From: Coriobacteriia bacterium
GTDB taxonomy: Bacteria; Actinomycetota; Coriobacteriia; Anaerosomatales; Anaerosomataceae
Length of the DNA: 64,000 bases
Assembly: GCA_030652115.1 (NCBI GenBank)
Contig: JAUSBK010000010.1
Span: forward strand, 248,001-312,000
Direction of reading: 5' to 3'
Shown: positions 1-64,000 of the stretch, piece after piece
Layout: every line of letters starts with the position of its first letter
Numbering within the stretch: the stretch's first letter is position 1
Notes under the pieces: model-generated
Told to the model about the DNA's origin: nothing
Databases searched by the model: none
What the model saw: the letters and a program-made list of their open reading frames with translations, nothing else
Program-made: the position numbers and the translations under genes

Positions 1-1326
1 ACCCGCGCCCATCGTCATGACCAGGTCGCCCGGGCGGGTCCGCGACACCACGTACTCCTCGATGTCTGCCCGATGCGGGAAGTACGCCGCCTGTGCTCGC
101 GAATCGACAAGCAGAAGCGCGTCGAGCACCGTCTTGCCGGACACGCCGGGAATCGGCGTCTCACCGGCGCTGTACACGTCCATAAGCACCACGCGGTCGG
201 CATCGCCGAACGCCGACCCGAAGTCGGCCCCCAGCACCTCCGTGCGCGAATACCGATGTGGCTGGAAGACCACCCAGATCCGCTCGTATCCGGCCTCACG
301 CGCGCCGGCGAGAGTCGCCCGCACTTCGGTCGGATGATGCGCGTAGTCGTCCACGACGCTCACGCCTCCGACCTCCCCCACACGGTCGAAGCGTCGCCGG
401 ACGCCGCTGAAGCGACCGAGAGCCTCCGCGGCGCCCGCCACGTCGAGTCCAAGCGACCACGCGGCCGCAAGCACGCCAGTCGCATTCACGACCATGTGTC
501 GTCCGGGCACGGCTATGCGCACCGGGACACCCGACCCATCGGGGAATGTCACCGAGAAACGATGACCCCGACCGTCGCGCTCGAGGTTCTCGCACCGAAC
601 ATCGGCGACCTCGGAGAGACCGTACGTCAACACTCGTGCGGGCGAGTGCGTGCGCGCGAGTTCGGCAAGGCGCTCATCGTCCGCACACGCTATCACGACG
701 CCGTCTGCTGCCGTGCGGCTGATGAACTCGGCGAACGTGTCGACGATCGCCTCGAACGAGCCGTAGTGGTCCAGGTGATCGGCTTCCATGTTCGTGATGA
801 GTGACACCTTCGGACTCATGTACAGGAACGAGCCGTCGCTCTCGTCGGCCTCCACGACGTAGTAGCCGCCGCTTCCGCAGCGTGCGTTGGCGCCCATGTC
901 GTTCAGCTCGCCGCCGATGAGGAACGTCGGGTCCAGTCCGATGGAGTCGAGCGCCATCGCCAGCATCGAGCTCGTGGTGGTCTTGCCATGCGTACCGGCG
1001 ACGGTAAGCGCGACATCATCGCCCGCCAGGTGCGCGAGCATCCTTGCGCGAGGCCACACGGGTATGCCGCGCTGCCGCGCTGCCGCAAGTTCCGGATTGC
1101 TCTCGGGGATCGCCGAGGAGACCACGACCACTTCCGGGTCGCCCAGGTTCTCGGCGCGATGACCTATCATCACCTTCACGCCGGCCTCCTGCAGCGCAGT
1201 CGCATAGCGGGAAGCCTTGAGGTCCGAGCCGGTCACCACGAGCCCACGGTCATGCAAGACGCGGGCAAGTCCGCTCACGCCCGCCCCGCCGATGCCGATG
1301 AAATGCGCGTACGCGGTGGGTTCCAC
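1..1326 (-). CDS. murC: UDP-N-acetylmuramate--L-alanine ligase MurC (3' end cut by window edge)
   Basis: Cytoplasmic ATP-dependent ligase that adds L-Ala to UDP-MurNAc, the first amino acid of the peptidoglycan stem. An open frame of 442 codons runs from a GTG at 1326 to the window edge with no stop. It begins with the MurC nucleotide-binding glycine motif (GIGGAGVSG, about residues 11-19). The P-loop GTHGKTT is at 111-117, and EADESDGSF and an NMEADHLDHYG motif follow. Mur ligases of this type are about 460 aa, so only the last few residues should be missing. The GTG start has an AGGAG five bases upstream and lies 23 bases after the murG stop. It is the last visible gene of the dcw operon; murB and ftsQ would be expected beyond the edge. 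Confidence 0.95.
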   Translation of the reverse strand, partial: MEPTAYAHFIGIGGAGVSGLARVLHDRGLVVTGSDLKASRYATALQEAGVKVMIGHRAENLGDPEVVVVSSAIPESNPELAAARQRGIPVWPRARMLAHLAGDDVALTVAGTHGKTTTSSMLAMALDSIGLDPTFLIGGELNDMGANARCGSGGYYVVEADESDGSFLYMSPKVSLITNMEADHLDHYGSFEAIVDTFAEFISRTAADGVVIACADDERLAELARTHSPARVLTYGLSEVADVRCENLERDGRGHRFSVTFPDGSGVPVRIAVPGRHMVVNATGVLAAAWSLGLDVAGAAEALGRFSGVRRRFDRVGEVGGVSVVDDYAHHPTEVRATLAGAREAGYERIWVVFQPHRYSRTEVLGADFGSAFGDADRVVLMDVYSAGETPIPGVSGKTVLDALLLVDSRAQAAYFPHRADIEEYVVSRTRPGDLVMTMGAG

Positions 1327-1349
1327 CGCAGCTCCTCTCACTTGTGTGA

Positions 1350-2438
1350 CTACCCGTCCAGCAGAGCGACGACTCGCTCCGTCGCATCACGCCGGCCGAG
1401 TGCTGCCGATGCCGCCGCCATTGCGCTGCGCCGCCCGGCGTCCTGTACGATTCCAAGCACAACCTCTCGGAACCGCTCGCTTCCCAGCTCATCGTCGGGC
1501 ACGAGTTCGGCACCACCCGCTTCGGCAACAGCACGCGCATTCAGCGTCTGGTGATCGTCCGTCGCGTACGGATACGGCACGAGGACCGCTGCGCGCCCGA
1601 TCGCCGTGATCTCGGCGATCGATGTAGCGCCTGCGCGCGAGATGACGACATCAGCCGCCGCGATCGCGTCGCCCATGGCATCGATGTAGTCGACGACCCT
1701 GTAACGGCGCTGGTCACGGCCGAGCGCGTCTGCAACGCGCGACGCCACCGAAGCGGCCTCAATCCTACCTGCCGAGTGGAGCACCTGCAACGACGGCTCC
1801 CCCATCAGTTGGGGCGCCAGGCCGACGAACGTGTCATTGATGTGGCGGGCGCCTCTGCTCCCGCCGAATACCAGCAGCACGGTGGCCTCGGCATCCAGGT
1901 CGAATGCGGCCCTGCCGCGGAGCCTGTCCGCGCCCAGCACAGCCTCGCGCACGGGGTTGCCCGTCACCACGCCGCGCTCGGGATGAGCCAGGTGCTGCAG
2001 CGACTCTTCGTACGTGACGCCCACTGCCCGCGCCCAACGTGACAGAACGCGGTTCGCGAGTCCCGGTACCGAGTTCTGCTCGTGCAACACGAGCGGCACG
2101 CGCTTGAGCACTGCAGCGAGTCCGACCGGAAGCGAGACGTAGCCGCCGACGCCAAGAACGACGTCAGGGCCGAAGGTGCGGATCGCCCGCGCCGCACTGC
2201 CGATCGACGTCGCGATCAAGGCGGTCGACGAGATGATGGTCAGCGGGTTGCCGCGGTCGAAGCCCTTCGCCGGCACTCCAACGAACTCGATCCCGGCCTC
2301 GGGCACCAGTCGTGACTCCAGGCCGTCGGGCGTCCCCACGAACAGGACCTCATGCCCGTCGGCCACCAGCCGGCCGGCCACGGTCAGCGCCGGGTAGATA
2401 TGCCCCGCCGTGCCGCCGCCACTCAGCAGTACTCGCAC
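1350..2438 (-). CDS. murG: MurG, UDP-GlcNAc:lipid I N-acetylglucosaminyltransferase
   Basis: Membrane-associated GT28 glycosyltransferase that converts lipid I to lipid II. The 362-aa protein opens with the MurG glycine loop GGGTAGHIYPAL (residues 7-18). It contains the HEQNSVPGLANR acceptor-side motif and the C-terminal donor-site segments SRAGATSIAE and PYPYATDDHQ. Length is normal for the family. It starts at GTG 2438 and overlaps the end of ftsW by 89 bases, so translation of the two is probably coupled. The order ftsW-murG-murC is the standard dcw order. Confidence 0.97.
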   Translation of the reverse strand: MRVLLSGGGTAGHIYPALTVAGRLVADGHEVLFVGTPDGLESRLVPEAGIEFVGVPAKGFDRGNPLTIISSTALIATSIGSAARAIRTFGPDVVLGVGGYVSLPVGLAAVLKRVPLVLHEQNSVPGLANRVLSRWARAVGVTYEESLQHLAHPERGVVTGNPVREAVLGADRLRGRAAFDLDAEATVLLVFGGSRGARHINDTFVGLAPQLMGEPSLQVLHSAGRIEAASVASRVADALGRDQRRYRVVDYIDAMGDAIAAADVVISRAGATSIAEITAIGRAAVLVPYPYATDDHQTLNARAVAEAGGAELVPDDELGSERFREVVLGIVQDAGRRSAMAAASAALGRRDATERVVALLDG

Positions 2439-3618
2439 GTTCTGACCCCCTGGTCTTGGTCGGTCGCACCAGTCGCATGCGCGTCCCCGAGTTACTCCGG
2501 GCTACAGCCAGTATGAGGCCGACGCACGCGAGAGTCAGCGTGAGCGACGACCCGCCGGCGCTCACGAACGGCAGCGGGATGCCGGTGATGGGCATCAGTC
2601 CGGTCACAGCCGCCATGTTCATGACCGCCTGCACGACGATCATGGCGGTCAGACCGCCCGCGATCAGACGGCCGAAGAGGTCCTTGCAGTCGAGCGCGAT
2701 CCGGAACCCGGCGTACGCGAAGAGGCCGAAGGCCACCACCACGGCGAGCGTTCCGGCAAGGCCCAGCTCCTCGCCGATGACGGCGAAGATGAAGTCGGTG
2801 TGGGCAGCAGGAAGATAGAAGAACTTCTGCCTCGACAGGCCGAGCCCCACACCGAAGAAGCTGCCCGATCCGAACGCGTACAACGATTGGATGATCTGAT
2901 AGCCGCCCTTCTGCGGATCGGCCCACGGGTCCAGGAACGCCGTAACGCGGTCCACGCGATAGCCCGCTACGAGCACAAGCAACGCCGCCGAAGGGATGCC
3001 GATGGCTGCCATGAGCCCGAACCAGCGTCCTTTGACCCCGCCGAGCCAGAGCAGCACCACCACGCCAAGCAGGAGCGACACAGTCGTGCCCATGTCGGGC
3101 TGCAACATGATGAGCAGCACGACCGGGCCGAGCACCGTCGCCATGCGGATGAGCAGCGTACGGTCGTCGATGTGTCCCTTGCGCCACGCCACGAGAAGCA
3201 CCGCGATCACCGCGAGGCACCCGAGCTTGGCGTACTCCGAGGGCTGCACGTACGCGAAGCCGAGGTCGATGGACCGCGTCGCGCCCCACTTCCCAACGCC
3301 TATGGCCTCGACGACGATCAGGCCGAGCAGCGAGACGCCCCACAGACCCCAGGCCACGACCTCGGGACGCCTGATGTCCATGGAGCCACGCTTGCCTGCG
3401 CGGAAGTCCCACAACGACCCCAGGTAGAGCGCAACAGCGCCGATGCCGGCGAAGAGCAGCTGCTTCTTCAGGTGATACGCACTGTCGGCGATAGCCGGGT
3501 CGGCATAGTCCGCCACCGACGAAGCCGAGTAGACCATCAGCGCCCCACCTACGACGAGGAAGCAGGTGACCCCGAGAAGCACGTACGCCATCGGCGTGAG
3601 TCTAGGCTTGCGCGGCAT
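2350..3618 (-). CDS. ftsW: FtsW, SEDS-family peptidoglycan glycosyltransferase
   Basis: Polytopic SEDS protein that polymerises lipid II at the division septum with a cognate class B PBP (the ftsI product here). About ten hydrophobic segments are visible, together with the SEDS motifs KWGATRSIDLGF, QPSEYAKLG, QPDMGT and the C-terminal PLPFVSAGGSS. The open frame extends upstream to 3771 inside murD, but the start MPRKPRLTPM at 3618 gives a normal 422-aa protein and overlaps murD by only 17 bases. The C-terminus is Arg-rich and reaches 89 bases into murG, longer than the overlaps elsewhere in this operon. Confidence 0.96.
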   Translation of the reverse strand: MPRKPRLTPMAYVLLGVTCFLVVGGALMVYSASSVADYADPAIADSAYHLKKQLLFAGIGAVALYLGSLWDFRAGKRGSMDIRRPEVVAWGLWGVSLLGLIVVEAIGVGKWGATRSIDLGFAYVQPSEYAKLGCLAVIAVLLVAWRKGHIDDRTLLIRMATVLGPVVLLIMLQPDMGTTVSLLLGVVVLLWLGGVKGRWFGLMAAIGIPSAALLVLVAGYRVDRVTAFLDPWADPQKGGYQIIQSLYAFGSGSFFGVGLGLSRQKFFYLPAAHTDFIFAVIGEELGLAGTLAVVVAFGLFAYAGFRIALDCKDLFGRLIAGGLTAMIVVQAVMNMAAVTGLMPITGIPLPFVSAGGSSLTLTLACVGLILAVARSNSGTRMRLVRPTKTRGSERASTAEWRRHGGAYLPGADRGRPAGGRRA

Positions 3619-5002
3619 CGGAATCCTCACCTGCCCCGGCTGCAGCGACAAGCGCTTTGAAGCGTCTGCCGCGCTCCTCGTAACCCGAGAACTCATCGAA
3701 GGACGTGCACCCCGGTGAGAGCACGACGACCTCGCCGGGCGCAGCCATCTCGCGGGCCGCGTCGATCGCATCGGCCATGCTCCCGACCGACCGCTTCTCG
3801 ATGGTGAGGCCCTCGAAGGCCCGTTCGAGCTCCTCCCGCGCCTCGCCGAACAGCACCACGCCCCTCGCCCGCGCCGAGACCCGCTCGGCCAGCACGCGCA
3901 TGTCGATCCCCTTGTTGCGCCCCCCGAGAAGCACGATCAGCGAGCGCTCCCCGAAAGCGGTGAGGGCCTTCATCACCGCGTCCGGATTGGTGGCCTTGGA
4001 GTCGTTGAAGTACTCTGCGCCGCCGATGACGCCAGCCGGTTCCAGGCGATGCTCGATCGGCTGGAAGGACACGAGACCACGACGGATCGAGTCCAGGTCG
4101 GCCCCTGCAGCGCGCGCACACGCCGCCGCGGCCAGCGCGTTGCTCACGTTGTGATCGCCCTTGATGCCGAGGTCCTCGACAGAGGCGAGCGGATGCCCTT
4201 CGCCGAGTTCCTCGAGGATGAGCATGTCACCGTGCAGGTATGCTCCCGCGGCAGGCGTCGAAAGGCGGCTCACCCGGCAGACCGTTGCGCCCCGCCCGCC
4301 CGCAGTCTCCGCGTACGATGCCGACCCCGGATCGTCGATATCGATCACGGCCACGTCGCCAGCCACCTGGTGTGCGAACACTTTAGCCTTCTCGGCGGCG
4401 TACGCCTCCATCGACCCGTGATAGTCAAGGTGATCCGGGGTGATGTTCAGCAGCGCGGCCACACGCGGATGGAACGTGTCCGCAAGCGTCAGCTGGAAGC
4501 TGGAGACCTCGGCCACGATCACGCCCGCTTCGCCGATCTCGCAGGCGACCGCGACCGCGGCAGGACCGATGTTGCCCGCGGGCTCGGCGGCGATGCCGGC
4601 TTCGCGCAACAGGTGCGTCACGAGTGAGGTCGTCGTGGTTTTGCCGTTGGTTCCCGTGATCGCCACCCAGGGGGCCACGGAGACCCGGTACGCCAGCTCA
4701 AGCTCGGAGATCATGGGCGCTCCGTGCGCGCGGCCAGCGCACATGAGGTCGGACTGTGGCTTGATGCCCGGAGACGCAACGATCAAATCGGCTGGCGGCA
4801 GATCGCACGATCCGAGACTGACCTCCGCCCCCGCGCTGCGAAGGCATTCCGCGCGAGCCTCGAGAACGTCTCCTGCGCCCGAATCAACCACGGTCACCCG
4901 CACGTCCGCGCCCGCGCGTGCACGATCCAGCGCCCACGATGCCGCGGCTTCACCGGACCTGCCAAGACCCAGTACCAGGAGGTGTCCGGTCCAGTCCCGC
5001 AT
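3602..5002 (-). CDS. murD: MurD, UDP-MurNAc-L-alanine--D-glutamate ligase
   Basis: Cytoplasmic Mur ligase adding D-Glu to UDP-MurNAc-L-Ala. The 466-aa protein has an N-terminal Rossmann segment (LVLGLGRSGEAAA), a P-loop GTNGKTT at 117-123, the NITPDHLDYH motif and a C-terminal domain with YFNDSKATNPDA and LSPGCTSFDEF, both typical of MurD. Length is normal. The start is one base after the mraY stop, and the 3' end overlaps ftsW by 17 bases, consistent with tight operon coupling. Confidence 0.97.
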   Translation of the reverse strand: MRDWTGHLLVLGLGRSGEAAASWALDRARAGADVRVTVVDSGAGDVLEARAECLRSAGAEVSLGSCDLPPADLIVASPGIKPQSDLMCAGRAHGAPMISELELAYRVSVAPWVAITGTNGKTTTTSLVTHLLREAGIAAEPAGNIGPAAVAVACEIGEAGVIVAEVSSFQLTLADTFHPRVAALLNITPDHLDYHGSMEAYAAEKAKVFAHQVAGDVAVIDIDDPGSASYAETAGGRGATVCRVSRLSTPAAGAYLHGDMLILEELGEGHPLASVEDLGIKGDHNVSNALAAAACARAAGADLDSIRRGLVSFQPIEHRLEPAGVIGGAEYFNDSKATNPDAVMKALTAFGERSLIVLLGGRNKGIDMRVLAERVSARARGVVLFGEAREELERAFEGLTIEKRSVGSMADAIDAAREMAAPGEVVVLSPGCTSFDEFSGYEERGRRFKALVAAAGAGEDSDAAQA

Positions 5003-5003
5003 C

Positions 5004-6056
5004 CTAGACGCCCGCCTTCGTCACGAACCACAGCGCGAATCCGGCACCGGCAAGAATGCCGGTCACGATCCAGAAGCGGACCATCACCTTCGTCTCGCTC
5101 CAGCCCTTCATCTCATAGTGGTGATGCAGAGGCGCCATCCGCAGGATCCGTTTGCCGGTGAGCTTGAAGGACGCGACCTGCAACAGCACCGACAGCCCCT
5201 CGGCCACATAGATGCCGCCGAGCAGGGGCGAGAGGAGTTCCGTCTTGGTGACCACCGCCAGCGTGGCGATGACGGCTCCCAGCCCGAGAGACCCGGTGTC
5301 TCCCATGAAGATGTCGGCCGGAAAGCTGTTGTACCAGAGGAAGCCGAGGCACGCGCCGGCGACGGTGGCGGCGAAGATCGCCAGCTCCAGGTTGTCCTGG
5401 GCAAAGGCGATCGCGGCGAATACCAGCATGACGATCATGATGGTGCCGGCCGCCAGACCGTCGAGGCCGTCGGTGAGGTTCACGGTGTTCGAGAACGAGA
5501 TCACCATGAACGCCACGAACGCCAGGTACAGCCACGGGAATTCGAGGCTGAACCGTCCGACCTCGAACGTAGAGGTGATCACACCCAGGTCCACGTCGCC
5601 GAGCCACGGGATCAGCACATGCGGGCTCACGTGCGCCCAATTCACCGCGAGGAAGCCGATGCCGAACGCGATGAGCGTCTGCCCGATGATCTTCGCCCTC
5701 GCCGTGAGGCCGAGCGACCGCTCCTTGACGACCTTGGCATAATCGTCGACGAACCCGAGCAGCCCGCACCCGAGCAGCGCGACCAGCGCGATGATCCCGT
5801 CCCTGCCGATCTCGCCGAGGCTCAGGTAGACGACCGCGACCACGAGCAGGATGAGCACGCCGCCCATCGTTGGTGTCCCCTGCTTCACCAGATGCCCCTG
5901 GGGGCCGTCCGCTCGCACCTGCTGCCCGATGTTCCGGAACCGCAACAGGCGGATCCACAGCGGGAACAGAACGCCTGCAAGGACGAGCGCCAGCACGGCC
6001 GCCACGAGGATCTGGTAGGTGGGGTACCGACCTATCTCAGGCAGAAGGTTGAACAC
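5004..6056 (-). CDS. mraY: MraY, phospho-N-acetylmuramoyl-pentapeptide transferase
   Basis: Integral membrane enzyme transferring phospho-MurNAc-pentapeptide from UDP to undecaprenyl phosphate to form lipid I. The 350-aa protein has about ten membrane segments and the catalytic and metal motifs: VDDYAK (Asp 104-105), NLTDGLDGLAAGT and GDTGSLGLGA, plus the C-terminal APLHHHYE motif. It starts at GTG 6056 and overlaps murF by 20 bases. A second, divergent member of the superfamily is encoded at 24658-25707. Confidence 0.97.
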   Translation of the reverse strand: MFNLLPEIGRYPTYQILVAAVLALVLAGVLFPLWIRLLRFRNIGQQVRADGPQGHLVKQGTPTMGGVLILLVVAVVYLSLGEIGRDGIIALVALLGCGLLGFVDDYAKVVKERSLGLTARAKIIGQTLIAFGIGFLAVNWAHVSPHVLIPWLGDVDLGVITSTFEVGRFSLEFPWLYLAFVAFMVISFSNTVNLTDGLDGLAAGTIMIVMLVFAAIAFAQDNLELAIFAATVAGACLGFLWYNSFPADIFMGDTGSLGLGAVIATLAVVTKTELLSPLLGGIYVAEGLSVLLQVASFKLTGKRILRMAPLHHHYEMKGWSETKVMVRFWIVTGILAGAGFALWFVTKAGV

Positions 6057-7461
6057 GAGGCTCGATCATCCCCTCCACCACTCGCTCAAGTCCCATCACA
6101 CGCGACGCCTTCACGAGCACCGTGTCACCGGGCTCGGCAAGATCGTCCAGCACCTCGGAGGCCTCGGCTGCCGTACCGCATGGCCGGACACGCTCCGGGT
6201 CCATACCCGCCGCGAGCGCGCCCTCGGCGATACGCCGCCCGCGCTCTCCTACCGTGACCAGCACGTCGACCGACGATCCGGCGATCTCCTCACCCAGCTG
6301 GAAGTGCGCGAGCTCCGTGAGCGATCCGAGTTCGGCCATGTCCCCGAGCACGGCAATGCGACGTCCGCGCGTGGGCACGTCGCCGAGCGCCGATATCGCA
6401 GCCTGCATCGAGGTCGGGTTGGCGTTGTACGCGTCGTTGATCACCGTCAGGCCCGCGGCGCTCTGGAAGGCCTCCATCCGCCACTTCGAGAACGTTGCAG
6501 CGTGCAGTCCGCGCACGATGTCGCCGATCGGCAGACCCAGGTGTGCGCCGACCGCTGCGGCGGCGAGCGCGTTGTAGACGTTGTGTCGTCCCGGCACGGG
6601 CAAGTTGACCTCGGCGGTCTCCTCGGCGATCGCGAGGGTGAACGATGGTGTCCCGTCCTCGGCGACCTGCACGTCGGCAGCGCGGACGTCGGCAGCTGCC
6701 GAGAGGCCGTAGCGGGTGATCGGTGCCGCGGCGAACGTCTCGAGCGTATCGGTCCAGCCGTCGTCGCCGTTGAGGAAGACCCGGCCGTTGTCCGGAATCG
6801 CGCGGACCAGCTCTCCCTTGGCCGAGGCGATAGCCTCCTCGGTGCCGAGCACCTCGACGTGACTCACACCCACGTTGGTCACGAGGCCCGCAGTGGGTCG
6901 TGCGATCGAGCAGAGGTGCTCGATCTGTCCGGGACCGCGCATGGCCATCTCGACCACGAGCACTTCGGTCTCCGCACCCGCATCCATGACGGTGAGCGGG
7001 ACCCCAAGCTCGTTGTTGCGGTTCTCGGCGGTCGCTACGACCCGCATCCGGGTCGCGAGCACGCTGCGCAGGAAGTCCTTCGTGGTGGTCTTGCCGGTCG
7101 AGCCTGTGACGCCCACGACCGGACACATCAGCCGAGCCCGGTGATGCCGCGCAAGCGCCTCGACTGCCGCAAGCGGGTCGTCCACCCGAACGAGGACTGT
7201 CTCCGCCCGTGCGCCGCCGGTGAATGCGGCACGAACCTCGTCGTCGTCCCGGGTCACCACGATGGCGCGGGCGCCGCCGGCCAAGGCCTGCGCGACATAT
7301 GCGTGTCCGTCTGCATGCTCTCCCGGGAACGCGACGAACGCGGCACCGGGCTCCACGCTGCGCGAGTCGATCACCAGCCCGTTCACCATAGTGGTCCGCG
7401 GCCCTTCGAGCAGCTCGCCACCGGTCACTTCCAGCAGTGTCTCCACCGAGAGTGTCAGCAC
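6037..7461 (-). CDS. murF: MurF, UDP-MurNAc-tripeptide--D-Ala-D-Ala ligase
   Basis: Completes the cytoplasmic stem pentapeptide by adding D-Ala-D-Ala. The 474-aa protein has the MurF-type N-terminal domain (VIDSRSVEPGAAFVAFPGE), a P-loop GSTGKTT at 120-126, and the ENRNNELGVPLT and INDAYNANPTSM motifs that distinguish MurF from the other Mur ligases. It starts with GTG and overlaps the murE stop by 7 bases, inside a run of closely packed dcw genes. Confidence 0.97.
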   Translation of the reverse strand: MLTLSVETLLEVTGGELLEGPRTTMVNGLVIDSRSVEPGAAFVAFPGEHADGHAYVAQALAGGARAIVVTRDDDEVRAAFTGGARAETVLVRVDDPLAAVEALARHHRARLMCPVVGVTGSTGKTTTKDFLRSVLATRMRVVATAENRNNELGVPLTVMDAGAETEVLVVEMAMRGPGQIEHLCSIARPTAGLVTNVGVSHVEVLGTEEAIASAKGELVRAIPDNGRVFLNGDDGWTDTLETFAAAPITRYGLSAAADVRAADVQVAEDGTPSFTLAIAEETAEVNLPVPGRHNVYNALAAAAVGAHLGLPIGDIVRGLHAATFSKWRMEAFQSAAGLTVINDAYNANPTSMQAAISALGDVPTRGRRIAVLGDMAELGSLTELAHFQLGEEIAGSSVDVLVTVGERGRRIAEGALAAGMDPERVRPCGTAAEASEVLDDLAEPGDTVLVKASRVMGLERVVEGMIEPRVQPSA

Positions 7462-8903
7462 AGCGATATCAACTCCTCGCGCGCCACTTCGCGATCGTCG
7501 AAGTGAACGGTCCTGTCCGCGAAGATCTGATAGTCCTCGTGGCCCTTCCCGGCAATGAGCACGGCGTCGCCTTCACGTGCGTGCTCCAGGGCAGCACGGA
7601 TGCCTGCACGCCGGTCCACCTCCACACTGTACTGTGTGGCAGTCCGGCGAAGGCCGTCTTCGATGCTGAGGATGATGCCGACCGGATCCTCGCTCCGCGG
7701 GTTATCAGTCGTCACAACGACCTCATCGGAGCCTTCACCCGCGGCGAAACCCATCAGCGAGCGCTTGTCGGGGTCGCGGTCCCCTCCGCATCCGAAGACG
7801 GTGATCACGCGTCCCGGGGTGACCTCCCGGACAGCGCGAATCGCCTTCGCGAGGCTGTCCGGCGTGTGCGCATAGTCCACGAGCACCGAGAAGGGCTGTC
7901 CCTCGTCGATGCGCTCGAGGCGACCCGGCACCTGAGGCGCCTGCTCAAGGCCGCCGACGACGATGCCGAGATCCACGCCGAGCGCGAGAGCGGATGCCGC
8001 CGCCACAAGCGCGTTGCTCACGTTGAACGCCCCGGCCAGAGGCAGCGCAACGCATGCCTCGCCGACAGGTGTGACCAGCGTGAACGACGTGGAGGTGGGA
8101 CTTGGCGACTCGTCAGTGGCTCTGACCATGGCATGTGGATCCCTGCCCACGGTCCAGCACGACGAGATTTCTCCGGCGAGCGCGAGACCACAGGAATCGT
8201 CGATGTTGACGACCCGTTCGGCCACATCCATCTCGGTGAACAGCCGCCGCTTGACCGTCCAGTACTCCTCGAGCGTGTTGTGGTAGTCCAGATGGTCCTG
8301 CGTGAGGTTCGTGAATGCCGCTACGGCGAAGTGGACGCCGTCGACGCGGTGCAGGTCGATCGCATGAGACGACACCTCCATCGACACACCGGAAACGCCG
8401 TCGTCGCGCATGCGCGCGAGCAGCGCCTGCAGATCGGCGGACTCGGGTGTGGTACGCGCCGACGGCAGTCGCTGTCCTCCGACGCGGGTCTCCACCGTGC
8501 CGATGAGACCGGTCGTCCGACCATCGGCGCGCAGGATGCTGTCCAGCAGGTACGTGGTGGTCGTCTTGCCGTTGGTGCCCGTGATGCCCACGACATCGAA
8601 GGCCCGGCTCGGCTCGCCGTAGAAGCGGGCGGAGGCTACCGCAAGTGCCCGGCGCGTGTCCGGGACCACGAACTCGGGAACGCCAAGGGACTGCTCCCGG
8701 GTGCACACGACCGCCGTAGCTCCACGGGCAACGGCATCAGCTGCAAAGTCATGACCGTCATGGCGGAAGCCGGGAATGCAGAAGAAGGCATCGCCCTGCC
8801 GCACGGTGTCCGAGCGGTACGCGATGCCTGAGACGCCGACCGACCGGTCGTGACCGGTCGCACCGCATCCGTCGAGCAGTTGTAAGAGGTTCGCTTCTGT
8901 CAC
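7455..8903 (-). CDS. murE: MurE, UDP-MurNAc-L-Ala-D-Glu--meso-diaminopimelate ligase
   Basis: Adds the third stem-peptide residue. The P-loop GTNGKTT is at residues 109-115 of 482. The C-terminal motif DNPRSEDP is the signature of enzymes that use meso-diaminopimelate rather than L-lysine, so the peptidoglycan chemistry can be read directly here. Also present are NLTQDHLDYH and DYAHTPDSL. It starts at GTG 8903 with AGGAA upstream. The 63-base gap to ftsI is the largest within this part of the operon and contains a TAGAAT element that could be a weak internal promoter. Confidence 0.97.
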   Translation of the reverse strand: MTEANLLQLLDGCGATGHDRSVGVSGIAYRSDTVRQGDAFFCIPGFRHDGHDFAADAVARGATAVVCTREQSLGVPEFVVPDTRRALAVASARFYGEPSRAFDVVGITGTNGKTTTTYLLDSILRADGRTTGLIGTVETRVGGQRLPSARTTPESADLQALLARMRDDGVSGVSMEVSSHAIDLHRVDGVHFAVAAFTNLTQDHLDYHNTLEEYWTVKRRLFTEMDVAERVVNIDDSCGLALAGEISSCWTVGRDPHAMVRATDESPSPTSTSFTLVTPVGEACVALPLAGAFNVSNALVAAASALALGVDLGIVVGGLEQAPQVPGRLERIDEGQPFSVLVDYAHTPDSLAKAIRAVREVTPGRVITVFGCGGDRDPDKRSLMGFAAGEGSDEVVVTTDNPRSEDPVGIILSIEDGLRRTATQYSVEVDRRAGIRAALEHAREGDAVLIAGKGHEDYQIFADRTVHFDDREVAREELISLC

Positions 8904-8930
8904 CGATTCCTGCCGCTCCAGAGCCGAATC

Positions 8931-8936
8931 ATTCTA
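8931..8936 (-). promoter_or_regulatory. Possible internal -10 element before murE
   Basis: In the ftsI-murE gap the minus strand reads TAGAAT, a good -10 hexamer 28-33 bases before the murE start. No convincing -35 is seen at 16-18 bases, so this is a weak call. Confidence 0.25.
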
Positions 8937-8966
8937 CCATCGCCCTCGCGCCCGCCTTCGTCGGCA

Positions 8967-10721
8967 TCAGGGCTGTGACACTCCCGTTACCGGGTCGCCT
9001 GGCGGGACCTTCAGATGCTCCACGCAGAACTGCGCGATCCTCGAAAACGTCGGCGCGGCCACGGTCCCTCCGTAAATCGCATTGGACGGCTCGTCGAGGG
9101 TCACGATGATGAGGACCCGGGGGTCCTCGGCAGGTATGAAACCCGAGAACGAGGCCACGTACTTGCCCGCCTCGTAGCCCGCCCGACCGTCGGTGCGCGC
9201 CTTCTGCGCGGTGCCGGTCTTGCCAGCGACCTGATAGCCGGCAACCGCGGCCGCCGAGCCTGTACCCTCGTTCACCACGTCAGTCAGCACGATGCGCATC
9301 GCCTGAGCGGTCTCGGGAGTGATCACACCGTCTGTCACCGGCCACTCGGCCATCGCCTCGGACGATTCAGGAACCTCCGCGAGAAAGTGCGGCGTCACGA
9401 GCGAACCCCCGTTTGCGATGGCCGCAAGCGCGCGCGACAGCTGAAGCGGCGTCACCGACACGCCCTGGCCGAACGGGATCGTCGCGATGGACGAGGACGA
9501 CCACTGATCGGTCGTCGGAAGCCAGCCTTTGACCTCGCCCGGATAATCGACCCCCGTCTTCTCCGTCATCCCGAACCGCGAGAAGTAGCCGTAGAGGTCA
9601 TCCTCGCCGAGCGCCATGCCTAAGACGACCGCGCCGACGTTCGATGAGTTGGTCACGATCTCTGTCAGAGACCAGTTCACGGTCCCGCGGTCGTGTGACT
9701 CATGAATCGTCCGTCCGCCGACCTCGATAGTCGGGGGCAGTTCGAACATGCTGGTGGGTGCGAACAGCCCGGTGTCCATGACCGCCGCTGCCGTGAACGA
9801 CTTGATGGTGGACCCGGGCTCGTAGGTGTCGACGATCGGGCGGTTGCGGTAGTTGTCCGTCCCGTATGAGCCGAAGTCGTTGGGGTTGAACTGCGGTACC
9901 GACGCCATCGCGAGGATCTCTCCGTTCCTCGGATCCATCACGATGACCGACCCCGCAGCAGCCCCCCACTTCTGGACGGCCTCAGTGAGTGCGATCTGCG
10001 CCTGATACTGGATGTCCTTGTCGATCGTGAGCATGATGTCTTCGCCGTCGATGGCCTCCTCCTCGAAGGTGACGCCACCGGGAATCGGGCGGCCCTGCGT
10101 GTCCCGCTCGGCGATCAGCCTACCTTCCTCACCGGCGAGGAGTTCGTCGTAGTACAACTCGAGTCCGGAGAGACCCTCATCGTCCACGCCGACGAAGCCG
10201 AGCACCTGACATGCAAGCTCGTTGCTCGGATACACCCGCCTCGAGTCCTCGATGAAGCCGAGACCCTCGATGCCCAGATCGGCGAGCACCTTCGCCTCGC
10301 CGACATCCGCTTTCCGCGCGATGTACACGAAGCTTGCGTCCCGTGAGAGCCTCTCGAGATAGACTGCGGGATCGCCGCCGAGCGTGGAGGCGATTGCGTT
10401 CGCGGTGCCTTGCTTGTCCACTATCGACGACGGCACCGCGTACACGGTTCTTGCTTCCACAGTCTCGGCGAGGACTTCACCCTCCCGGTCGAGGATGAAT
10501 CCCCTCTGGGGGCTCAGCACGATGTCGCTGGTGCGCTGCTCTTCGGCGGCCGCTGCGTACGTGGGTCCGTTGATCGCCTGGATGTAGACGAGCCTGCCCA
10601 CGATGATCGTCAGCCCAAGAACGAGAACCACCAGAAGCGACGAAAAGCGCCCTGAACGCGATGGGCGCTTGCTGCTGGCGCTCGGTGTCCTGCGCGCCGC
10701 TGTTCGACGGGGCGCGCTCAT
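8967..10721 (-). CDS. ftsI: FtsI/PBP3-type class B penicillin-binding protein
   Basis: Septal peptidoglycan transpeptidase, membrane-anchored and partner of FtsW. The 584-aa protein has a basic N-terminus, one membrane segment (about 28-50), a PBP dimerisation domain starting near RGFILDREG, and a transpeptidase domain with all three active-site motifs: STIK (Ser304), SSN (359-361) and KTG (501-503). It ends soon after the transpeptidase domain, so no PASTA repeats are present, unlike many Gram-positive paralogues. It starts with an ATGA overlap on the ftsL stop. A spore-specific PBP is unlikely given the dcw position. Confidence 0.95.
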   Translation of the reverse strand: MSAPRRTAARRTPSASSKRPSRSGRFSSLLVVLVLGLTIIVGRLVYIQAINGPTYAAAAEEQRTSDIVLSPQRGFILDREGEVLAETVEARTVYAVPSSIVDKQGTANAIASTLGGDPAVYLERLSRDASFVYIARKADVGEAKVLADLGIEGLGFIEDSRRVYPSNELACQVLGFVGVDDEGLSGLELYYDELLAGEEGRLIAERDTQGRPIPGGVTFEEEAIDGEDIMLTIDKDIQYQAQIALTEAVQKWGAAAGSVIVMDPRNGEILAMASVPQFNPNDFGSYGTDNYRNRPIVDTYEPGSTIKSFTAAAVMDTGLFAPTSMFELPPTIEVGGRTIHESHDRGTVNWSLTEIVTNSSNVGAVVLGMALGEDDLYGYFSRFGMTEKTGVDYPGEVKGWLPTTDQWSSSSIATIPFGQGVSVTPLQLSRALAAIANGGSLVTPHFLAEVPESSEAMAEWPVTDGVITPETAQAMRIVLTDVVNEGTGSAAAVAGYQVAGKTGTAQKARTDGRAGYEAGKYVASFSGFIPAEDPRVLIIVTLDEPSNAIYGGTVAAPTFSRIAQFCVEHLKVPPGDPVTGVSQP

Positions 10722-11251
10722 CTGAACGAGCCGAGTCCCACATCACCGACCAGCATGACCTCGGCCTCTCCCGCTGCCAGATCCATGAGAGTGGCGAGCA
10801 GCTCAGCGCCGCCGGAGGAGTCCGGTGCCGCCACAGGAGCAGTCGGCTCCGCAGGGGCGCTGTCCTCCCCAGGCAACTGCAGGTATGCGATCTGGGCCGG
10901 CCGTGCCATGTTCAGCGTCTGACAGGCCACCGCCTCGATGCGCGAGGGAGCAGCGAGCGCGCTGCGGTCGGCCTGGAGGGCACGTCCAGCGAGTTGTTCG
11001 GCCTTGACCTCCGCCTTGAGCTCCCAGGCGTCCATCGATGCCTCCGCCGCCTGTGCGGCAAACGTCACCCGGGCAGCGCCAGCCAACGCCAGGATCGCGA
11101 GGCACAGTGTGGCTGCGCGAAACAGGCCCGAGGCAGCGGCCGCTGTGCGCGCGGCGCTCTTGCGGCGTCCGCCACGCACGAGACGCAACACCGGACGGGC
11201 CACACGGGCCGGACGGGCGTCGCGCATGATCTTGTGTGCCGCTGAGCCCAC
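10718..11251 (-). CDS. ftsL: FtsL-like septum protein
   Basis: Small bitopic protein in the ftsL position between rsmH and ftsI. The 177-aa product has a basic cytoplasmic N-terminus, one membrane span (about residues 45-66) and an Ala/Glu-rich stretch (about 66-95) that could form the expected coiled coil. A segment resembling the FtsL/DivIC end follows (IEAVACQTLNMARP). FtsL proteins are poorly conserved, so the call rests on topology and synteny. The C-terminal 60 residues, rich in Ala, Pro and Asp, are an unusual extension. The GTG start lies inside a perfect hairpin described separately. Confidence 0.8.
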   Translation of the reverse strand: MGSAAHKIMRDARPARVARPVLRLVRGGRRKSAARTAAAASGLFRAATLCLAILALAGAARVTFAAQAAEASMDAWELKAEVKAEQLAGRALQADRSALAAPSRIEAVACQTLNMARPAQIAYLQLPGEDSAPAEPTAPVAAPDSSGGAELLATLMDLAAGEAEVMLVGDVGLGSFR

Positions 11252-11262
11252 GTCCCGTGGGC
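11246..11262 (-). promoter_or_regulatory. Start-codon hairpin of ftsL
   Basis: The transcript can form GCCCACG-GGA-CGTGGGC, a 7-bp perfect stem directly after the AAGGAGG ribosome binding site. The ftsL GTG start sits in the 3' arm. Such a structure could limit or tune FtsL translation; that effect is inference. Confidence 0.5.
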
Positions 11263-11280
11263 CTCCTTCCTGCTACGCTC

Positions 11281-11296
11281 CCCGCCCTGAGGCGGG
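11281..11296 (-). other. Intercistronic hairpin rsmH-ftsL
   Basis: A perfect 6-bp inverted repeat (CCCGCC, loop of four, GGCGGG) lies in the 58-base rsmH-ftsL gap. No U-tract follows, so it is more likely an RNA stabiliser or attenuator than a full terminator. Confidence 0.4.
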
Positions 11297-11309
11297 TCCC
11301 CTTGGTTCA

Positions 11310-12257
11310 CTACACTCGCTCTGCGACCCTCAAGCGCGCACTCCGCGCCCGGGGGTTCCGTTCCACCTCGTCGTCCGTCGGAACGAGCGGCCGCTTGGTC
11401 ACGATCCGGAGTACCGGCTCCTGCCCGCACCTGCAGACCGGCAGGTCGGGAGGGCAAACACACCCCTGCGCGAGCTCGCTGAATATGTCGCGGACAATCC
11501 CATCCTCAAGAGAGTGGTAGCTGATGACCGCGATGCGACCACCCGGAGCAAGCCATCGAACGGCCGCGCGCAGCCCTCGTTCGAGGACCTCGAGCTCCCG
11601 GTTCACTTCGATGCGCAGCGCCTGGAACGTGCGCCGTGCCGGATGGCCCCCGGTCCTGCGTGCCGCCGCCGGGATCGCCGCCTTCACGATCTCGACGATC
11701 TCACCCGTGGTGGTAAGGCGGTGTTGGCCTCGCGCGGCTACGACGAATGCTGCGATGCGCGAGGCCCACCGTTCCTCACCGTACTCGCGCAGGATTCGCG
11801 TGAGCTCGGGTTCGGAGTACGTATTGACGATGTCAGCCGCGGTAGGCTGCGACGTAGAGGAGTCCATCCGCATATCGAGCGGAGCATCCTCCTGGTAGGT
11901 GAAGCCGCGGCCGACATGGTCGAGCTGGGGAGATGAGACGCCGAGATCGAAGAGGAACGCGTCCACGTACGGGATGCGGGCTTCAAGCAGTACCTCGTCG
12001 AGATTCCCGAAGTTCCCCTTGAGAAGCACGATGGGGGTAAGTTCCTGCTGGCCGAGGCGTAGTGTGTCTGCTGCTGCGGTGAGTGCGGCGTCATCTTGAT
12101 CGATTCCCACCACGATCCCGGTGGGTGCTACAAGCTGCGTGATCCGCTCCGTGTGTCCTGCCCCGCCTAAGGTACAGTCAACGAAGATGGAGCCGTCGTG
12201 TAAGGTCAGCTGCTGCGTGACCTCGGCCAGCAAAACTGGGGTGTGCCGGTATTCCAT
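11310..12257 (-). CDS. rsmH: RsmH, 16S rRNA (cytosine1402-N4)-methyltransferase
   Basis: SAM-dependent methyltransferase that N4-methylates C1402 in the decoding centre of 16S rRNA. The sequence MEYRHTPVLLAEV, the VDCTLGGAGH SAM-binding motif, FDLGVSSPQLD and YHSLEDGIV are diagnostic. ATG 12257 is preferred over the upstream TTG at 12263 because family members start at MEY-type sequences and the distance from mraZ is then 11 bases; it gives 315 aa. Formerly called mraW. It is the second gene of the dcw operon. Confidence 0.95.
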   Translation of the reverse strand: MEYRHTPVLLAEVTQQLTLHDGSIFVDCTLGGAGHTERITQLVAPTGIVVGIDQDDAALTAAADTLRLGQQELTPIVLLKGNFGNLDEVLLEARIPYVDAFLFDLGVSSPQLDHVGRGFTYQEDAPLDMRMDSSTSQPTAADIVNTYSEPELTRILREYGEERWASRIAAFVVAARGQHRLTTTGEIVEIVKAAIPAAARRTGGHPARRTFQALRIEVNRELEVLERGLRAAVRWLAPGGRIAVISYHSLEDGIVRDIFSELAQGCVCPPDLPVCRCGQEPVLRIVTKRPLVPTDDEVERNPRARSARLRVAERV

Positions 12258-12268
12258 TCTCAAGGACC

Positions 12269-12703
12269 CTAAAGGATGCCGAGTTCGGCGAGCTTGCTCG
12301 TCACTTCCTCGATCCGGCCTTCGGCGGCCTTGTTATAGGCCTCCCACGCACCGGAGTCCCAGATCTCGACGCGATTACCGTTACCTATGACGGCCACATC
12401 TCGCTCGAGACCCGCCCACTCACGGAGCTTCACCGGGATACTGATGCGCCCTGCAGAATCAAGATCGTCATCCTTCGCGTGGGCCGCGAAGTGACGTCGG
12501 GCTATCCGAAGGTCCTCGCCAAAGTCCATCTGGCTGACGAGGCTGGCAAGGAAGGCTTCAAACTCCGTCGGATCGAACAGGTAGAGGCACTTCTCGATGC
12601 CCTGTACTACGACGTAGCTTCCGGAGAGCTGATTGCGGAACTTCGCAGGCAGCGACAGGCGCCCCTTGGCGTCCAGCGTGTGCTGGTACTCGCCGAGAAA
12701 CAT
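12269..12703 (-). CDS. mraZ: MraZ, transcriptional regulator of the dcw operon
   Basis: Ring-forming DNA-binding protein of the AbrB/SpoVT fold family, known in other bacteria to bind repeats in front of its own operon. The 144-aa product has both DxxGR motifs (DAKGRLSLP near the N-terminus and DSAGRISIP in the second half). The frame is open to 12724, but MFLGEYQHTLD at 12703 is the conserved N-terminus and follows a GGGAGGGA ribosome binding site. A candidate operator array overlaps its promoter. Confidence 0.96.
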   Translation of the reverse strand: MFLGEYQHTLDAKGRLSLPAKFRNQLSGSYVVVQGIEKCLYLFDPTEFEAFLASLVSQMDFGEDLRIARRHFAAHAKDDDLDSAGRISIPVKLREWAGLERDVAVIGNGNRVEIWDSGAWEAYNKAAEGRIEEVTSKLAELGIL

Positions 12704-12761
12704 CCCTGTCCCTCCCCACTTCATCCCGCAATGCGTGCCCCACAGGCACCGGCTTGTGCCT

Positions 12762-12790
12762 AATGTATGCCACTACATCCCACTTTGCAA
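12762..12790 (-). promoter_or_regulatory. Promoter of the mraZ/dcw operon
   Basis: Sigma-70-type elements on the minus strand: -35 TTGCAA (12785-12790), a spacer of exactly 17 bases, and -10 TACATT (12762-12767). The predicted start of transcription is about 50 bases before mraZ. Confidence 0.75.
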
Positions 12791-12816
12791 CACTTTCTGC
12801 GCATTTCCTCCACTGC
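12770..12816 (-). promoter_or_regulatory. MraZ-box operator array
   Basis: Three direct repeats on the minus strand at exact 10-base phasing: AAAGTGT (12790-12796), AAAGTGG (12780-12786) and GTAGTGG (12770-12776). A fourth, GCAGTGG (12810-12816), lies two turns upstream in the same register. They overlap the -35 and spacer of the dcw promoter. AAAGTG(T/G) and TGGG-type repeats of this kind are established MraZ targets in other species; binding here is inferred. Confidence 0.75.
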
Positions 12817-13022
12817 GGCCTACCCCACCCCCCGGGGTCCCCTCGGAGGTGCGACGCGTACCATCACGCGCCGGTCCTCACCGGCCGTGCGTCGCCGTTC
12901 CCGGAATCGGGTACGTCATTGATGAACCCAGACCCCCTGATCGCACGTCATACGGAACGACAGGCAGGAATCGGACCTTGACAGTGGAATGGAGTAGGGA
13001 CAGCACCGGTCTCTCGCCGCGG
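12817..13022. other. Intergenic region between divergent dcw and small-protein promoters
   Basis: The full gap from mraZ to the next gene is 387 bases. Outside the two promoters it holds a C/G-rich stretch, two ACGTCAT copies 34 bases apart (near 12911 and 12945) and a TTGACA with no matching -10. Short frames on either strand here look non-coding. No RNA gene is recognised. Confidence 0.5.
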
Positions 13023-13051
13023 TTGCCCGTGCAGGGCGCTCACGGTAGAAT
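13023..13051 (+). promoter_or_regulatory. Promoter of the 54-aa membrane protein gene
   Basis: TTGCCC (13023-13028), a 17-base spacer and TAGAAT (13046-13051), placed about 40 bases before the start codon at 13091. A good sigma-70-type match. Confidence 0.7.
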
Positions 13052-13090
13052 CCGGCTAGCACACGAATCCGATGGAGGTGAACAGCCCCT

Positions 13091-13255
13091 ATGTACGGAT
13101 GGTTCAACATCGGTAACGAGGTTTCCGGCATCATGTTCAACATGGTGATGGTCGTCTTCGGGGTGGTCGTCGCGCTCGCGATAGGCTTCCTCGTCTACGC
13201 CGCCAAGAAGCTCAAGAAGGCCGAGGAGACCATCGCCTCCCTTAAGGGCGAGTAG
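13091..13255 (+). CDS. 54-aa single-span membrane protein
   Basis: Starts MYGWFNIGNEVSG, continues with one hydrophobic span (about residues 14-38, rich in Met, Val and Phe) and ends in a charged Lys/Glu helix (KKLKKAEETIASLKGE). The topology is N-terminus out or short, with a basic cytoplasmic tail. A GGAGG ribosome binding site, a dedicated 17-spaced promoter and a hairpin after the stop all support it as a real gene. The family is not recognised. It faces away from the dcw operon, sharing its upstream region, which suggests but does not prove an envelope or division role. Confidence 0.8.
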   Translation: MYGWFNIGNEVSGIMFNMVMVVFGVVVALAIGFLVYAAKKLKKAEETIASLKGE

Positions 13256-13281
13256 CTCCACTCCATTCTCACTGTCTCGAC

Positions 13282-13325
13282 CGAACGCCCTTTGACCTGT
13301 CAGACAAAGGTCACAAGGGCGTTCG
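13282..13325 (+). terminator. Long hairpin after the 54-aa protein gene
   Basis: CGAACGCCCTTTGACCT pairs with AGGTCACAAGGGCGTTCG over about 16 bp with one bulged C and a 9-base loop. It lies 27 bases after the stop codon. No strong U-tract follows, but it is the likely transcript end before the DUF4349 gene. Confidence 0.6.
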
Positions 13326-13370
13326 TGCATTCACGGCAAAGGTGCACCGCCCGGAAGGAGGAGCCCGGTC

Positions 13371-14375
13371 ATGAAGCGCAGGACAGGAACACGGGTGGCT
13401 GCGGGACTGTTGACGGCGCTGCTGCTCGTCAGCGTCCTTGCAGGCTGTGCGGGCGAAGAAGCCGCCGTTGATGAGGTCGGCCGTGCCGTGGGGGGCAGCG
13501 AGCCCATGGCAGCTACCGATGCCGGCGTTTCCGAAGAGTACGCCGAGTCGGACAAGGCCGTGCAGACCACGTCTGCGGAAGGCACGACTGCTGAAACCGA
13601 TCGCCTGATCATCCGCACGCAAACGATGCGCGTCGAGGTGGAGAGCACGCCCGATGCGGTCGAATCGCTCCGCGGACTGGCAAAGACCAACGGCGCGGTG
13701 ATCACCGACCTCCAGGTGGCCACCGACACCGACGAGTGGCTGTACCGCTACGACGAGTACGGATACTCCGTGGGCGACGGCGCGGCGCTGCGGGGCTGGA
13801 TGACCGTTCGGGTGCCCGCAGAGTCCCTTGATGCGTTCGTCACCGGGGCCATGGCCCTCGGCAGCGTGAAGTACCAGGCCGAGGACACCCAGGACGTGAC
13901 CGAGCAGCACGTAGACCTCACCGCCCGCCTGGCCAACCTGCAGGCACAGGAGGTCAGGCTGCGCACGTTCTTCGACGCCGCACAGAATGTGACCGACATG
14001 CTGGCGATCGAGGCGGAACTCAACAGGGTCCGCCAGGAGATCGAGAGCATGCAGGCCCAGGTCACCTACCTGGAACGTCAGGCCGCCATGGCCACCGTGA
14101 CCATCGAACTCACCGAGGAGCAGGCGGTCGTACGGCCCGACGGCGAGGACTGGGGCCTCGAGGATGCCGTGACCGACGGGATCCAGGGAGCTGCCGGCGT
14201 TCTCGGGTTCGTGATCCGGCTTGTGCTCGCCACGCTTCCGCTCTGGGTGCCCGCTCTCATCATCCTGTTCGTGGTCTGGATGATCGTGAAGCGTCGCCGC
14301 GCCAAGCGCCTCGCCGAAGCCACCGCATCGGCGGAGGTCGCCTACTCGGCACCGAACGATCAGACGGGCGAGTGA
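13371..14375 (+). CDS. DUF4349 lipoprotein
   Basis: 334-aa envelope protein of the DUF4349 family. A signal peptide ends in the lipobox LAGC (Cys26) and an acidic low-complexity linker follows. A central domain with the typical RTQTMRVEVES and WMTVRVPAESLDAF segments comes next, then a coiled coil (about 180-235, AEDTQDVTEQH to TYLERQ). A C-terminal membrane span follows, with a basic tail (VKRRRAKR). The protein is therefore tethered at both ends. Its biochemical role is unknown. A strong GGAAGGAGGAG ribosome binding site precedes ATG 13371. It overlaps the next gene by a GTGA. Confidence 0.85.
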   Translation: MKRRTGTRVAAGLLTALLLVSVLAGCAGEEAAVDEVGRAVGGSEPMAATDAGVSEEYAESDKAVQTTSAEGTTAETDRLIIRTQTMRVEVESTPDAVESLRGLAKTNGAVITDLQVATDTDEWLYRYDEYGYSVGDGAALRGWMTVRVPAESLDAFVTGAMALGSVKYQAEDTQDVTEQHVDLTARLANLQAQEVRLRTFFDAAQNVTDMLAIEAELNRVRQEIESMQAQVTYLERQAAMATVTIELTEEQAVVRPDGEDWGLEDAVTDGIQGAAGVLGFVIRLVLATLPLWVPALIILFVVWMIVKRRRAKRLAEATASAEVAYSAPNDQTGE

Positions 14376-14626
14376 ACGTGCGGCTCATGCCGCGACTCAG
14401 AATGCCGCTGTGGGCGGCGGTCGTGATCCCGACCGCCGCCTACGCCGTTCGTAGCCTCGTCAGGGGAAGCGTGTCTCCCGATCTGCCTGCAGACGCACTG
14501 GCATTCGGCGCGCTCGCTCTCGTGCTCGGCCTAGCCGCGCTGTACCGCGCGTCCACGCACGACAGCCGCGACGAGCTGACCGAACAGGTGGACGGTGGCG
14601 ACGGCGCAGAAGGCACCGAGCGGTAG
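14372..14626 (+). CDS. Small two-span membrane protein
   Basis: 84-aa product translated from GTG 14372, overlapping the DUF4349 stop as GTGA, so translation is probably coupled. Two hydrophobic segments (about 11-30 and 42-60) are followed by a polar acidic tail. No family is recognised. The last 96 bases overlap, on the other strand, the end of the small gene at 14531-14800, so one of the two could be wrong. Confidence 0.55.
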   Translation: MNVRLMPRLRMPLWAAVVIPTAAYAVRSLVRGSVSPDLPADALAFGALALVLGLAALYRASTHDSRDELTEQVDGGDGAEGTER

Positions 14627-14800
14627 CAGGCCAAGATCCACAGCGGGGTCAAGCCCTGAGACCCCCGGTGCGCCGGAGCCGCCGACAAGCGTAAGCCACC
14701 CGCCGAGCGCGACACCGATCGCGGCCCCGAGGCCCCAGGACGCTGCCCAGAAGAGCGCGCCCGTAATGCGGAAGCGCTCTCTGCGACGGTCCAACAGCAC
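14531..14800 (-). CDS. Small membrane protein at the end of the BMP transporter operon
   Basis: 89-aa product starting at GTG 14800, five bases after the permease stop. It has a basic N-terminus, a Gly/Ala-rich hydrophobic span (about 14-40) and a second span (about 57-82), ending in a basic tail. Family not recognised. It is supported by its close spacing to the operon and by membrane-like composition, but it overlaps a plus-strand gene convergently. Confidence 0.5.
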   Translation of the reverse strand: MLLDRRRERFRITGALFWAASWGLGAAIGVALGGWLTLVGGSGAPGVSGLDPAVDLGLLPLGAFCAVATVHLFGQLVAAVVRGRAVQRG

Positions 14801-14804
14801 GTCG

Positions 14805-15758
14805 CTAGCCCTTCTCGTAGGGCACGCCGACCTGGGCGGGACCGACGGCCCGACCGATGACACCTGCGAGAACGACGACTGTCACCACATACGGCACCAT
14901 CAGGAAGAACTCGGGGGGCAGGTCGATCACATCGCGGAACGGCTGAAGCTTGATCTGAAGAGCATCCGCAAAGCCGAACAGCAGCGATGCGAGGTACGAT
15001 CCGATCGGCGTCCAGCGGCCGAAAATGTTCGCGGCCAGCGCGATGAACCCTCGCCCGTTGGTAAACCCCTCCTGGAAGACGCCAACCTGCTCGATGCTCA
15101 GATTCGCCCCGGCAAGACCTCCGAGCGCGCCGCTCATGAGCACGGCCATCCAGCGTCCCCGCGCCACGCTCACGCCTGCGGTATCAACAGCCCTCGGATG
15201 CTCGCCAAGTGCACGAAGACGCAGTCCCCACCTGGTGTGATACATCGCCCAGTGCGCCCCGACTGCGATGATGACCGCGAGGTAGACGAGCGGGGTGTGG
15301 GACAGGAACACCCCGTTGATCCACCGCCAGACCTCTCCAAGGAACCCGTCCCCCATCGCGCCGAAGCCGAATACCGGCTGCAGAGTCGGAATGGGCTGTG
15401 TCGTGCCGGGATGGCCGTACCACAGCTCCATGAGGAACCCGGTGAGTCCGAGAGCCAACAGGTTGATCGCCGTACCCGAGACCACCTGGTCCGTGCGCAA
15501 GTTGACCGAAGCCAGGGCGTGCACCGCAGAGATACCGACCCCGGCGAGCACCGCCACGAGCACTCCGAGCCACGGGCTGCCGGTTGCGAGCACTGTTGCG
15601 GTGCCGAAGAACGCGCCGATGAGCATGATGCCCTCGAGCGCGATGTTCACGACACCGGAGCGTTCGCAGATAGTGCCGCCGATCGCCGCAAGCGCGAGTG
15701 GCGTCGCCATACGGAGCGCCGCAGCGAACAGGTCCGGCGTGATGATGTCACTCAGCAC
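14805..15758 (-). CDS. BMP-type (nucleoside) ABC transporter permease, second subunit
   Basis: 317-aa polytopic permease of the branched-chain/simple-sugar superfamily, closest in layout to NupQ/YufQ. The N-terminal region contains the family motif GGTICERSGVVNIALEGIML, and about eight hydrophobic segments follow. With the preceding permease and ATPase it should form a nucleoside (or related purine/simple sugar) importer fed by the BMP lipoprotein at 18557. It overlaps the upstream permease gene by 11 bases. Confidence 0.9.
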   Translation of the reverse strand: MLSDIITPDLFAAALRMATPLALAAIGGTICERSGVVNIALEGIMLIGAFFGTATVLATGSPWLGVLVAVLAGVGISAVHALASVNLRTDQVVSGTAINLLALGLTGFLMELWYGHPGTTQPIPTLQPVFGFGAMGDGFLGEVWRWINGVFLSHTPLVYLAVIIAVGAHWAMYHTRWGLRLRALGEHPRAVDTAGVSVARGRWMAVLMSGALGGLAGANLSIEQVGVFQEGFTNGRGFIALAANIFGRWTPIGSYLASLLFGFADALQIKLQPFRDVIDLPPEFFLMVPYVVTVVVLAGVIGRAVGPAQVGVPYEKG

Positions 15759-16875
15759 CGCTGGCCACCTCCTTCTGACGCTTGCGGATGAACCAGTTCA
15801 CGATGCCCTCGGCTGCGACGAAGAAGATCACCAGCGCCTGGATGATGAGGATGATCTTCTGTGACACGCCTGCCTCCAGTTGCATCGTCCCGCTGCCCGC
15901 CGACAACGCACCGAACAGCAGTGCTGCAGCGATGATGCCGAGCGGGTGATTCTTGGCCAGAAGTGCCACAGCGATGCCGGTGAACCCGACTCCTGAGGAG
16001 AACTGGTCGAAGATCCGGTGGTGGAGTCCCATGACCTCGACGCCGCCTGCCAGCCCGGCGAGCGCCCCTGAGATGCACAGCGCTTTGACCGTTGTCCACT
16101 GGACCGAGATACCCGCCGTCTCCGCCGCCCACGGACTCAGGCCGACAGCGCGGTTCTCATAGCCGAGCGTGGTGTAGCGCAGCACCAGCCAGATCCCGAC
16201 CGCCGCGGCGATCGCGATCAGGACGCCGAGGTGGGCGCGACCGAGGTTGAGGTACGGGAACGCCTCGATAGCACCCTCCGAAAACAGCGACTGGATGCGC
16301 GGAATCTGGGCTGACTCGGTCAGTGAGACCGTCTGCGGTATCTGGCCTGGAGCCTTGATGGGGCCGGCAGTCAGCCACGCGACGACGTAGCGGGCGATGT
16401 GCGAGAACATCATCGTGGTGATGACCTCATGCGCCCCGATCCGAGCCTTGAGAATCGCCGGAATGAATGCCCACGCCGCACCTGCCAACGCCGCGGCTAC
16501 GATGAGGGTGGGAATCGTCACCATCGGGGGAAGCGCGGCCATCTGCACACCGAGCCACGCGGCGAGCAGACCTCCCATCATCAGCTGCCCTTCGGCGCCG
16601 ATGTTGAACAGCCCTGCGCGGAAACCATACCCTACCGCCAGACCGGCCAAGATGAGCGGAGTGGACCGCAGGATCGTCTCTCCGGTCTGCCTCGGACCAC
16701 CGAACGCGCCCTTGAACAGAGCAGCGAACGCCGCACCGGGATCGTATCCCGCAATCCAGATGATGAGCGAACCCACGCCGATTGCGAGCACGGTGGAGAT
16801 GATCGGCATGCCGACCTTCTGCACCGCGGACATCCACGCGCGTTGAGCAGGCACAGCCTCTCTCGGTTCACTCAT
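15748..16875 (-). CDS. BMP-type (nucleoside) ABC transporter permease, first subunit
   Basis: 375-aa polytopic permease, NupP/YufP-like. Family features include GLAVGYGFRAGLFNIGAEGQ and the ARIGAHEVITTMMFSHIA segment near the coupling helix. It overlaps the ATPase gene by 4 bases (ATGA) and the next permease by 11 bases. It should pair with the 14805-15758 product in the membrane. Confidence 0.9.
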   Translation of the reverse strand: MSEPREAVPAQRAWMSAVQKVGMPIISTVLAIGVGSLIIWIAGYDPGAAFAALFKGAFGGPRQTGETILRSTPLILAGLAVGYGFRAGLFNIGAEGQLMMGGLLAAWLGVQMAALPPMVTIPTLIVAAALAGAAWAFIPAILKARIGAHEVITTMMFSHIARYVVAWLTAGPIKAPGQIPQTVSLTESAQIPRIQSLFSEGAIEAFPYLNLGRAHLGVLIAIAAAVGIWLVLRYTTLGYENRAVGLSPWAAETAGISVQWTTVKALCISGALAGLAGGVEVMGLHHRIFDQFSSGVGFTGIAVALLAKNHPLGIIAAALLFGALSAGSGTMQLEAGVSQKIILIIQALVIFFVAAEGIVNWFIRKRQKEVASGAE

Positions 16876-18431
16876 GCGCCCACCCCCGATCCTGCCGGCG
16901 ACACATCGGCGGCGCCCTCAAGCTTCGTGCCGCCGCCGCCCGTCATGTGGTAGCCGAGCGTCTCGGCATCCGCTTCATCGGCGGAGAACTCCTTGACGAT
17001 CCGGCCCTCGTACATGACCAGGATCCGGTCGGCAAGGGAGAGAACCTCTTCGAGCTCCAGGCTGATCAGGAGTACCGCCTTGCCTGCCGTGCGCTCGGCG
17101 ATTATCTGCCGATGCACGAACTCGATGGCCCCAACATCCAGCCCGCGCGTCGGCTGCGCCGCGACGAGCAACTCGGGGTTCCTGCCGATCTCGCGTGCGA
17201 CGACCACCTTCTGCTGGTTGCCGCCGGAAAGGCTCGACGCGATGACCTTCTCCGATGGAGTGCGGATGTCGTAATCTGCGATGCGCTTCTTTGCCATCGA
17301 GGTGATCTCACGCGGGTGCATGACACCGCGCGTGGCGTACGGCTTCACTCGGTGGTCGCCCAGTACCAGATTCTCGGCAAGGTTGAACGAAAGCACCAGG
17401 CCGCGCCGATGCCGGTCCTCGGGGATGTGGGACACTCCCACCTCGATCGAGGATCGTGCGCTCGCATGCGTGATGTCCTTGCCTTTGAGGGTGATGCTGC
17501 CCGACTCCGGCCGGCGCAGGCCCACGAGCGCCTCGACGAGCTCGGTCTGACCGTTCCCGCTGACCCCCGCGATGGCCACGATCTCGCCACCACACACGGT
17601 GAAGGTGACCCCGGCCACGGCACTCAAGCCCCTGTCGCTCTTGACCGCGAGATCACGGATGTCCAGGACCGTCTCGCCGCACTGCGAGGGCTCCTTGTCG
17701 ATCCGCAGCACCACATCCCGGCCGACCATCAAGCGTGCGAGACCGATCTCATCGGTCTCGGAGGGACGGACCTCCCCGACCACGGCTCCATCACGCATTA
17801 CGACGATGCGATCCGCGACGGCCATGACCTCCTCGAGCTTATGGGTGATGAAGACGACCGACAGCCCCTCGTCCACGAGCGATTGCACGACGGCGAACAA
17901 CTCACGGACCTCCTGCGGTGTGAGGACCGCGGTCGGCTCATCGAGGATGAGGACCCGGGCTCCTTGATAGAGCGCCTTCAGGATCTCCACCCGCTGCTGC
18001 AGTCCGACCTCCAGATCGCTGATGCGAGCATCCGGGTCGATGCGCAGCCCGTAGCGCTCTGAGATCTCCGCCACCTTCTGGCGCGCCGCGTTCATATCGA
18101 TGATGCCCAGACGCCCGGGCTCCCTGCCGAGCACGATGTTCTCTGTCACCGTGAGCGGCTCGACGAGCATGAAGTGTTGATGAACCATGCCGATGCCGAG
18201 ATCGATCGCTTGCTTGGATGATCGGATCTTCACGGGGCGTCCGTCGACCAGTATCTCGCCGTGATCCGCCGACAGCAGGCCATAGACGACGTTCATCAGG
18301 GTGGACTTGCCGGCCCCGTTCTCACCCAGGAGCGCCACTATCTCCCGCTCTTCCAGTGTGAGCGAGACCCTGTCATTAGCCACCACACCCGGGAACACCT
18401 TCGTGACCTCGCGCAGTTCGAGAACCGGCAT
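16872..18431 (-). CDS. BMP-type (nucleoside) ABC transporter ATP-binding protein with two ABC domains
   Basis: 519-aa double-domain ATPase of the NupO/YufO and sugar-importer class. The first nucleotide-binding domain has Walker A GENGAGKST (36-44) and EPTAVLTP. The second has the degenerate Walker A-like VSGNGQTEL and signature LSGGNQQKVVVAREI, with QPTRGLD in place of the usual Walker B context, as is common in this class. It follows the BMP gene after 125 bases and overlaps the first permease by 4. Confidence 0.93.
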   Translation of the reverse strand: MPVLELREVTKVFPGVVANDRVSLTLEEREIVALLGENGAGKSTLMNVVYGLLSADHGEILVDGRPVKIRSSKQAIDLGIGMVHQHFMLVEPLTVTENIVLGREPGRLGIIDMNAARQKVAEISERYGLRIDPDARISDLEVGLQQRVEILKALYQGARVLILDEPTAVLTPQEVRELFAVVQSLVDEGLSVVFITHKLEEVMAVADRIVVMRDGAVVGEVRPSETDEIGLARLMVGRDVVLRIDKEPSQCGETVLDIRDLAVKSDRGLSAVAGVTFTVCGGEIVAIAGVSGNGQTELVEALVGLRRPESGSITLKGKDITHASARSSIEVGVSHIPEDRHRRGLVLSFNLAENLVLGDHRVKPYATRGVMHPREITSMAKKRIADYDIRTPSEKVIASSLSGGNQQKVVVAREIGRNPELLVAAQPTRGLDVGAIEFVHRQIIAERTAGKAVLLISLELEEVLSLADRILVMYEGRIVKEFSADEADAETLGYHMTGGGGTKLEGAADVSPAGSGVGA

Positions 18432-18474
18432 CAGTATTCCTCTCGAACGGACCTATCGAACACCCGGTACGCGG

Positions 18475-18506
18475 GAGGGGCGACCCGCTTTCGCCGGCCG
18501 CCCCTC
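18475..18506 (-). terminator. Intercistronic hairpin between BMP gene and ABC genes
   Basis: An 8-bp perfect stem GAGGGGCG/CGCCCCTC (extendable by a G-U and two G-C pairs) lies in the gap after the BMP lipoprotein gene. Such partial terminators often let the binding protein be made in excess over the permease; that role is inferred. Confidence 0.5.
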
Positions 18507-18556
18507 GAGTGTAGCGCAGTGTGCGGGTGCTGGTGCACGCATCCGCACGACGCGTT

Positions 18557-19633
18557 CTAGAGCGCTTCCGGCACTGTCACCGTACCGTTGATGATGTCAT
18601 CGCTGGCCTTTTCGACCGCGTCTTTGATCGACTGCGGGACCTTCGACTCGAAGTCGTGCCACGGGGCAAGGCCCACGCCGCCTTCCTTGAGACCGAAGAC
18701 CTGCATCGTGCCACCCGGGAAATCGCCGTCGACCATCGCCTTGATGAGATCGAACACCACGATATCGATGTTCTTCATCATCGAGGTCAGCATCACGTCA
18801 CCCGAGTTGGCGATCGTGTTGTACTGGTCGGCATCGACACCGATGAACAGCGCGCCCTTCTCCTGGCATGCGCGCACGGTGCCCTCACCGCAACCGCCCG
18901 CGGCGGCGTAGATGACGTCGGCTCCCTGGTCGATGAGCGAGAGGCCAAGTTCCTTGCCCTTCGCGACATCATCCCAGCTGCCGGTGTACAGCGCGACAAC
19001 CTGAACGTCAGGATTGACGGACTTGGCGCCCGCCTCGAAGCCGGCCTGGAACTTGCGGATCAGCGGCACATCCATGCCGCCCACGAAACCTATGACGTTC
19101 TTGTCGTTCAGCCGGTCATCGAAGGTGTCCTTGGTCGCCAGCCCTGCCACAACACCGGCCAGGTAGCTGCCCTCGTTCTCTTTGAACCCAACGCCGACGA
19201 CGTTCTCCGGCACCGGATCGAAGAACCCGTCGATGTTGATGAACATCGTGTCCGGATACTCCCCGCAGATCTTCGAGACGGTGTCTGTCAGCAGGAAACC
19301 GGTCGCCACGAGCGGAGAGTACCCTGCCAGCGCGAGTTCCTGGAGGTTGGGCTCGTAGTCGTTGATCGTTGCAGACTCGAGGACCCTGACCTCCACGCCG
19401 AGCTCTGACTCGGCCTTTTCGAATCCCTGCCACGTCAAGTCGTTGAACGACTTGTCGCCGAGGCCTGCGGTATCGGTGATCATCGCCGCCTTGACATCCG
19501 TCGCCGACTCCTCGGTCGTTTCCTCGGTGGTCTCCTCTTCGGGCTCCTCCTCGGTCGCACATGCGGGCACAAACGCCAGGACCAGCGACAGCGCCAGCAG
19601 CACGATGAGGACCTTGCTCAGCTTCTTGTTCAC
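18557..19633 (-). CDS. BMP-family substrate-binding lipoprotein
   Basis: 358-aa basic membrane protein (BMP/Med/PnrA family), the extracellular receptor of the ABC importer downstream. The signal peptide ends in a lipobox at VPAC (Cys25) and a Glu/Thr-rich linker follows. The mature domain has the BMP motifs DTAGLGDKSFND, GYSPLVATGF and GFVGGMDVPLIRKFQAGFEAG. The open frame continues far upstream inside xerD, but GTG 19633 gives an exact signal peptide and has GGGAGG upstream. Nucleosides are the usual ligands of this family; the exact ligand is not readable. Confidence 0.93.
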   Translation of the reverse strand: MNKKLSKVLIVLLALSLVLAFVPACATEEEPEEETTEETTEESATDVKAAMITDTAGLGDKSFNDLTWQGFEKAESELGVEVRVLESATINDYEPNLQELALAGYSPLVATGFLLTDTVSKICGEYPDTMFINIDGFFDPVPENVVGVGFKENEGSYLAGVVAGLATKDTFDDRLNDKNVIGFVGGMDVPLIRKFQAGFEAGAKSVNPDVQVVALYTGSWDDVAKGKELGLSLIDQGADVIYAAAGGCGEGTVRACQEKGALFIGVDADQYNTIANSGDVMLTSMMKNIDIVVFDLIKAMVDGDFPGGTMQVFGLKEGGVGLAPWHDFESKVPQSIKDAVEKASDDIINGTVTVPEAL

Positions 19634-19714
19634 TCTGCGATCCGCCTCCCTATACAGAATCTGGGTACATCTCATACTTTTTACCCCCACTGCTCGTGGA
19701 GTAGCGCACTTTTC

Positions 19715-19737
19715 CTGACGGAATCTGACGTACTGAC
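19715..19737 (-). promoter_or_regulatory. Phased repeats upstream of the BMP operon
   Basis: On the minus strand GTCAG occurs three times within 23 bases. Two copies belong to a longer CGTCAG spaced by exactly 10 bases, about 80-100 bases before the BMP start. This could be an operator for the transporter operon. No regulator is identified. Confidence 0.3.
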
Positions 19738-19764
19738 AGCGAGCGACAAGCGCAACCCTGCGTC

Positions 19765-20670
19765 TCAGCGAAGGCGAGCGCGAGGATGCGTGGTGAGGTA
19801 CTCCTCGCGAACGTGCGCGCGATCGACGTGCGTGTACACCTGCGTGGTGCTGATGTCCGCATGTCCGAGCATCTCCTGCAGGGCGCGCAACTCGGCGCCG
19901 CCCTGAAGCATGTGAGTCGCGTACGAGTGACGGAGGGTGTGCGGATGGAGCTGCAGGCCGACCCGGCCACCATACGTCCGCACCAGCCCGAATACCGCCT
20001 GCCGTGTCAGACGGCCGCCACGGACGTTCAAGAAGACGGCCGACGGGTCCTGTCTCGAGGTGGACTTCTTCGCCCTCAGGTAGGGACGCCCGTGCGCGAG
20101 ATACTCCTCCAGCGCACGCTTGGCCGCGCCAGCGACGGGCACAAGTCGCTCCTTGCCCCCCTTGCCCATCACCCGGATGAACCCGCCATCGAGGTCCAGG
20201 TCGAGCAGGTCGAGGCCGGTGAGTTCGCTCACCCGCAGACCGCATCCGTAGAGCGCCTCCAGGGCGGCACGATCACGGTAGCCGACCGGCCCGGACGGGA
20301 ACGGCTGTGTGAGCAGCCTGTCCGCATCGTCGATCGAGATGACCTCCGGGAGGCGCGTCGGCACCTTCGGAAGTGCCAGATCCACCGTGGGATGGTTGTC
20401 GGTGAGGCCCTCCCTCACAAGGAAGGCGTGGAAGCTCTTGACCGCGGCGATCTTGCGCTCGACGGTGCTCGGCGCCATGCCCTTGTTCTGGAGCTCCGCC
20501 ATGAACGACGTGACGTCATCGCGGGTGGCGCTCAGCGGTTCGGCCGACCGGCTCGCGAGATGCGCGAGGTACGTGCGGAGGTCGCCGCCGTAGGCGCTGA
20601 TGGTGTGCTCGGACGCCCCGCGCTCGACCGTGAGGTAACCGAGGAAATCATCCAGAACTCGTTCGCTCAT
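19765..20670 (-). CDS. xerD: XerD-type tyrosine recombinase
   Basis: 301-aa site-specific recombinase with an N-terminal core-binding domain (about 1-90) and a catalytic domain (about 105-295). The catalytic residues can be read: Arg146 (GCGLRVSEL), His244 and Arg247 (HTLRHSYATHML), His270 (LGHADIS) and Tyr279. Size and motifs match chromosomal XerC/XerD, which resolve dimers at dif with FtsK; the single-copy Xer type is expected. The start MSERVLDDFLGYL at 20670 has no ribosome binding site but has TACTAT just upstream, suggesting a leaderless message. Confidence 0.9.
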   Translation of the reverse strand: MSERVLDDFLGYLTVERGASEHTISAYGGDLRTYLAHLASRSAEPLSATRDDVTSFMAELQNKGMAPSTVERKIAAVKSFHAFLVREGLTDNHPTVDLALPKVPTRLPEVISIDDADRLLTQPFPSGPVGYRDRAALEALYGCGLRVSELTGLDLLDLDLDGGFIRVMGKGGKERLVPVAGAAKRALEEYLAHGRPYLRAKKSTSRQDPSAVFLNVRGGRLTRQAVFGLVRTYGGRVGLQLHPHTLRHSYATHMLQGGAELRALQEMLGHADISTTQVYTHVDRAHVREEYLTTHPRARLR

Positions 20671-20677
20671 GGTGAAG

Positions 20678-20683
20678 ATAGTA
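20678..20683 (-). promoter_or_regulatory. Candidate -10 of a leaderless xerD transcript
   Basis: The minus strand reads TACTAT eight to thirteen bases before the xerD ATG. Transcription would begin at or within a few bases of the start codon, consistent with the missing Shine-Dalgarno sequence. No clear -35 is seen. Confidence 0.4.
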
Positions 20684-20789
20684 GCGCACTTTCGGAGCGA
20701 AAGGCGAAGATTTTGGGACAAGCGGCGCAATTTCGGGTGTCATAATCCTGCTATCATGGCCGCTGCGGAATCGGACGTCGAACGGTGCG

Positions 20790-21863
20790 TCAGGCGGTCG
20801 CCGTGTCAGCCGCGCACATGCCCGCGGCCACTGATGCGAAGAAGAACGCCGGGTCGTCCTCGGCGGTCCGTCCCATGGTGCGCGCCTCGACGCCTCGCAT
20901 GTCGGGCAACGCGCCGACCTCCACGATCCGCCGTTCGTGTCGCGCCCAGATCCCCGCGGATTCGAGGGACTCGGCCACGGCGGCGTCCATCGGCTCGCCG
21001 AGAACCGGCATCGGTACGAGCACCGGAGCGAGCGCCACGGCGCCGAGCGCCGTCAGGGTCTGATGGCTCACCGGAACGTGCCGCGGACGCTTGTCGGCAA
21101 ACGACAGGCGAAGCGCTGCGATCGGCACGCCACCAAGCGAGTGGGCCGCGTTGAGCGCCTGCCCCTGCGCGATCCCGCTGTGGCCGAACGGCGTGGCGGT
21201 GCCGGGCATCCCGGGCCCGATGGCAACGACGGCTACATCTGCCCCCAGTACGTGCCGGGCGGCCAGCAGGGCGGAGTACAGGTTCACCGCCTCGGTCTGA
21301 CCGCCGAACGCCTGGCCCGCTGTGATCGTCGCGTCCAGGAGTCCCGCATCAAGCAGGCGTGGGACGAGGCGCGAGACGGCCAATGGGAGCGCCGCCTCAT
21401 CGGTCATCACATACGCCACGCGCAGCGATGGTTGGCGATCCTTGACTGCGGCGGCCACGAGCGCGACCTGGCTGTGGAGCCCGCAGCAGACCACCGGCAT
21501 GCCGCCGATGTCCCGTGCGGCTGCCATCACGTCGTGATGCCCGCTCGCGGGCTCCTCTACGACGGTGACGTCACGCTGCAGCGGCGTGTATCGAAGCTTC
21601 ATGATGTGGCCCGGCACGGCGTCCTCGAAGCTGACGCCCTCCCCCGCCCTGGCAACGACGAAGTGCTCGCCGCCGGTGCCCAGACCGAGGTCGACCGCGG
21701 TCGTGTTGCAGAGCACGCGATCACCATCAGCGCACGGTCCCGTCAGCGACGGGTAGACGACGGCATCGTGCAGCCCAGCGGCCCCGTCCAGCAGCACGGA
21801 CACGCGCTGAGAACCCCACTCGGCGGGCGGCGCTGCCTGCACGGTCCCCCAGACGAGGCGCAT
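20790..21863 (-). CDS. DUF3866 family protein
   Basis: 357-aa protein of the conserved DUF3866 family, found mainly in Actinobacteria and Firmicutes; no biochemical role is established. Visible segments include an N-terminal beta-rich part (LVWGTVQ to VYPSLTGPCADGDRVLCNT), VCCGLHSQ and GPGMPGTATPFGHSGIAQG. MRLVWGTVQ at 21863 is chosen as start because it lies 8 bases after the M20 peptidase stop. No signal peptide or membrane segment is seen, so it is probably cytoplasmic. Confidence 0.85.
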   Translation of the reverse strand: MRLVWGTVQAAPPAEWGSQRVSVLLDGAAGLHDAVVYPSLTGPCADGDRVLCNTTAVDLGLGTGGEHFVVARAGEGVSFEDAVPGHIMKLRYTPLQRDVTVVEEPASGHHDVMAAARDIGGMPVVCCGLHSQVALVAAAVKDRQPSLRVAYVMTDEAALPLAVSRLVPRLLDAGLLDATITAGQAFGGQTEAVNLYSALLAARHVLGADVAVVAIGPGMPGTATPFGHSGIAQGQALNAAHSLGGVPIAALRLSFADKRPRHVPVSHQTLTALGAVALAPVLVPMPVLGEPMDAAVAESLESAGIWARHERRIVEVGALPDMRGVEARTMGRTAEDDPAFFFASVAAGMCAADTATA

Positions 21864-21870
21864 GGCCGGC

Positions 21871-22983
21871 CTATCCCACCGCGCGACGCACGACTGCGAC
21901 CAGCAGGTCCGACAGCCGTTCGAGATCGGCGACGGCAAGCTCCTCGTCCGTCGTGTGCACCTTGCTCATCCCGGTCGCGAGCACGACCGTCGGGACGCCG
22001 AGCGCGGCGATGACATTGCCGTCGCTGCCCCCGCCCGTGGCGAAACGATGGGCCGCAACGCCGATGTCGGCGCACGCCGCGTCGAGCAGCGCGATCGGGG
22101 ACGAGTCCGCGGCGACATCAAAGCCCTCGTACTCGAGCGTCCACTGCGCGTCGACCGAACCGCCGTGTGCGGCGGCAGCCTCGCGAAGCGCGGTGTCCAT
22201 CGACGCCCGCACCTGCTCGACCCGCTCGCGGTCCCGGGAACGGCACTCACCGGTGACTTGGCAGGTCGGTGCGACGACGTTGGTGGCACTGCCGCCCTGG
22301 ATCGTGCCGATGTTGGCCGTCGTGCTCTCGTCGAGCCGACCGAGCTCCATTCGCGTGATCGCGTCGGCGGCCATCGTGATGGCCGAGACGCCCTTCTCCG
22401 GTTCCACGCCCGCGTGTGCTGCCCTGCCAGCGAACCGCGCTTCGAAGGTGTAGTGCGTGGGCGCGGCCGTGACGATCCCGCCCACCGGACCGTGTGCATC
22501 GAGCACGAGGCAGATATCCGACGAGGCATCCTCGAGCGACAGCGCTTTGGCGCCTACAAGACCCTGCTCCTCCGACACGGTGAGCAGCACGCGGACGTCG
22601 GCGTGCGGCTCTCCCGACTCGGCCAGGCGACGAACCGCCTCAAGCGCGGCTGCAACCCCGGCTTTGTCGTCGCCGCCCAGGACGGTGTCGCCCGCGCTGC
22701 GCACGATCCCGGCCTCAACGACGGGCACAACGCCTTGGCAGGGGTCCACGCAGTCCATGTGCGCCGAGAACGCAACGACCATGCCCGGTACCGAACCCGC
22801 CAGCGTGGCGATCACGTTGCCGATGTCTGCGCCCGTCTCAGCCTGCGTATCGTCGAAACGCACCACGCAGCCCGCGTCTCGCAGGACCGCGGCGGCGTAC
22901 TCGGCTACCTCACGTTCCCTGCCTGTCGGACTCGAGATCCGCACGAGGTCGAGAAAGGTGTCGAGGACCCGGCTCACGATCAT
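21871..22983 (-). CDS. M20 family metallopeptidase, PepT-like
   Basis: 370-aa zinc peptidase of the M20 family. Metal and catalytic motifs are [19 protein letters not shown] and SEEQGLVGA, with a dimerisation domain in the middle and a C-terminal GGSDGN segment. It resembles the peptidase T-like group that trims small peptides in the cytoplasm; the exact substrate is uncertain. ATG 22983 overlaps the pyrG stop as ATGA, which favours this start over the longer frame. Confidence 0.88.
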
Positions 22984-24593
22984 GCCTCCCGGGCGGCCCG
23001 GTACGCAGCTGCCGCCCCGATGAAGTCGCGGAAGAGCGGCGCCGGCCGCGTCGGGCGGCTCTTGAACTCGGGGTGGCCTTGGTTGCCGACGAACCACGGG
23101 TGTCCCGGCAACTCGACCATCTCGACCAGGCGCCCGTCGGGCGAGAGGCCGGAGATGACGAGGCCCGCATCTACCAGCTGCTGCCGGTACGCGTTGTTGA
23201 CCTCGTAGCGATGCCGGTGACGCTCGTAGATGACCTCATCGCCGTATGCGGCGTGTCCCCGGGTTCCCGGGACGACCTTGCACGGGTACGAGCCGAGCCG
23301 CATCGTGCCGCCCATGTCGGCGATGCCCTGCTGGTCTCGCATGAGGTCGATCACCGGGTGCGGTGTGACCGGATCGAACTCGGCGGAGTTGGCGTCCTCC
23401 AGGCCCGCCACATGGCGGGCGAACTCGACGACGGCGACCTGCATGCCGAGGCAGATGCCAAGATACGGCACTTCGTTCTCGCGCGCGTAGCACGCTGCGC
23501 GGACCTTGCCCTCGATGCCGCGAACTCCAAAGCCGCCCGGGACCAGGATGCCGTCGAAGTCCTTGAGGCGGCCTTCGACCTCCTCGGGAGACAGGCTCTC
23601 CGCATCGAGCCAGTGCACGCTCACCTTGTGGTCGTGGAAGATGCCGGCGTGATCGAGCGCCTCGTTCACGGAAAGGTACGCATCGGGAAGTGCGACGTAC
23701 TTGCCGACGAGCGCGATGTTCACCGAGCGCGAGAGCGTTCGACGGTGCTCGACGAACGTCCGCCACTCTTCGATCTCGAGCTCTCCGCACGCAAGCTCCA
23801 ACCGCTCGATCACCATCGCGTCGAGGCCCTGCTCATGCAGAGTCAGCGGCACCTCGTAGATCGAGGGCGCGTCTTCGGCGGAGACGACCGCTTTGGGATC
23901 GACGTCGCAGAACAGCGCGATCTTGCGGCGGATACCCGCGTCGATCGGCCGGTCCGAGCGACAGACGATGAAGTCGGGCTGGATACCGATGCTGCGCAGT
24001 TCTTTGACCGAGTGCTGGGTCGGCTTCGTCTTGAGCTCTTCAGATCCGGAGATGAACGGCACGAGGCTCACGTGGATGTAGCAGACGTTCTCGCGACCGA
24101 GGTCCTTGCGCAACTGGCGGATGGCCTCGAGGAACGGCAGCGATTCGATGTCGCCCACGGTGCCGCCGACTTCGGTGATGACGACATCGGGCTGCACCTG
24201 CTCGGCGAGGCGCATGATGCGGTCCTTGATCTCGTTCGTGATGTGCGGGATGACCTGCACGGTGCCGCCGAGGAAGTCGCCCTTGCGCTCCTTCGTGATG
24301 ACCGACTGATAGATCGAGCCGGCGGTCACGCTGCAGTCACGCATCAGGGACTCGTCGATGAAGCGCTCGTAGTGACCGAGGTCCAGATCGGTCTCGCCCC
24401 CGTCGTCGGTCACGAAGACCTCGCCGTGCTGAAACGGGCTCATCGTGCCGGGATCGACGTTGAGATACGGGTCAAGCTTCTGGATCGTGACCTTGAGGCC
24501 CCGCCCTTTGAGCAGACGGCCGAGCGACGCCGCGGTGATCCCCTTCCCAAGCCCGGAGACGACGCCACCAGTCACGAAGATGTGCTTTGCCAT
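22980..24593 (-). CDS. pyrG: CTP synthase PyrG
   Basis: 537-aa glutamine-hydrolysing CTP synthase that makes CTP from UTP. The N-terminal amidoligase domain starts [18 protein letters not shown], with [11 protein letters not shown], and the C-terminal class I glutaminase carries GICLGMQ with the nucleophilic Cys. Length is normal. The frame is open upstream, but ATG 24593 is the conserved start. It follows the MraY-like gene by 64 bases and is coupled to the M20 gene by ATGA. Confidence 0.97.
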
Positions 24594-24657
24594 ACCGCTT
24601 GCCCCAGTCCTCTCGCTGTCCCCGTGCTCTTCTGAATCGTACCGCACCCGGGAAGGC

Positions 24658-25707
24658 CTACGGGCCGCCCGTTCCCGCTTCTTCTGTTCCGTCGCCGACC
24701 TCGCGCAGACGACCAAGCCCGTCCAGATACCGCAGCGGCGGCACAGCCTCGATGACCGCGCTGAACGACACGCGCTCGGAGAGCGCGTTCAAACCAACAA
24801 GCACGACCGCCACCGCTGCGAGCGTCGGCAAATCCAGCGATCCCGCCAGCAGGTACCCCACCACGGCGCCCATCGCGTTGCTTCCCGCGTCTCCGAGCAT
24901 CCCGCGCTCGCCGAGATCGTAGGGCCAAACCGCCAGGACCGGGCCGAGGAGGACGATCAGCATGCACGCGACGGTGACCGCAGTGTCTGCGCCCACCCAG
25001 ACGACACCCAGGTCAGTCGCATATGACTCGTACCGACCGGCCACGTCGAGCGAGAACACCACGCCCGCGGCAACCGCGAGCACGCTGTAGCTCTTGAGCG
25101 CCCGCCCGGGCCGAAGATCGGTCAGGTTGAGCAGGTTCGCCGAGAGCGCGATGACAAGCGTTGCCGCGACCCACCAGCCGATGAGCACGCCGATACTCGT
25201 CACGCCCGCGCTCTCGGCGCCCTGGACGGCCGCACGCCAGCCGTACACCGCGGCGATGAGCCCGATGCCGAGCAGCTTGAGCCCTCCGGTCGAGAGCCGC
25301 CCGGCCACAAGCGCACGCAGATGCCCGCGGAAGCCCTTGTCGGCACTCGTTCCGAACACATCGTCAACCATCCCGAAGAGGACGGCCGAGACGGTGAGGA
25401 TGATCGGCACCGCGTAGAGCGGCATCGTGAGCGGGCCGTCGAAGAGCAGCATCTCGGCCGACCCGAGCCCGATATCGGCGAGCGACGCGACCGCATCAAG
25501 AGCGGTGCTCGCGACGAACAACGAAACCGACCAGGCTGCCCAGACGAGGCCAAGCCCAAGAGCCACCGTGCGGCCCCGGTAGTTCTCCGTCACCAGGGCC
25601 GATGCCTCCAGTGAGGGCACCAGGGCCCGGATCGCGAGCGCAGGAACGAGCCATCCCGCCACTACGGCCGTGGCGATCGCGATCGCATAGGCGACAGCCG
25701 GCGTCAT
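24658..25707 (-). CDS. MraY/WecA-superfamily polyprenyl-phosphate sugar-1-phosphate transferase
   Basis: 349-aa polytopic membrane protein with the superfamily motifs FGMVDDVFG (Asp 115-116), [11 protein letters not shown] (about 191-201) and [11 protein letters not shown] (271-280). These correspond to the catalytic and Mg-binding sites of MraY and WecA. It differs from the canonical mraY at 5004: the usual NLTDGLDG is NLTDLRPG, and the MraY HHHYE loop is absent. It probably loads a sugar phosphate on undecaprenyl phosphate for a second surface glycopolymer or modifier; the substrate is unknown. ATGA overlap with the large membrane protein upstream. Confidence 0.75.
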
Positions 25708-28010
25708 GCGCTCACCGTCGGGCTCTCGTCGCCGTGGAGGCGTGAGAGCATGATGTGCAGCAGGCTACCGGTGATGTACAGCATCACCAGCGCCGGAATG
25801 ACGATGCCTGAGTCCTCGGTGAAGTAGCCTGCGAGGCTGCCCCACAGGGATGCGGTCACGGCTACCGCGAACGCCGGATACGCCTTGAGCGTCTCGGCAA
25901 ACACGCCATGCGGGTGCCAGCGCATGTACCCGAGAAAGCCGAGGATGGCGATCATCAGGATCGACCAGTTCGTGGCGCGCAGCACGCGCCAGTTCGTCTC
26001 GGCCTTGCGCGCCACGATCGTCCACAGCTCGGCAATGCCACCCGTCCCCGCGCTCTCCCATGCACGTCCGAGATGCGTCTGCGCGCCGGAGCCCCCGAGC
26101 GACTCGTAGATCGAGAAGCCCACCACGATCAGGGTAATCAAGCCCAGCATCGCGAGAACGGTCTTCCACGTGATCGGGCGCCCGTTCAGCTGTGCCCACA
26201 GGATGCCGAATGCCACGGTGCCCCATGCGATCACGCCGATATTGGCACCCAGGAACGGTGCGGCCGAGGCGAAGACGACGAGCGCACCAAGCAGCGGCGG
26301 ACCCCAGACGCGCACGGCGCGGATCCATGCGCGATCCCGGAAGGCATCGACCACGAGCGCGAGCCCAACGAGTCCGGCGCCAACGACGATGCTCGCGCCC
26401 TCGTTTCCGAGGCCGTAGTAGCGCGCCCCGAGAAGCGGCGAGTAGCTGAAGAGTCCCGAGAACGAGAGCGGCGCACCGAAGAGCTGGTCGAGAAGCAGCG
26501 TCCCGGCGGTCAGCAGCGCCATCGTCGCGAGCGCCTCAGCAGAACCCCAGCGGCGTGCGATCCAGAACACGAGCGCCCACACGACCAGGGTGGTCACCGC
26601 GAACAGGCTGCCGACGGCGAACGCAGAATCCGGGCGTCGCACGAACAGGTACATGAGCGTCGCAGAAACCGGCATGGCAAGGAGCAGCAGGATGATGACG
26701 CTGAAAAGTCGTGCCGCCCGTCCGCCCCACCCCGCAAGCGCTCGCTCCATCGGCCGAAGCAGTGCCGCACACACGATCAGGATGATCACGGTCAGTGCGA
26801 TGTAGGTGGACTGTACTGCGGGCCGCACGGTGTCGACCGCAACGGCGGTATCGTTCATGCCCTGCAGGTACGTGACGCGATCGTCGAGGGACGCATCGGA
26901 GGAGCTCGGCGATGCGGCGTTGCCGAGGATCTCGACCGGCCTGTCTACTCCGAGGGCCGCCAGGACGGTCGCGGAGACGTCGAGATCCGTGATCAGACCC
27001 GGGCGGTGCGTCGAGGAGGACTCGAGCAGTCCAGCCTCATAGCCGGGGCCGGTCACGACGATCGGGCCGTACCCGCTCGGCCCTGCAGCCGGCTTCACCT
27101 GCCCGGTCGAAACGACCATCAGCACGCCATCGTCCGGAAGCGCCTCAAGCGCGAGCGAGACAACCGCGTCTACCGTGGCAGCGGCGTTCAGCCGATGGTG
27201 CTCCGCGGTCTCGGGTGATGCCGCTGCACGGAAGCCGACCGCCCGCTCGGGGTCGCCGGCATCGAGCACGATCAGGGCCGGTCCACCGTGCTCGGCGGTA
27301 TCATAGAGCGCGCTTCGATACGCTGACTCAAAGGCGCCAAGGTCCGTCGACACACCGTACGGGGCGTCTGCGTTCTCGGCGAGCAGGCCCGCCGAGACAT
27401 CCCCATACAGCACGCGCCCGGAAGCGTCCATTGCGAGAACCGCGGCCGGACGCGACCGATAGGGTTCGCCAAGGCGATGCCCGCCGTCGGAGTTGCCCAC
27501 CGCGGCCGTGCTGCCGCCGGCACCGGAGATCGCCTCGCCGAGTACGCCGGGCACCGTGTCGTAGGTGTTCCCCGCAAGCGCCGTCAGGATGCGTGGCAGC
27601 CCCAGATACACGATGGCGGCGTCACCCGGGTCCTCGCCCATCGCCCGACGGTACGCTTCACCTGCGGTGCCGGTCTCGACCAGCTGGTCCGAGCCGTACG
27701 CGGAGGCCGCAATCGGATCGAACGCACACGGCGATCCGGCAGACATCGTGAGTGCGATGTGCGTCTGCGTGGGATCGGGCACGAATCGCGCGCTGCTGCG
27801 GACGTTAAGATCGCCGATGCTGCCCGACTCGGCGAGCGAACGGGTGACCGGCATGGCGCCGCTCATGACATCGGACCACGTCAGATACGGCGCGAGCACG
27901 ACGACGACCGTACGCGGCTCGGACTGAGCGACAGCGGCAGGTGTCAGAAGCGCCCCGAGGAGCGTTGTCACGAGAAGCAGCAACGCGAGCCGGCTGCCGA
28001 ACCGCTTCAT
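25704..28010 (-). CDS. Large membrane protein with an extracytoplasmic alkaline-phosphatase-like domain
   Basis: 768-aa protein. A signal peptide (1-29) is followed by a soluble domain (about 30-380) and then about ten membrane segments (about 400-755). The soluble part looks like the alkaline phosphatase/phosphodiesterase superfamily: TVVVVLAPYLTWSD, a nucleophile-like segment DPTQTHIALTMSAG (79-92), DDGVLMVVSTGQ (293-304) and a closing DLDVSATVLAALG. The Asp-His metal pair expected after the DDGVLMVVS strand is replaced by Thr-Gly-Gln, so the domain may be inactive. Ribosome binding site AGGAG lies five bases before ATG 28010. It is coupled by ATGA to the MraY-like gene, which suggests a joint role in a lipid-linked glycan pathway. 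Function otherwise unknown. Confidence 0.75.
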   Translation of the reverse strand: MKRFGSRLALLLLVTTLLGALLTPAAVAQSEPRTVVVVLAPYLTWSDVMSGAMPVTRSLAESGSIGDLNVRSSARFVPDPTQTHIALTMSAGSPCAFDPIAASAYGSDQLVETGTAGEAYRRAMGEDPGDAAIVYLGLPRILTALAGNTYDTVPGVLGEAISGAGGSTAAVGNSDGGHRLGEPYRSRPAAVLAMDASGRVLYGDVSAGLLAENADAPYGVSTDLGAFESAYRSALYDTAEHGGPALIVLDAGDPERAVGFRAAASPETAEHHRLNAAATVDAVVSLALEALPDDGVLMVVSTGQVKPAAGPSGYGPIVVTGPGYEAGLLESSSTHRPGLITDLDVSATVLAALGVDRPVEILGNAASPSSSDASLDDRVTYLQGMNDTAVAVDTVRPAVQSTYIALTVIILIVCAALLRPMERALAGWGGRAARLFSVIILLLLAMPVSATLMYLFVRRPDSAFAVGSLFAVTTLVVWALVFWIARRWGSAEALATMALLTAGTLLLDQLFGAPLSFSGLFSYSPLLGARYYGLGNEGASIVVGAGLVGLALVVDAFRDRAWIRAVRVWGPPLLGALVVFASAAPFLGANIGVIAWGTVAFGILWAQLNGRPITWKTVLAMLGLITLIVVGFSIYESLGGSGAQTHLGRAWESAGTGGIAELWTIVARKAETNWRVLRATNWSILMIAILGFLGYMRWHPHGVFAETLKAYPAFAVAVTASLWGSLAGYFTEDSGIVIPALVMLYITGSLLHIMLSRLHGDESPTVSA

Positions 28011-28203
28011 CGCATCTCCTCGCACACATACCGGGCACAGCTGGACACGGTCAACATCGGGGGACTTGAGCGAACCTGGACCGGCGAACGTGAGCTCACC
28101 GGAGTGCCCGCGCTGTAGTATACCGAAACGTGACGCGCGCACGGTAACGCGTGCGTGTCGGCTACACTTGCACCGTCCGTCCCGCCGAGCACAGGAGCCC
28201 GAC
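28011..28203. promoter_or_regulatory. Divergent promoter region
   Basis: 193 bases separate the large membrane protein gene (minus) from murJ (plus). On the plus strand TACACT (28163-28168) can serve as a -10 for murJ, and an AGGAG at 28193-28197 is its ribosome binding site. A TAGTATAC near 28115 is a second -10-like element. No -35 is convincing for either. Confidence 0.4.
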
Positions 28204-28236
28204 ATAGCCACCCCGTCTGTAGCCCGGTCGACAGCC

Positions 28237-29802
28237 ATGATGTCCGCATCGACCCTGGTCTCACGTCTCACAGGCTTCATGCGCACGTGGGCGATGGGGT
28301 ACGCCCTCGGCCTGACGGTGCTCGCCGACTCCTACGACATCGCGAACAACCTCCCCAACATGCTCTTCGAGCTGCTGGCCGGCGGCGTGCTCTCCTCGGT
28401 CTTCATCCCGCTGTTCATGGAGCGTATGAAGAAGGACGGGGAGCAAGACGCGTGGAAGTTCGCGAGTTACGTGCTCAACATCATCGTGCTCGTCCTCGGT
28501 GCCATCGCACTCGTCGCCACACTCTGGCCGGACCCGTTCGTGCGCTCACAGACGCTGACGATCTCCGCCGAGCGGTCCGAGGTCGCCATCTGGCTCTTCC
28601 GGTTCTTCGCGGTGCAGATCGTCTTCTACGGCATGGGGCTTGTGTTCACGGGCGTGCTGAACTCCTACCGCCGCTTCCTCGCACCAGCGGTGGCGCCCGT
28701 CTTCAACAACCTCGTCGTCACCGTCACGCTGTTGGGCTTCTACGTCCCGTTCCGGGACTCGAACCCGCAGCTCGCGCTCACCGGACTCGCAGTCGGAACG
28801 ACACTGGGCGTTGTGACCATGGCGGCGGTGCAGATACCGAGCATCCTCAAGCTCGGCGGAAGGTACACCCCGCGCATCGACTGGCGTCACCCGGGCATCG
28901 TCACGATCGGGGCCAAGATGGTGCCGACGCTCATCTACGTGGTGACCAATCTCGTCAGCGTCACCTTCCGGACCAACTTCGCAGTCGCGACCGGCGAGGG
29001 CGGCCAGGCAGCACTGCGGTACGCCTGGCAGTTCTACCAGCTGCCCTACGGAATCTTCGCGGTAGCGCTCGCCACGGCGATCTTCCCGGAGCTTGCCGAG
29101 CGCGCGAACGCGCGCGACATGTCAGGCTTCAAGCAGATGTTCGCCCGGGGACTGCGGAGCACCATGGTGCTCATCGTCCCGCTCGCAGGTCTGCTGGCGA
29201 CCCTCGCGACTCCGGTGATCACGCTGTATCAGGCCGGCCGCTTCACGGCAGATGACGTGCCGGTGGTTGCCGGAGTCCTGAGCTGGTGGGCGCTCGGTCT
29301 GACGTTCTACGCCGGCTACATGTTCGTGCTCAAGTCCTTCTACTCGCTTCAGGACACGCGGACGCCCATGTACACGAACATCGTGGCGACCACGATCCAC
29401 ATCGTCCTGTACGCCGTGCTTGCTCGCGGAATCGCTGGCTGGGACGGTCTTGGCATCATCGGCATCCCGATCGCCGACGGCATCTTCTTCTGCGGCCACC
29501 TGCTCGCACTCTCCATCATCCTGCGCAAACGCATCGGCGCGCTCGACGGCAGGGCGATCGCCTGGACCTTCGTCAAGGTCGTGGCCAGCTCGGTGGCGGG
29601 GGCAGCTGCTGCATGGCTGCTCATGCAGCTCACCGCCGGTCTGGCGGACATCCCGGCCGGCTTCATCGTTCAGCTCTTCGTGGCGGGCACGGGCGGACTC
29701 GTGGTCGCATACGGCGCGATGGCCCTCCTGCGCGTGCCCGAACTTGGTGAGGTCGCCGGGCGCCTGACGAAGCGCTTTGGCAGAAGACGGGTCGAGTCGT
29801 GA
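28237..29802 (+). CDS. murJ: MurJ, lipid II flippase (MOP superfamily)
   Basis: Polytopic flippase of the MVF family with about 14 membrane spans. MurJ features include SRLTGFMRTW, ANNLPNMLFELLAGGVLSS near the start and the PYGIFAVALATAIFPELA segment. ATG 28237 is the conservative start. Residues encoded just upstream (SVARSTA) still align with the N-terminus of other MurJ proteins, and the only good ribosome binding site (AGGAG, 28193-28197) sits six bases before an in-frame ATA at 28204, so the true protein may begin there. It forms a plus-strand island with the following glycosyltransferase. Confidence 0.92.
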   Translation: MMSASTLVSRLTGFMRTWAMGYALGLTVLADSYDIANNLPNMLFELLAGGVLSSVFIPLFMERMKKDGEQDAWKFASYVLNIIVLVLGAIALVATLWPDPFVRSQTLTISAERSEVAIWLFRFFAVQIVFYGMGLVFTGVLNSYRRFLAPAVAPVFNNLVVTVTLLGFYVPFRDSNPQLALTGLAVGTTLGVVTMAAVQIPSILKLGGRYTPRIDWRHPGIVTIGAKMVPTLIYVVTNLVSVTFRTNFAVATGEGGQAALRYAWQFYQLPYGIFAVALATAIFPELAERANARDMSGFKQMFARGLRSTMVLIVPLAGLLATLATPVITLYQAGRFTADDVPVVAGVLSWWALGLTFYAGYMFVLKSFYSLQDTRTPMYTNIVATTIHIVLYAVLARGIAGWDGLGIIGIPIADGIFFCGHLLALSIILRKRIGALDGRAIAWTFVKVVASSVAGAAAAWLLMQLTAGLADIPAGFIVQLFVAGTGGLVVAYGAMALLRVPELGEVAGRLTKRFGRRRVES

Positions 29803-30479
29803 GCGTGATCGCACTCATACCGGCGCACAACGAGGCCGCTCGCATCGATGCCACGGTGCGGGCGACGCGAACGGTCGCAGCCATCGACCGGATCCTCGTG
29901 ATCGACGACGCCTCGACCGACGGGACCGCGGATCTCGCGGCTTCGGCTGGCGCTGAGGTGCTGCGGCTGGAGACCAACCTCGGCAAGGGCGGGGCGCTGC
30001 AGTCAGGGCTGGACCTCGTGGCCGCCGATGCCGAGGCGCTCGTGCTGCTCGACGGTGACCTCGGGGCGACCGCCGCAGAGGCCGGGACGCTCCTGGAGCC
30101 GGTGCTCGCAGGCGCGGCCGACATGACTATCGCCACGTTGCCGAAGCCGCCCGCCTCGGGCGGGTTCGGGCTCGTGAAGGGCCTGGCTCGCTGGGGGATC
30201 AGGCGGCTTTCCGGCTTCGAACCCACCGCTCCGCTCTCGGGCCAGCGGGCGCTCTCCCGCGCCGCCTGGGAGGCAGCGACCCCGTTCGCCACAGGGTACG
30301 GCGTAGAGGTCGGGCTCACCGTTCGGGCAGCACGAGCAGGTATGCGACTTCTCGAGGTCCCGACCACCATGGCGCACGCCGCGACCGGCCGTGACCTCGC
30401 AGGATTCACGCACCGGGGACGGCAGTTCGTCCAGGTAGCGGGAGCCCTCGTGAGACTCGCGTTCGGCAGGCGGCTCTAG
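29799..30479 (+). CDS. Family 2 glycosyltransferase
   Basis: 226-aa GT-A fold glycosyltransferase: IPAHNEAARI at the N-terminus, VIDDASTDGTAD, GKGGALQSGL and LDGDLGA (the DxD-type metal site). No membrane span is evident, so it is likely cytoplasmic and membrane-associated. Its start overlaps the murJ stop as GTGA. Donor and acceptor cannot be read; next to MurJ, SteAB and a MraY-like enzyme an envelope glycan is likely. The stop codon shares a CTAG with the convergent steB stop. Confidence 0.88.
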   Translation: MSVIALIPAHNEAARIDATVRATRTVAAIDRILVIDDASTDGTADLAASAGAEVLRLETNLGKGGALQSGLDLVAADAEALVLLDGDLGATAAEAGTLLEPVLAGAADMTIATLPKPPASGGFGLVKGLARWGIRRLSGFEPTAPLSGQRALSRAAWEAATPFATGYGVEVGLTVRAARAGMRLLEVPTTMAHAATGRDLAGFTHRGRQFVQVAGALVRLAFGRRL

Positions 30480-31336
30480 GGCGCAAGCGGTGGGTAGAAC
30501 GACTGCGCGCCGGCACCAGAACCGAAGTAGCCCTCGGCACGACCCGCGAGTATCCAGACCAGGCTGAACCGTCCCTGCGCGGTAGCAACGTGATCGACTG
30601 CCGACAGCCCCTCCGCGGAACACACCGCCGCACACCCGCCGTCGGCCGCCGACGACTCTGCGCCGAGCGCGACCCCGCCCGCAGCATCCATAGAGCGTCC
30701 GAGTGCCAGCCCGAATGCGTCACAGCCACTCTCCTGAGACCCCATCAGAACCACCGCGTCAACGGTCGCCGTGCCGTCCGAACTCTCGATGCTGAGCAGA
30801 CCGGTGCTCGCCAGGAGTTGCGTGAGCGGTTGATCTGCACCCGCCCGCCACTCGGCCACGAGCGCCTCGGCGACCTGGCGCTCCAGCTCCTCGCCCGGCT
30901 CGGCCATCTCGATCCCCCGCAGCTGAAAGTACCCGGCGAGCCCTTCTGGCTCGACCGCGTCGAGGCCGAGCGCCGGCGTCATGAGCGCTGCCGTGAGCGT
31001 CGTACCGCCCGCACCGCTCACGGCCTCGGAGACGGCGGCGATTCCGTCGACACGACCGGTCCCGACGATGATCGCCACATTCCTGCCGGCCAGCTGGCCC
31101 GCGGTGAGCGGCGCGACCGCCGATTCCGCGAACGCCCTGTCGCGCGCGAGACCGGCCTCCAGTTCGGCGTTCTGAGCAGAGATCTCATCGAACCGGGCCT
31201 GCAAGTCGGCGACGAGCTCGGTCGTCTGGTCGGTGATCATGCCCCGCTCGGCTACGACCGTTCCGAGGAGCAGTCCGACCGAAAGCGCGATGAACACAGC
31301 AACGAGCGAGGCGATGTGGTAGCGCAGGTTGTACAT
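30476..31336 (-). CDS. steB: SteB/MctB-like envelope protein (copper transporter family)
   Basis: 286-aa bitopic protein. MYNLRYHIASLVAVFIALSV leads into a single membrane span (about 8-28), followed by a coiled coil (about 35-65, TTELVADLQARFDEISAQNAELE) and an extracytoplasmic domain. This layout is that of the family annotated as copper transporter MctB or SteB. In Corynebacterium the SteA-SteB pair acts in cell envelope and division; direct adjacency to steA favours that role over copper transport. Gap to steA is 12 bases. Confidence 0.82.
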   Translation of the reverse strand: MYNLRYHIASLVAVFIALSVGLLLGTVVAERGMITDQTTELVADLQARFDEISAQNAELEAGLARDRAFAESAVAPLTAGQLAGRNVAIIVGTGRVDGIAAVSEAVSGAGGTTLTAALMTPALGLDAVEPEGLAGYFQLRGIEMAEPGEELERQVAEALVAEWRAGADQPLTQLLASTGLLSIESSDGTATVDAVVLMGSQESGCDAFGLALGRSMDAAGGVALGAESSAADGGCAAVCSAEGLSAVDHVATAQGRFSLVWILAGRAEGYFGSGAGAQSFYPPLAP

Positions 31337-31348
31337 GGCGGGGGTCTC

Positions 31349-32470
31349 CTAGAGTCCGATGGCGGTGCGCAGCCGGAGCAGCACGAGAGAAAGGATCGTG
31401 CGGACCGCAGGCGATATCACGACGATCACGCTGACCAGCCCAAGGCCCGCAGCGACAAGAACGACGAGCTGACTTGGCTGGACCGAGGCGCGGTACAGCT
31501 TGCTCACGCCCTTCGCGTCCACCAGTCGCGGTCCGATTCGCAGACGGATGAGGAACGTGGACGCCATGCCTTTGCGGCCCTTGTCGAGCTGTTCGAGCAG
31601 ATTCCAGTGGGTACCGACCGCGACGATGAGATCCGCGCCCGACTCGCTCGCGAGCATGAGTGCCAGGTCCTCGCTCATGCCGGGACTACGCCACTCGGTT
31701 CCCTGCAGGCCGAGTTGTTGCAGCCGCTCCCTTCCGGGGCAGCGCCCGTCGGTGTACGCGTGCACGATGAGCTCAGCTCCCGAGGCGAGCGCGGCGTCGC
31801 TGACCGAGTCCATGTCGCCGACGATGATGTCGGGCTTGAACCCCTGGTCCATGAGCGCATCGGCGCCACCGTCCACGCCGATGAGCACGGGCCGCATCTC
31901 CCGGATGTACGGCACCAGCGTCCTGAGATCGGCCTTGTAGTCGTAGCCTCTGACCACCACGAGCGTATGCCGACCCTCGATCGAGGTGCGCAGGTGCGGA
32001 ACCGCGACCTCGCCGGTCAGCAGGGCGCGCTCCTTGTCCACGAACTCCATCGTGTTGCGCACGAAGGCGTCAAGCTGCTGGTCGAGCCGCGAGGTCGCAT
32101 CCTGCATCGCGGTCTCGATCCCGTCGATCGTAAGGCGGGTTCCGGTCGCGATCGTCTCGCCATTCAGCGTGATCGCGCCGTCAGAGACCTCGATCCGGTC
32201 TCCCTCTGAGATGCGCTCGAAGACCTCCTGTCCCGCGGCGTCGATGAGTTCGACGCCGCCGCGTACCAGCAGCAGCGGGCCCAAGTTCGGATAGGTGCCC
32301 GAGATGGACGATGCGGCGTTGATGACGACGTCCACGCCGGTCTCGAGGAGCGACTCGGCGCTCAGTCGATCCATGTCGACGTGGTCGATGATCGCGATAT
32401 CCCCGCGCTTCAACCGTTTCGTCAGGTCCTTGGTGCGTCGGTCGAGGCGTGCAGTGCCTGTGAGCAGCAT
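31349..32470 (-). CDS. steA: SteA-like cytokinetic protein
   Basis: 373-aa protein with an N-terminal domain (TGTARLDRRTKDLTKRLKRGD, IIDHVDMDRLSAESLLE, AASSISGTYPNLGP). A central thiamin-pyrophosphokinase-like region (DGGADALMDQGFKPDIIVGDMDSVSD) and a C-terminal membrane segment follow. This is the SteA family, once annotated as a thiamin pyrophosphokinase-like protein. SteA is known to localise to the division septum in corynebacteria. It lies directly before steB and after recN (6-base gap), the arrangement seen in many Gram-positives. Confidence 0.85.
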   Translation of the reverse strand: MLLTGTARLDRRTKDLTKRLKRGDIAIIDHVDMDRLSAESLLETGVDVVINAASSISGTYPNLGPLLLVRGGVELIDAAGQEVFERISEGDRIEVSDGAITLNGETIATGTRLTIDGIETAMQDATSRLDQQLDAFVRNTMEFVDKERALLTGEVAVPHLRTSIEGRHTLVVVRGYDYKADLRTLVPYIREMRPVLIGVDGGADALMDQGFKPDIIVGDMDSVSDAALASGAELIVHAYTDGRCPGRERLQQLGLQGTEWRSPGMSEDLALMLASESGADLIVAVGTHWNLLEQLDKGRKGMASTFLIRLRIGPRLVDAKGVSKLYRASVQPSQLVVLVAAGLGLVSVIVVISPAVRTILSLVLLRLRTAIGL

Positions 32471-32476
32471 CCGATG

Positions 32477-34114
32477 CTATCCTCTCGCGCCCGCCGTTGC
32501 GGCGGCTTCCAGAAGCTCGCGTGCGTGCGCCAGGCCGGTGGCCGATGCGCCACCTGCGAGCATACGCGAAATCTCACTCACCAGCTCTTCGCCTTCGACC
32601 CCCCGCGCCGTCGTTACGGTGCGTCCACCCGAGGAGGATTTCTCGACGATGATGTGGGCGCCCGCGTACGCCGCAACCTGGGGCAGGTGGGTCACCACCA
32701 ACACCTGGTGCGATGCGGCGAGCGCGGCCAGTCGGCCACCCACCGCAAGCGCGGTCGCGCCGCCGATACCGGCATCCACCTCGTCGAAGACGAGGACCGG
32801 TACCGCGTCCGCCTCACCGAGCACGCTCTTGAGCGCCAGCATCACCCGCGAGACTTCGCCGCCGGACGCCACCTTCGCAAGCGGCCGCGGACTCTCGCCT
32901 TGCCCGGACGCGAAGAGGAACTCCACGCGTTCCGGACCATCGGACGTCCAGGAGGCAGGCTCGAGCGGCTGACGCGCCACGGCGAACGAAGCGTTCGGGA
33001 GCGCAAGCTCGGCCACCGCATCCGCGAGGGCCCGGGTGAACGGCTCCACGCCGGCGTCACGGATGCCAACCAGCTCCGCGGCCGCACGCTCCAGATCGAG
33101 GTTTGCCGCCTCGAGTTCTCCGCGTGCGCGGTCGAGACCAGCCTCCCCCTCATCGAGCAAAGCGAGATCGCGTGCTGCCTCGTCGCGAGTGCGCAGGACG
33201 TCCTCGATCGCCGGGCCGTACTTGCGCTGCAGGTCGGAGAGCTGTTGGAGCCGACGCTCGGTATCGTCCAGTGCCGTCGGGTCGTGCTCGACGCTATCCG
33301 CGTAATCGCGCAGCGATGCGGCCGCGTCGCCGAGTTCGATGCCGAGGTGCTCGAGCACCTCGGCCAGCGCGTCGAGAGCCGGGTCGAGCCCGCGCGCGGG
33401 GACGAGCGCGGCGATCGCGGAAGACAACGCGTCGGACGCGCCGCCCTCGTCTCGGAGCGCACCCCACGCTGCTCCCGACGCGGCGGTGAGTCGCTCGGCA
33501 TGCCGCAGGCGCGGCAGGCGGCTCTGCAACTCCTCGAGCTCGCCCTCCCGGGGGGCCGCGGCGTCGATGTCGGCGAGCTGGAAGCGAAGGTAGTCGGCCT
33601 TCCGGTCGCGGTCGGCGAGGGCCGACTCGAGTGCAGCGAGGCGCGCTCTCGCATCGGCCGCAGCGCGCCACGCCGTGCGATACCGCTCCCCTGCCTGCTC
33701 TGCGGGCCGGCCGATGAAGCGATCGAGATATCCCGCGTGCCGCGCGGGCGACAGCAGCGCCTGGTGCTCGTGCTGACCGTGGAGATCGACGTGCGGGCCG
33801 AGGAGATCGGCAAGCATCGTAACGGTGGCCATCTCGCCATCGACGCTGCAGCGCGAACGTCCCTCGGCAGACAGGCGTCGACGCACCAGCACGTCGCGAC
33901 CGTCGATGACGAACCGGCCCTCCACGACCGCCTCCTCGGCGCCTTCGCGGACGAGCGTCGAGTCCGCCCGCTCGCCAAGCAGCAGCTTGAGCGCCGAGAC
34001 GAGGACCGTCTTGCCGGCACCCGTCTCGCCGGTGAGCACGGTGAGGCCGGGGCCCAGTTCGAGCCAGACGTCTTCGACCAGGGCGAGATCCTTCACGTGG
34101 AGCTCGGAAAGCAT
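32477..34114 (-). CDS. recN: DNA repair protein RecN
   Basis: 545-aa SMC-like ATPase acting in double-strand break repair. Walker A GETGAGKT is at 29-36, two long coiled-coil arms lie in the middle, and the C-terminal ATPase half has a signature near VASGGEVSRVMLALK and Walker B VLVFDEVDAGIGG. Length is normal. It starts one base after the nadK stop. Confidence 0.95.
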   Translation of the reverse strand: MLSELHVKDLALVEDVWLELGPGLTVLTGETGAGKTVLVSALKLLLGERADSTLVREGAEEAVVEGRFVIDGRDVLVRRRLSAEGRSRCSVDGEMATVTMLADLLGPHVDLHGQHEHQALLSPARHAGYLDRFIGRPAEQAGERYRTAWRAAADARARLAALESALADRDRKADYLRFQLADIDAAAPREGELEELQSRLPRLRHAERLTAASGAAWGALRDEGGASDALSSAIAALVPARGLDPALDALAEVLEHLGIELGDAAASLRDYADSVEHDPTALDDTERRLQQLSDLQRKYGPAIEDVLRTRDEAARDLALLDEGEAGLDRARGELEAANLDLERAAAELVGIRDAGVEPFTRALADAVAELALPNASFAVARQPLEPASWTSDGPERVEFLFASGQGESPRPLAKVASGGEVSRVMLALKSVLGEADAVPVLVFDEVDAGIGGATALAVGGRLAALAASHQVLVVTHLPQVAAYAGAHIIVEKSSSGGRTVTTARGVEGEELVSEISRMLAGGASATGLAHARELLEAAATAGARG

Positions 34115-34115
34115 G

Positions 34116-34964
34116 TCAGGCTCCGAGGAACGTGCGCGAGAGCGTCGCGTAGAAGTCGCGACCGTCGAGCTTCATGAGGCGCACGTCGTGCTCGCCCACC
34201 CTGATCTCCACGGCATCGAGCGTGGTCCTGCACGGGACCGCATCGCCGTCGGCCATCACACACGCGTCAGCCCGGGCAGGATTGGGACACGAGATCGACA
34301 CGATGTCCGACGGCCCCAGGACCATCGGGCGTGCGTTGAGCGCGTGCGCGGCGACCGGGACGAACACGAGGCCACGAACGTCCGGCGAGACGATCGGGCC
34401 TCCCGCCGACAGCGCGTAGGCTGTGGACCCTGTGGGAGTGGCCACGATCATGCCGTCGCAGATGAAGCGGTACAGCGCCTCGCCGTTGACCGACAGCTCG
34501 AGTTCGACGCCGCGGGCGAGCCCGCCTCGGCCCACGAAGAGCTCGTTCAGCACCCGGTAGCTCCCCGCCGCACGCCCGCCTGCCGTGACCGACGCTTCGA
34601 GCGTCTGTCGGCATTCGATGCGCGCCTCCCCCGCCAGAGCGGAGTCGACCGAGTCCAGCAACCCGTCGCCATCGGCGCCGGACAGGAAGCCGAGCCGGCC
34701 GAGGTTGATGCCGAGGACCGGCGTCTCGGACACGCCCAGCAGGTGGACGGCCTTGAGGATGGTGCCGTCCCCGCCCAGCGCGATGGCCAGTTCCGGCGCG
34801 CCTACCTCGGCACGCACCACGCCGTACTGCGCGAGGCCGCACCGCTGTGCATCATCATCGACCAGCACCGCTTCGTAGCCGAGGGAATCGAGGTGCGCGG
34901 CAACCGCGCCGGTCGCATCGACCGAGCGCGGATTCGCCGGGTTCGGTACCAACAGTACGCGCAC
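34116..34964 (-). CDS. nadK: NAD kinase
   Basis: 282-aa ATP/polyphosphate-NAD kinase producing NADP. The GGDGT motif is at 64-68, followed by NLGRLGFLS, the FICDGMIVATPTGSTAYALSAGG catalytic stretch and PVAAHALNARPMVL. GTG 34964 is chosen: GGGAGG lies 6 bases upstream and the tlyA stop ends one base before. The longer frame runs into tlyA. Confidence 0.95.
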   Translation of the reverse strand: MRVLLVPNPANPRSVDATGAVAAHLDSLGYEAVLVDDDAQRCGLAQYGVVRAEVGAPELAIALGGDGTILKAVHLLGVSETPVLGINLGRLGFLSGADGDGLLDSVDSALAGEARIECRQTLEASVTAGGRAAGSYRVLNELFVGRGGLARGVELELSVNGEALYRFICDGMIVATPTGSTAYALSAGGPIVSPDVRGLVFVPVAAHALNARPMVLGPSDIVSISCPNPARADACVMADGDAVPCRTTLDAVEIRVGEHDVRLMKLDGRDFYATLSRTFLGA

Positions 34965-34965
34965 T

Positions 34966-35763
34966 CTAGCCTCCCAATGCCGCATGCGCGGCCGCGACCA
35001 CCGCAGCCGGCTCGTCACCGCCGCGCTCGCCGGTACGCGCGGCCCAGATCCAGAACTCAATATTACCTTCGGGGCCGGTGATGGGCGACCAGCCGATACG
35101 ACGGACCACCCACCCGTGTGACTCAACAGCACCCACGATCACCTCGAGCACCTCGCGGTGCACTGCGGCGTCCCGTACCACACCCTTCTTACCAACCCGG
35201 CCTTTACCAGCTTCGAACTGAGGCTTAACCAGCGCTACGATCGATGCCGATTCAGCCATGAGCGGCAGCACCGACGGCAGTACTTTCGCCAGGCCGACGA
35301 AGGAGACGTCGATCACTGCCAGGTCGTACGGACCGCCGAGTACGATCGGGTCTGCTGTCCTGATGTTCGTGCGCTCGAGCACCCGCACGCGAGCATCGTT
35401 GCGCAGACTCCATGCCAGCTGCCCGTACCCCACGTCCACTGCGGTCACGGAAGCCGCTCCCCGCTGCAACAGGCAGTCGGTGAACCCGCCGGTGGAAGCC
35501 CCCACATCCAGCGCCCGTGCACCAGCAGGATCGATACCGAACGCGTCGAGCGCCCCCGCGAGCTTGACCCCGCCGCGAGAAACGAACGGAGGTCCCTCGG
35601 CGACGACGATCACCGCCTCGGGCACGACGTTCGCGCCGGCCTTGCTGACCACGGTGCCGCCGACCGTCACCCTGCCGGACAGGATCGCGGCGCGCGCCTG
35701 CTCCGGCGAGGCGACCAGGCCCCGGCTAGCGAGCTCGACGTCGAGCCTGCGCCCTGCTGCCAT
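34966..35763 (-). CDS. tlyA: TlyA family rRNA 2'-O-methyltransferase
   Basis: 265-aa protein with an N-terminal S4 RNA-binding domain (RLDVELASRGLV, about 5-60) and an FtsJ-like SAM methyltransferase domain (DVGASTGGFTDCLL, DVSFVGL, VKPQFEAG). TlyA enzymes methylate ribose in 16S and/or 23S rRNA and affect capreomycin sensitivity. It overlaps the dxs end by 38 bases. The position dxs-tlyA-nadK-recN is standard. Confidence 0.93.
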   Translation of the reverse strand: MAAGRRLDVELASRGLVASPEQARAAILSGRVTVGGTVVSKAGANVVPEAVIVVAEGPPFVSRGGVKLAGALDAFGIDPAGARALDVGASTGGFTDCLLQRGAASVTAVDVGYGQLAWSLRNDARVRVLERTNIRTADPIVLGGPYDLAVIDVSFVGLAKVLPSVLPLMAESASIVALVKPQFEAGKGRVGKKGVVRDAAVHREVLEVIVGAVESHGWVVRRIGWSPITGPEGNIEFWIWAARTGERGGDEPAAVVAAAHAALGG

Positions 35764-37663
35764 CGCTCCGCTCGCTCTCCGATTCGCGGATATCGCGCAG
35801 GCGGCCGAGGACAGCGGCGGTCACCGATTCGGGGGTAAGCCCCACATCGGCGAGCAGTCGGCTCATGTCGCCGTGCGTGACGAAGCAGTCGGCGATGGCG
35901 AGCCTGAGCACCGGCGTGGCCGAGCCGAAGTCGGCGAGCACTTCCAGCACGCCCGCGCCAAACCCGCCGAGGCCGGTGTTCTCCTCGATCGTCACGATGA
36001 GGCTCGTGTCTGCAGCGGCGGACACCGCCTCCAGGTCCATCGGCTTGACCCATCGCATGTTCACGACGCGGGCCTCGACACCCTGTGCCGAGAGCGCCTC
36101 GGCGGCCTTCTCGGCCACCTCGACCATGCGCCCGATGGCGAGCACCGCGACGTCTGAACCCTCCCGGCGTACCTCGGCGCGACCCGCTTCCAGGACCACC
36201 GGCTCGGCCGGCAGCGCGACGCCACGACCGGTGCCGCGCGGGTAGCGGATGGCCACGGGACCGTCGGCATGCAACGCAGTGTGCAGCATGTTCACGAGCT
36301 CGGCCTCATCGGCGGGAGCCATGATCATGAGGTTGGGCACCGCCCGGAGGTAGGTCAGATCGAACACGCCGTGGTGCGTCGGGCCGTCCTCGCCGACGAG
36401 ACCGGCACGATCGATGCAGAACACGATGTGCAGGTTCTGCAGCGCGGCATCCATGATGACCTGGTCGTACGCGCGCTGCAGGAACGTGGAGTAGATGGCG
36501 ACCACCGGCACCTGGCCGCCGTGCGCGAGGCCGGCCGCAAGGCCGACCGCATGCTGCTCGGCGATGCCGACATCGAAGAACCGATCGGGAAACCGCTCGG
36601 CAAACCGGGTGAGGCCGGTCCCGGCGGGCATCGCGGCGGTGATGGCCACGATGCGCTCGTCAGCCGCAGCCTCGGCAACGAGCGCGTGGCCGAACGTCTC
36701 GGTGTAGCTGAGCGGACCCTCGCCGGAACCGTTCACTTTGCCGGTCTCGACCGAGAACGGGCTGATGCCATGGAAGGTGTCCGGACGGTCTTCGGCATGC
36801 ACGTAGCCCAGGCCCTTACGCGTCACCGCGTGGATGAGCACCGGTCCATCATTGCTCTTCGCCCAGGTGACGGCGTTCTGCACCTGCTCGACATCGTGCC
36901 CGTCGATCGGCCCGACGTACTTGATCCCCAGCTCCTCAAAGAGCATGCCGGGCACGAGCAGTTGCTTGACGGACTCCTTAGCGGCCTCTCCGGCCGCTAC
37001 CATGGCCGCGCCGAGCTTCGTCTTGGCGAGAACCGACTCCACGTCATCGCGAAGACGGCGGTAGCGCCGGTCCAGGCGCACGCGCGCGAGATAACTTGAG
37101 AGGGCTCCGACATTCGGCGCTATGGACATCTCGTTATCGTTCAGCAGGATGATGAGCCTGCTGCCGAGGTGACCGGCGTGATTGAGCGCCTCGAACGCCA
37201 TGCCGCCGGTGAGCGACCCGTCGCCGATGACCGCCACGATCGTCTCGTCGGTGCCGCGCAGATCTCGCGCTGCGGCGAGCCCGAGGGCCACGGAGATCGA
37301 GTTGCTGGCATGCCCCGCGTCGTGAACGTCATGCGGGCTTTCAGTGCGCTTGGGGAAGCCGCAGACCCCGCCATAGGTGCGCAGGGTGTCGAACCGAACC
37401 CGTCGGCCGGTGACGAGCTTGTGCACGTAGGCCTGATGCCCGACGTCCCAGATGATGCGGTCCCTCGGGCAGTCGAGCGCGCGGTGCAGCCCGAGAGTGA
37501 GTTCCACCACGCCGAGATTCGGCGCGAGATGACCGCCGGTGGACGACACCGTCTCGACGAGCGTATCCCTGATCTCAGCGGCCAGCTGCTTCAGCTGCTG
37601 GTCATCGAGCGACTTCAGCGCTGAAGGCTCGGCGATCGAGTCGAGTATCGGTGTGGCACTCAC
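35726..37663 (-). CDS. dxs: 1-deoxy-D-xylulose-5-phosphate synthase
   Basis: 645-aa thiamine-diphosphate enzyme joining pyruvate and glyceraldehyde 3-phosphate, the first step of the MEP isoprenoid pathway, which supplies undecaprenyl carriers. The TPP motif runs from GDGSLTGGMAFEALN to NDNEMSIAPNVG, and the transketolase pyrimidine domain has DVGIAEQHAVGLAAGLA and HHGVFDLTYLR. The last about 40 residues are Arg/Ser-rich and overlap tlyA. GTG start. Confidence 0.96.
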   Translation of the reverse strand: MSATPILDSIAEPSALKSLDDQQLKQLAAEIRDTLVETVSSTGGHLAPNLGVVELTLGLHRALDCPRDRIIWDVGHQAYVHKLVTGRRVRFDTLRTYGGVCGFPKRTESPHDVHDAGHASNSISVALGLAAARDLRGTDETIVAVIGDGSLTGGMAFEALNHAGHLGSRLIILLNDNEMSIAPNVGALSSYLARVRLDRRYRRLRDDVESVLAKTKLGAAMVAAGEAAKESVKQLLVPGMLFEELGIKYVGPIDGHDVEQVQNAVTWAKSNDGPVLIHAVTRKGLGYVHAEDRPDTFHGISPFSVETGKVNGSGEGPLSYTETFGHALVAEAAADERIVAITAAMPAGTGLTRFAERFPDRFFDVGIAEQHAVGLAAGLAHGGQVPVVAIYSTFLQRAYDQVIMDAALQNLHIVFCIDRAGLVGEDGPTHHGVFDLTYLRAVPNLMIMAPADEAELVNMLHTALHADGPVAIRYPRGTGRGVALPAEPVVLEAGRAEVRREGSDVAVLAIGRMVEVAEKAAEALSAQGVEARVVNMRWVKPMDLEAVSAAADTSLIVTIEENTGLGGFGAGVLEVLADFGSATPVLRLAIADCFVTHGDMSRLLADVGLTPESVTAAVLGRLRDIRESESERSDGSRAQARRRAR

Positions 37664-37737
37664 CGTTCAGACACACTCCCGGAGCAGTCCCACCGCACCT
37701 CGTGCGCGGCGGCCGAGCCTGCATCGTACCATCATCC

Positions 37738-37757
37738 CCGCACGTCACGCGGTGCGG
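37738..37757 (-). terminator. Weak hairpin in the xseB-dxs gap
   Basis: A perfect 6-bp stem CCGCAC/GTGCGG with an 8-base loop lies about 25 bases after the xseB stop in the 118-base gap. No U-tract. It could end or attenuate the upstream transcript. A TACGAT -10-like element for dxs lies about 60 bases before its start. Confidence 0.3.
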
Positions 37758-37781
37758 TAACCCAGCCGTAAGCGGGCGGTT

Positions 37782-38204
37782 TCAGTCGTCGGCGTCCTCA
37801 TCGGCGGGCAAGCTCTCGGGTTCGGCGATGTCGTCGAAGCCGTCGATGTCGAGCTCAGTGTCATCCGCCTCCGAGGCAGCGGAGCCCGCATCCGGCGTTT
37901 CGTCGGCGACGGCAACCTCATCCACACCGACCGTGTCGACCGCGTCCACCTCAGCATCCTCAGGCCCCTGAACGGCCTCGGGCTCGGCACCGGGTTCGTC
38001 TGCGGCCTCACCGATCTCCGGGACAGGCACGCTTGCACTCATGTCGGTGTGGTCCACGAGCTCGGTGCAGATATTCGCTAGCCGCACACCCTCTTCGAGC
38101 AAATCGAGGCTCTTCTCGAGTGAGGTGTCCTTCTTCCGGACTTCTAGGGCGATCTCCTCGAGCCTGATCCGCGCCTGCTCGAACGTGTACTTCTCGTCGG
38201 CCAT
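37782..38204 (-). CDS. xseB: Exodeoxyribonuclease VII small subunit, with acidic tail
   Basis: 140-aa protein. Residues 1-55 match XseB (YTFEQARIRLEEIALEV, DTSLEKSLDLLEEGVRLANICTEL). A strongly acidic, Glu/Asp/Ala-rich tail of about 80 residues follows that is not part of the usual family, whose members are about 60-90 aa. MADEKYTFEQ at 38204 is chosen as start. The gene sits after nusB as in many genomes, but the large-subunit gene xseA is not in the window. Confidence 0.8.
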   Translation of the reverse strand: MADEKYTFEQARIRLEEIALEVRKKDTSLEKSLDLLEEGVRLANICTELVDHTDMSASVPVPEIGEAADEPGAEPEAVQGPEDAEVDAVDTVGVDEVAVADETPDAGSAASEADDTELDIDGFDDIAEPESLPADEDADD

Positions 38205-38211
38205 GCCCGGT

Positions 38212-38703
38212 TTAGGCCCCTTCCGTCTCGATATCCGTCGCACCGTCTTCGTCACTGGCCGGCCCGCCCGCTGCAGCTGCTGCGTGATCCGACTCGAGCG
38301 CGGATCCGTGCAGCTCGGCTATCCTGCCGAGCACGCCGTTGACGAACTTGGGCGAGTCATCCGTTCCGTATGCCTTCGCCATCTCAACCGCTTCGTTGAT
38401 CGCCACCGAGTCGGGGACATCGGGCTCGAAGAGGATCTCGTAGACCGCCAGCCGCAGGATGTTGCGGTCGACGTACGGCATCCGCATCAGCGACCAGTGC
38501 TGTGAGGTCATCTCGATCTCGGCGTCGATCGCCTCGGAATTGCGCTCGGTCCCGATCGCCAGCTCGCGGCAGTAGTCCGAGAGCTCGCCGTCTTCCTCGC
38601 TGTACGACTTGTCGCCGAGGATCTGCGCCACCGTCTGTTCGGTGATCTCGCGCTGATAGAGGATCTGCAGCGCCTGTCGACGGGCGCGAGTGCGTTCCAG
38701 CAT
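38212..38703 (-). CDS. nusB: Transcription antitermination factor NusB
   Basis: 163-aa RNA-binding protein of the rRNA antitermination complex. MLERTRARRQALQILYQ and the C-terminal VDRNILRLAVYEILF, INEAVEMAKAYGTDDSPKFVNGVL are the NusB hallmarks. A short Ala/Glu/Asp tail extends the protein by about 25 residues. It ends 7 bases before the xseB start. Confidence 0.94.
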   Translation of the reverse strand: MLERTRARRQALQILYQREITEQTVAQILGDKSYSEEDGELSDYCRELAIGTERNSEAIDAEIEMTSQHWSLMRMPYVDRNILRLAVYEILFEPDVPDSVAINEAVEMAKAYGTDDSPKFVNGVLGRIAELHGSALESDHAAAAAGGPASDEDGATDIETEGA

Positions 38704-38736
38704 CGTCTCGGGTTCCTCGGTCCGCGCGACTTCGCG

Positions 38737-39084
38737 CTACTGCTCCGGGAAGACCACGCCGTCGACAAAGACATCGACAGACGCGACCTTCTGGCCCGTA
38801 TGGGTGAGCAGCGCGTCGGTGACGGCGCGCTGAACGTCGCTCGCGATCTCGCGAAGCGGACGGCCGTAGTGAGCGCTGATGCGGACGGCCGAGACCAGCG
38901 TTCCGTCCTCGTTCACCTGGACGCACACGCCCCGGGTGCTCCCCTTCTGGACGAGACCGGCAAGCCCGCTTGAGGCGCCCGGAACACCCGCGACGCCGTC
39001 CACACCTTCGGCGGCAACGAGCGCAATGGTCTCCAGGACGCCGGGTGCGACCCCGATGCCGTCCAGGGTGATCTCTTCACTCAC
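38737..39084 (-). CDS. Asp23/Gls24 family envelope stress response protein
   Basis: 115-aa protein of the Asp23 family: ITLDGIGVAPGVLETIALVAA, VDGVAGV, and VSAVRISAHYGRPLREIASDVQRAV. Its place between accC and nusB is the typical location of the YqhY-like member, linked in Bacillus to control of acetyl-CoA carboxylase. GTG 39084 is chosen because AGGAGGG precedes it and it overlaps the accC stop by 8 bases; the longer frame is inside accC. A regulatory link to the carboxylase here is inference. Confidence 0.9.
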   Translation of the reverse strand: MSEEITLDGIGVAPGVLETIALVAAEGVDGVAGVPGASSGLAGLVQKGSTRGVCVQVNEDGTLVSAVRISAHYGRPLREIASDVQRAVTDALLTHTGQKVASVDVFVDGVVFPEQ

Positions 39085-40486
39085 CGCGTCCCTCCTCAGC
39101 TGTGCGGCCATGCGTGACAAAGGCCGCAAGATCGCTCGGATCAACGTGCTTCTCAACGTAGTCAGTATAGACCTCGCCGCGTACGAAGTGCTCCTCCTCC
39201 ACCACGAACTGGTGGAATGGGATGGTCGTCGGGATGCCCGTGATGATGAACTCGTCTAGAGCGCGTCGTGCACGAGCGACCGCCTCCTCGCGCGTCTCGC
39301 CCCACACGATGAGCTTGGCCAGCAGCGAGTCATAGTGCTGGGGCACCGTGTAGCCACCGTAGACATGGCTGTCCACCCGCACTCCAAAGCCACCTGGAGG
39401 ATTGAACCCGGTCACGAGCCCCGGATGCGGGCGGAAGTTGTGCAACGGGTCTTCGGCGTTGATGCGGAACTCGATCGCATGCCCGCGCAGCACAACGTCG
39501 GCCTGTGTGGCGTGCTTCATCCGCTCGCCGCCCGCGATGCGGATCTGCTCCTTGATGATGTCCACGCCGGTGACCTGCTCGGTCACGGGATGCTCGACTT
39601 GCACGCGCGTGTTCATCTCCATGAAGTAGAAGCTGCCGTCCTCGTCGAGCAGGAACTCCACGGTGCCGGCGTTCTGGTAGTCAACGGCGCGGACCGCGGT
39701 CAGCGCGGCCGCCCCCATCGCGGCCCGTAGTTCCGGTGTGAGCGCGGGCGACGGCGCCTCTTCGATGAGCTTCTGGTGGCGTCGCTGCACGGAGCAGTCG
39801 CGCTCGTAGAGGTAGACGGCGTTGCCGTGCGAGTCGGCAAGCACCTGGATCTCCACATGGCGTGGACGCGTCAGGTACTTCTCGAGGTACACGGTGTCGT
39901 TTCCGAATGCCGCCGCAGCCTCGGTCTTAGCGGCGGTCATGTTCGCCTCGAGCTCCCCCTCTTCGCGCGCGACGCGCATGCCCTTGCCACCCCCGCCCGC
40001 TGAGGCCTTGATGAGCACCGGGAAGCCCACCGCGCGTGCGAACTCAAGCGCCTCGGCGTAGGTATCCACCGCACCGTCACTGCCCGGGACACACGGCACG
40101 CCGGCCGCCATCATCGTGCTGCGAGCAACCGACTTGTCGCCCATTCGGTCGATCGCATCGGCCGAAGGTCCGACGAAGATGAGCCCCGAATCGATGCACG
40201 CACGGGCGAACGCCGCGTTCTCCGCAAGGAACCCGTAGCCCGGGTGGACGGCGTCAGCACCACTGACGAGCGCCGCCGAGATGACGTTCGGCATGTTGAG
40301 GTAGCTCAGGGACGACTGTGCGGGACCGATGCAGATAGCCTCGTCGGCCATCCGCGCATGCATGGAGTCGCGATCGGCCTCGGAGTACACAGCGACCGAA
40401 CGGATACCCATCTCCTTGCAGGACCGCACGATGCGCAGGGCGACCTCACCACGGTTGGCGATGAGTATCTTGCCGATCGGCGCCAC
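39077..40486 (-). CDS. accC: Biotin carboxylase
   Basis: 469-aa ATP-grasp enzyme that carboxylates biotin on a carrier protein. [55 protein letters not shown] and EFRINAEDP are the expected motifs. It serves acetyl-CoA carboxylase or pyruvate carboxylase, and given the fused carrier upstream possibly both. Its GTG start overlaps the preceding stop by one base (TAGTG). Confidence 0.95.
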
Positions 40487-42351
40487 TAGGCCACCGGCTC
40501 GTAGTAGAACAGGACCGTGCCATACTCCACCGCGGCGGCGTTCTCTACCGCAACCTCACGGATCACGCCCGCCTCCTCGGCGGTGATCTCGTTCATCAGC
40601 TTCATGGCCTCGAGGATGCAGAGCGTCTGACCCTCGGACACCGTGTCGCCGACCGAAACGAACGGCGCTGCGCCGGGCGATCCGGCGGCGTAGAAGGTGC
40701 CGACCATGGGTGCGACGACGGCGCACCACCCCGCGGGGCGGCCCCCGTGTATGGACTCGTCGACGATCTGCGGTGACTCTGGCGCGGGAGGTGCGGCCGC
40801 GGCGGTCTCGTGCGAGTGCATGACGTGGGGATGCTCGACCGAGGTTCCGCCCTTGCGCACGACGATCCGCTGGTCTCCCTCTTCGACGACGATCTCAGTC
40901 ACGCCGGACTCTTCGACGAGCTGTACGAGCTCGCGGATCTGGTTCACGTTCACGGAGTCATCCTCTCTGGCACTGTCGATGTCCCGGGAGTGCATGAAGA
41001 CGGCACCCTCGGCGCCTTCCCGGTGCCGCTGTAGGTAGTCGCGCGCTTCGTTCGGGAAGAGGGCGTACATCAACACGTCCTCCTCGGTGCGAGCCAGATC
41101 GCCGATCTCCTCGGCCATGTCAGCGTACGTGGTGGTCACGAGCGAACCCGGCCGCACATCGGCGGCAAGCGGCTCGAGATCGCCGAGGACTCTGGCGACG
41201 ATCCGGTCGTCCATCGGCCCCGGCGCATGGCCGTACATGCCGCGGATGTAGTCCTTCATCTCGTTCGGAACAACCGACCACCGACGGGCCGTGAGCACGT
41301 TGATGACCGCCTGCGTGCCCACGATCTGCGACATCGGCGTCACGAGCGGCGGATAGCCGACCTCGGCACGGACCTTGGGGATCTCCGTCAGCACGTCGGG
41401 CAGACGGGCGCTCGCGTGCTGGAGTTCGAGCTGGCTGATGAGATTGCTCATCATGCCGCCGGGCACCTGGTGGCTGAAGACCTCCATGTGCAGCAGCGAT
41501 GTGACGCCACGCTTGAGGCCTTTGCGCTGACGGATGTTCTCCCAGTACTCGGCGATCTCGAAGAGCAGATCGAGATCAAGCCCGCTGTCGTACTGGCTCT
41601 CCTTGAGCGCGGCCACGATCATCTCGACGGCGGGCTGGCTGTTGCCGAAGGCCAGCGCAACGACTGCCGTATCGATGATTTCGGCCCCCGCCTCGGCCGC
41701 CTTGAGATAGTTCATCGGCGCCATGCCACCGATGTAGTGGCAGTGCACGTGGACCGGCAGGCCGATCTCGTCGACGAGCGCCCGCACCATCTTCTCGGTG
41801 CGAAACGGCGTCAGCATGCCCGCCATGTCCTTGATGCATATGGTGTCCGCACCGAGCTCTTTGAGCTGCTGCGCGTAGGTGAGATAGCTGTCGAGGGTGT
41901 GCACCGGGCTCACGGTATAGCTGATGGCGCCCTCGAAGTGGGCTCCCGCCTCTTTCACCGCGCGCGCTGCCGGCTCGACATTGCGAATGTCGTTCAGCGC
42001 GTCGAACACGCGGAACACGTCGATCCCGTTGCGGTGAGACGCCTTCACGAAGCGATCGACGATCTCATCGCTGTAGTGGCGGTAGCCGACGAGGTTCTGA
42101 CCCCGTAGCAGCATCTGCAGCGGCGTCTTCGGGCAGTGCTGCTTGATGACCCGCAGTCGTTCCCACGGGTTCTCATCCAGAAAGCGGAGTGCGGCGTCGA
42201 AGGTGGCGCCACCCCACACCTCGAGCGACCAGTAGCCGACCGAGTCCATCTTCGGAAGGATGGGCAGCATGTCGGCGAGCTCCATGCGGGTCGCCCAGAG
42301 AGACTGGTGCGCGTCACGCAGCGTGGTGTCCGTTATCCGTATCGGTCGCAT
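40486..42351 (-). CDS. Carboxyltransferase (pyruvate/oxaloacetate type) fused to an AccB-type biotin carrier
   Basis: 621-aa fusion. Residues 1-450 form a PycB/OadA-type carboxyltransferase: TLRDAHQSLWATRM, the metal/Lys site CIKDMAGML (Lys174), HVHCHYIGGMAP (His203, His205) and the conserved domain ending near EDVLMYALFPNEARDYL. From Val467 the sequence is that of acetyl-CoA carboxylase BCCP (VNVNQIRELVQLVEESGV), followed by a Pro/Ala/His linker (about 502-540) and a biotinyl domain with EAMKLMNEI (biotinyl-Lys584). The neighbours efp, accC and asp23 are those of a classical accB, so this carrier may serve both pyruvate and acetyl-CoA carboxylation. No accA/accD in the window. AAGGA lies seven bases before ATG 42351. 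Confidence 0.88.
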   Translation of the reverse strand: MRPIRITDTTLRDAHQSLWATRMELADMLPILPKMDSVGYWSLEVWGGATFDAALRFLDENPWERLRVIKQHCPKTPLQMLLRGQNLVGYRHYSDEIVDRFVKASHRNGIDVFRVFDALNDIRNVEPAARAVKEAGAHFEGAISYTVSPVHTLDSYLTYAQQLKELGADTICIKDMAGMLTPFRTEKMVRALVDEIGLPVHVHCHYIGGMAPMNYLKAAEAGAEIIDTAVVALAFGNSQPAVEMIVAALKESQYDSGLDLDLLFEIAEYWENIRQRKGLKRGVTSLLHMEVFSHQVPGGMMSNLISQLELQHASARLPDVLTEIPKVRAEVGYPPLVTPMSQIVGTQAVINVLTARRWSVVPNEMKDYIRGMYGHAPGPMDDRIVARVLGDLEPLAADVRPGSLVTTTYADMAEEIGDLARTEEDVLMYALFPNEARDYLQRHREGAEGAVFMHSRDIDSAREDDSVNVNQIRELVQLVEESGVTEIVVEEGDQRIVVRKGGTSVEHPHVMHSHETAAAAPPAPESPQIVDESIHGGRPAGWCAVVAPMVGTFYAAGSPGAAPFVSVGDTVSEGQTLCILEAMKLMNEITAEEAGVIREVAVENAAAVEYGTVLFYYEPVA

Positions 42352-42380
42352 CGCACCGTCCTTGCTGCGGGTAAGCGAAA

Positions 42381-42402
42381 ACCCTCCGAAGGGGTCACCC
42401 CT
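42381..42402 (-). terminator. Hairpin with U-tract between efp and the carboxyltransferase gene
   Basis: In the 82-base gap the minus strand has CCCT-TCGG-AGGG followed by TTTT. An overlapping alternative stem is AGGGGT/ACCCCT. This resembles a small intrinsic terminator or attenuator. A TATACT -10-like element just after the efp stop could start a new transcript. Confidence 0.45.
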
Positions 42403-42433
42403 CCGCGGGTCGGTCGAAACAGTATAGCCGAGG

Positions 42434-42994
42434 CTACACGCGCGTGATATAGGACCCGTCGCGGGTATCGATCTTGAGCGTCTCGCCCGACTCTACGAAC
42501 ATCGGGACCTGCACGATGGCGCCCGTCTCCAGCGTGGCCGGCTTCGTTCCGCCCTGGACGGTATCGCCTTTGAAGCCGGGGTCGGTCTCCACAACCTTGA
42601 GTTCGACGAACATCGGCGGCTCCACACCGATGAGCTCGCCGCCAGCGTACATGACCTGCACCTCGTCGTTCTCCTTCAGCCACTTGGCCGAGTCGCCGAC
42701 GATCTCGGCATTGATCTCGGCCTGCTCGTAGCTCGACGTGTCCATGAAGTGGAACGACGTGCCGTCGTTGTACAGGTACTGGAGCCGCTTGTTCTCGACA
42801 CGCACGTCGTCGACCTTCTCGCCCGCGCGGAAGGTGATGTCCACCACACGGCCGGTCTTGAGCTCCTTGAGCTTCGTACGCACGAAAGCGCCACCCTTGC
42901 CCGGTTTCACGTGCTGGAAGTCAGCGATGATCCACATCTTGTCGTTGTAGCTGATGCACATGCCGGTCTTGAACTGGTTGGTGGAGACAGCCAT
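42434..42994 (-). CDS. efp: Elongation factor P
   Basis: 186-aa translation factor that relieves ribosome stalling at polyproline. It has three beta-barrel domains: TNQFKTGMCI, the modification loop HVKPGKGGAFVRTKL (Lys33 is the residue modified in other species), and the C-terminal GDTVQGGTKPATLETGA. Proline-rich proteins encoded at 59611 and 61220 in this window are expected clients. The enzyme modifying Lys33 is not in the window. Confidence 0.97.
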   Translation of the reverse strand: MAVSTNQFKTGMCISYNDKMWIIADFQHVKPGKGGAFVRTKLKELKTGRVVDITFRAGEKVDDVRVENKRLQYLYNDGTSFHFMDTSSYEQAEINAEIVGDSAKWLKENDEVQVMYAGGELIGVEPPMFVELKVVETDPGFKGDTVQGGTKPATLETGAIVQVPMFVESGETLKIDTRDGSYITRV

Positions 42995-43009
42995 GTCTGT
43001 TATGCCTTC

Positions 43010-44098
43010 CTAGATCTGGATGAGTTCTTTCGGCGCGCTGGAGAGGATTCTGACACCGTGCTCCTCCACCACCACGAGGTCTTCGATTCTAACACCGGCT
43101 GTGCCCTCGACATACACGCCCGGCTCTATGGTGATGACTGCGTTCTCGCGCGCTGCGTCCGTGCTCTTCGGTCCCACTGTGGGCATCTCGTGCACGTCGA
43201 GGCCGACCCCGTGACCAAGGCCGTGCGTGAACGCCGCGCCTAGTCCCTGTCGGTCGAGGACCTCACGCGCAGCAAGATCTATCTCGATGCAGGGCACTCC
43301 CGAGCGCACCGCCGACAGTCCGGCCTCGTTGGCCTCGAGCACCGCCTCGTACAGGCGCCGGTGCTCCTTCGAGATCTCGCCGATGGCCACGGTGCGGGTC
43401 ATGTCCGAGCAGTAGCCGCCGACACGCGCTCCGAAATCGAGCACCACGAAGTCCCCCGGCTCCAGGCGCCGGTCACCGGGTATCGCGTGCGGACGCGCTC
43501 CATTCGGGCCAGACGCAACGATGAGCGAGAACGGCATCTCCTCGGACCCCTCGCGACGCATGGCAAACTCGAGTTCGAGGGCGATCTCGGCCTCGGTGAC
43601 TCCCGGCTTAAGCACGGTGAGGATGTGCTCGAACCCGCGATCGGCGATTGCAGCAGCAGCCGCGATCCGCTCGATCTCCTCGGGCTCCTTCATGTGTCGC
43701 AACGTCTCGACCAACCGATCGACCACCCGGACCGCACCGCGGAACTGCTCGGAGACGAACTGGAACCTCCCGTACGGGACGCCCGACTCGATGAGCAGCG
43801 AGTTCATGTCCATGGAGTGGAGCTCTTCGCAGAGTTCCACGTACAGGTTCTCCTTCTGCAGCCGCACCTCCCACGGTCCACCTGCTGCAGCGGTGGTGGC
43901 CGCTTCGATGTAGCGGCTATCGGTGAAGAGCACGGCGCGTTCGTCCGTGATGAGACACGCCGCGTTGATGCCGCGGTCGATCACACCGTCGAACGCGGTG
44001 ATGTACTTGAGGTTCGACGTGAGGGAGATGAGGGCGGCCGGTGCGCCGTCATCCTTGAGCTTGCGGCGGAGTCCCTTGAGACGCGCGGCAACGTCCAT
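43010..44098 (-). CDS. pepP: Xaa-Pro aminopeptidase (M24 family)
   Basis: 362-aa metallopeptidase that removes N-terminal residues before proline. It has an N-terminal creatinase-like domain (about 1-130) and a C-terminal pita-bread domain with the metal ligands in VLDFGARVGGYCSDMTRT, HGLGHGVGLDVHE and ITIEPGVYV. ATG 44098 overlaps the aroQ stop as TGATG, and the AAGGAGGAG ribosome binding site lies within aroQ. The position before efp is conserved in Gram-positives. Confidence 0.93.
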   Translation of the reverse strand: MDVAARLKGLRRKLKDDGAPAALISLTSNLKYITAFDGVIDRGINAACLITDERAVLFTDSRYIEAATTAAAGGPWEVRLQKENLYVELCEELHSMDMNSLLIESGVPYGRFQFVSEQFRGAVRVVDRLVETLRHMKEPEEIERIAAAAAIADRGFEHILTVLKPGVTEAEIALELEFAMRREGSEEMPFSLIVASGPNGARPHAIPGDRRLEPGDFVVLDFGARVGGYCSDMTRTVAIGEISKEHRRLYEAVLEANEAGLSAVRSGVPCIEIDLAAREVLDRQGLGAAFTHGLGHGVGLDVHEMPTVGPKSTDAARENAVITIEPGVYVEGTAGVRIEDLVVVEEHGVRILSSAPKELIQI

Positions 44099-44541
44099 CA
44101 CTCCTCCTTGCGTAGGCGGGAAACGAGCGCCTCGAGTCCCTCGAGGTAGGACGCGGGACCCAACCCGGAGATCTGACCGATGCACACGGGAGCCGTGACG
44201 CTTATCGCGCGGAAGTCCTCACGCGCGGTGATGTCGCTCAGGTGCACTTCGAAGGTCGGAAGCCCTGTGGCCGCGATCGCGTCCCGGATCGCGTAGGAGT
44301 AGTGCGTGTACGCCCCGGGGTTGATGACCACGCCGTCGCACACACCCACGGACTCGTGAAGGCGGTCGATGAGCGCGCCCTCGTGGTTCGACTGGAAGAA
44401 GCTCACGTCTACGCCGAGCTCCGCGGCACGCTCGGCCACCATCGTCTCGATCTCGTCAAGCGTGACCGTTCCGTAAACGTCCGGCTCTCGCTTGCCGAGG
44501 AGGTTCAGATTGGGCCCGTTCATCACCAGGACACGCAGCAT
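44098..44541 (-). CDS. aroQ: Type II 3-dehydroquinate dehydratase
   Basis: 147-aa dodecameric-type dehydroquinase, third step of the shikimate pathway. [20 protein letters not shown] carries the catalytic Tyr loop; [15 protein letters not shown] and [16 protein letters not shown] follow, then [14 protein letters not shown] 44541 is the conserved start, two bases after the aroKB stop. Confidence 0.96.
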
Positions 44542-44543
44542 CG

Positions 44544-46181
44544 TCAGGCTTCCCTTCCCTCGAGACGAGATACCCAACGTCCGAGCTCTTCCAGCAGAAT
44601 CTCGTCGGAGACTACCTCCGTCTGCCACTGCCCGGGGGCCCTGACGAGCACGAACCGCACCGCGCCCTCGCGGGACTTCTTGTCCGACTTCATCGCGGCA
44701 AGCACTGCAGGAGGAGCCAGAACCGCGGCCAGCGGGGCCAACGCATCGGTGCAGATCGCCTCCCCTGCGCCAACCGCGTCCAGCAGCCCTACGGTTCGAG
44801 CCGTAGTCTCAGCCGCCGCACCCGAAACGCTCTCGGCGAGTCGGGCGGCGAAGCGCATACCCTCGGCCACCGCAAGACCGTGCGAGAGCGTGCCATAGCC
44901 TGTCACTAGCTCGAGGGCGTGACCGAGCGTGTGGCCCAGATTGAGGCACTCGCGCATTCCGCTCTCGCGAAGATCGGACGTGACCACGCTCGCTTTGAAC
45001 GCGACAGCGTCCCAGACCGCCGCGGCAACAGCCGAGGGCTCCCGCCACAGCAGCGGCGTGAGCGCGCCTTCGAAGCGGTCGAGCGCCCCGCCGCCCTGCA
45101 GCAGCGCTGCCTTGGCCATCTCGACGAGACCGTTCGTCCACTCGGCGGCGGGAAGCGTCTGGAGTGTCTCGGTGTCCGCGAGCACGAGCTGCGGCGGCCA
45201 GAACGCGCCGGCCAGGTTCTTTCCCGCGCGCAGGTCCACGCCGGTCTTCCCGCCGACACTGCTGTCGACCTGCGCAAGAAGCGTCGTCGGAACGTGAAAG
45301 AGAGGCACGCCGCGCATGTACGTCGCGGCGCAGAAGCCCGCGAGGTCGCCGACCACACCGCCGCCGAGCGCTATCACCACGGAGGAGCGATCGAGGCCGC
45401 CCTGGGCGAACTCCTCGAGCAGCATCCCCGCCCGTTCCCACGACTTCGACGGCTCGCCGGCGGGGACGACGTGCTCGCTCAGCCGAACGCCGGCGTCCCG
45501 TAGGGATGCAGCCACGCGTTCGCCGTACAGCGAATGCACGGTGGCGTCGCTCACGAGCGCAGCCGATGCGGTCCCGGTCACCTCGCGAATGCGGTCGCCC
45601 ACGTGTGAGAGCAGTCCCGCGCCCACCCGGACCTCGTATGCGTCGGCGGCCGTGCCCACGGACACGACACGTTCTTCCGAACCGCGAAGCACGGCGATCA
45701 TCTCCTCGGCGACCTCGGAAGCCGTCCGCCCGGTCGTTTCAACGACGTGATCGGCCGTCGCCCGATAGAGCGCCAGACGTGGCTCGAGGATGCTCTGGGC
45801 AGCCGCCAGGCCGCCTCCCGCGAGCAGCGGGCGATCACCTGCGTCGCCGAGCCGCGCGAGCGCCTCTTCGGGCGTGACCGAGAGATAGACGACGGTTCCC
45901 ATGCGCTTGAGCAGCGCCTGGTTGTCGGGGCGCAGCACCACACCGCCACCGGTCGCGATCACCGAGGGTTCCTGCGCGACGAGCGACTCGAGCGCTGCAT
46001 GCTCCGCCGCCCGGAAGCCGTCCTCACCGCGCTCGCTGAACACCTGGGAGACCGTTGCGCCCTCGCGCCGCTCGATCACCGCATCGGTGTCGGCAAATGG
46101 CCAGCCAAGCTGCGCCGCGACAAGCTGTCCGACGGTCGACTTGCCGGCTCCCATGAAGCCCGTGATGAACAGGTGGTTCAC
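44544..46181 (-). CDS. aroKB: Bifunctional shikimate kinase / 3-dehydroquinate synthase (AroK-AroB fusion)
   Basis: 545-aa fusion. Residues 1-170 are shikimate kinase with P-loop GFMGAGKST (8-16), [18 protein letters not shown] and the RPLLAGG lid. Residues about 180-545 are 3-dehydroquinate synthase with [43 protein letters not shown] and the metal site region [19 protein letters not shown]. The two activities are steps 5 and 2 of the pathway. GTG 46181 overlaps the aroC stop as GTGA. No internal stop or start separates the two halves. Confidence 0.95.
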
Positions 46182-47323
46182 CAGCCGATCCTCGCCCTGT
46201 ACGCGGCGAGCGAGCGTGTCATGTCGTCGAGTGAGGCTCCGCCGAGGAGCCCCTGATACGCGTCGGCAAGCACGAGCGCCACCTCCGCTTCCGCAACGAC
46301 CGCCGCCGCGGGGACCGCACACACATCGGAGCGCTCTCGAGCGGCATCGGCAACCTCACCCGACGCGATGTCCACTGTGTGAAGCGGACGCATGAGCGTG
46401 GGGATCGGCTTCATCGCAGCGCGGAGCACCAGTGGCTCGCCGTTCGACATACCACCCTCGATGCCCCCGGCTCGGTTGGTCGCACGGCGCGGCGCGCCAT
46501 CGCCGGGGAGGATCTCGTCGTGCACCTGAGAGCCCGGCCGTGCCGCACAGGCGAAGCCGTCACCGAACTCGACGCCTTTGACGGCCGGTATCGACATGAC
46601 TGCGGCGGCGAGACGCGCGTCCAGGCGCGACACCGCCTCTGCGTAGTCGCCGATTCCCGGCACCAAACCCTCGGCCACCACGACGAACACGCCGCCGACG
46701 CTCTCGCCGCCCTCACGCGCGGCGTCGATCGCCGAGCGCATCCGCGCCGCCGCAGCCTCATCCGGACAGCTGACGTCACTCGAAGCGACGACGTCCACGT
46801 CCACCGATGCAGGATCGAGCGGCCCCGTGCTCTCGCCGCCGATCGCCTCGACCCATGAACGCACAGCGACCCCGAGTTCTCTCAGAAGCGCCTTGGCGAC
46901 GGCACCCGCCGCGACCCGCGCAGCAGTCTCCCGCGCGCTTGCGCGCTCGAGGATGTCCCGCACGTCGGCCGAACCCGTCCGCTGCACCCCGGGAAGATCG
47001 GCGTGGCCAGGACGCGGCGCTGTCACGCGCTCTACGCCCGAGCCGGTTCCCCATGGATCCATGATCTCGGCCCAGTTGGCCGCATCCCGGTTCTCGATCA
47101 ACAGTGCTACCGGGCTGCCGAGCGTGCGGCCAAACCGGACGCCCGAAAGCACGGTGGCTGTGTCGGTCTCGATGCGCATCCGGCCGCCCCGCCCGTATCC
47201 GCCCTGCCGCCGCGCAAGGTCCGCGTCGAGCTCGTCACGCACGAACGGCACACCCGCAGGAACGTCGCTCACGATGGCCACGAGCGCGCGCCCGTGCGAC
47301 TCCCCCGCTGTGGTATAGCGCAT
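46178..47323 (-). CDS. aroC: Chorismate synthase
   Basis: 381-aa FMN-dependent enzyme making chorismate from EPSP. MRYTTAGESHGRALVAIV, RRQGGYGRGGRM, ENRDAANW, RPGHADLPGVQ, SARETAARVAAGA and GGIEGGMSNGEP are family motifs. ATG 47323 is the conserved N-terminus. It is the first gene of the aro operon, with a TAGAAT -10 element about 35 bases upstream. Confidence 0.97.
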   Translation of the reverse strand: MRYTTAGESHGRALVAIVSDVPAGVPFVRDELDADLARRQGGYGRGGRMRIETDTATVLSGVRFGRTLGSPVALLIENRDAANWAEIMDPWGTGSGVERVTAPRPGHADLPGVQRTGSADVRDILERASARETAARVAAGAVAKALLRELGVAVRSWVEAIGGESTGPLDPASVDVDVVASSDVSCPDEAAAARMRSAIDAAREGGESVGGVFVVVAEGLVPGIGDYAEAVSRLDARLAAAVMSIPAVKGVEFGDGFACAARPGSQVHDEILPGDGAPRRATNRAGGIEGGMSNGEPLVLRAAMKPIPTLMRPLHTVDIASGEVADAARERSDVCAVPAAAVVAEAEVALVLADAYQGLLGGASLDDMTRSLAAYRARIGW

Positions 47324-47355
47324 CGCCCGCCCCTTCCCGCTCGCGTCATCAGCCG

Positions 47356-47361
47356 ATTCTA
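47356..47361 (-). promoter_or_regulatory. Candidate -10 of the aro operon
   Basis: Minus-strand TAGAAT 33-38 bases before the aroC start, after the PilP-side hairpin. The -35 is weak (GTTCCG-like). Confidence 0.4.
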
Positions 47362-47388
47362 CCCCAGGTTGCCTGACCGGAACGCGCA

Positions 47389-47412
47389 CGGGCGCCGCAG
47401 AAGCGACGCCCG
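47389..47412 (-). terminator. Hairpin after the pilMNOP genes
   Basis: CGGGCGTCGC-TTCT-GCGGCGCCCG forms a 10-bp stem with one G-U pair, 27 bases after the stop of the PilP-like gene. It separates the pilus genes from the aro operon. No U-tract. Confidence 0.5.
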
Positions 47413-47438
47413 GACCTCTTCACACAGACGATGAGCGG

Positions 47439-48071
47439 CTACTTCGTGATGCCCTGGCCCACCGACAGGGTGACCTGCACATCTCCATAGAGCATCGTCA
47501 CGCTGGACGAAGACACGCGCAGTACTTGCCATGGTGAGTTCGGTATCACGCCACCGGGGCCCAGTGTGTAGGTCACGCCGTTGTAGCGCAGGACCGCCAT
47601 CATCACGCCGTCTTGGGTCACGACGCCATCGAGGTACAGAGTGTCGTTCGCGGTGGGGGTCGCGGTGTCGCCCGTGGTGCTGCCGTCTGTTGTCGTCCCC
47701 GTCGTGGTCGTTGTTGCGTCCGGCACCGGCTTCAGCAGCGGAATGAAGACGTCACGGAACGTGAATACCTCCGAGTTCGCTACTTCGGTCGCCGGAGCCT
47801 CGGCCTGCACGGCCACACTATCTCCATCAGACTCAGCGGTCTCGGTGATGGTCGTCTCACCCATCTGATCCTCGAGACTGTCCACCGCCTGCGATCCGAA
47901 GACGAAGAGCACGATCGCAACGGCGATTCCCGCGATGATCCCGAGCACGCCAAGACCGACGACGATGGCCACGATCTTGCCGGTGGTCGTTGACAGGAAC
48001 CCGGGCTTCTTCCCGGATGCGTCATCGCCGGCCGGCGGTAGTGCACCGGGGGTGTTCAGCTCATCAGACAC
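47439..48071 (-). CDS. PilP-like pilus assembly protein
   Basis: 210-aa bitopic protein. A cytoplasmic Pro/Gly-rich N-terminus, one membrane span (about 25-55), a Thr-rich linker (DATTTTTGTTTDGSTTGDT) and a C-terminal beta-rich domain (about 145-210, TLYLDGVVTQDGVMMAVLRY to VTMLYGDVQVTLSVGQG) are visible. The C-terminal domain resembles the HR domain of PilP/GspC. Position after pilO supports a PilP role in a Gram-positive machine that lacks a secretin. GTG 48071 is chosen because the GTG at 48080 lies inside the AGGAGG ribosome binding site itself. Confidence 0.65.
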   Translation of the reverse strand: MSDELNTPGALPPAGDDASGKKPGFLSTTTGKIVAIVVGLGVLGIIAGIAVAIVLFVFGSQAVDSLEDQMGETTITETAESDGDSVAVQAEAPATEVANSEVFTFRDVFIPLLKPVPDATTTTTGTTTDGSTTGDTATPTANDTLYLDGVVTQDGVMMAVLRYNGVTYTLGPGGVIPNSPWQVLRVSSSSVTMLYGDVQVTLSVGQGITK

Positions 48072-48098
48072 CGTCGTCACCTCCTCGCGTTCGCTCTG

Positions 48099-48728
48099 TC
48101 AGGGGGTCTGCGTCGTCGCTTCAGACGGCACGGCCTCCGGCGCGGCTTTGGACTCCACCGCGGCCATCACGTACACCTCGATGCCGATCGTGGCTGCAAC
48201 GTACGCAGGCGCCGTGTCGGTCTCTGGCACGTAGGAAAACGTCGTGGTCACCACGCGCACGCCACGATCCAGGGCCTCGATTCGACGGAAGAGATCGATG
48301 TACTCGGCCCAATCGCCCTCGAGCGTCAGGGTGATCGGCACTGCGCTATAGTCCGAGACGCCGCCTTCGGTCTCCGCGTTTCCGGCCTGCAGATCCTCAG
48401 GCTTCAAGGCAATCAAGTCGACCCCCGACGCGTTCGCAACGTCCTGAAGCTCGATGATCACCGATGGGAGCTGAGGTGACTCTGGAATCTCATTCGCGAT
48501 GCGCATGAGTTCGACCTCGTCTGCCGCCGACTGGGCCTTCGCGCTCTGTCGACGAGCCAGAAGCGCCTCCGCGGCGGCCAGGTTGCCCTCTTCCGTTTGG
48601 ATCGTGGCATCGACGCCCGTCGCCTCCTGGAACAGGGGCACTATGACCAGGAAGACGATGGCCAGCGCCACCACTGTGATCACAGCAATCGCGATGTACA
48701 TCTGATTCTGGGCTGATAGTCGGCCCAT
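48099..48728 (-). CDS. pilO: PilO-like pilus alignment protein
   Basis: 209-aa bitopic inner-membrane protein. It has a short N-terminus, one span (about 9-34, MYIAIAVITVVALAIVFLVI), a coiled coil (about 40-75) and a ferredoxin-like domain with VPITLTLEGDWAEYIDLFRRIEAL, typical of PilO. MGRLSAQNQ at 48728 follows a GGAGGA sequence; the in-frame ATG at 48746 has none. Confidence 0.85.
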   Translation of the reverse strand: MGRLSAQNQMYIAIAVITVVALAIVFLVIVPLFQEATGVDATIQTEEGNLAAAEALLARRQSAKAQSAADEVELMRIANEIPESPQLPSVIIELQDVANASGVDLIALKPEDLQAGNAETEGGVSDYSAVPITLTLEGDWAEYIDLFRRIEALDRGVRVVTTTFSYVPETDTAPAYVAATIGIEVYVMAAVESKAAPEAVPSEATTQTP

Positions 48729-48807
48729 GGCTAGCGTCCTCCGCATCGGGTCAGGCGTACTTGGCGGGGCAGGCTCGACCGTCGCGGATGGTTATTGTGT
48801 TGGCACG

Positions 48808-49395
48808 TCACGGCGTGTCACTCCCCGCAGTGGGTTCTGAGACATCCGCTGTCACAGTGAACTGGATAGCCGGCTGTTCCTCGAACTGGCCCTTTTCAGA
48901 GCTGGTCAACCATACGTTGGACAGTTGTTCGAGATCGGCGAGACGCACGAGCAACTTCGCCATCGATTTGTGTCCAACGTCCGGGGAATCGGTCGGCGAG
49001 TCAACCGCCCATCCCGCAAACGTGACAGCCGACTCCTCGGCGGTCAGCGCGTTCAACCAGATGTCCGAAGGCATGACGAGGGAGAGCTCACTGAAGAGCC
49101 TCCCCCAGTTCCGCCGGCCATCGAGCGCCAGCGCGGCGGTACTCCTGCGAGTCTCGAGCGTTGCCGCTCGCTCCTCGAACACCGCAAGGTGCGCTGCCTG
49201 AGCGTTGGTTGACTGGACCTGCTGCTGAACCTCTGCCAGCTCGTCCTGCCGGGCCTGCAGGCGGAAGTGGGCGAACGCCCAGGTACCCGCCAACACGACC
49301 GCTACTAGAACCGCCGCGACGATGATCCAGCCGAAGCGCCGCTCGGCCTTCCTGCGCTCGAGTATCTCCGGAGGGAGCAGGTTGATGCGCATCAT
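48808..49395 (-). CDS. pilN: PilN-like pilus alignment protein
   Basis: 195-aa bitopic protein starting MMRINLLPPEILERRKAERR. The INLLP motif is what PilN uses to bind PilM. One span (about 23-43), a coiled coil (about 45-80) and a ferredoxin-like domain follow. ATG 49395 overlaps the pilM stop as ATGA and has GGGAGGG eight bases upstream. Gap to pilO is 79 bases. Confidence 0.9.
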   Translation of the reverse strand: MMRINLLPPEILERRKAERRFGWIIVAAVLVAVVLAGTWAFAHFRLQARQDELAEVQQQVQSTNAQAAHLAVFEERAATLETRRSTAALALDGRRNWGRLFSELSLVMPSDIWLNALTAEESAVTFAGWAVDSPTDSPDVGHKSMAKLLVRLADLEQLSNVWLTSSEKGQFEEQPAIQFTVTADVSEPTAGSDTP

Positions 49396-50513
49396 GACTG
49401 CAGCCCTCCCAGTGCGAGGCCGATGGCCGTGACTGCACCCATTCGGTCAGCGTGTACGGCCTGCGTGGCCGAACCGCCCACGCTGATCCGCTCGAGAGGA
49501 TCACCGAGCAGCACCTGCGCCTGCAGGCCCTTCTCGAGATATGAGCTGAAGTTGCGAAGCTGCGAGCCGCTTCCGGTGAGAAGGATCCTCTGGATCGTTC
49601 GAACCTGCGAGGTCTGCGTGAGGTAGTAGTCCAAAGACCGTCTGACCTCAGCGATGAACTTGTTCACTTCGCGCTCGAGCGACTGGTGTACGACCTGAAG
49701 CTGCTCCGGGTTGACACCGGGTGTGATGTCGCTCTCGCCGGTCTCGACGTTCGGCAGACCGACAAGGATCTTCAGCTGCTCGGCCTCGTCGAAACCGATG
49801 TTCATGACGTTGGCGATCGCCTGGGTGAAGGTGCCGCCGGCAAGCGACGAGATGCGGTTGAACCGCGGTATACCGCGCTCTACGACCGCGATGTTCGTGA
49901 TGCCCGCGGCGATGTGAACGATCGCTGTGGCCTGCCCCTCGTCCTCCGGCAGGACCGCGCCACCCTCGCCCATCAGCGCGCGGACGATGGCGAACGACGA
50001 GACGTCCACCTGCGTAAGCTTGAGACCGGCGCCCTCGATGGCCGAGACGGTGTTGCCGATCATCTCGCGATGCGCGGCGACGAGCAGCACCTCCATCATG
50101 TGCTCGTCCGACGGGCTCATGTAGTCGCCGATGATCTGGAAGTCGAGGATCGAGTCCTCAACCGCCATCGGGATGTAGTCCTGCGCCTGGTACTGGATCG
50201 CGCTCTGCAGCTCGCCACGCTCCATGAACGGAAGGTCGACGAGGCGGACGATCACGCGCTGGTTCGAGACGCCCGTGCACACATCCTTGCCGTGCACGCT
50301 GGAGACCCGCCACAGTTCTTTGATCGCCGAGGACACGGCTGCGGCGTCGACGATCTCACCGTCGGCGACTGCGCCCATCGGGACGTCGACCCGCCCGTAT
50401 GCAGTCAGGACAGGGCCGGACCCGGTCGACTTGACCTGGGCGACTCTGACGTGATCGGTGCCGATGTCCAGGCCGACTGCGCTCTGGCTCGAACCGAAGG
50501 AGAGGGAACCCAA
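49392..50513 (-). CDS. pilM: PilM, actin-like pilus assembly protein
   Basis: 373-aa cytoplasmic ATPase of the actin/FtsA fold: AVGLDIGTDHVRVAQV (phosphate 1), MERGELQSAIQYQAQDYIPM, VVHIAAGITNIAVVERG-type phosphate 2 region and LLTGSGSQLRNFSSYL. It couples the cytoplasmic motor to PilN. The start is TTG at 50513, supported by AAGGAGG six bases upstream. It is first in the pilMNO-PilP set, with its own upstream gap. Confidence 0.93.
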   Translation of the reverse strand: MGSLSFGSSQSAVGLDIGTDHVRVAQVKSTGSGPVLTAYGRVDVPMGAVADGEIVDAAAVSSAIKELWRVSSVHGKDVCTGVSNQRVIVRLVDLPFMERGELQSAIQYQAQDYIPMAVEDSILDFQIIGDYMSPSDEHMMEVLLVAAHREMIGNTVSAIEGAGLKLTQVDVSSFAIVRALMGEGGAVLPEDEGQATAIVHIAAGITNIAVVERGIPRFNRISSLAGGTFTQAIANVMNIGFDEAEQLKILVGLPNVETGESDITPGVNPEQLQVVHQSLEREVNKFIAEVRRSLDYYLTQTSQVRTIQRILLTGSGSQLRNFSSYLEKGLQAQVLLGDPLERISVGGSATQAVHADRMGAVTAIGLALGGLQS

Positions 50514-50696
50514 CGGTGTCCTCCTTCTACTGCTGCGACTAGACTGCGACTGTTAGTGCAACTGCGGCTGTCCCCTCGAACCGAACTGCAGCACGACCAC
50601 AACCCCACACATGCTCCATGGACGCCTGCCGAACACTATCCAACCTCACCGCATCCCATATTGTCAAGAGCAGGAGGCCGCGAGACACGCCGGGCC
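50514..50696. promoter_or_regulatory. Gap with hairpin and promoter element before pilM
   Basis: 183 bases. A GAGGCC/GGCCTC hairpin (50674-50698) overlaps the stop of the PilX-like gene. Directly after it the minus strand has a perfect -35 TTGACA (50662-50667), with only a weak -10 (GATAGT at an overlong 20-base spacing). pilMNOP may therefore be a separate transcript. Confidence 0.45.
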
Positions 50697-52304
50697 TCAC
50701 AGCCTGGACCACAGACCAGGCGACAGGAAGCCCGTGCCAGCGCCTGGAAGTGAGTCCGGCAAGTAGCTGGGAAGAAGCGGGTTGGTCACGAGCAGACAGT
50801 TGTTGGACGGGAACTCCATCTGGCCCGCGAGCACCGTGCCCCGGACGAGCATGTTATTCCCATCGAACGTGGCTGTTCGCTCGACGTAGAACGCGCCTGC
50901 GTAGTTCGGAAGAATCGTGCGAAGAGACTCGCGGTCGGCCGCGCTGGTCCCCGCCATCGGGTTGTTGCCACCCTTGGTGAAGGTCAGGTTGCCCGGCGTC
51001 ACGAGACCCAGCGCCCACTCATTCGTCTCACCGTTCGCATTGGTGCCGTAGGGCAGCACATCACCATTCAGCACGATGTCGCCGTTCGCAACGATGGTAC
51101 CGTTGCCGACGTAGCGCATGTCCTCGCTGAAGGTCACATCGCCGTCCACGAAGACGGTCCCACTGATGTACAGGATGTTGCGGGTATCGTCGTAGGCGAA
51201 GTCGTCCCATCGGTCGGCCGGATACGAAACGGCCCCCACAGGCCCCGGTCCCGTGATCGATACTCCGTCGGCAGTGCTCACCGATCCCCATGAGCCGAAG
51301 TCCCTGCCACCGATCACAAGATTCGTCGTCCCCTCACCCTTGTCGCTGACCGCGCCGGTCTCGGAGCCGATGAACTTGTAAGGAAGCGACGATCCTGCCT
51401 TGGCCCTACTGCGACTCCATGTCGCTGTGTTGGGAGGCCGCATGGTCTCGTAGGAGTCGGCGCTGCCGTCACTCGATTCGAGATTCGAGAGCGTCGTGGT
51501 GCCCATGATGTTGTCGACCGACTCGCGCTTGGCCGCCTCGGCCCACTCGTTCAGTTTCGCCTGAGTCAGTGGCGGTAGCTGGATGTCCGGCACCTTCAGC
51601 ACTCGGCTCGACACATAGATGCCGGTGCCCTTACCCGAGCCCGTGCCCGTATTGAGCGGGATCGAGACCCCTCCGCTGGGAGGGGAACCGTCGCAGTACA
51701 CCTTGATCTGCTTGTCTACCATGCCTAGCCATGAGTTCGGATTCTTCACCGTGATGATGCCGTCCTTGACGAACAGGGGTCCTTCAAGGACCGCCATATT
51801 CGCCTGAATCTCAAGGTCGCCCTTCATGTAGAACGGGCCGACGATGCTCGATGTGCCGTGGAGGCCCGAGGAGCCACTCATCAGCGAGTCGGATCCAGTC
51901 GAAAGGTTCATCTTCCAGAGGTCAAGGAAGTAGAACCTCTGCTGAACCGTCTCGATCTGTCCGTCAGGGCCTGTGCCCACCGAGGTCAACACCCATTCGT
52001 TGTCCGGTAGATCCTCGATCGTCACCACATACTCTCCGTCTGGCGTCGACCCTTCGATCGGCTCGCCGGCGAGCATGGTGACGGCCTGCGCCTCGCTGAA
52101 GGTGGACAGCACACCCTCCATGCCGCTCGAAGCGGCCCGAAACGCCTGCGTATCATCTTCCACGAGGGACGCCTCATGCAGGGACTGCTTTGCCAGCGTG
52201 AAGGAGCCGATTGCCAGTATCGTGATGACCAGACCGACACCCAACACTGTCAGCAGGGCGACACCGCTCTCGTCGTGCAGCACACCGCGCCTCTTCGTAT
52301 CCAT
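50697..52304 (-). CDS. PilX-like pilus-associated protein with beta-helix-like C-terminus
   Basis: 535-aa protein beginning MDTKRRGVLHDESGVALLTV, a basic leader and Gly before a hydrophobic stretch, as in PilX-type prepilins. The mature part is large, Gly/Ser/Asn-rich and shows repeated strand motifs (GTVFVDGDVTFSEDMRYVGN, GTIVANGDIVLNGDV), as in beta-helical or bactofilin-like folds. It may be a pilus-tip adhesin or assembly factor. AAGGAG lies six bases before ATG 52304; the longer frame is inside the next gene. It belongs to the minor pilin block. Confidence 0.7.
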   Translation of the reverse strand: MDTKRRGVLHDESGVALLTVLGVGLVITILAIGSFTLAKQSLHEASLVEDDTQAFRAASSGMEGVLSTFSEAQAVTMLAGEPIEGSTPDGEYVVTIEDLPDNEWVLTSVGTGPDGQIETVQQRFYFLDLWKMNLSTGSDSLMSGSSGLHGTSSIVGPFYMKGDLEIQANMAVLEGPLFVKDGIITVKNPNSWLGMVDKQIKVYCDGSPPSGGVSIPLNTGTGSGKGTGIYVSSRVLKVPDIQLPPLTQAKLNEWAEAAKRESVDNIMGTTTLSNLESSDGSADSYETMRPPNTATWSRSRAKAGSSLPYKFIGSETGAVSDKGEGTTNLVIGGRDFGSWGSVSTADGVSITGPGPVGAVSYPADRWDDFAYDDTRNILYISGTVFVDGDVTFSEDMRYVGNGTIVANGDIVLNGDVLPYGTNANGETNEWALGLVTPGNLTFTKGGNNPMAGTSAADRESLRTILPNYAGAFYVERTATFDGNNMLVRGTVLAGQMEFPSNNCLLVTNPLLPSYLPDSLPGAGTGFLSPGLWSRL

Positions 52305-52327
52305 GGTCGGCTCCTTCTTGCGCTCCG

Positions 52328-52888
52328 TCAGTGATTCCTCATGAACACGGTTCTGGCGTCCTGCAGCGTGGTGTCGTCGTACGACACGACTATCGTGACC
52401 ACGATGTGCGTCGCACTCTGCGACACCTCGCCCATGTCGGTGATCTCGACCCCATCCGCATCGTAGTAGCGGAAGAGGGCCACGTTCTCGGCGATGTTCG
52501 CATTCGAGTCGGACCATACGGCCTGTTGGCGTGCGCGGCCGTTCGCCTCCTCGTTCGTCACGAGCAGATTGGTGCCCGAGACCTCGATCACGAAGCGCTC
52601 CGCGTACCCGTCCGCGTCTTGGTCCGTGTAGAAGGCGCAGCGGTACTTGGTCACTCCCGGATAGGTGGTATCGAACCCGCTCGCCTGTGTGATGACGCGA
52701 TCAGCGAGCTGCAGCGGTGCCCCGATCTCGCGGCTCATCAGCGACTGCTGGTTGCTGAGATCGCTCCCGCTTCTCGCGATCTGGAAGCCCGCGTATGCGG
52801 CACCCATGATCAGGCTGAGTAGACCCATGACCACCACGAGTTCGGAAAGAGTGAACCCCTCGTCACGCTGCAGCCGCACCATCTTCAC
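52328..52888 (-). CDS. PilW/GspJ-like minor prepilin
   Basis: About 186 aa with a prepilin peptidase site in RDEGFTLSELVVVMGLLSL (cleavage after Gly, Glu at +5). The polar C-terminal domain has an Asp-rich DQDADGYAERF segment that could bind calcium. GTG 52888 is preferred: it overlaps the upstream stop as GTGA and has GAAGG six bases before. GTG 52891 and ATG 52882 are alternatives. Confidence 0.82.
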   Translation of the reverse strand: MKMVRLQRDEGFTLSELVVVMGLLSLIMGAAYAGFQIARSGSDLSNQQSLMSREIGAPLQLADRVITQASGFDTTYPGVTKYRCAFYTDQDADGYAERFVIEVSGTNLLVTNEEANGRARQQAVWSDSNANIAENVALFRYYDADGVEITDMGEVSQSATHIVVTIVVSYDDTTLQDARTVFMRNH

Positions 52889-54438
52889 CACGTGCCTTCA
52901 GCGAATGCGTATGTCCCTGCCGGGTTGTACATCGTGCTCACGGTGTTGGATGTTGCCTGCTCCAGCGAGCCGCCAGCGTAACCATCCGGGGTGTACGAGA
53001 CAACAACCCTGTATGACCTCGCAGGGAAGTTGCTGCTGCTCGGGTTCACGTTCACCTGCACCGCATCAGTGCAGGTGGTTGATGTGCCTGACTGAATGAG
53101 CGTGGGCGTCGAGCCGTCGACCCGGTAGAACGCGTATGTGGTCGTACCGGTCGTGGGAAACGTGGGCGTCGTCACACTGAGCGTGGAGGTGACCTTCCAG
53201 TACTTGGGGTTGCCGGTGGACTTCTGCACAACCACGTAGTTGCCGCTCAACAACGGGCGCGATACGAAAGGCGTTGTCTCTGTCCATCCCGACGCGAGGT
53301 CCCTCGGACTCACGGCTTGGACGCGAGCCGCATAGCGACTGAACGGCACGACTGTCATCGCGTAGGGATCTATCGCCGCGAGGTCACTGGCGTCAGGCAA
53401 CTCATAGGTGCCCGCTTCACCCCATAGACCGAACGGCGAGATGTCGTCATCCGTGTGGCCCGCCCCCTGCTTGACCCATTGGAGTGCGTAGCTGTCAGCA
53501 CCGTAGTCACCGTCCATCGTCTTGGACCATACGGCGGACGCAGCCCGGGCGGATGTCACGGTTACAGCGAGGCCGGACGGCGCCGGAGGCGCGTAGTTGT
53601 CGACCAGGAGGTAAATCTCGTCGGTCTTCTCGATGCCGGCGTCATCGGTCACACGCACTTGCATGGTCCGCATGCCGTCTGTCACCAAGGGCATGGACTC
53701 GAAAGAGCCGTCCGCCTGTTCGACGAGTTCAAACTGCTCCGTGTTCCAGGTGAACAGTTCGCTCGTGGACGTCCAGGACTGCTCATCGGGCGTCCAAACC
53801 GCCGACTTCGGTGGGTCGCTCGCATCCTCGCAGGTAAGCCCTCCGAAGGAGATACGCACGAGCTTCACGATCCTTCCTTCGGATGCCTCGGCCCTGACGT
53901 CAAGGTACAGCGGACCACCCTCCCACTCCGAGCCCCAGACCACCGTTCCGCTGGGGGGAGTGAGCCCGAAGAACTCGACAGCCGGGTCGGTCATCGGAGT
54001 GCTCTGCTCCTGCGTGAGGAACTGAGTCCTGTCGCGTATCACGACCCGGGTGAATGTGCTCGTTCCGACACCCCGCGGGTCGCTGATGCTTATATCCACC
54101 CGGAGGTTCTTGAGCGCCGTGTTGCCGCTCACGACAGTGACGGTCGGATTGATCGTGACGGTGTAGCCAGCGATGGTCTCGACCCGCTCCGGTTCGAGGG
54201 TGCCCCCGTCTGCGATCAGGGCGACATCTTCGAAGGGAAGTGCGTGCACGGACTCGATGTATGCGTTGAGGGTGTTGGTCATGATGTTCTTCTGCTTGGC
54301 CTGCAGGCCCATCTGCGTGGTCTGGCCGACAAGCGCGAGCACCGCCGTCAGTATGATGAAGAAGATGGCAGCAGCGATCATCACCTCGACGATCGTCATG
54401 CCGTCATCCCGGTTGAGCCGGTACCAGACGCCCCTCAT
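52885..54438 (-). CDS. PilV-like minor prepilin with large exported domain
   Basis: 517-aa prepilin-like protein. It has a leader ending RDDG, cleavage before MTIVEVMIAAAIFFIILTAV (Glu at +5), then an unusually large C-terminal region. That region contains Fn3-like segments (DNYAPPAPSGLAVTVTSARAA; YALQWVKQGAG; RYAARVQAVSP) and a Thr/Ser-rich end. Minor pilins are normally 130-200 aa, so the extension may be a surface adhesin module at the pilus tip. ATG 54438 has GGAAG upstream. Confidence 0.82.
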   Translation of the reverse strand: MRGVWYRLNRDDGMTIVEVMIAAAIFFIILTAVLALVGQTTQMGLQAKQKNIMTNTLNAYIESVHALPFEDVALIADGGTLEPERVETIAGYTVTINPTVTVVSGNTALKNLRVDISISDPRGVGTSTFTRVVIRDRTQFLTQEQSTPMTDPAVEFFGLTPPSGTVVWGSEWEGGPLYLDVRAEASEGRIVKLVRISFGGLTCEDASDPPKSAVWTPDEQSWTSTSELFTWNTEQFELVEQADGSFESMPLVTDGMRTMQVRVTDDAGIEKTDEIYLLVDNYAPPAPSGLAVTVTSARAASAVWSKTMDGDYGADSYALQWVKQGAGHTDDDISPFGLWGEAGTYELPDASDLAAIDPYAMTVVPFSRYAARVQAVSPRDLASGWTETTPFVSRPLLSGNYVVVQKSTGNPKYWKVTSTLSVTTPTFPTTGTTTYAFYRVDGSTPTLIQSGTSTTCTDAVQVNVNPSSSNFPARSYRVVVSYTPDGYAGGSLEQATSNTVSTMYNPAGTYAFAEGTW

Positions 54439-54619
54439 CTATCCCACTTCCATTCGAACCACGTCATGCAGACGGTCGCCCCTATGCGCCGTCAACGTCA
54501 CTATCGGCAGGTTCGCCACAATGCTTTATGCGGTTGCCCACGCTCAACCGTATCTTAACACCGGGTCATGAAGGGCTTGCGGGCGTCAACCGTTGTGGCG
54601 ACACGACCCGGAGCCGCAA

Positions 54620-54991
54620 CTATTCGTAGTTGTGGTCCGCCCAAACACCGCACGTGAAGTCGCCGGACACGACGCTGTACTCCTGAGTCGCGTCAAGCGG
54701 GCACGTGATCGTCGCCTCCCAATCAGTCACGTACTCCACAAGCTCGTCTGCGTCGGTGGCCGTGCTGCCGAGAGCGGTGACGTCGTGGTCTGCATCGGCG
54801 GCCAGCCATTGCAGCGCTGCACCGTCAAGCACGCGGAGGTTGTACTGACACGCACTTCTCGTTGCGCTGGCCCGCGCATTTCTGAAGACGGGCACGGTGA
54901 TCGCCACCAGCGTTCCGATGATCGCGACGACCACCATGAGCTCGACGAAGGTCATGCCCTCGTCGCGATGCTTGCGGCCCATGTCGCGCAT
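54620..54991 (-). CDS. Type IV pilin, second copy
   Basis: 123-aa prepilin with leader MRDMGRKHRDEG and mature MTFVELMVVVAIIGTLVAI. Its C-terminal half parallels the pilin at 56090: a Cys-containing YNLRVLDGAALQWLAAD segment and an identical closing plan (EYSVVSGDFTC...HNYE). Met instead of Phe at +1 and the longer leader differ. ATG 54991 has GGAAG eight bases upstream. A 181-base gap follows before the minor pilins. Confidence 0.88.
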   Translation of the reverse strand: MRDMGRKHRDEGMTFVELMVVVAIIGTLVAITVPVFRNARASATRSACQYNLRVLDGAALQWLAADADHDVTALGSTATDADELVEYVTDWEATITCPLDATQEYSVVSGDFTCGVWADHNYE

Positions 54992-55119
54992 CGGCATCAC
55001 TTCCGCTTGTCGTCTGGCCTGCTCGGGTCATAACCGGCCTCGAGCCGACAGCGACAGTATCGGCACATGTCACACATGGCTTTACGCCGCTCATCGTTTC
55101 CTGTCTGGCCCGCCAGCCG

Positions 55120-55959
55120 TCAGGCCAGGCCGACGATGCCCAGGTACCACACCCACAATGCGGGACCGGCAAGCACGGTCAGGACGCAGCCGGCTGCCAG
55201 CCACGGGCCGAACGGTATGCGCGTGTCTGCCGCTGAGCGACCTCGTGCTGCTGCGAGCCCCGCCACGAGGCCAAGCAGGCTGCCGATGAACATGCACATC
55301 ACCACATACGGGCCGACGAAGATTCCGAGTACGGCGAGAAGCTTGACATCGCCCATGCCCAGACCCCGCTTGTGTCGCACGAGCCCGTACAGCGCCGCAA
55401 GTCCCCCGGGCAATGCGACCCCGATCGCCGCCCCGAGCAGGGCGGCCGGGACAGGCTCGGACAGCCACCCCGATGCGGCTGTTCCCACCAATGGCGCCAG
55501 GTGCAGCCCGGAGATCTGCCCGGCGATCGCAGCCGCCGCCCCGACGCCAGCGAGTGCACCGACCAGCACGTTCGGCAGGCGCATGGTGTCGAGATCGATC
55601 ACGGAGAGAACGAGCAGGAACCAGAAGAGCACCGCCGCTACGATCGCCGCCCCTGACACACCGAAGCGGAGCGCTGCAGCCACGAACAGCACGCCTGCTG
55701 CCGCCTCTACCAGCGGATAGCGCACCGCAATGGACTCACCGCACGTGCGGCACCGCGCGCGGAGCACCATCCATGACACCACGGGGATGTTGTCGTACCA
55801 GGCGATGGCCGTCTCGCAGCGCGGGCAGTGCGAGCCGGGGCTCACGATGGACTCCCCTCGCGGCACGCGCCAGATGACGACGTTCGCGAAACTGCCGAAG
55901 AGCAGCCCGAACAACCCCATGCTCATCGCAAAGAACCAGAGGGGCATGTACGCGGTCAT
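55120..55959 (-). CDS. pilD: Prepilin leader peptidase / N-methyltransferase
   Basis: 279-aa polytopic aspartic peptidase that cleaves and N-methylates prepilins. The N-terminal domain has two CxxC pairs (CPRCETAIAWYDNIPVVSW and CRTCGESI) and the peptidase part has VIDLDTMRLPN and GLGMGDVKLLA (the two catalytic Asp, GxGD type). ATG 55959 is preferred over 55974 because AAGG lies six bases upstream. Confidence 0.94.
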   Translation of the reverse strand: MTAYMPLWFFAMSMGLFGLLFGSFANVVIWRVPRGESIVSPGSHCPRCETAIAWYDNIPVVSWMVLRARCRTCGESIAVRYPLVEAAAGVLFVAAALRFGVSGAAIVAAVLFWFLLVLSVIDLDTMRLPNVLVGALAGVGAAAAIAGQISGLHLAPLVGTAASGWLSEPVPAALLGAAIGVALPGGLAALYGLVRHKRGLGMGDVKLLAVLGIFVGPYVVMCMFIGSLLGLVAGLAAARGRSAADTRIPFGPWLAAGCVLTVLAGPALWVWYLGIVGLA

Positions 55960-56024
55960 CGGGCGCCTTCTCATCGAGTGGATTGTCCGCGCCCAGGATA
56001 GCGCAGTCGATGCCGAGCATGATG

Positions 56025-56053
56025 AAGGGCCGGCGGTTGCCCGCCGGCCCTTT
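56025..56053 (-). terminator. Strong hairpin after the major pilin gene
   Basis: AAGGGCCGGCGG-GCAA-CCGCCGGCCCTT on the minus strand, a 12-bp perfect stem with a tetraloop, 37 bases after the pilin stop. A further AGGTCGA/TCGACCT palindrome lies at 56068-56082. This should end or sharply reduce transcription after the pilin gene, so pilin can be made in excess. Confidence 0.75.
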
Positions 56054-56089
56054 GCTCACGTTCGCCAGGTCGAATCGACCTCGCAAGCG

Positions 56090-56440
56090 CTACTCGTAGT
56101 TGTGCTCGGTGTCGAAGTCGCAGGTGAAGTCGCCGCTCGCGACCGAGTACTCACTCGTGGCGTCGGCCGGGCAGAAAGGATCCCACTCCTTGACGTACTC
56201 GCCAAGGACAGCCTCGGGATCGGCGTCGACGTCGTCAACAGCGTTGTCGGGGTCGGCCGCAAGGTACTGCTGGGTCGCACCGTCAAGAACACGCAGGTTG
56301 TTCTGGCAGGCGCTCTTGCGAGCTGAATCCTGAGCTGCATTGAAGACCGGAATGGCGATAGCAACAAGGATACCGATAATCAGAACGACGACCATGAGCT
56401 CGACGAGGGTGAAGCCCTCCTCTTTCTTGAACATCCGCAT
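56090..56440 (-). CDS. pilA: Major type IV pilin
   Basis: 116-aa prepilin: short leader MRMFKKEEG, cleavage before FTLVELMVVVLIIGILVAIA with Glu at +5, then a small globular head with two or more Cys (SACQNNLRVLDG, PFCPADATSE, GDFTC) for disulfide loops. GGGAGG seven bases before ATG. Own leader hairpin and strong downstream terminator mark it as the highly expressed subunit. A paralogue is at 54620. Confidence 0.95.
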   Translation of the reverse strand: MRMFKKEEGFTLVELMVVVLIIGILVAIAIPVFNAAQDSARKSACQNNLRVLDGATQQYLAADPDNAVDDVDADPEAVLGEYVKEWDPFCPADATSEYSVASGDFTCDFDTEHNYE

Positions 56441-56474
56441 TGATGTTCACCTCCCTTTCCACTAGCGGATCTCC

Positions 56475-56490
56475 GCGGGCAATCGCCCGC
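56475..56490 (-). other. Hairpin in the pilin leader
   Basis: GCGGGC-GATT-GCCCGC, a perfect 6-bp stem with a tetraloop, about 35 bases before the pilA start. It may stabilise the pilin message or end the pilC transcript. TACTTA (56496-56501) upstream is a possible -10. Confidence 0.4.
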
Positions 56491-56542
56491 TGCAATAAGT
56501 ATCGGCAACCGGAACGGGGACTTTAGCGGGAGTTCGCCGAAA

Positions 56543-57757
56543 TCACTTGATGAGCGTGATCGACTGGAACATCGGCATGTAGAGTGCGATGACCATGCCA
56601 CCGACGATCACGCCGAGCGTGGCCATCATGACGGGCTCGATAACGGAGGTCAGGGCATCCACGGCCTGGCTGACCTCTTCGTCGTAGAAGTCTGCGATCT
56701 TGCTCAGCATCTGGTCGAGCGCGCCGGTCTCTTCACCCACGGCCACCATCTGGACCACCATCGAGGGGAAGACCGGGGACTCAGAGAGTGGCTTGGCGAT
56801 CGTTTCGCCTTCCTTGATCGCACCGCGTGCGTTCTTGAGCGCCCGGGCGACAACCTCGTTACCTGCCGTGTCCGCAACGATGTCCATGGCAGAGAGAATC
56901 GGCACGCCCGCAGCTACGAGCGTCGAGAAGGTCCGCGTGAAGCGGGCGATCGCCGTCTTGCGCTGCAACGGACCAACGATGGGCATGCGCAGCAGTATCC
57001 CGTCCCATATGAATCGGCCCGAATCGGTCGCGACCCACATCTTGAACGCGACCACGATGATGATGATCACCGCAACGACGACAAGACCGGGCCAGCTGGT
57101 CGCGCCGTTTGAGATGTTCACGAGGATCTGCGTCGGAAGCGGCAGTGTGCCGCCCATGTCCGAGAACATCTTCTCGAAGGTGGGCACGACGAAGATCATC
57201 ATCGCGACCAGAATGATCAACACGAGCGCGAGCATGGCGATGGGATAGGTCATAGCGGACTTGATGCGCCCCTTGAGGCTCGCATCCGCCTCGAAGAGAT
57301 CCGCCACCCGGAGCAGGACCTCGTCGAGCACACCACCCGTCTCGCCCGCGCGCACCATGTTGTAGAAGATCGGCGGGAAGATCTTCGGATGCTTCACCAT
57401 CGCCTCGGAAAGCGACTGGCCTGCTTCCACGTCCCGGCCCAACTGGGCGATGACCTCCCGGAGCTCGCGACTCTCGGACTGCGCACCCAGTATGCTCAGG
57501 CACTTGGTGAGCGACAGGCCGGCGTTGATCATCGTGGCGAACTGCCGCGAAAAGATGGTGACGTCCTTGGTCTTGACCGTGGTGCCGAACTGGATCTTGT
57601 TCAGTCTGGCGAGGCGGTCCTCGTCGAGGTCGAGGACGATGTAGCCCATCTGGCGTAGCTTGGTAGCAACAGCTTCGCGGTTCTCGCCCTCGAGCTTGCC
57701 GCTGACGACCTTGCCGGTCTTGTCGCGGACGTTGTACTTGAAGGTCACGGTGGCCAT
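56543..57757 (-). CDS. pilC: PilC, inner-membrane platform protein
   Basis: 404-aa GspF/PilC protein with two repeated cytoplasmic helical domains (FSRQFATMINAGLSLTKCL and FTRTFSTLVAAGVPILSAM) and about three membrane spans. It links the motor ATPase to pilin assembly. An N-terminal extension (about 1-60, FKYNVRDKTGKVVSGKLEG) is normal for PilC. 76 bases separate it from pilB; no pilT gene lies between them. Confidence 0.95.
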   Translation of the reverse strand: MATVTFKYNVRDKTGKVVSGKLEGENREAVATKLRQMGYIVLDLDEDRLARLNKIQFGTTVKTKDVTIFSRQFATMINAGLSLTKCLSILGAQSESRELREVIAQLGRDVEAGQSLSEAMVKHPKIFPPIFYNMVRAGETGGVLDEVLLRVADLFEADASLKGRIKSAMTYPIAMLALVLIILVAMMIFVVPTFEKMFSDMGGTLPLPTQILVNISNGATSWPGLVVVAVIIIIVVAFKMWVATDSGRFIWDGILLRMPIVGPLQRKTAIARFTRTFSTLVAAGVPILSAMDIVADTAGNEVVARALKNARGAIKEGETIAKPLSESPVFPSMVVQMVAVGEETGALDQMLSKIADFYDEEVSQAVDALTSVIEPVMMATLGVIVGGMVIALYMPMFQSITLIK

Positions 57758-57833
57758 GACGCTTGCCCCTTCCGCCTGTGACTAACAGCGTGACGATACC
57801 ACACGTACGGTTATCGGCAGGTTGGGGGCGGTC

Positions 57834-59504
57834 CTACACGATGACCCGGGCGATCTCCTCTATCGAGGTTCGGCCCATCCGCACCTTCTCGAGCCCGTCC
57901 ATCTTGAGCGTCAGCATGCCCTGCTCGATCGCCACCTCCCGGATCGCCTCGGCGGTGGCCTCGCGCACGCACAGCTCGCCGATCTCCTCGGAGACGAGCA
58001 TGACCTCGTGCACCCCGAGACGCCCGCGGTAGCCGGTGCCGCCGCACTTCTTGCAGCCTTTGCCGCGGAACAGCTTCTCTGGGAGATTATCTTCGGGGTA
58101 CCCGGCGTCCAACAGCACTTGCTTGGATGGCTTGTACTCTTCTTTGCAGTCCGGGCAGAGCCGACGCGCGAGCCGCTGTGCAAGAACGCAGTCCACAGAG
58201 GACGCCACCAGGAACGGCTCGACACCCATCTCGGTGAGACGTGTGATAGCGCCGGCGGCGTCGTTCGTGTGCAGCGTTGAGAGCACGAGGTGACCCGTGA
58301 GCGCGGATTCGATGGCGATCTGCGCGGTCTCTTGGTCGCGAATCTCACCGACAAGGATGATGTCGGGCGAGCAGCGCAGGAACGAACGGAGCGCGCGCGC
58401 GAACGTGAGCCCCGCCTTCACGTTCGTCTGGATCTGATTGACGCCGGGTAGACGGTACTCCACCGGATCCTCGGCTGTGAGGATATGCTTGCCCGGGTCG
58501 TTCAGCACGTTGATTGCGGCGTAGAGCGACGTCGACTTACCGGAGCCGGTCGGACCGGTCACGAGGATGGCGCCGTACGGCTTCCGGAACGACGACTCAA
58601 AACGCTCGAGGGCCGACGGCAGGAAGCCGAGGTCCTCGAGACGCAACATGATGTTGTCCTTGCGCAGGATTCGCAGGACGATCCGCTCACCGTACACGGT
58701 GGGAAGCGTGGAGACGCGGAAGTCCATCTTGTGACCGCCGATGGTGAGCCCGCAGTGGCCGTCTTGCGGCTTGCGGGTCTCGGCGATATCCATGTCCGCC
58801 ATGATCTTGAAGCGCGAGAGGATCGCTGCCTGCGTGCCCTTAGGGCTGCGCATCAGCTCGTGGAGCACACCGTCGATGCGATACCGGACGCGTAGGTCCT
58901 TCTCTTGCGGCTCGACGTGGATGTCGCTTGCACGGTCCGCAACCGCTTTGTTGATGATGAAGTTCACGAGCTTGACGATCGGAGCTTCGTCGGTGACTTC
59001 GGTCAGGTTCTCGAGCGACATGCCCTCGAGCTCATCGGCACCGCCCATCTCGTCTTCGCTGAGGGTCGCCGCGACCTTGTAGAACTCCTGTACGGTCGCG
59101 ACGATGTCGTCTTTGGTGGAAATCGCAGGCTTGATCTCGTAACCGGTGATGATGCGGAGGTCGTCGAGCGCCAGCACGTTCTGCGGGTCGGCCATGGCGA
59201 CGACAAGTTCATCGTTCACTATCTCAACCGGCATGAGCGTATAGCGGGTCGCGAGGTCCTTGGGCACGACGGCGATGGCGTTGGCGTCGGGGCGCGTCAC
59301 CGAGAAGTCGATGTACGGGATGCCGATCTGCTTGGCCATCACTGAGAGGATGCCACCCTGGGTGGCGTAGCCCAGGTCGACGAGAACACGGCCGAGCGGA
59401 CTCCCTGTGGCCTTGTGGACCTCGAGGGCGTCGTTGAGCTGTCGCTCGGTTATGATGCCGGCGCGCATGAGCAGCACGCCGAGCCGCTGACCCGCCTCCG
59501 CCAC
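57834..59504 (-). CDS. pilB: PilB/GspE-type pilus extension ATPase with MshEN domain
   Basis: 556-aa hexameric ATPase powering pilus extension. Residues about 7-60 form an MshEN (GSPII_E N-terminal) domain with the RLGxxL...LGxxLV pattern known to bind cyclic di-GMP in MshE. The core has Walker A GPTGSGKST (317-325), Asp box, and a tetracysteine zinc site (CPDCKEEYK and CKKCGGTGYRGR). GTG 59504. It lies directly downstream of the GTPase/roadblock block. Confidence 0.95.
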   Translation of the reverse strand: MAEAGQRLGVLLMRAGIITERQLNDALEVHKATGSPLGRVLVDLGYATQGGILSVMAKQIGIPYIDFSVTRPDANAIAVVPKDLATRYTLMPVEIVNDELVVAMADPQNVLALDDLRIITGYEIKPAISTKDDIVATVQEFYKVAATLSEDEMGGADELEGMSLENLTEVTDEAPIVKLVNFIINKAVADRASDIHVEPQEKDLRVRYRIDGVLHELMRSPKGTQAAILSRFKIMADMDIAETRKPQDGHCGLTIGGHKMDFRVSTLPTVYGERIVLRILRKDNIMLRLEDLGFLPSALERFESSFRKPYGAILVTGPTGSGKSTSLYAAINVLNDPGKHILTAEDPVEYRLPGVNQIQTNVKAGLTFARALRSFLRCSPDIILVGEIRDQETAQIAIESALTGHLVLSTLHTNDAAGAITRLTEMGVEPFLVASSVDCVLAQRLARRLCPDCKEEYKPSKQVLLDAGYPEDNLPEKLFRGKGCKKCGGTGYRGRLGVHEVMLVSEEIGELCVREATAEAIREVAIEQGMLTLKMDGLEKVRMGRTSIEEIARVIV

Positions 59505-59527
59505 TGGAGCACCACTCCGTCCGGGCC

Positions 59528-59558
59528 ATCATAAGGGGACGCGGACGCGCCTCCGCAA
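59528..59558 (-). promoter_or_regulatory. Possible promoter before pilB
   Basis: Minus strand TTGCGG (59553-59558), 19-base spacer, TATGAT (59528-59533), 24-29 bases before the pilB start. The -10 is good; the spacer is long. Confidence 0.4.
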
Positions 59559-59610
59559 CGATAGTACGACAGATGACCAGGAGCGCGACAGACGCAACGC
59601 CGGGCTTGGA

Positions 59611-60669
59611 CTACCAGCCTCTGGCAGTACGCAGGTCCTGGAGCAGGATACCGGCAAGCCGCTGAAACTCAGCGAAGCTGCGCGTGCCCGGCTTGACGCC
59701 GATCCGCCCGCTGCCGCCGGTGAAGTGCAGTTCGACTGGGGCGACGAGCGCGTACTCGGCGGCCGACGGCGCTGTCGCGGCGGGTGCCGGCCGCGCGGGT
59801 GCGGGCGGCACGGGGGTCGATGTGACCACTGCCGCTGGATTGATCGCGGCTGAAGCAGGAGCTGCTGGCTCAGGCTCAAAGATGGGCACCGTGTGGCCTG
59901 GCGCGGTCGCGGCCGGGGATGACAGGACCTGCCCCACCGAAGGGGGCGGCGAGAGCGGCGGGATCGCCGGCGTGAAGTCGGGTTCTGCGGGTGCTGGCAC
60001 GGACGGCGTCACGACCGCGTCATGTTCATCTGCGGTCATCAGCGGCGCTGCCTGCTCGGCAGCCGCCATCAGCCGCTCGAGATCGTCTGCGAGCGAGTAG
60101 CCCGGGAGGGGTGCGGGCTCGCGCTCGGGCTCGGGCTCGGGCTCGAGTGCAGGCTCGGGTGCCGGCTCGGGTGCGGGCTCGGGTGCAGGCTCGGGCACCG
60201 GCTCGGGCTCGGGTGCGGGCTCGGGCGCGGGCTCGGGTGCAGGCTCGGGTGCGGGCTCGCGCTCGGGCTCGGGCTCGGGTGCAGGTGCGGGCTCGGGTGC
60301 GGGCACCGGCGCGGGCTGCGATTCCCAGCGTGGCTCGGCGAAGAAGGTCGTCTCGGTGATGGGCGGCGCCGTCACGGTCCCACCGACGGGATGGATCTCC
60401 GGAAGCGCGAACTCGTGAGGTTGCGCCACGGCTGCGTCGGGCACGCCCAAGACCCCGGGCACCTCGGCCACCGGCATGGAGAACACGTCCTCTGCATGCT
60501 CGGCGGACGACGCGAGGTAGCGCTCCTCGCCCTCGCTGTCTGCAGTGGGCTTCACGCCCCGCGCGCGCCGAACCGCCGACCGGTACCGCGCGAGCGCGAC
60601 CGCAAAGTAGATGACGAGAACGACCAGGAGCAGTCCCAGCCCGGCGAGCATGTAGTAGCGCTCGTCCAC
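59611..60669 (-). CDS. Membrane-anchored Pro/Glu-repeat protein of the pilus regulatory block
   Basis: 352-aa protein, family not recognised. One N-terminal membrane span (about 6-28) is followed by a basic segment, a long Pro/Ala/Glu repeat (about residues 118-188, alternating PEPAPEP and PEPEPE units), a linker, and a conserved-looking C-terminal stretch (about 300-352, [23 protein letters not shown]). The stiff repeat could span a distance in the cytoplasm or envelope. GTG start, five bases after the GTPase stop, so it is probably co-transcribed. EF-P should be needed for its translation. Confidence 0.7.
60106..60320. repeat. Hexanucleotide-like repeat coding for Pro/Glu/Ala units
   Basis: Tandem GGCTCG-GGTGCG and GGCTCGGGCTCG units on the plus strand, in frame with the minus-strand gene. 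Gain or loss of 6-base units would keep the frame and only change linker length. Confidence 0.8.
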
Positions 60670-60674
60670 CGCCG

Positions 60675-61202
60675 TCAGTTCATGCTGTCGAGGATCCGAT
60701 AGAGCAGCCCGAGCAGCACCGCCTTGACACTCTCCTTCTCGCGCGCGTCGACCGGGAGCAGCGGGATCTCATCATCGAGTTCGATAGCGTTGCGCACCGC
60801 CCGGAGCGTCTTCATGTCGGTGGCGGACACCTTGTTCGCCGCCACCACGAAGGGCACATCGGACATATTGCGGAAGAACGTGATCATCGACTTGGCATCC
60901 TCGTACGACTCGCGATCGTCGGCATCGACGAGAAGCACGAATCCGAGCATGCCCTCCGACAGCGTCTCCCACATGAACGAGAAGCGCTCCTGCCCCGGCG
61001 TGCCGAAGAGGTAGAGCACGACGTCGTCGGAGATCGTGATGCGGCCGAAGTCCATCGCGACGGTGGTTTCGCCCGCACCTTCTCCGGAGCTATCGCTGAT
61101 CTGCCTCTCGGTTGAGAGCACGGTGATCTCGCTGACCGCCTTGATGAAGGTCGTCTTACCGGCGTTGAACGGGCCGGTGATCACGACTTTGACAGACTGC
61201 AT
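60675..61202 (-). CDS. Small GTPase, CvnD/MglA-like
   Basis: 175-aa Ras-like GTPase. P-loop GPFNAGKT is at 10-17; the switch region includes [12 protein letters not shown]; the G3 motif is GTPGQERF (67-74) with Gly in place of the usual Asp; G4 is NKVS (123-126). The sequence [16 protein letters not shown] is that of the conservon CvnD group of Streptomyces and is related to MglA, which controls polarity and type IV pilus motility in Myxococcus. It sits between the DUF4388 gene (17-base gap) and the Pro/Glu membrane protein, upstream of pilB. A role as a pilus switch is inferred. Confidence 0.88.
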
Positions 61203-61219
61203 TCAGAGCTCCGTCCCTC

Positions 61220-63400
61220 TTAGAGGTTCTCTACGCCTTCGATGATCTTCTCGAGCAGTGTCCGATCGACCATCTGGTCGCGGTGCAGCATGTGGGTCTC
61301 GCCCGTATCGGGAAGCTTCGCGACGGTCGCCACCGGACGAGACCGTCCGCTCGCACCTCCGGTGAGCGCTGTCAACTCGTCTCCGAGGCCTGCCGACAGA
61401 CCGACATCGTCAAACTCCGCGAGGAAGGCATCGGTCGAGATGACGCCTTCGGGCTCGGCCTCCGGACCGTAGTCGGTCTCCGAGGCGATGAGGCCTGCGG
61501 CGCCCGAATCCCCCTCGAGTGATGCGAGCAGCGAGTCCAGGTCCTGATCGCCGGGCGCTTCCTCCACCTGTGGGGCATACTCCGATTCCGCGGCTGCCTC
61601 GAGCGTAGGCTCGAACGGCGCCTCGGGCGCCTCCACTTCCACTTCAGAGTCGAGCACGGAATCGAATGGACCCTCGAGTTCGGACATCGGCGGGCGAGCC
61701 TCAGCCGGCGGCTCGGGCTGGAGCAGCTCCTCGGGGTATTCACCCAGGCCGAGCGACCGGAGATCCGTTTCAAAGTCACCACTGGGCGCGAAGATCTCCC
61801 CCGCCGGCGCTACCTCGGTCTCGGCAACCGGCGGCGCGGGAATGGCGTCGAGATCCGCCTCGGAGATCGCCCCAAATCCGAACGCGTCCTCGGCCGACGG
61901 TTCGGGCAGCTCGGCTTCCGGCACGCCCAGTTCCAGTGAGATCCCGGCTTCAGCCGCAAGAGCAGCCTCGATCTCCGCGATCGTGAGCTCCCCTTCCGGG
62001 GCAATGTCGGCGCCTTCAGGAGTCTCCAGAGCGGGTTCGACCACCGGCACCGCTTCGTACTCGGACACCATGAAGAACTCAGTCTCGGGCTGCGGTTCAG
62101 CCATGAGTTCCTGAAGAGCTTCGACGTCGGCCTCCGGCATGGAGACCGCAGGGGCCTCGAACTCGAGAACGGGTTCGGCCTCGAGTTCGGGTTCGGGTTC
62201 GGGTTCGGCCTCAAGTTCGGGTTCGAGTTCGGGTTCGGGTTCGGGTTCGGGTTCGGGAACCGCCTCGAGTGCCGGCTCGACCTCGGGCTCCGCCTCCGGT
62301 TCGGCGATGGGAGTAGTCACGACCTGCGGCGACAGGACCGAGGCCATCATCTGCTCGAAGACGGCCATGTCGTCCGAGGACGGGGCTTCGGCGCCCGAGG
62401 CGAGGAACTCGGGTTCCTCGACCACGCGTTCCGGTTTCTCCTCGGGCTCAGCCGATGCCACGGGCGCCTCTTCCGCGACAGACGCCTTCTGCGCGACAGA
62501 CGCCTCGGCTGCAGCCTCCTGGGAGGTCTCCTCGCGTCGGGCCTCGGCGTCGGCCGCAAGCTTCGCCTCGAGCTCGAGAGCCTCCTCTTGCTGTTCGGCA
62601 TCGCGCGCAGCGCGGTCGGCCTCAAGGATGGCGCGCTTGTCCTCACGTCGCGCCCGGTCCGCGCGAAGCCGCTCGACTTCATCGTCGGCCGCGACCTCCA
62701 GCAGTCCGGCCGAGAACAGGCCATACACAACGCGAGCGACCTCGAAGTCGGTGCTGTGCGTTTCGACGGCCAGCTCGCGCACTGAACGTGTGCCGTCGAT
62801 CAGAAGCAGAAGCGCCCACTCGATCGGCTTGAGCGAGATCTCGAACGTACCCTCGCCCGGAGCCGTGGCCATCTTGAACACCATGTCGGTGGAGGGCACC
62901 TTCTTCTTGATGCGCTGCCACTCTTCGAGACGGCGGCTGCCCTCCATGACGATGTTCTCGACCGAGACCGCGAGACCGATGTCCTCATGCACGACCTCGG
63001 GCAGGACCTCGAAGTCGAACTCCCCTTCGTCCCATCGCATCAGGTCGAAGATGGTGTCCTGGATCTGCTCCTGGACGAACGTCTCGAGCACCTGCTGGGT
63101 GATGTAGCCCTCTCCAACCAGGATCTGGCCCAGGCGACGTCCGCCCTCGCCCTCCGCCTCACGGGCCTCAAGCGCCCGCGCGAGCGCCGCAGGCGTGATC
63201 CGTTGCGCGCTCACCAGGCGTTCGCCCAACTGCTCGCGACGCCAGTTGGACTGCGCGAAGAAGACGTCGCCTTCGCGGAACCAGATGCTGCCCTCGGCTT
63301 CGGATCCGACAATGCGCAGCACACCGGTCTTCCCGCTCAACTGAACGAGCTGGAAGACATCGGGAAGGCTGAAGTCCTTGAGGTTACCGCGCAGTGCCAT
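61220..63400 (-). CDS. DUF4388 (PATAN) domain protein with acidic repeat region
   Basis: 726-aa protein. The N-terminal DUF4388 domain (MALRGNLKDFSLPDVFQLVQ to FREGDVFFAQ, about 1-105) is followed by an MshEN-like helical segment (GRRLGQILVGEGYITQQVLE to LMRWDEGEFDFE). A winged-helix-like part comes next (about 190-250), with a Glu/Ala-rich coiled coil and a long acidic PE-repeat region. A conserved C-terminal tail ends the protein (RDQMVDRTLLEKIIEGVENL). DUF4388 proteins occur with GTPase and roadblock genes and with gliding or pilus systems. No membrane span; probably a cytoplasmic scaffold. Confidence 0.85.
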   Translation of the reverse strand: MALRGNLKDFSLPDVFQLVQLSGKTGVLRIVGSEAEGSIWFREGDVFFAQSNWRREQLGERLVSAQRITPAALARALEAREAEGEGGRRLGQILVGEGYITQQVLETFVQEQIQDTIFDLMRWDEGEFDFEVLPEVVHEDIGLAVSVENIVMEGSRRLEEWQRIKKKVPSTDMVFKMATAPGEGTFEISLKPIEWALLLLIDGTRSVRELAVETHSTDFEVARVVYGLFSAGLLEVAADDEVERLRADRARREDKRAILEADRAARDAEQQEEALELEAKLAADAEARREETSQEAAAEASVAQKASVAEEAPVASAEPEEKPERVVEEPEFLASGAEAPSSDDMAVFEQMMASVLSPQVVTTPIAEPEAEPEVEPALEAVPEPEPEPEPELEPELEAEPEPEPELEAEPVLEFEAPAVSMPEADVEALQELMAEPQPETEFFMVSEYEAVPVVEPALETPEGADIAPEGELTIAEIEAALAAEAGISLELGVPEAELPEPSAEDAFGFGAISEADLDAIPAPPVAETEVAPAGEIFAPSGDFETDLRSLGLGEYPEELLQPEPPAEARPPMSELEGPFDSVLDSEVEVEAPEAPFEPTLEAAAESEYAPQVEEAPGDQDLDSLLASLEGDSGAAGLIASETDYGPEAEPEGVISTDAFLAEFDDVGLSAGLGDELTALTGGASGRSRPVATVAKLPDTGETHMLHRDQMVDRTLLEKIIEGVENL
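62165..62275. repeat. TCGGGT hexamer repeats in the DUF4388 gene
   Basis: Runs of GGTTCG on the plus strand, encoding Glu-Pro dipeptides on the minus strand. Unit length of six keeps the frame. Similar to the repeat in the neighbouring membrane protein gene. Confidence 0.75.
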
Positions 63401-63455
63401 TGATTCTTGCTGTCACTCCTCGGCGCATCGTGTGGTACGGGCCATACCCGGGAGC

Positions 63456-64000
63456 TTAGCCAAGGATCTGACTGATGCGCTCCGCAGCCGACTTCATGTC
63501 GTAAAGCACCAGTCCGAGCTTGGCGGCGGGATCCGCCATCGCCGTGAGAACGGCGCGCTCACCGGCAGCCATCAGCAGCACGTAGCCGGTGTCCCCCTCG
63601 ATGAAGACCTGCGAGAGATGCCCACGGCCGAGTTCTGCGGCCGCGCGCTCACCCAGGCCCAGGATGGCAGCCGACATGGCGCCGACGCGGTCGGCCTGCA
63701 TACCGGCAGGCAGCGCCGAAGCCATGGTGAAACCGTCGAGGCTAACGAGCGCCGACGCCTGGATGTCGGGGTCGTTGCGCATGAGATCGTCGAGCGCCTC
63801 GGCGAGCAGCTGCTCACGCGTGGCCTGCCGAGTGGCCACCTGCGGACGAGGCGTCGAGGCGGGCGCCACGTAGGCGGGCTGGGCCGCGACGGGTGCCGCG
63901 GCCACCGGTGCGGGCGCAGGAGCAGCGGGCTCCGGCGCGGCCGGCACCTGCTGTGTCGCTCGCTGTGGGATCACGGGAACCACGACGGGAGCGCCGAGCA
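63456..64000 (-). CDS. Roadblock/LC7 domain protein (5' end cut by window edge)
   Basis: At least 181 codons, open to the window edge. An N-terminal Pro/Ala-rich stretch is followed by a roadblock domain (about the last 115 residues: LAEALDDLMRNDPDIQASALVSLDG, MASALPAGMQADRVGAMSAAILGLGERAAAEL, TGYVLLMAAGERAVL). Roadblock proteins of the MglB/CvnB type act as partners or GTPase-activating proteins for MglA/CvnD-like GTPases, one of which is encoded two genes downstream. An internal GTG at 63983 could be a start, but the frame continues with similar composition. Confidence 0.82.
   Translation of the reverse strand, partial: LGAPVVVPVIPQRATQQVPAAPEPAAPAPAPVAAAPVAAQPAYVAPASTPRPQVATRQATREQLLAEALDDLMRNDPDIQASALVSLDGFTMASALPAGMQADRVGAMSAAILGLGERAAAELGRGHLSQVFIEGDTGYVLLMAAGERAVLTAMADPAAKLGLVLYDMKSAAERISQILG

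Follow-up and report, generated by a model that had tools for sequence, protein, structure and literature searches.

A conserved GTPase, roadblock and PATAN gene set beside pilB in Actinomycetota, with a putative role in control of the pilus motor

Described pilus regulators and the present operon

The cyanobacterial proteins PixG and PixE bind the pilus motor PilB1, and PixG also binds PilC (PMC12288463, PMC9090330). In Myxococcus, MglA together with SgmX recruits PilB, and two PATAN proteins co-occur with SgmX (PMC11580455). Wuichet and Sogaard-Andersen (2014) described some MglA genes of Groups 1 and 5 as having PATAN genes in their vicinity and cited an earlier link between MglB and PATAN (PMC4316618). 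By what route small GTPases and PATAN proteins act on the pilus motor is a standing question for Myxococcus as well as for cyanobacteria. The proximity of MglA/MglB genes to PATAN genes was reportedly noted by Makarova et al. in 2006.

In this study, we analysed a 64-kb stretch of DNA, called the window here (contig C10:248001-312000, JAUSBK010000010.1), from the 2.38-Mb assembly of a Coriobacteriia bacterium (GCA_030652115.1). A GTPase, a roadblock protein, a candidate adaptor with a DUF4388 domain (PF14332), which we take to be the PATAN domain, and a motor are encoded there in one compact operon that recurs across many lineages, a fused version included, so that a few purified proteins would be enough to put the question of a GTPase-adaptor-PilB connection to a direct test. 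The PATAN regulators of cyanobacterial phototaxis (PixG, PixE, LsiR) are similar in that a PATAN domain is tied to PilB control, but in them photoreceptors drive a PATAN domain that is joined to a CheY-type receiver, whereas the PATAN protein described here has no receiver and is accompanied by a GTPase and a roadblock protein. The Myxococcus MglA/MglB system (with SgmX, FrzS and SopA) likewise places a small GTPase and its roadblock partner upstream of PilB; it differs in its Group 1 GTPase with an intrinsic arginine, in its TPR effector SgmX and in the position of its genes outside the pil operon. The Group 5 MglA proteins encoded near PATAN genes are of the same GTPase type by motifs and have occasional PATAN neighbours, but the accessible part of the paper concerned does not describe a pilB link, a phylum-wide gene order or an MshE-like insert (PMC4316618). 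Conservons (CvnA-D, Mfp) have a roadblock protein and a GTPase in common with the operon and differ in having a histidine kinase and CvnC, a separate GTPase clade and another genomic setting.

The operon would thus be a fully linked version of a known type of control, each link of the chain having precedents. The earlier note on this DNA had called it the best candidate in the window for an undescribed system, which overstates the case, as PATAN proteins are known and their vicinity to MglA/MglB was described in 2014 and reportedly in 2006. Binding of cyanobacterial PATAN proteins to PilB1 and PilC is also on record (PMC12288463). In a literature search that lay mostly outside subscription journals, neither the operon as a whole nor its wide distribution nor the motor-like insert reported below was found described.

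Gene arrangement and its conservation

Four consecutive minus-strand genes had been placed directly upstream of pilB in the earlier note, with gaps of 55, 17, 5 and 106 bases, and the ORF coordinates reproduce this exactly. According to the ORF list, all four frames (roadblock, DUF4388/PATAN, GTPase and Pro/Glu membrane protein) are open. The features are as follows, in window coordinates.

63456..64000, minus strand (full ORF at window-equivalent 63456-64070): MglB-type roadblock/LC7 gene (Robl_LC7)
61220..63400, minus strand: gene of the putative PATAN (DUF4388) adaptor, 726 aa (Pfam DUF4388, orthologue alignments, AlphaFold model)
63065..63232, minus strand: helical insert of the PATAN protein, residues 57-112 (NCBIfam NF053729, PDB sequence matches, hhalign)
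60675..61202, minus strand: small Ras-like GTPase of the MglA family, Group-5-like (Pfam and motifs)
59611..60669, minus strand: single-pass membrane protein with Pro/Glu-rich linker (orthologue consensus)
57834..59504, minus strand: pilB1, pilus extension ATPase with MshEN domain (Pfam T2SSE, E 1.9e-137, and MshEN)
56543..57757, minus strand: pilC, platform protein (named by order and by homology between relatives)
56090-56440 and 55120-55974: pilA and pilD, rest of the pil operon (pilA named by gene order in relatives, pilD by position and similarity between relatives)
49392-50513, 48808-49395 and 48099-48746: pilM, pilN and pilO, rest of the pil operon (named by position and similarity between relatives)
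64216-65886, window-equivalent (L008:816-2486): pilB2, second PilB-type ATPase, 556 aa (MshEN and T2SSE domains)

The roadblock ORF starts 70 bases past the window edge and encodes a full protein of 204 aa. The first gene upstream of it, outside the window, is pilB2, so the module sits between two pilB genes. PilB2 has an intact Walker A motif, and its gene overlaps aroE by 4 bases; beyond aroE lie genes for a HAD hydrolase, a hypothetical protein and an ABC transporter. For PilB1, the best NCBIfam model was type_IV_pilB, with a score just under the cut-off of that model. The flanking genes read beyond the right edge of the window include none for CvnA or CvnC, and the neighbours of the roadblock and GTPase genes are pilB2, aroE, PATAN and pilB1, in agreement with the earlier description of the set as lacking both. 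A CvnA/CvnC pair just past that edge, which the earlier note had named as a refutation of its reading, was thus not found.

Of the 27 genomes of the same family (Anaerosomataceae), 25 encode the GTPase, with 79-95% identity among the full-length matches listed, across 11 genera. The order aroE-pilB2-roadblock-PATAN-GTPase-TM protein-pilB1-pilC was kept in all 20 stretches from this family as far as the contigs reach, some of them ending early at contig ends; in several genera pilB1 and pilC are separated by a pilT-like gene, and in a few of the 20 stretches no TM protein was recognised by similarity. Within the class, GTPase matches at E <= 1e-10 occurred in 53 of 300 genomes, all of the same order, and the phylum-wide figure was 103 of 397 genomes, conservons included. 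In other actinobacterial families, pilB was found downstream of the GTPase in 20 of 20 stretches (12 families), and roadblock, PATAN and GTPase genes stood together beside pilB in 19 of these, the twentieth contig ending at the GTPase. At no fewer than 46 of the 63 GTPase places checked in the phylum sample, a PilB gene lay on the same strand at a distance of up to 3.3 kb, and 50 or more of the 98 PATAN places had one within 6.5 kb, six of these in genomes without a GTPase match. PilB without the module is common among actinobacterial genomes (PilB in 242/397, a GTPase match in 103/397), which counts against the motor model set out below. The set is a conserved unit tied to pilB, and the gene-neighbourhood search called for earlier, which could have refuted a link to pil genes, found that link again elsewhere in Actinomycetota. 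A chance cluster was rejected, since the arrangement recurs in 20/20 stretches of the family and the GTPase stands beside pilB in 20/20 of other families, 19 of them with roadblock and PATAN.

The membrane protein was found in its own order only and was not retained as a core part of the module, as the earlier note had counted it; perhaps it tethers the complex in that order. It has one TM pass, a Pro/Glu-rich linker and, at its C-terminus, a conserved domain about 45 aa long (window 59611-59800; consensus [10 protein letters not shown]..RxGVKPGTRxFxEFQRLAxxLLxDL), and its orthologues range from 125 to 504 aa. No NCBIfam model matched the protein and Pfam gave only a low-complexity PARP match under the cut-off, while the C-terminal domain had nothing above cut-off in either database. 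As a separate observation, four stretches of one family (L157, L158, L159 and L161) carry three tandem roadblock genes, not one, before a PATAN gene for about 1000-1300 aa.

Identity of the GTPase, the roadblock protein and the PATAN protein

The GTPase has a Pfam Ras-like GTPase match, a P-loop GPFNAGKT, a Thr where Group 1 has its arginine in G2, GTPGQ in G3 and NK in G4, the Thr replacement and GTPGQ being features common to Groups 2-5. Among 11 orthologues of the family, ETTVAM and GTPGQ were invariant, and with respect to the Group 5 pattern [NT]KxD the N and K of G4 were kept while the Asp position was variable. The Thr, GTPGQ and the NK of G4 are as expected for Group 5, and the protein is Group-5-like in this sense. 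A PDB sequence search with the GTPase returned eukaryotic Arf/Rab proteins only. In a GTPase tree of 59 rows, unrooted, built without published Group 5 sequences and informative only on separation from the conservon clade, 18 conservon GTPases formed one clade (100/100) on a long stem, and all pil-linked and Chloroflexota GTPases fell outside it. Given this separate clade and the Group-5-like motifs, the protein is by sequence not a conservon CvnD, so that of the former label "CvnD/MglA-like" the MglA half is borne out by the motifs and the CvnD half is not (separate 100/100 clade; NK, not NxFD).

The roadblock protein, single-copy in the whole genome, matched Pfam Robl_LC7 at E 1.9e-17, and its PDB relatives were Robl_LC7 proteins, including CvnB5. 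Its orthologue consensus has the Asp-Gly pair (SLDGF) that characterises the MglB partners of GTPases of Groups 2-5, and the domain and the conserved pair together place it among such partners. In one genome, roadblock and DUF4388 domains are joined in a single 676-aa ORF (L166:10350-12377), which suggests that the roadblock and PATAN proteins touch.

The PATAN protein matched Pfam DUF4388 at E 9.9e-33 (113 bits against a cut-off of 25), and a control search with DUF4388 matched Synechococcus, consistent with the PATAN identity. It consists of the PATAN domain, a winged-helix-like region to about residue 240, a long acidic variable linker and a conserved C-terminal tail. An AlphaFold model of residues 1-250, built with an alignment, had a pLDDT of 87.5 and showed an insert of four helices within residues 58-121, the same number as in MshEN; above-cut-off match and helical insertion were thus both found, as in the PATAN family. 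The insert (residues 57-112) scored 41.7 bits against NCBIfam NF053729, the MshE-type c-di-GMP motif (cut-off 38), for which PilB1 and PilB2 scored 56.3 and 43.8 bits, and 14 of 19 PATAN orthologues matched the model at E <= 0.001. The best PDB sequence matches of this region were all PilB or MshE (E 1.6e-5), and a profile comparison of the PATAN protein with the PilB1 N-terminus by hhalign gave 95% probability with 35% identity over 63 columns. Kinship of the insert with the MshEN regulatory bundle of the PilB motor itself is therefore well supported at the level of sequence. Foldseek of the PATAN model against the PDB gave no match at E <= 0.001, MshEN included, and so the homology is drawn solely from sequence models.

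The MshEN motif is built of two half-sites of 24 residues that carry Arg, Gly and Gln (PMC5013675). Half-site 2 of the PATAN insert was intact (Arg in 33/35, Gly in 34/35 and Gln in 34/35 orthologues), and half-site 1 was degenerate, with Arg missing in 35/35 and Gln in 24/35. In PilB1 the Gln of half-site 1 was mostly missing as well, and in PilB2 half-site 2 of the MshEN domain was degenerate. Compared with the MshEN receptors of MshE and PilB, the sequence model indicates the same helical bundle with two half-sites, but in the PATAN protein the bundle is inserted into a different domain, its spacer is longer and one half-site is degenerate. The lack of Arg from half-site 1 of PATAN, and largely of Gln from that of PilB1, means that c-di-GMP binding may be lost. 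Canonical binding by the PATAN protein is doubtful, and its reading as an ordinary c-di-GMP receptor was downgraded on account of half-site 1, despite a model score above the cut-off. The ligand itself is probably made by the host, as the genome has 14 GGDEF matches.

A model for control of the pilus motor and its alternatives

Considering the linkage, the family memberships, the homology of the insert, the roadblock-PATAN fusion and the separation from conservons, all read from the sequences, we propose a model, to which we give somewhat better than even confidence and in which the contacts between the proteins, the way control runs and any ligand binding are inferred: a control module of the pilus motor made of a GTPase switch, a roadblock regulator and a PATAN adaptor to the extension ATPase PilB. 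The MglA-family GTPase would be the switch, with the roadblock protein as its regulator (a GAP or an effector subunit), and the pair would most likely set the state of the PATAN adaptor. The adaptor in turn would pass this state on by recruiting or activating PilB at the pilus base. The homology of insert and motor offers a concrete contact hypothesis, which may extend to the cyanobacterial PATAN regulators: the insert most likely sits against the N-terminal ring of PilB or competes with it, so that this could be where c-di-GMP and GTP inputs meet, and the switch would reach PilB perhaps with a c-di-GMP input. The proposal of the earlier note that the DUF4388 protein connects the switch to PilB is plausible, as PATAN proteins of cyanobacteria bind PilB1 and PilC (PMC12288463); its other suggested target, PilM, was not supported. 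A more far-reaching claim, that Actinomycetota have a distinct pilus G-protein system in which a PATAN protein with an MshEN relative brings the signals of GTP and c-di-GMP together at the PilB ring, is put forward as a tentative and rather doubtful one. Its strongest form would be a composite site, in which one c-di-GMP is bound jointly by the intact half-site 2 of the PATAN protein and by half-site 1 of PilB.

The module could instead serve polarity or positioning as in Myxococcus, with the GTPase marking the pilus site and the PATAN protein recruiting PilB there while its activity is unchanged. In M. xanthus it is MglA, with SgmX as its effector, that places PilB at the leading pole (PMC11580455), and the PATAN protein PixG of Synechocystis is found on the leading side, where it presumably recruits or activates PilB (PMC12288463). 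The GTPase described here is without the Group 1 arginine of MglA and SofG, which speaks against such a role, and we regard it as possible but unlikely.

A general signalling unit of GTPase, PATAN and roadblock proteins, with several outputs or acting on gene expression and merely sharing an operon with pil genes, is less likely still. In Anaerolineae (L104-L143), PATAN and GTPase genes adjoin in 40 of 40 loci, and pil genes were found near none of these 40 pairs; the only T2SSE ATPases of four isolates are shorter ones, probably of the Tad type. A pair without PilB, the weightiest point against the motor model, means that PilB is not the sole possible output and counts against a pilus-only role. 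As Anaerolineae keep the pair away from pil genes, it may be an older signalling unit that was wired to PilB in Actinomycetota. The genes for GAF-repeat and response regulator-GGDEF proteins near the pair of one isolate, and the winged-helix-like segment of the PATAN protein, like that of PatA-type regulators, also fit a general unit, but the pilB linkage across 12 families, the PATAN-PilB adjacency even without the GTPase and the relative of a motor domain inside the PATAN protein argue against it. At the Anaerolineae locus L120, the pair is followed by genes for an alpha/beta hydrolase, a hexapeptide-repeat protein, a response regulator-GGDEF protein and a GAF-repeat protein.

Descent from a conservon that lost CvnA and CvnC, to which the common phylum and the shared roadblock-GTPase core might point (PMC13343842), is highly improbable and was rejected on the tree and the motifs, as the conservon GTPases form their own long-stemmed 100/100 clade, G4 is NK and not NxFD, and neither a kinase nor CvnC is present at a locus with the only roadblock gene of the genome.

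The genome carries two DUF4388 (PATAN) genes. The second (contig C4, L011:6576-16080) counts in favour of the motor model: it clusters with genes for CheR, a PilB/GspE-like protein, CheW, an MCP and a CheA-receiver kinase. The PilB/GspE-like protein has a degenerate Walker A motif (APVAGGST, no Lys), so this locus is by its sequence a chemosensory cluster whose motor is probably a pseudo-motor.
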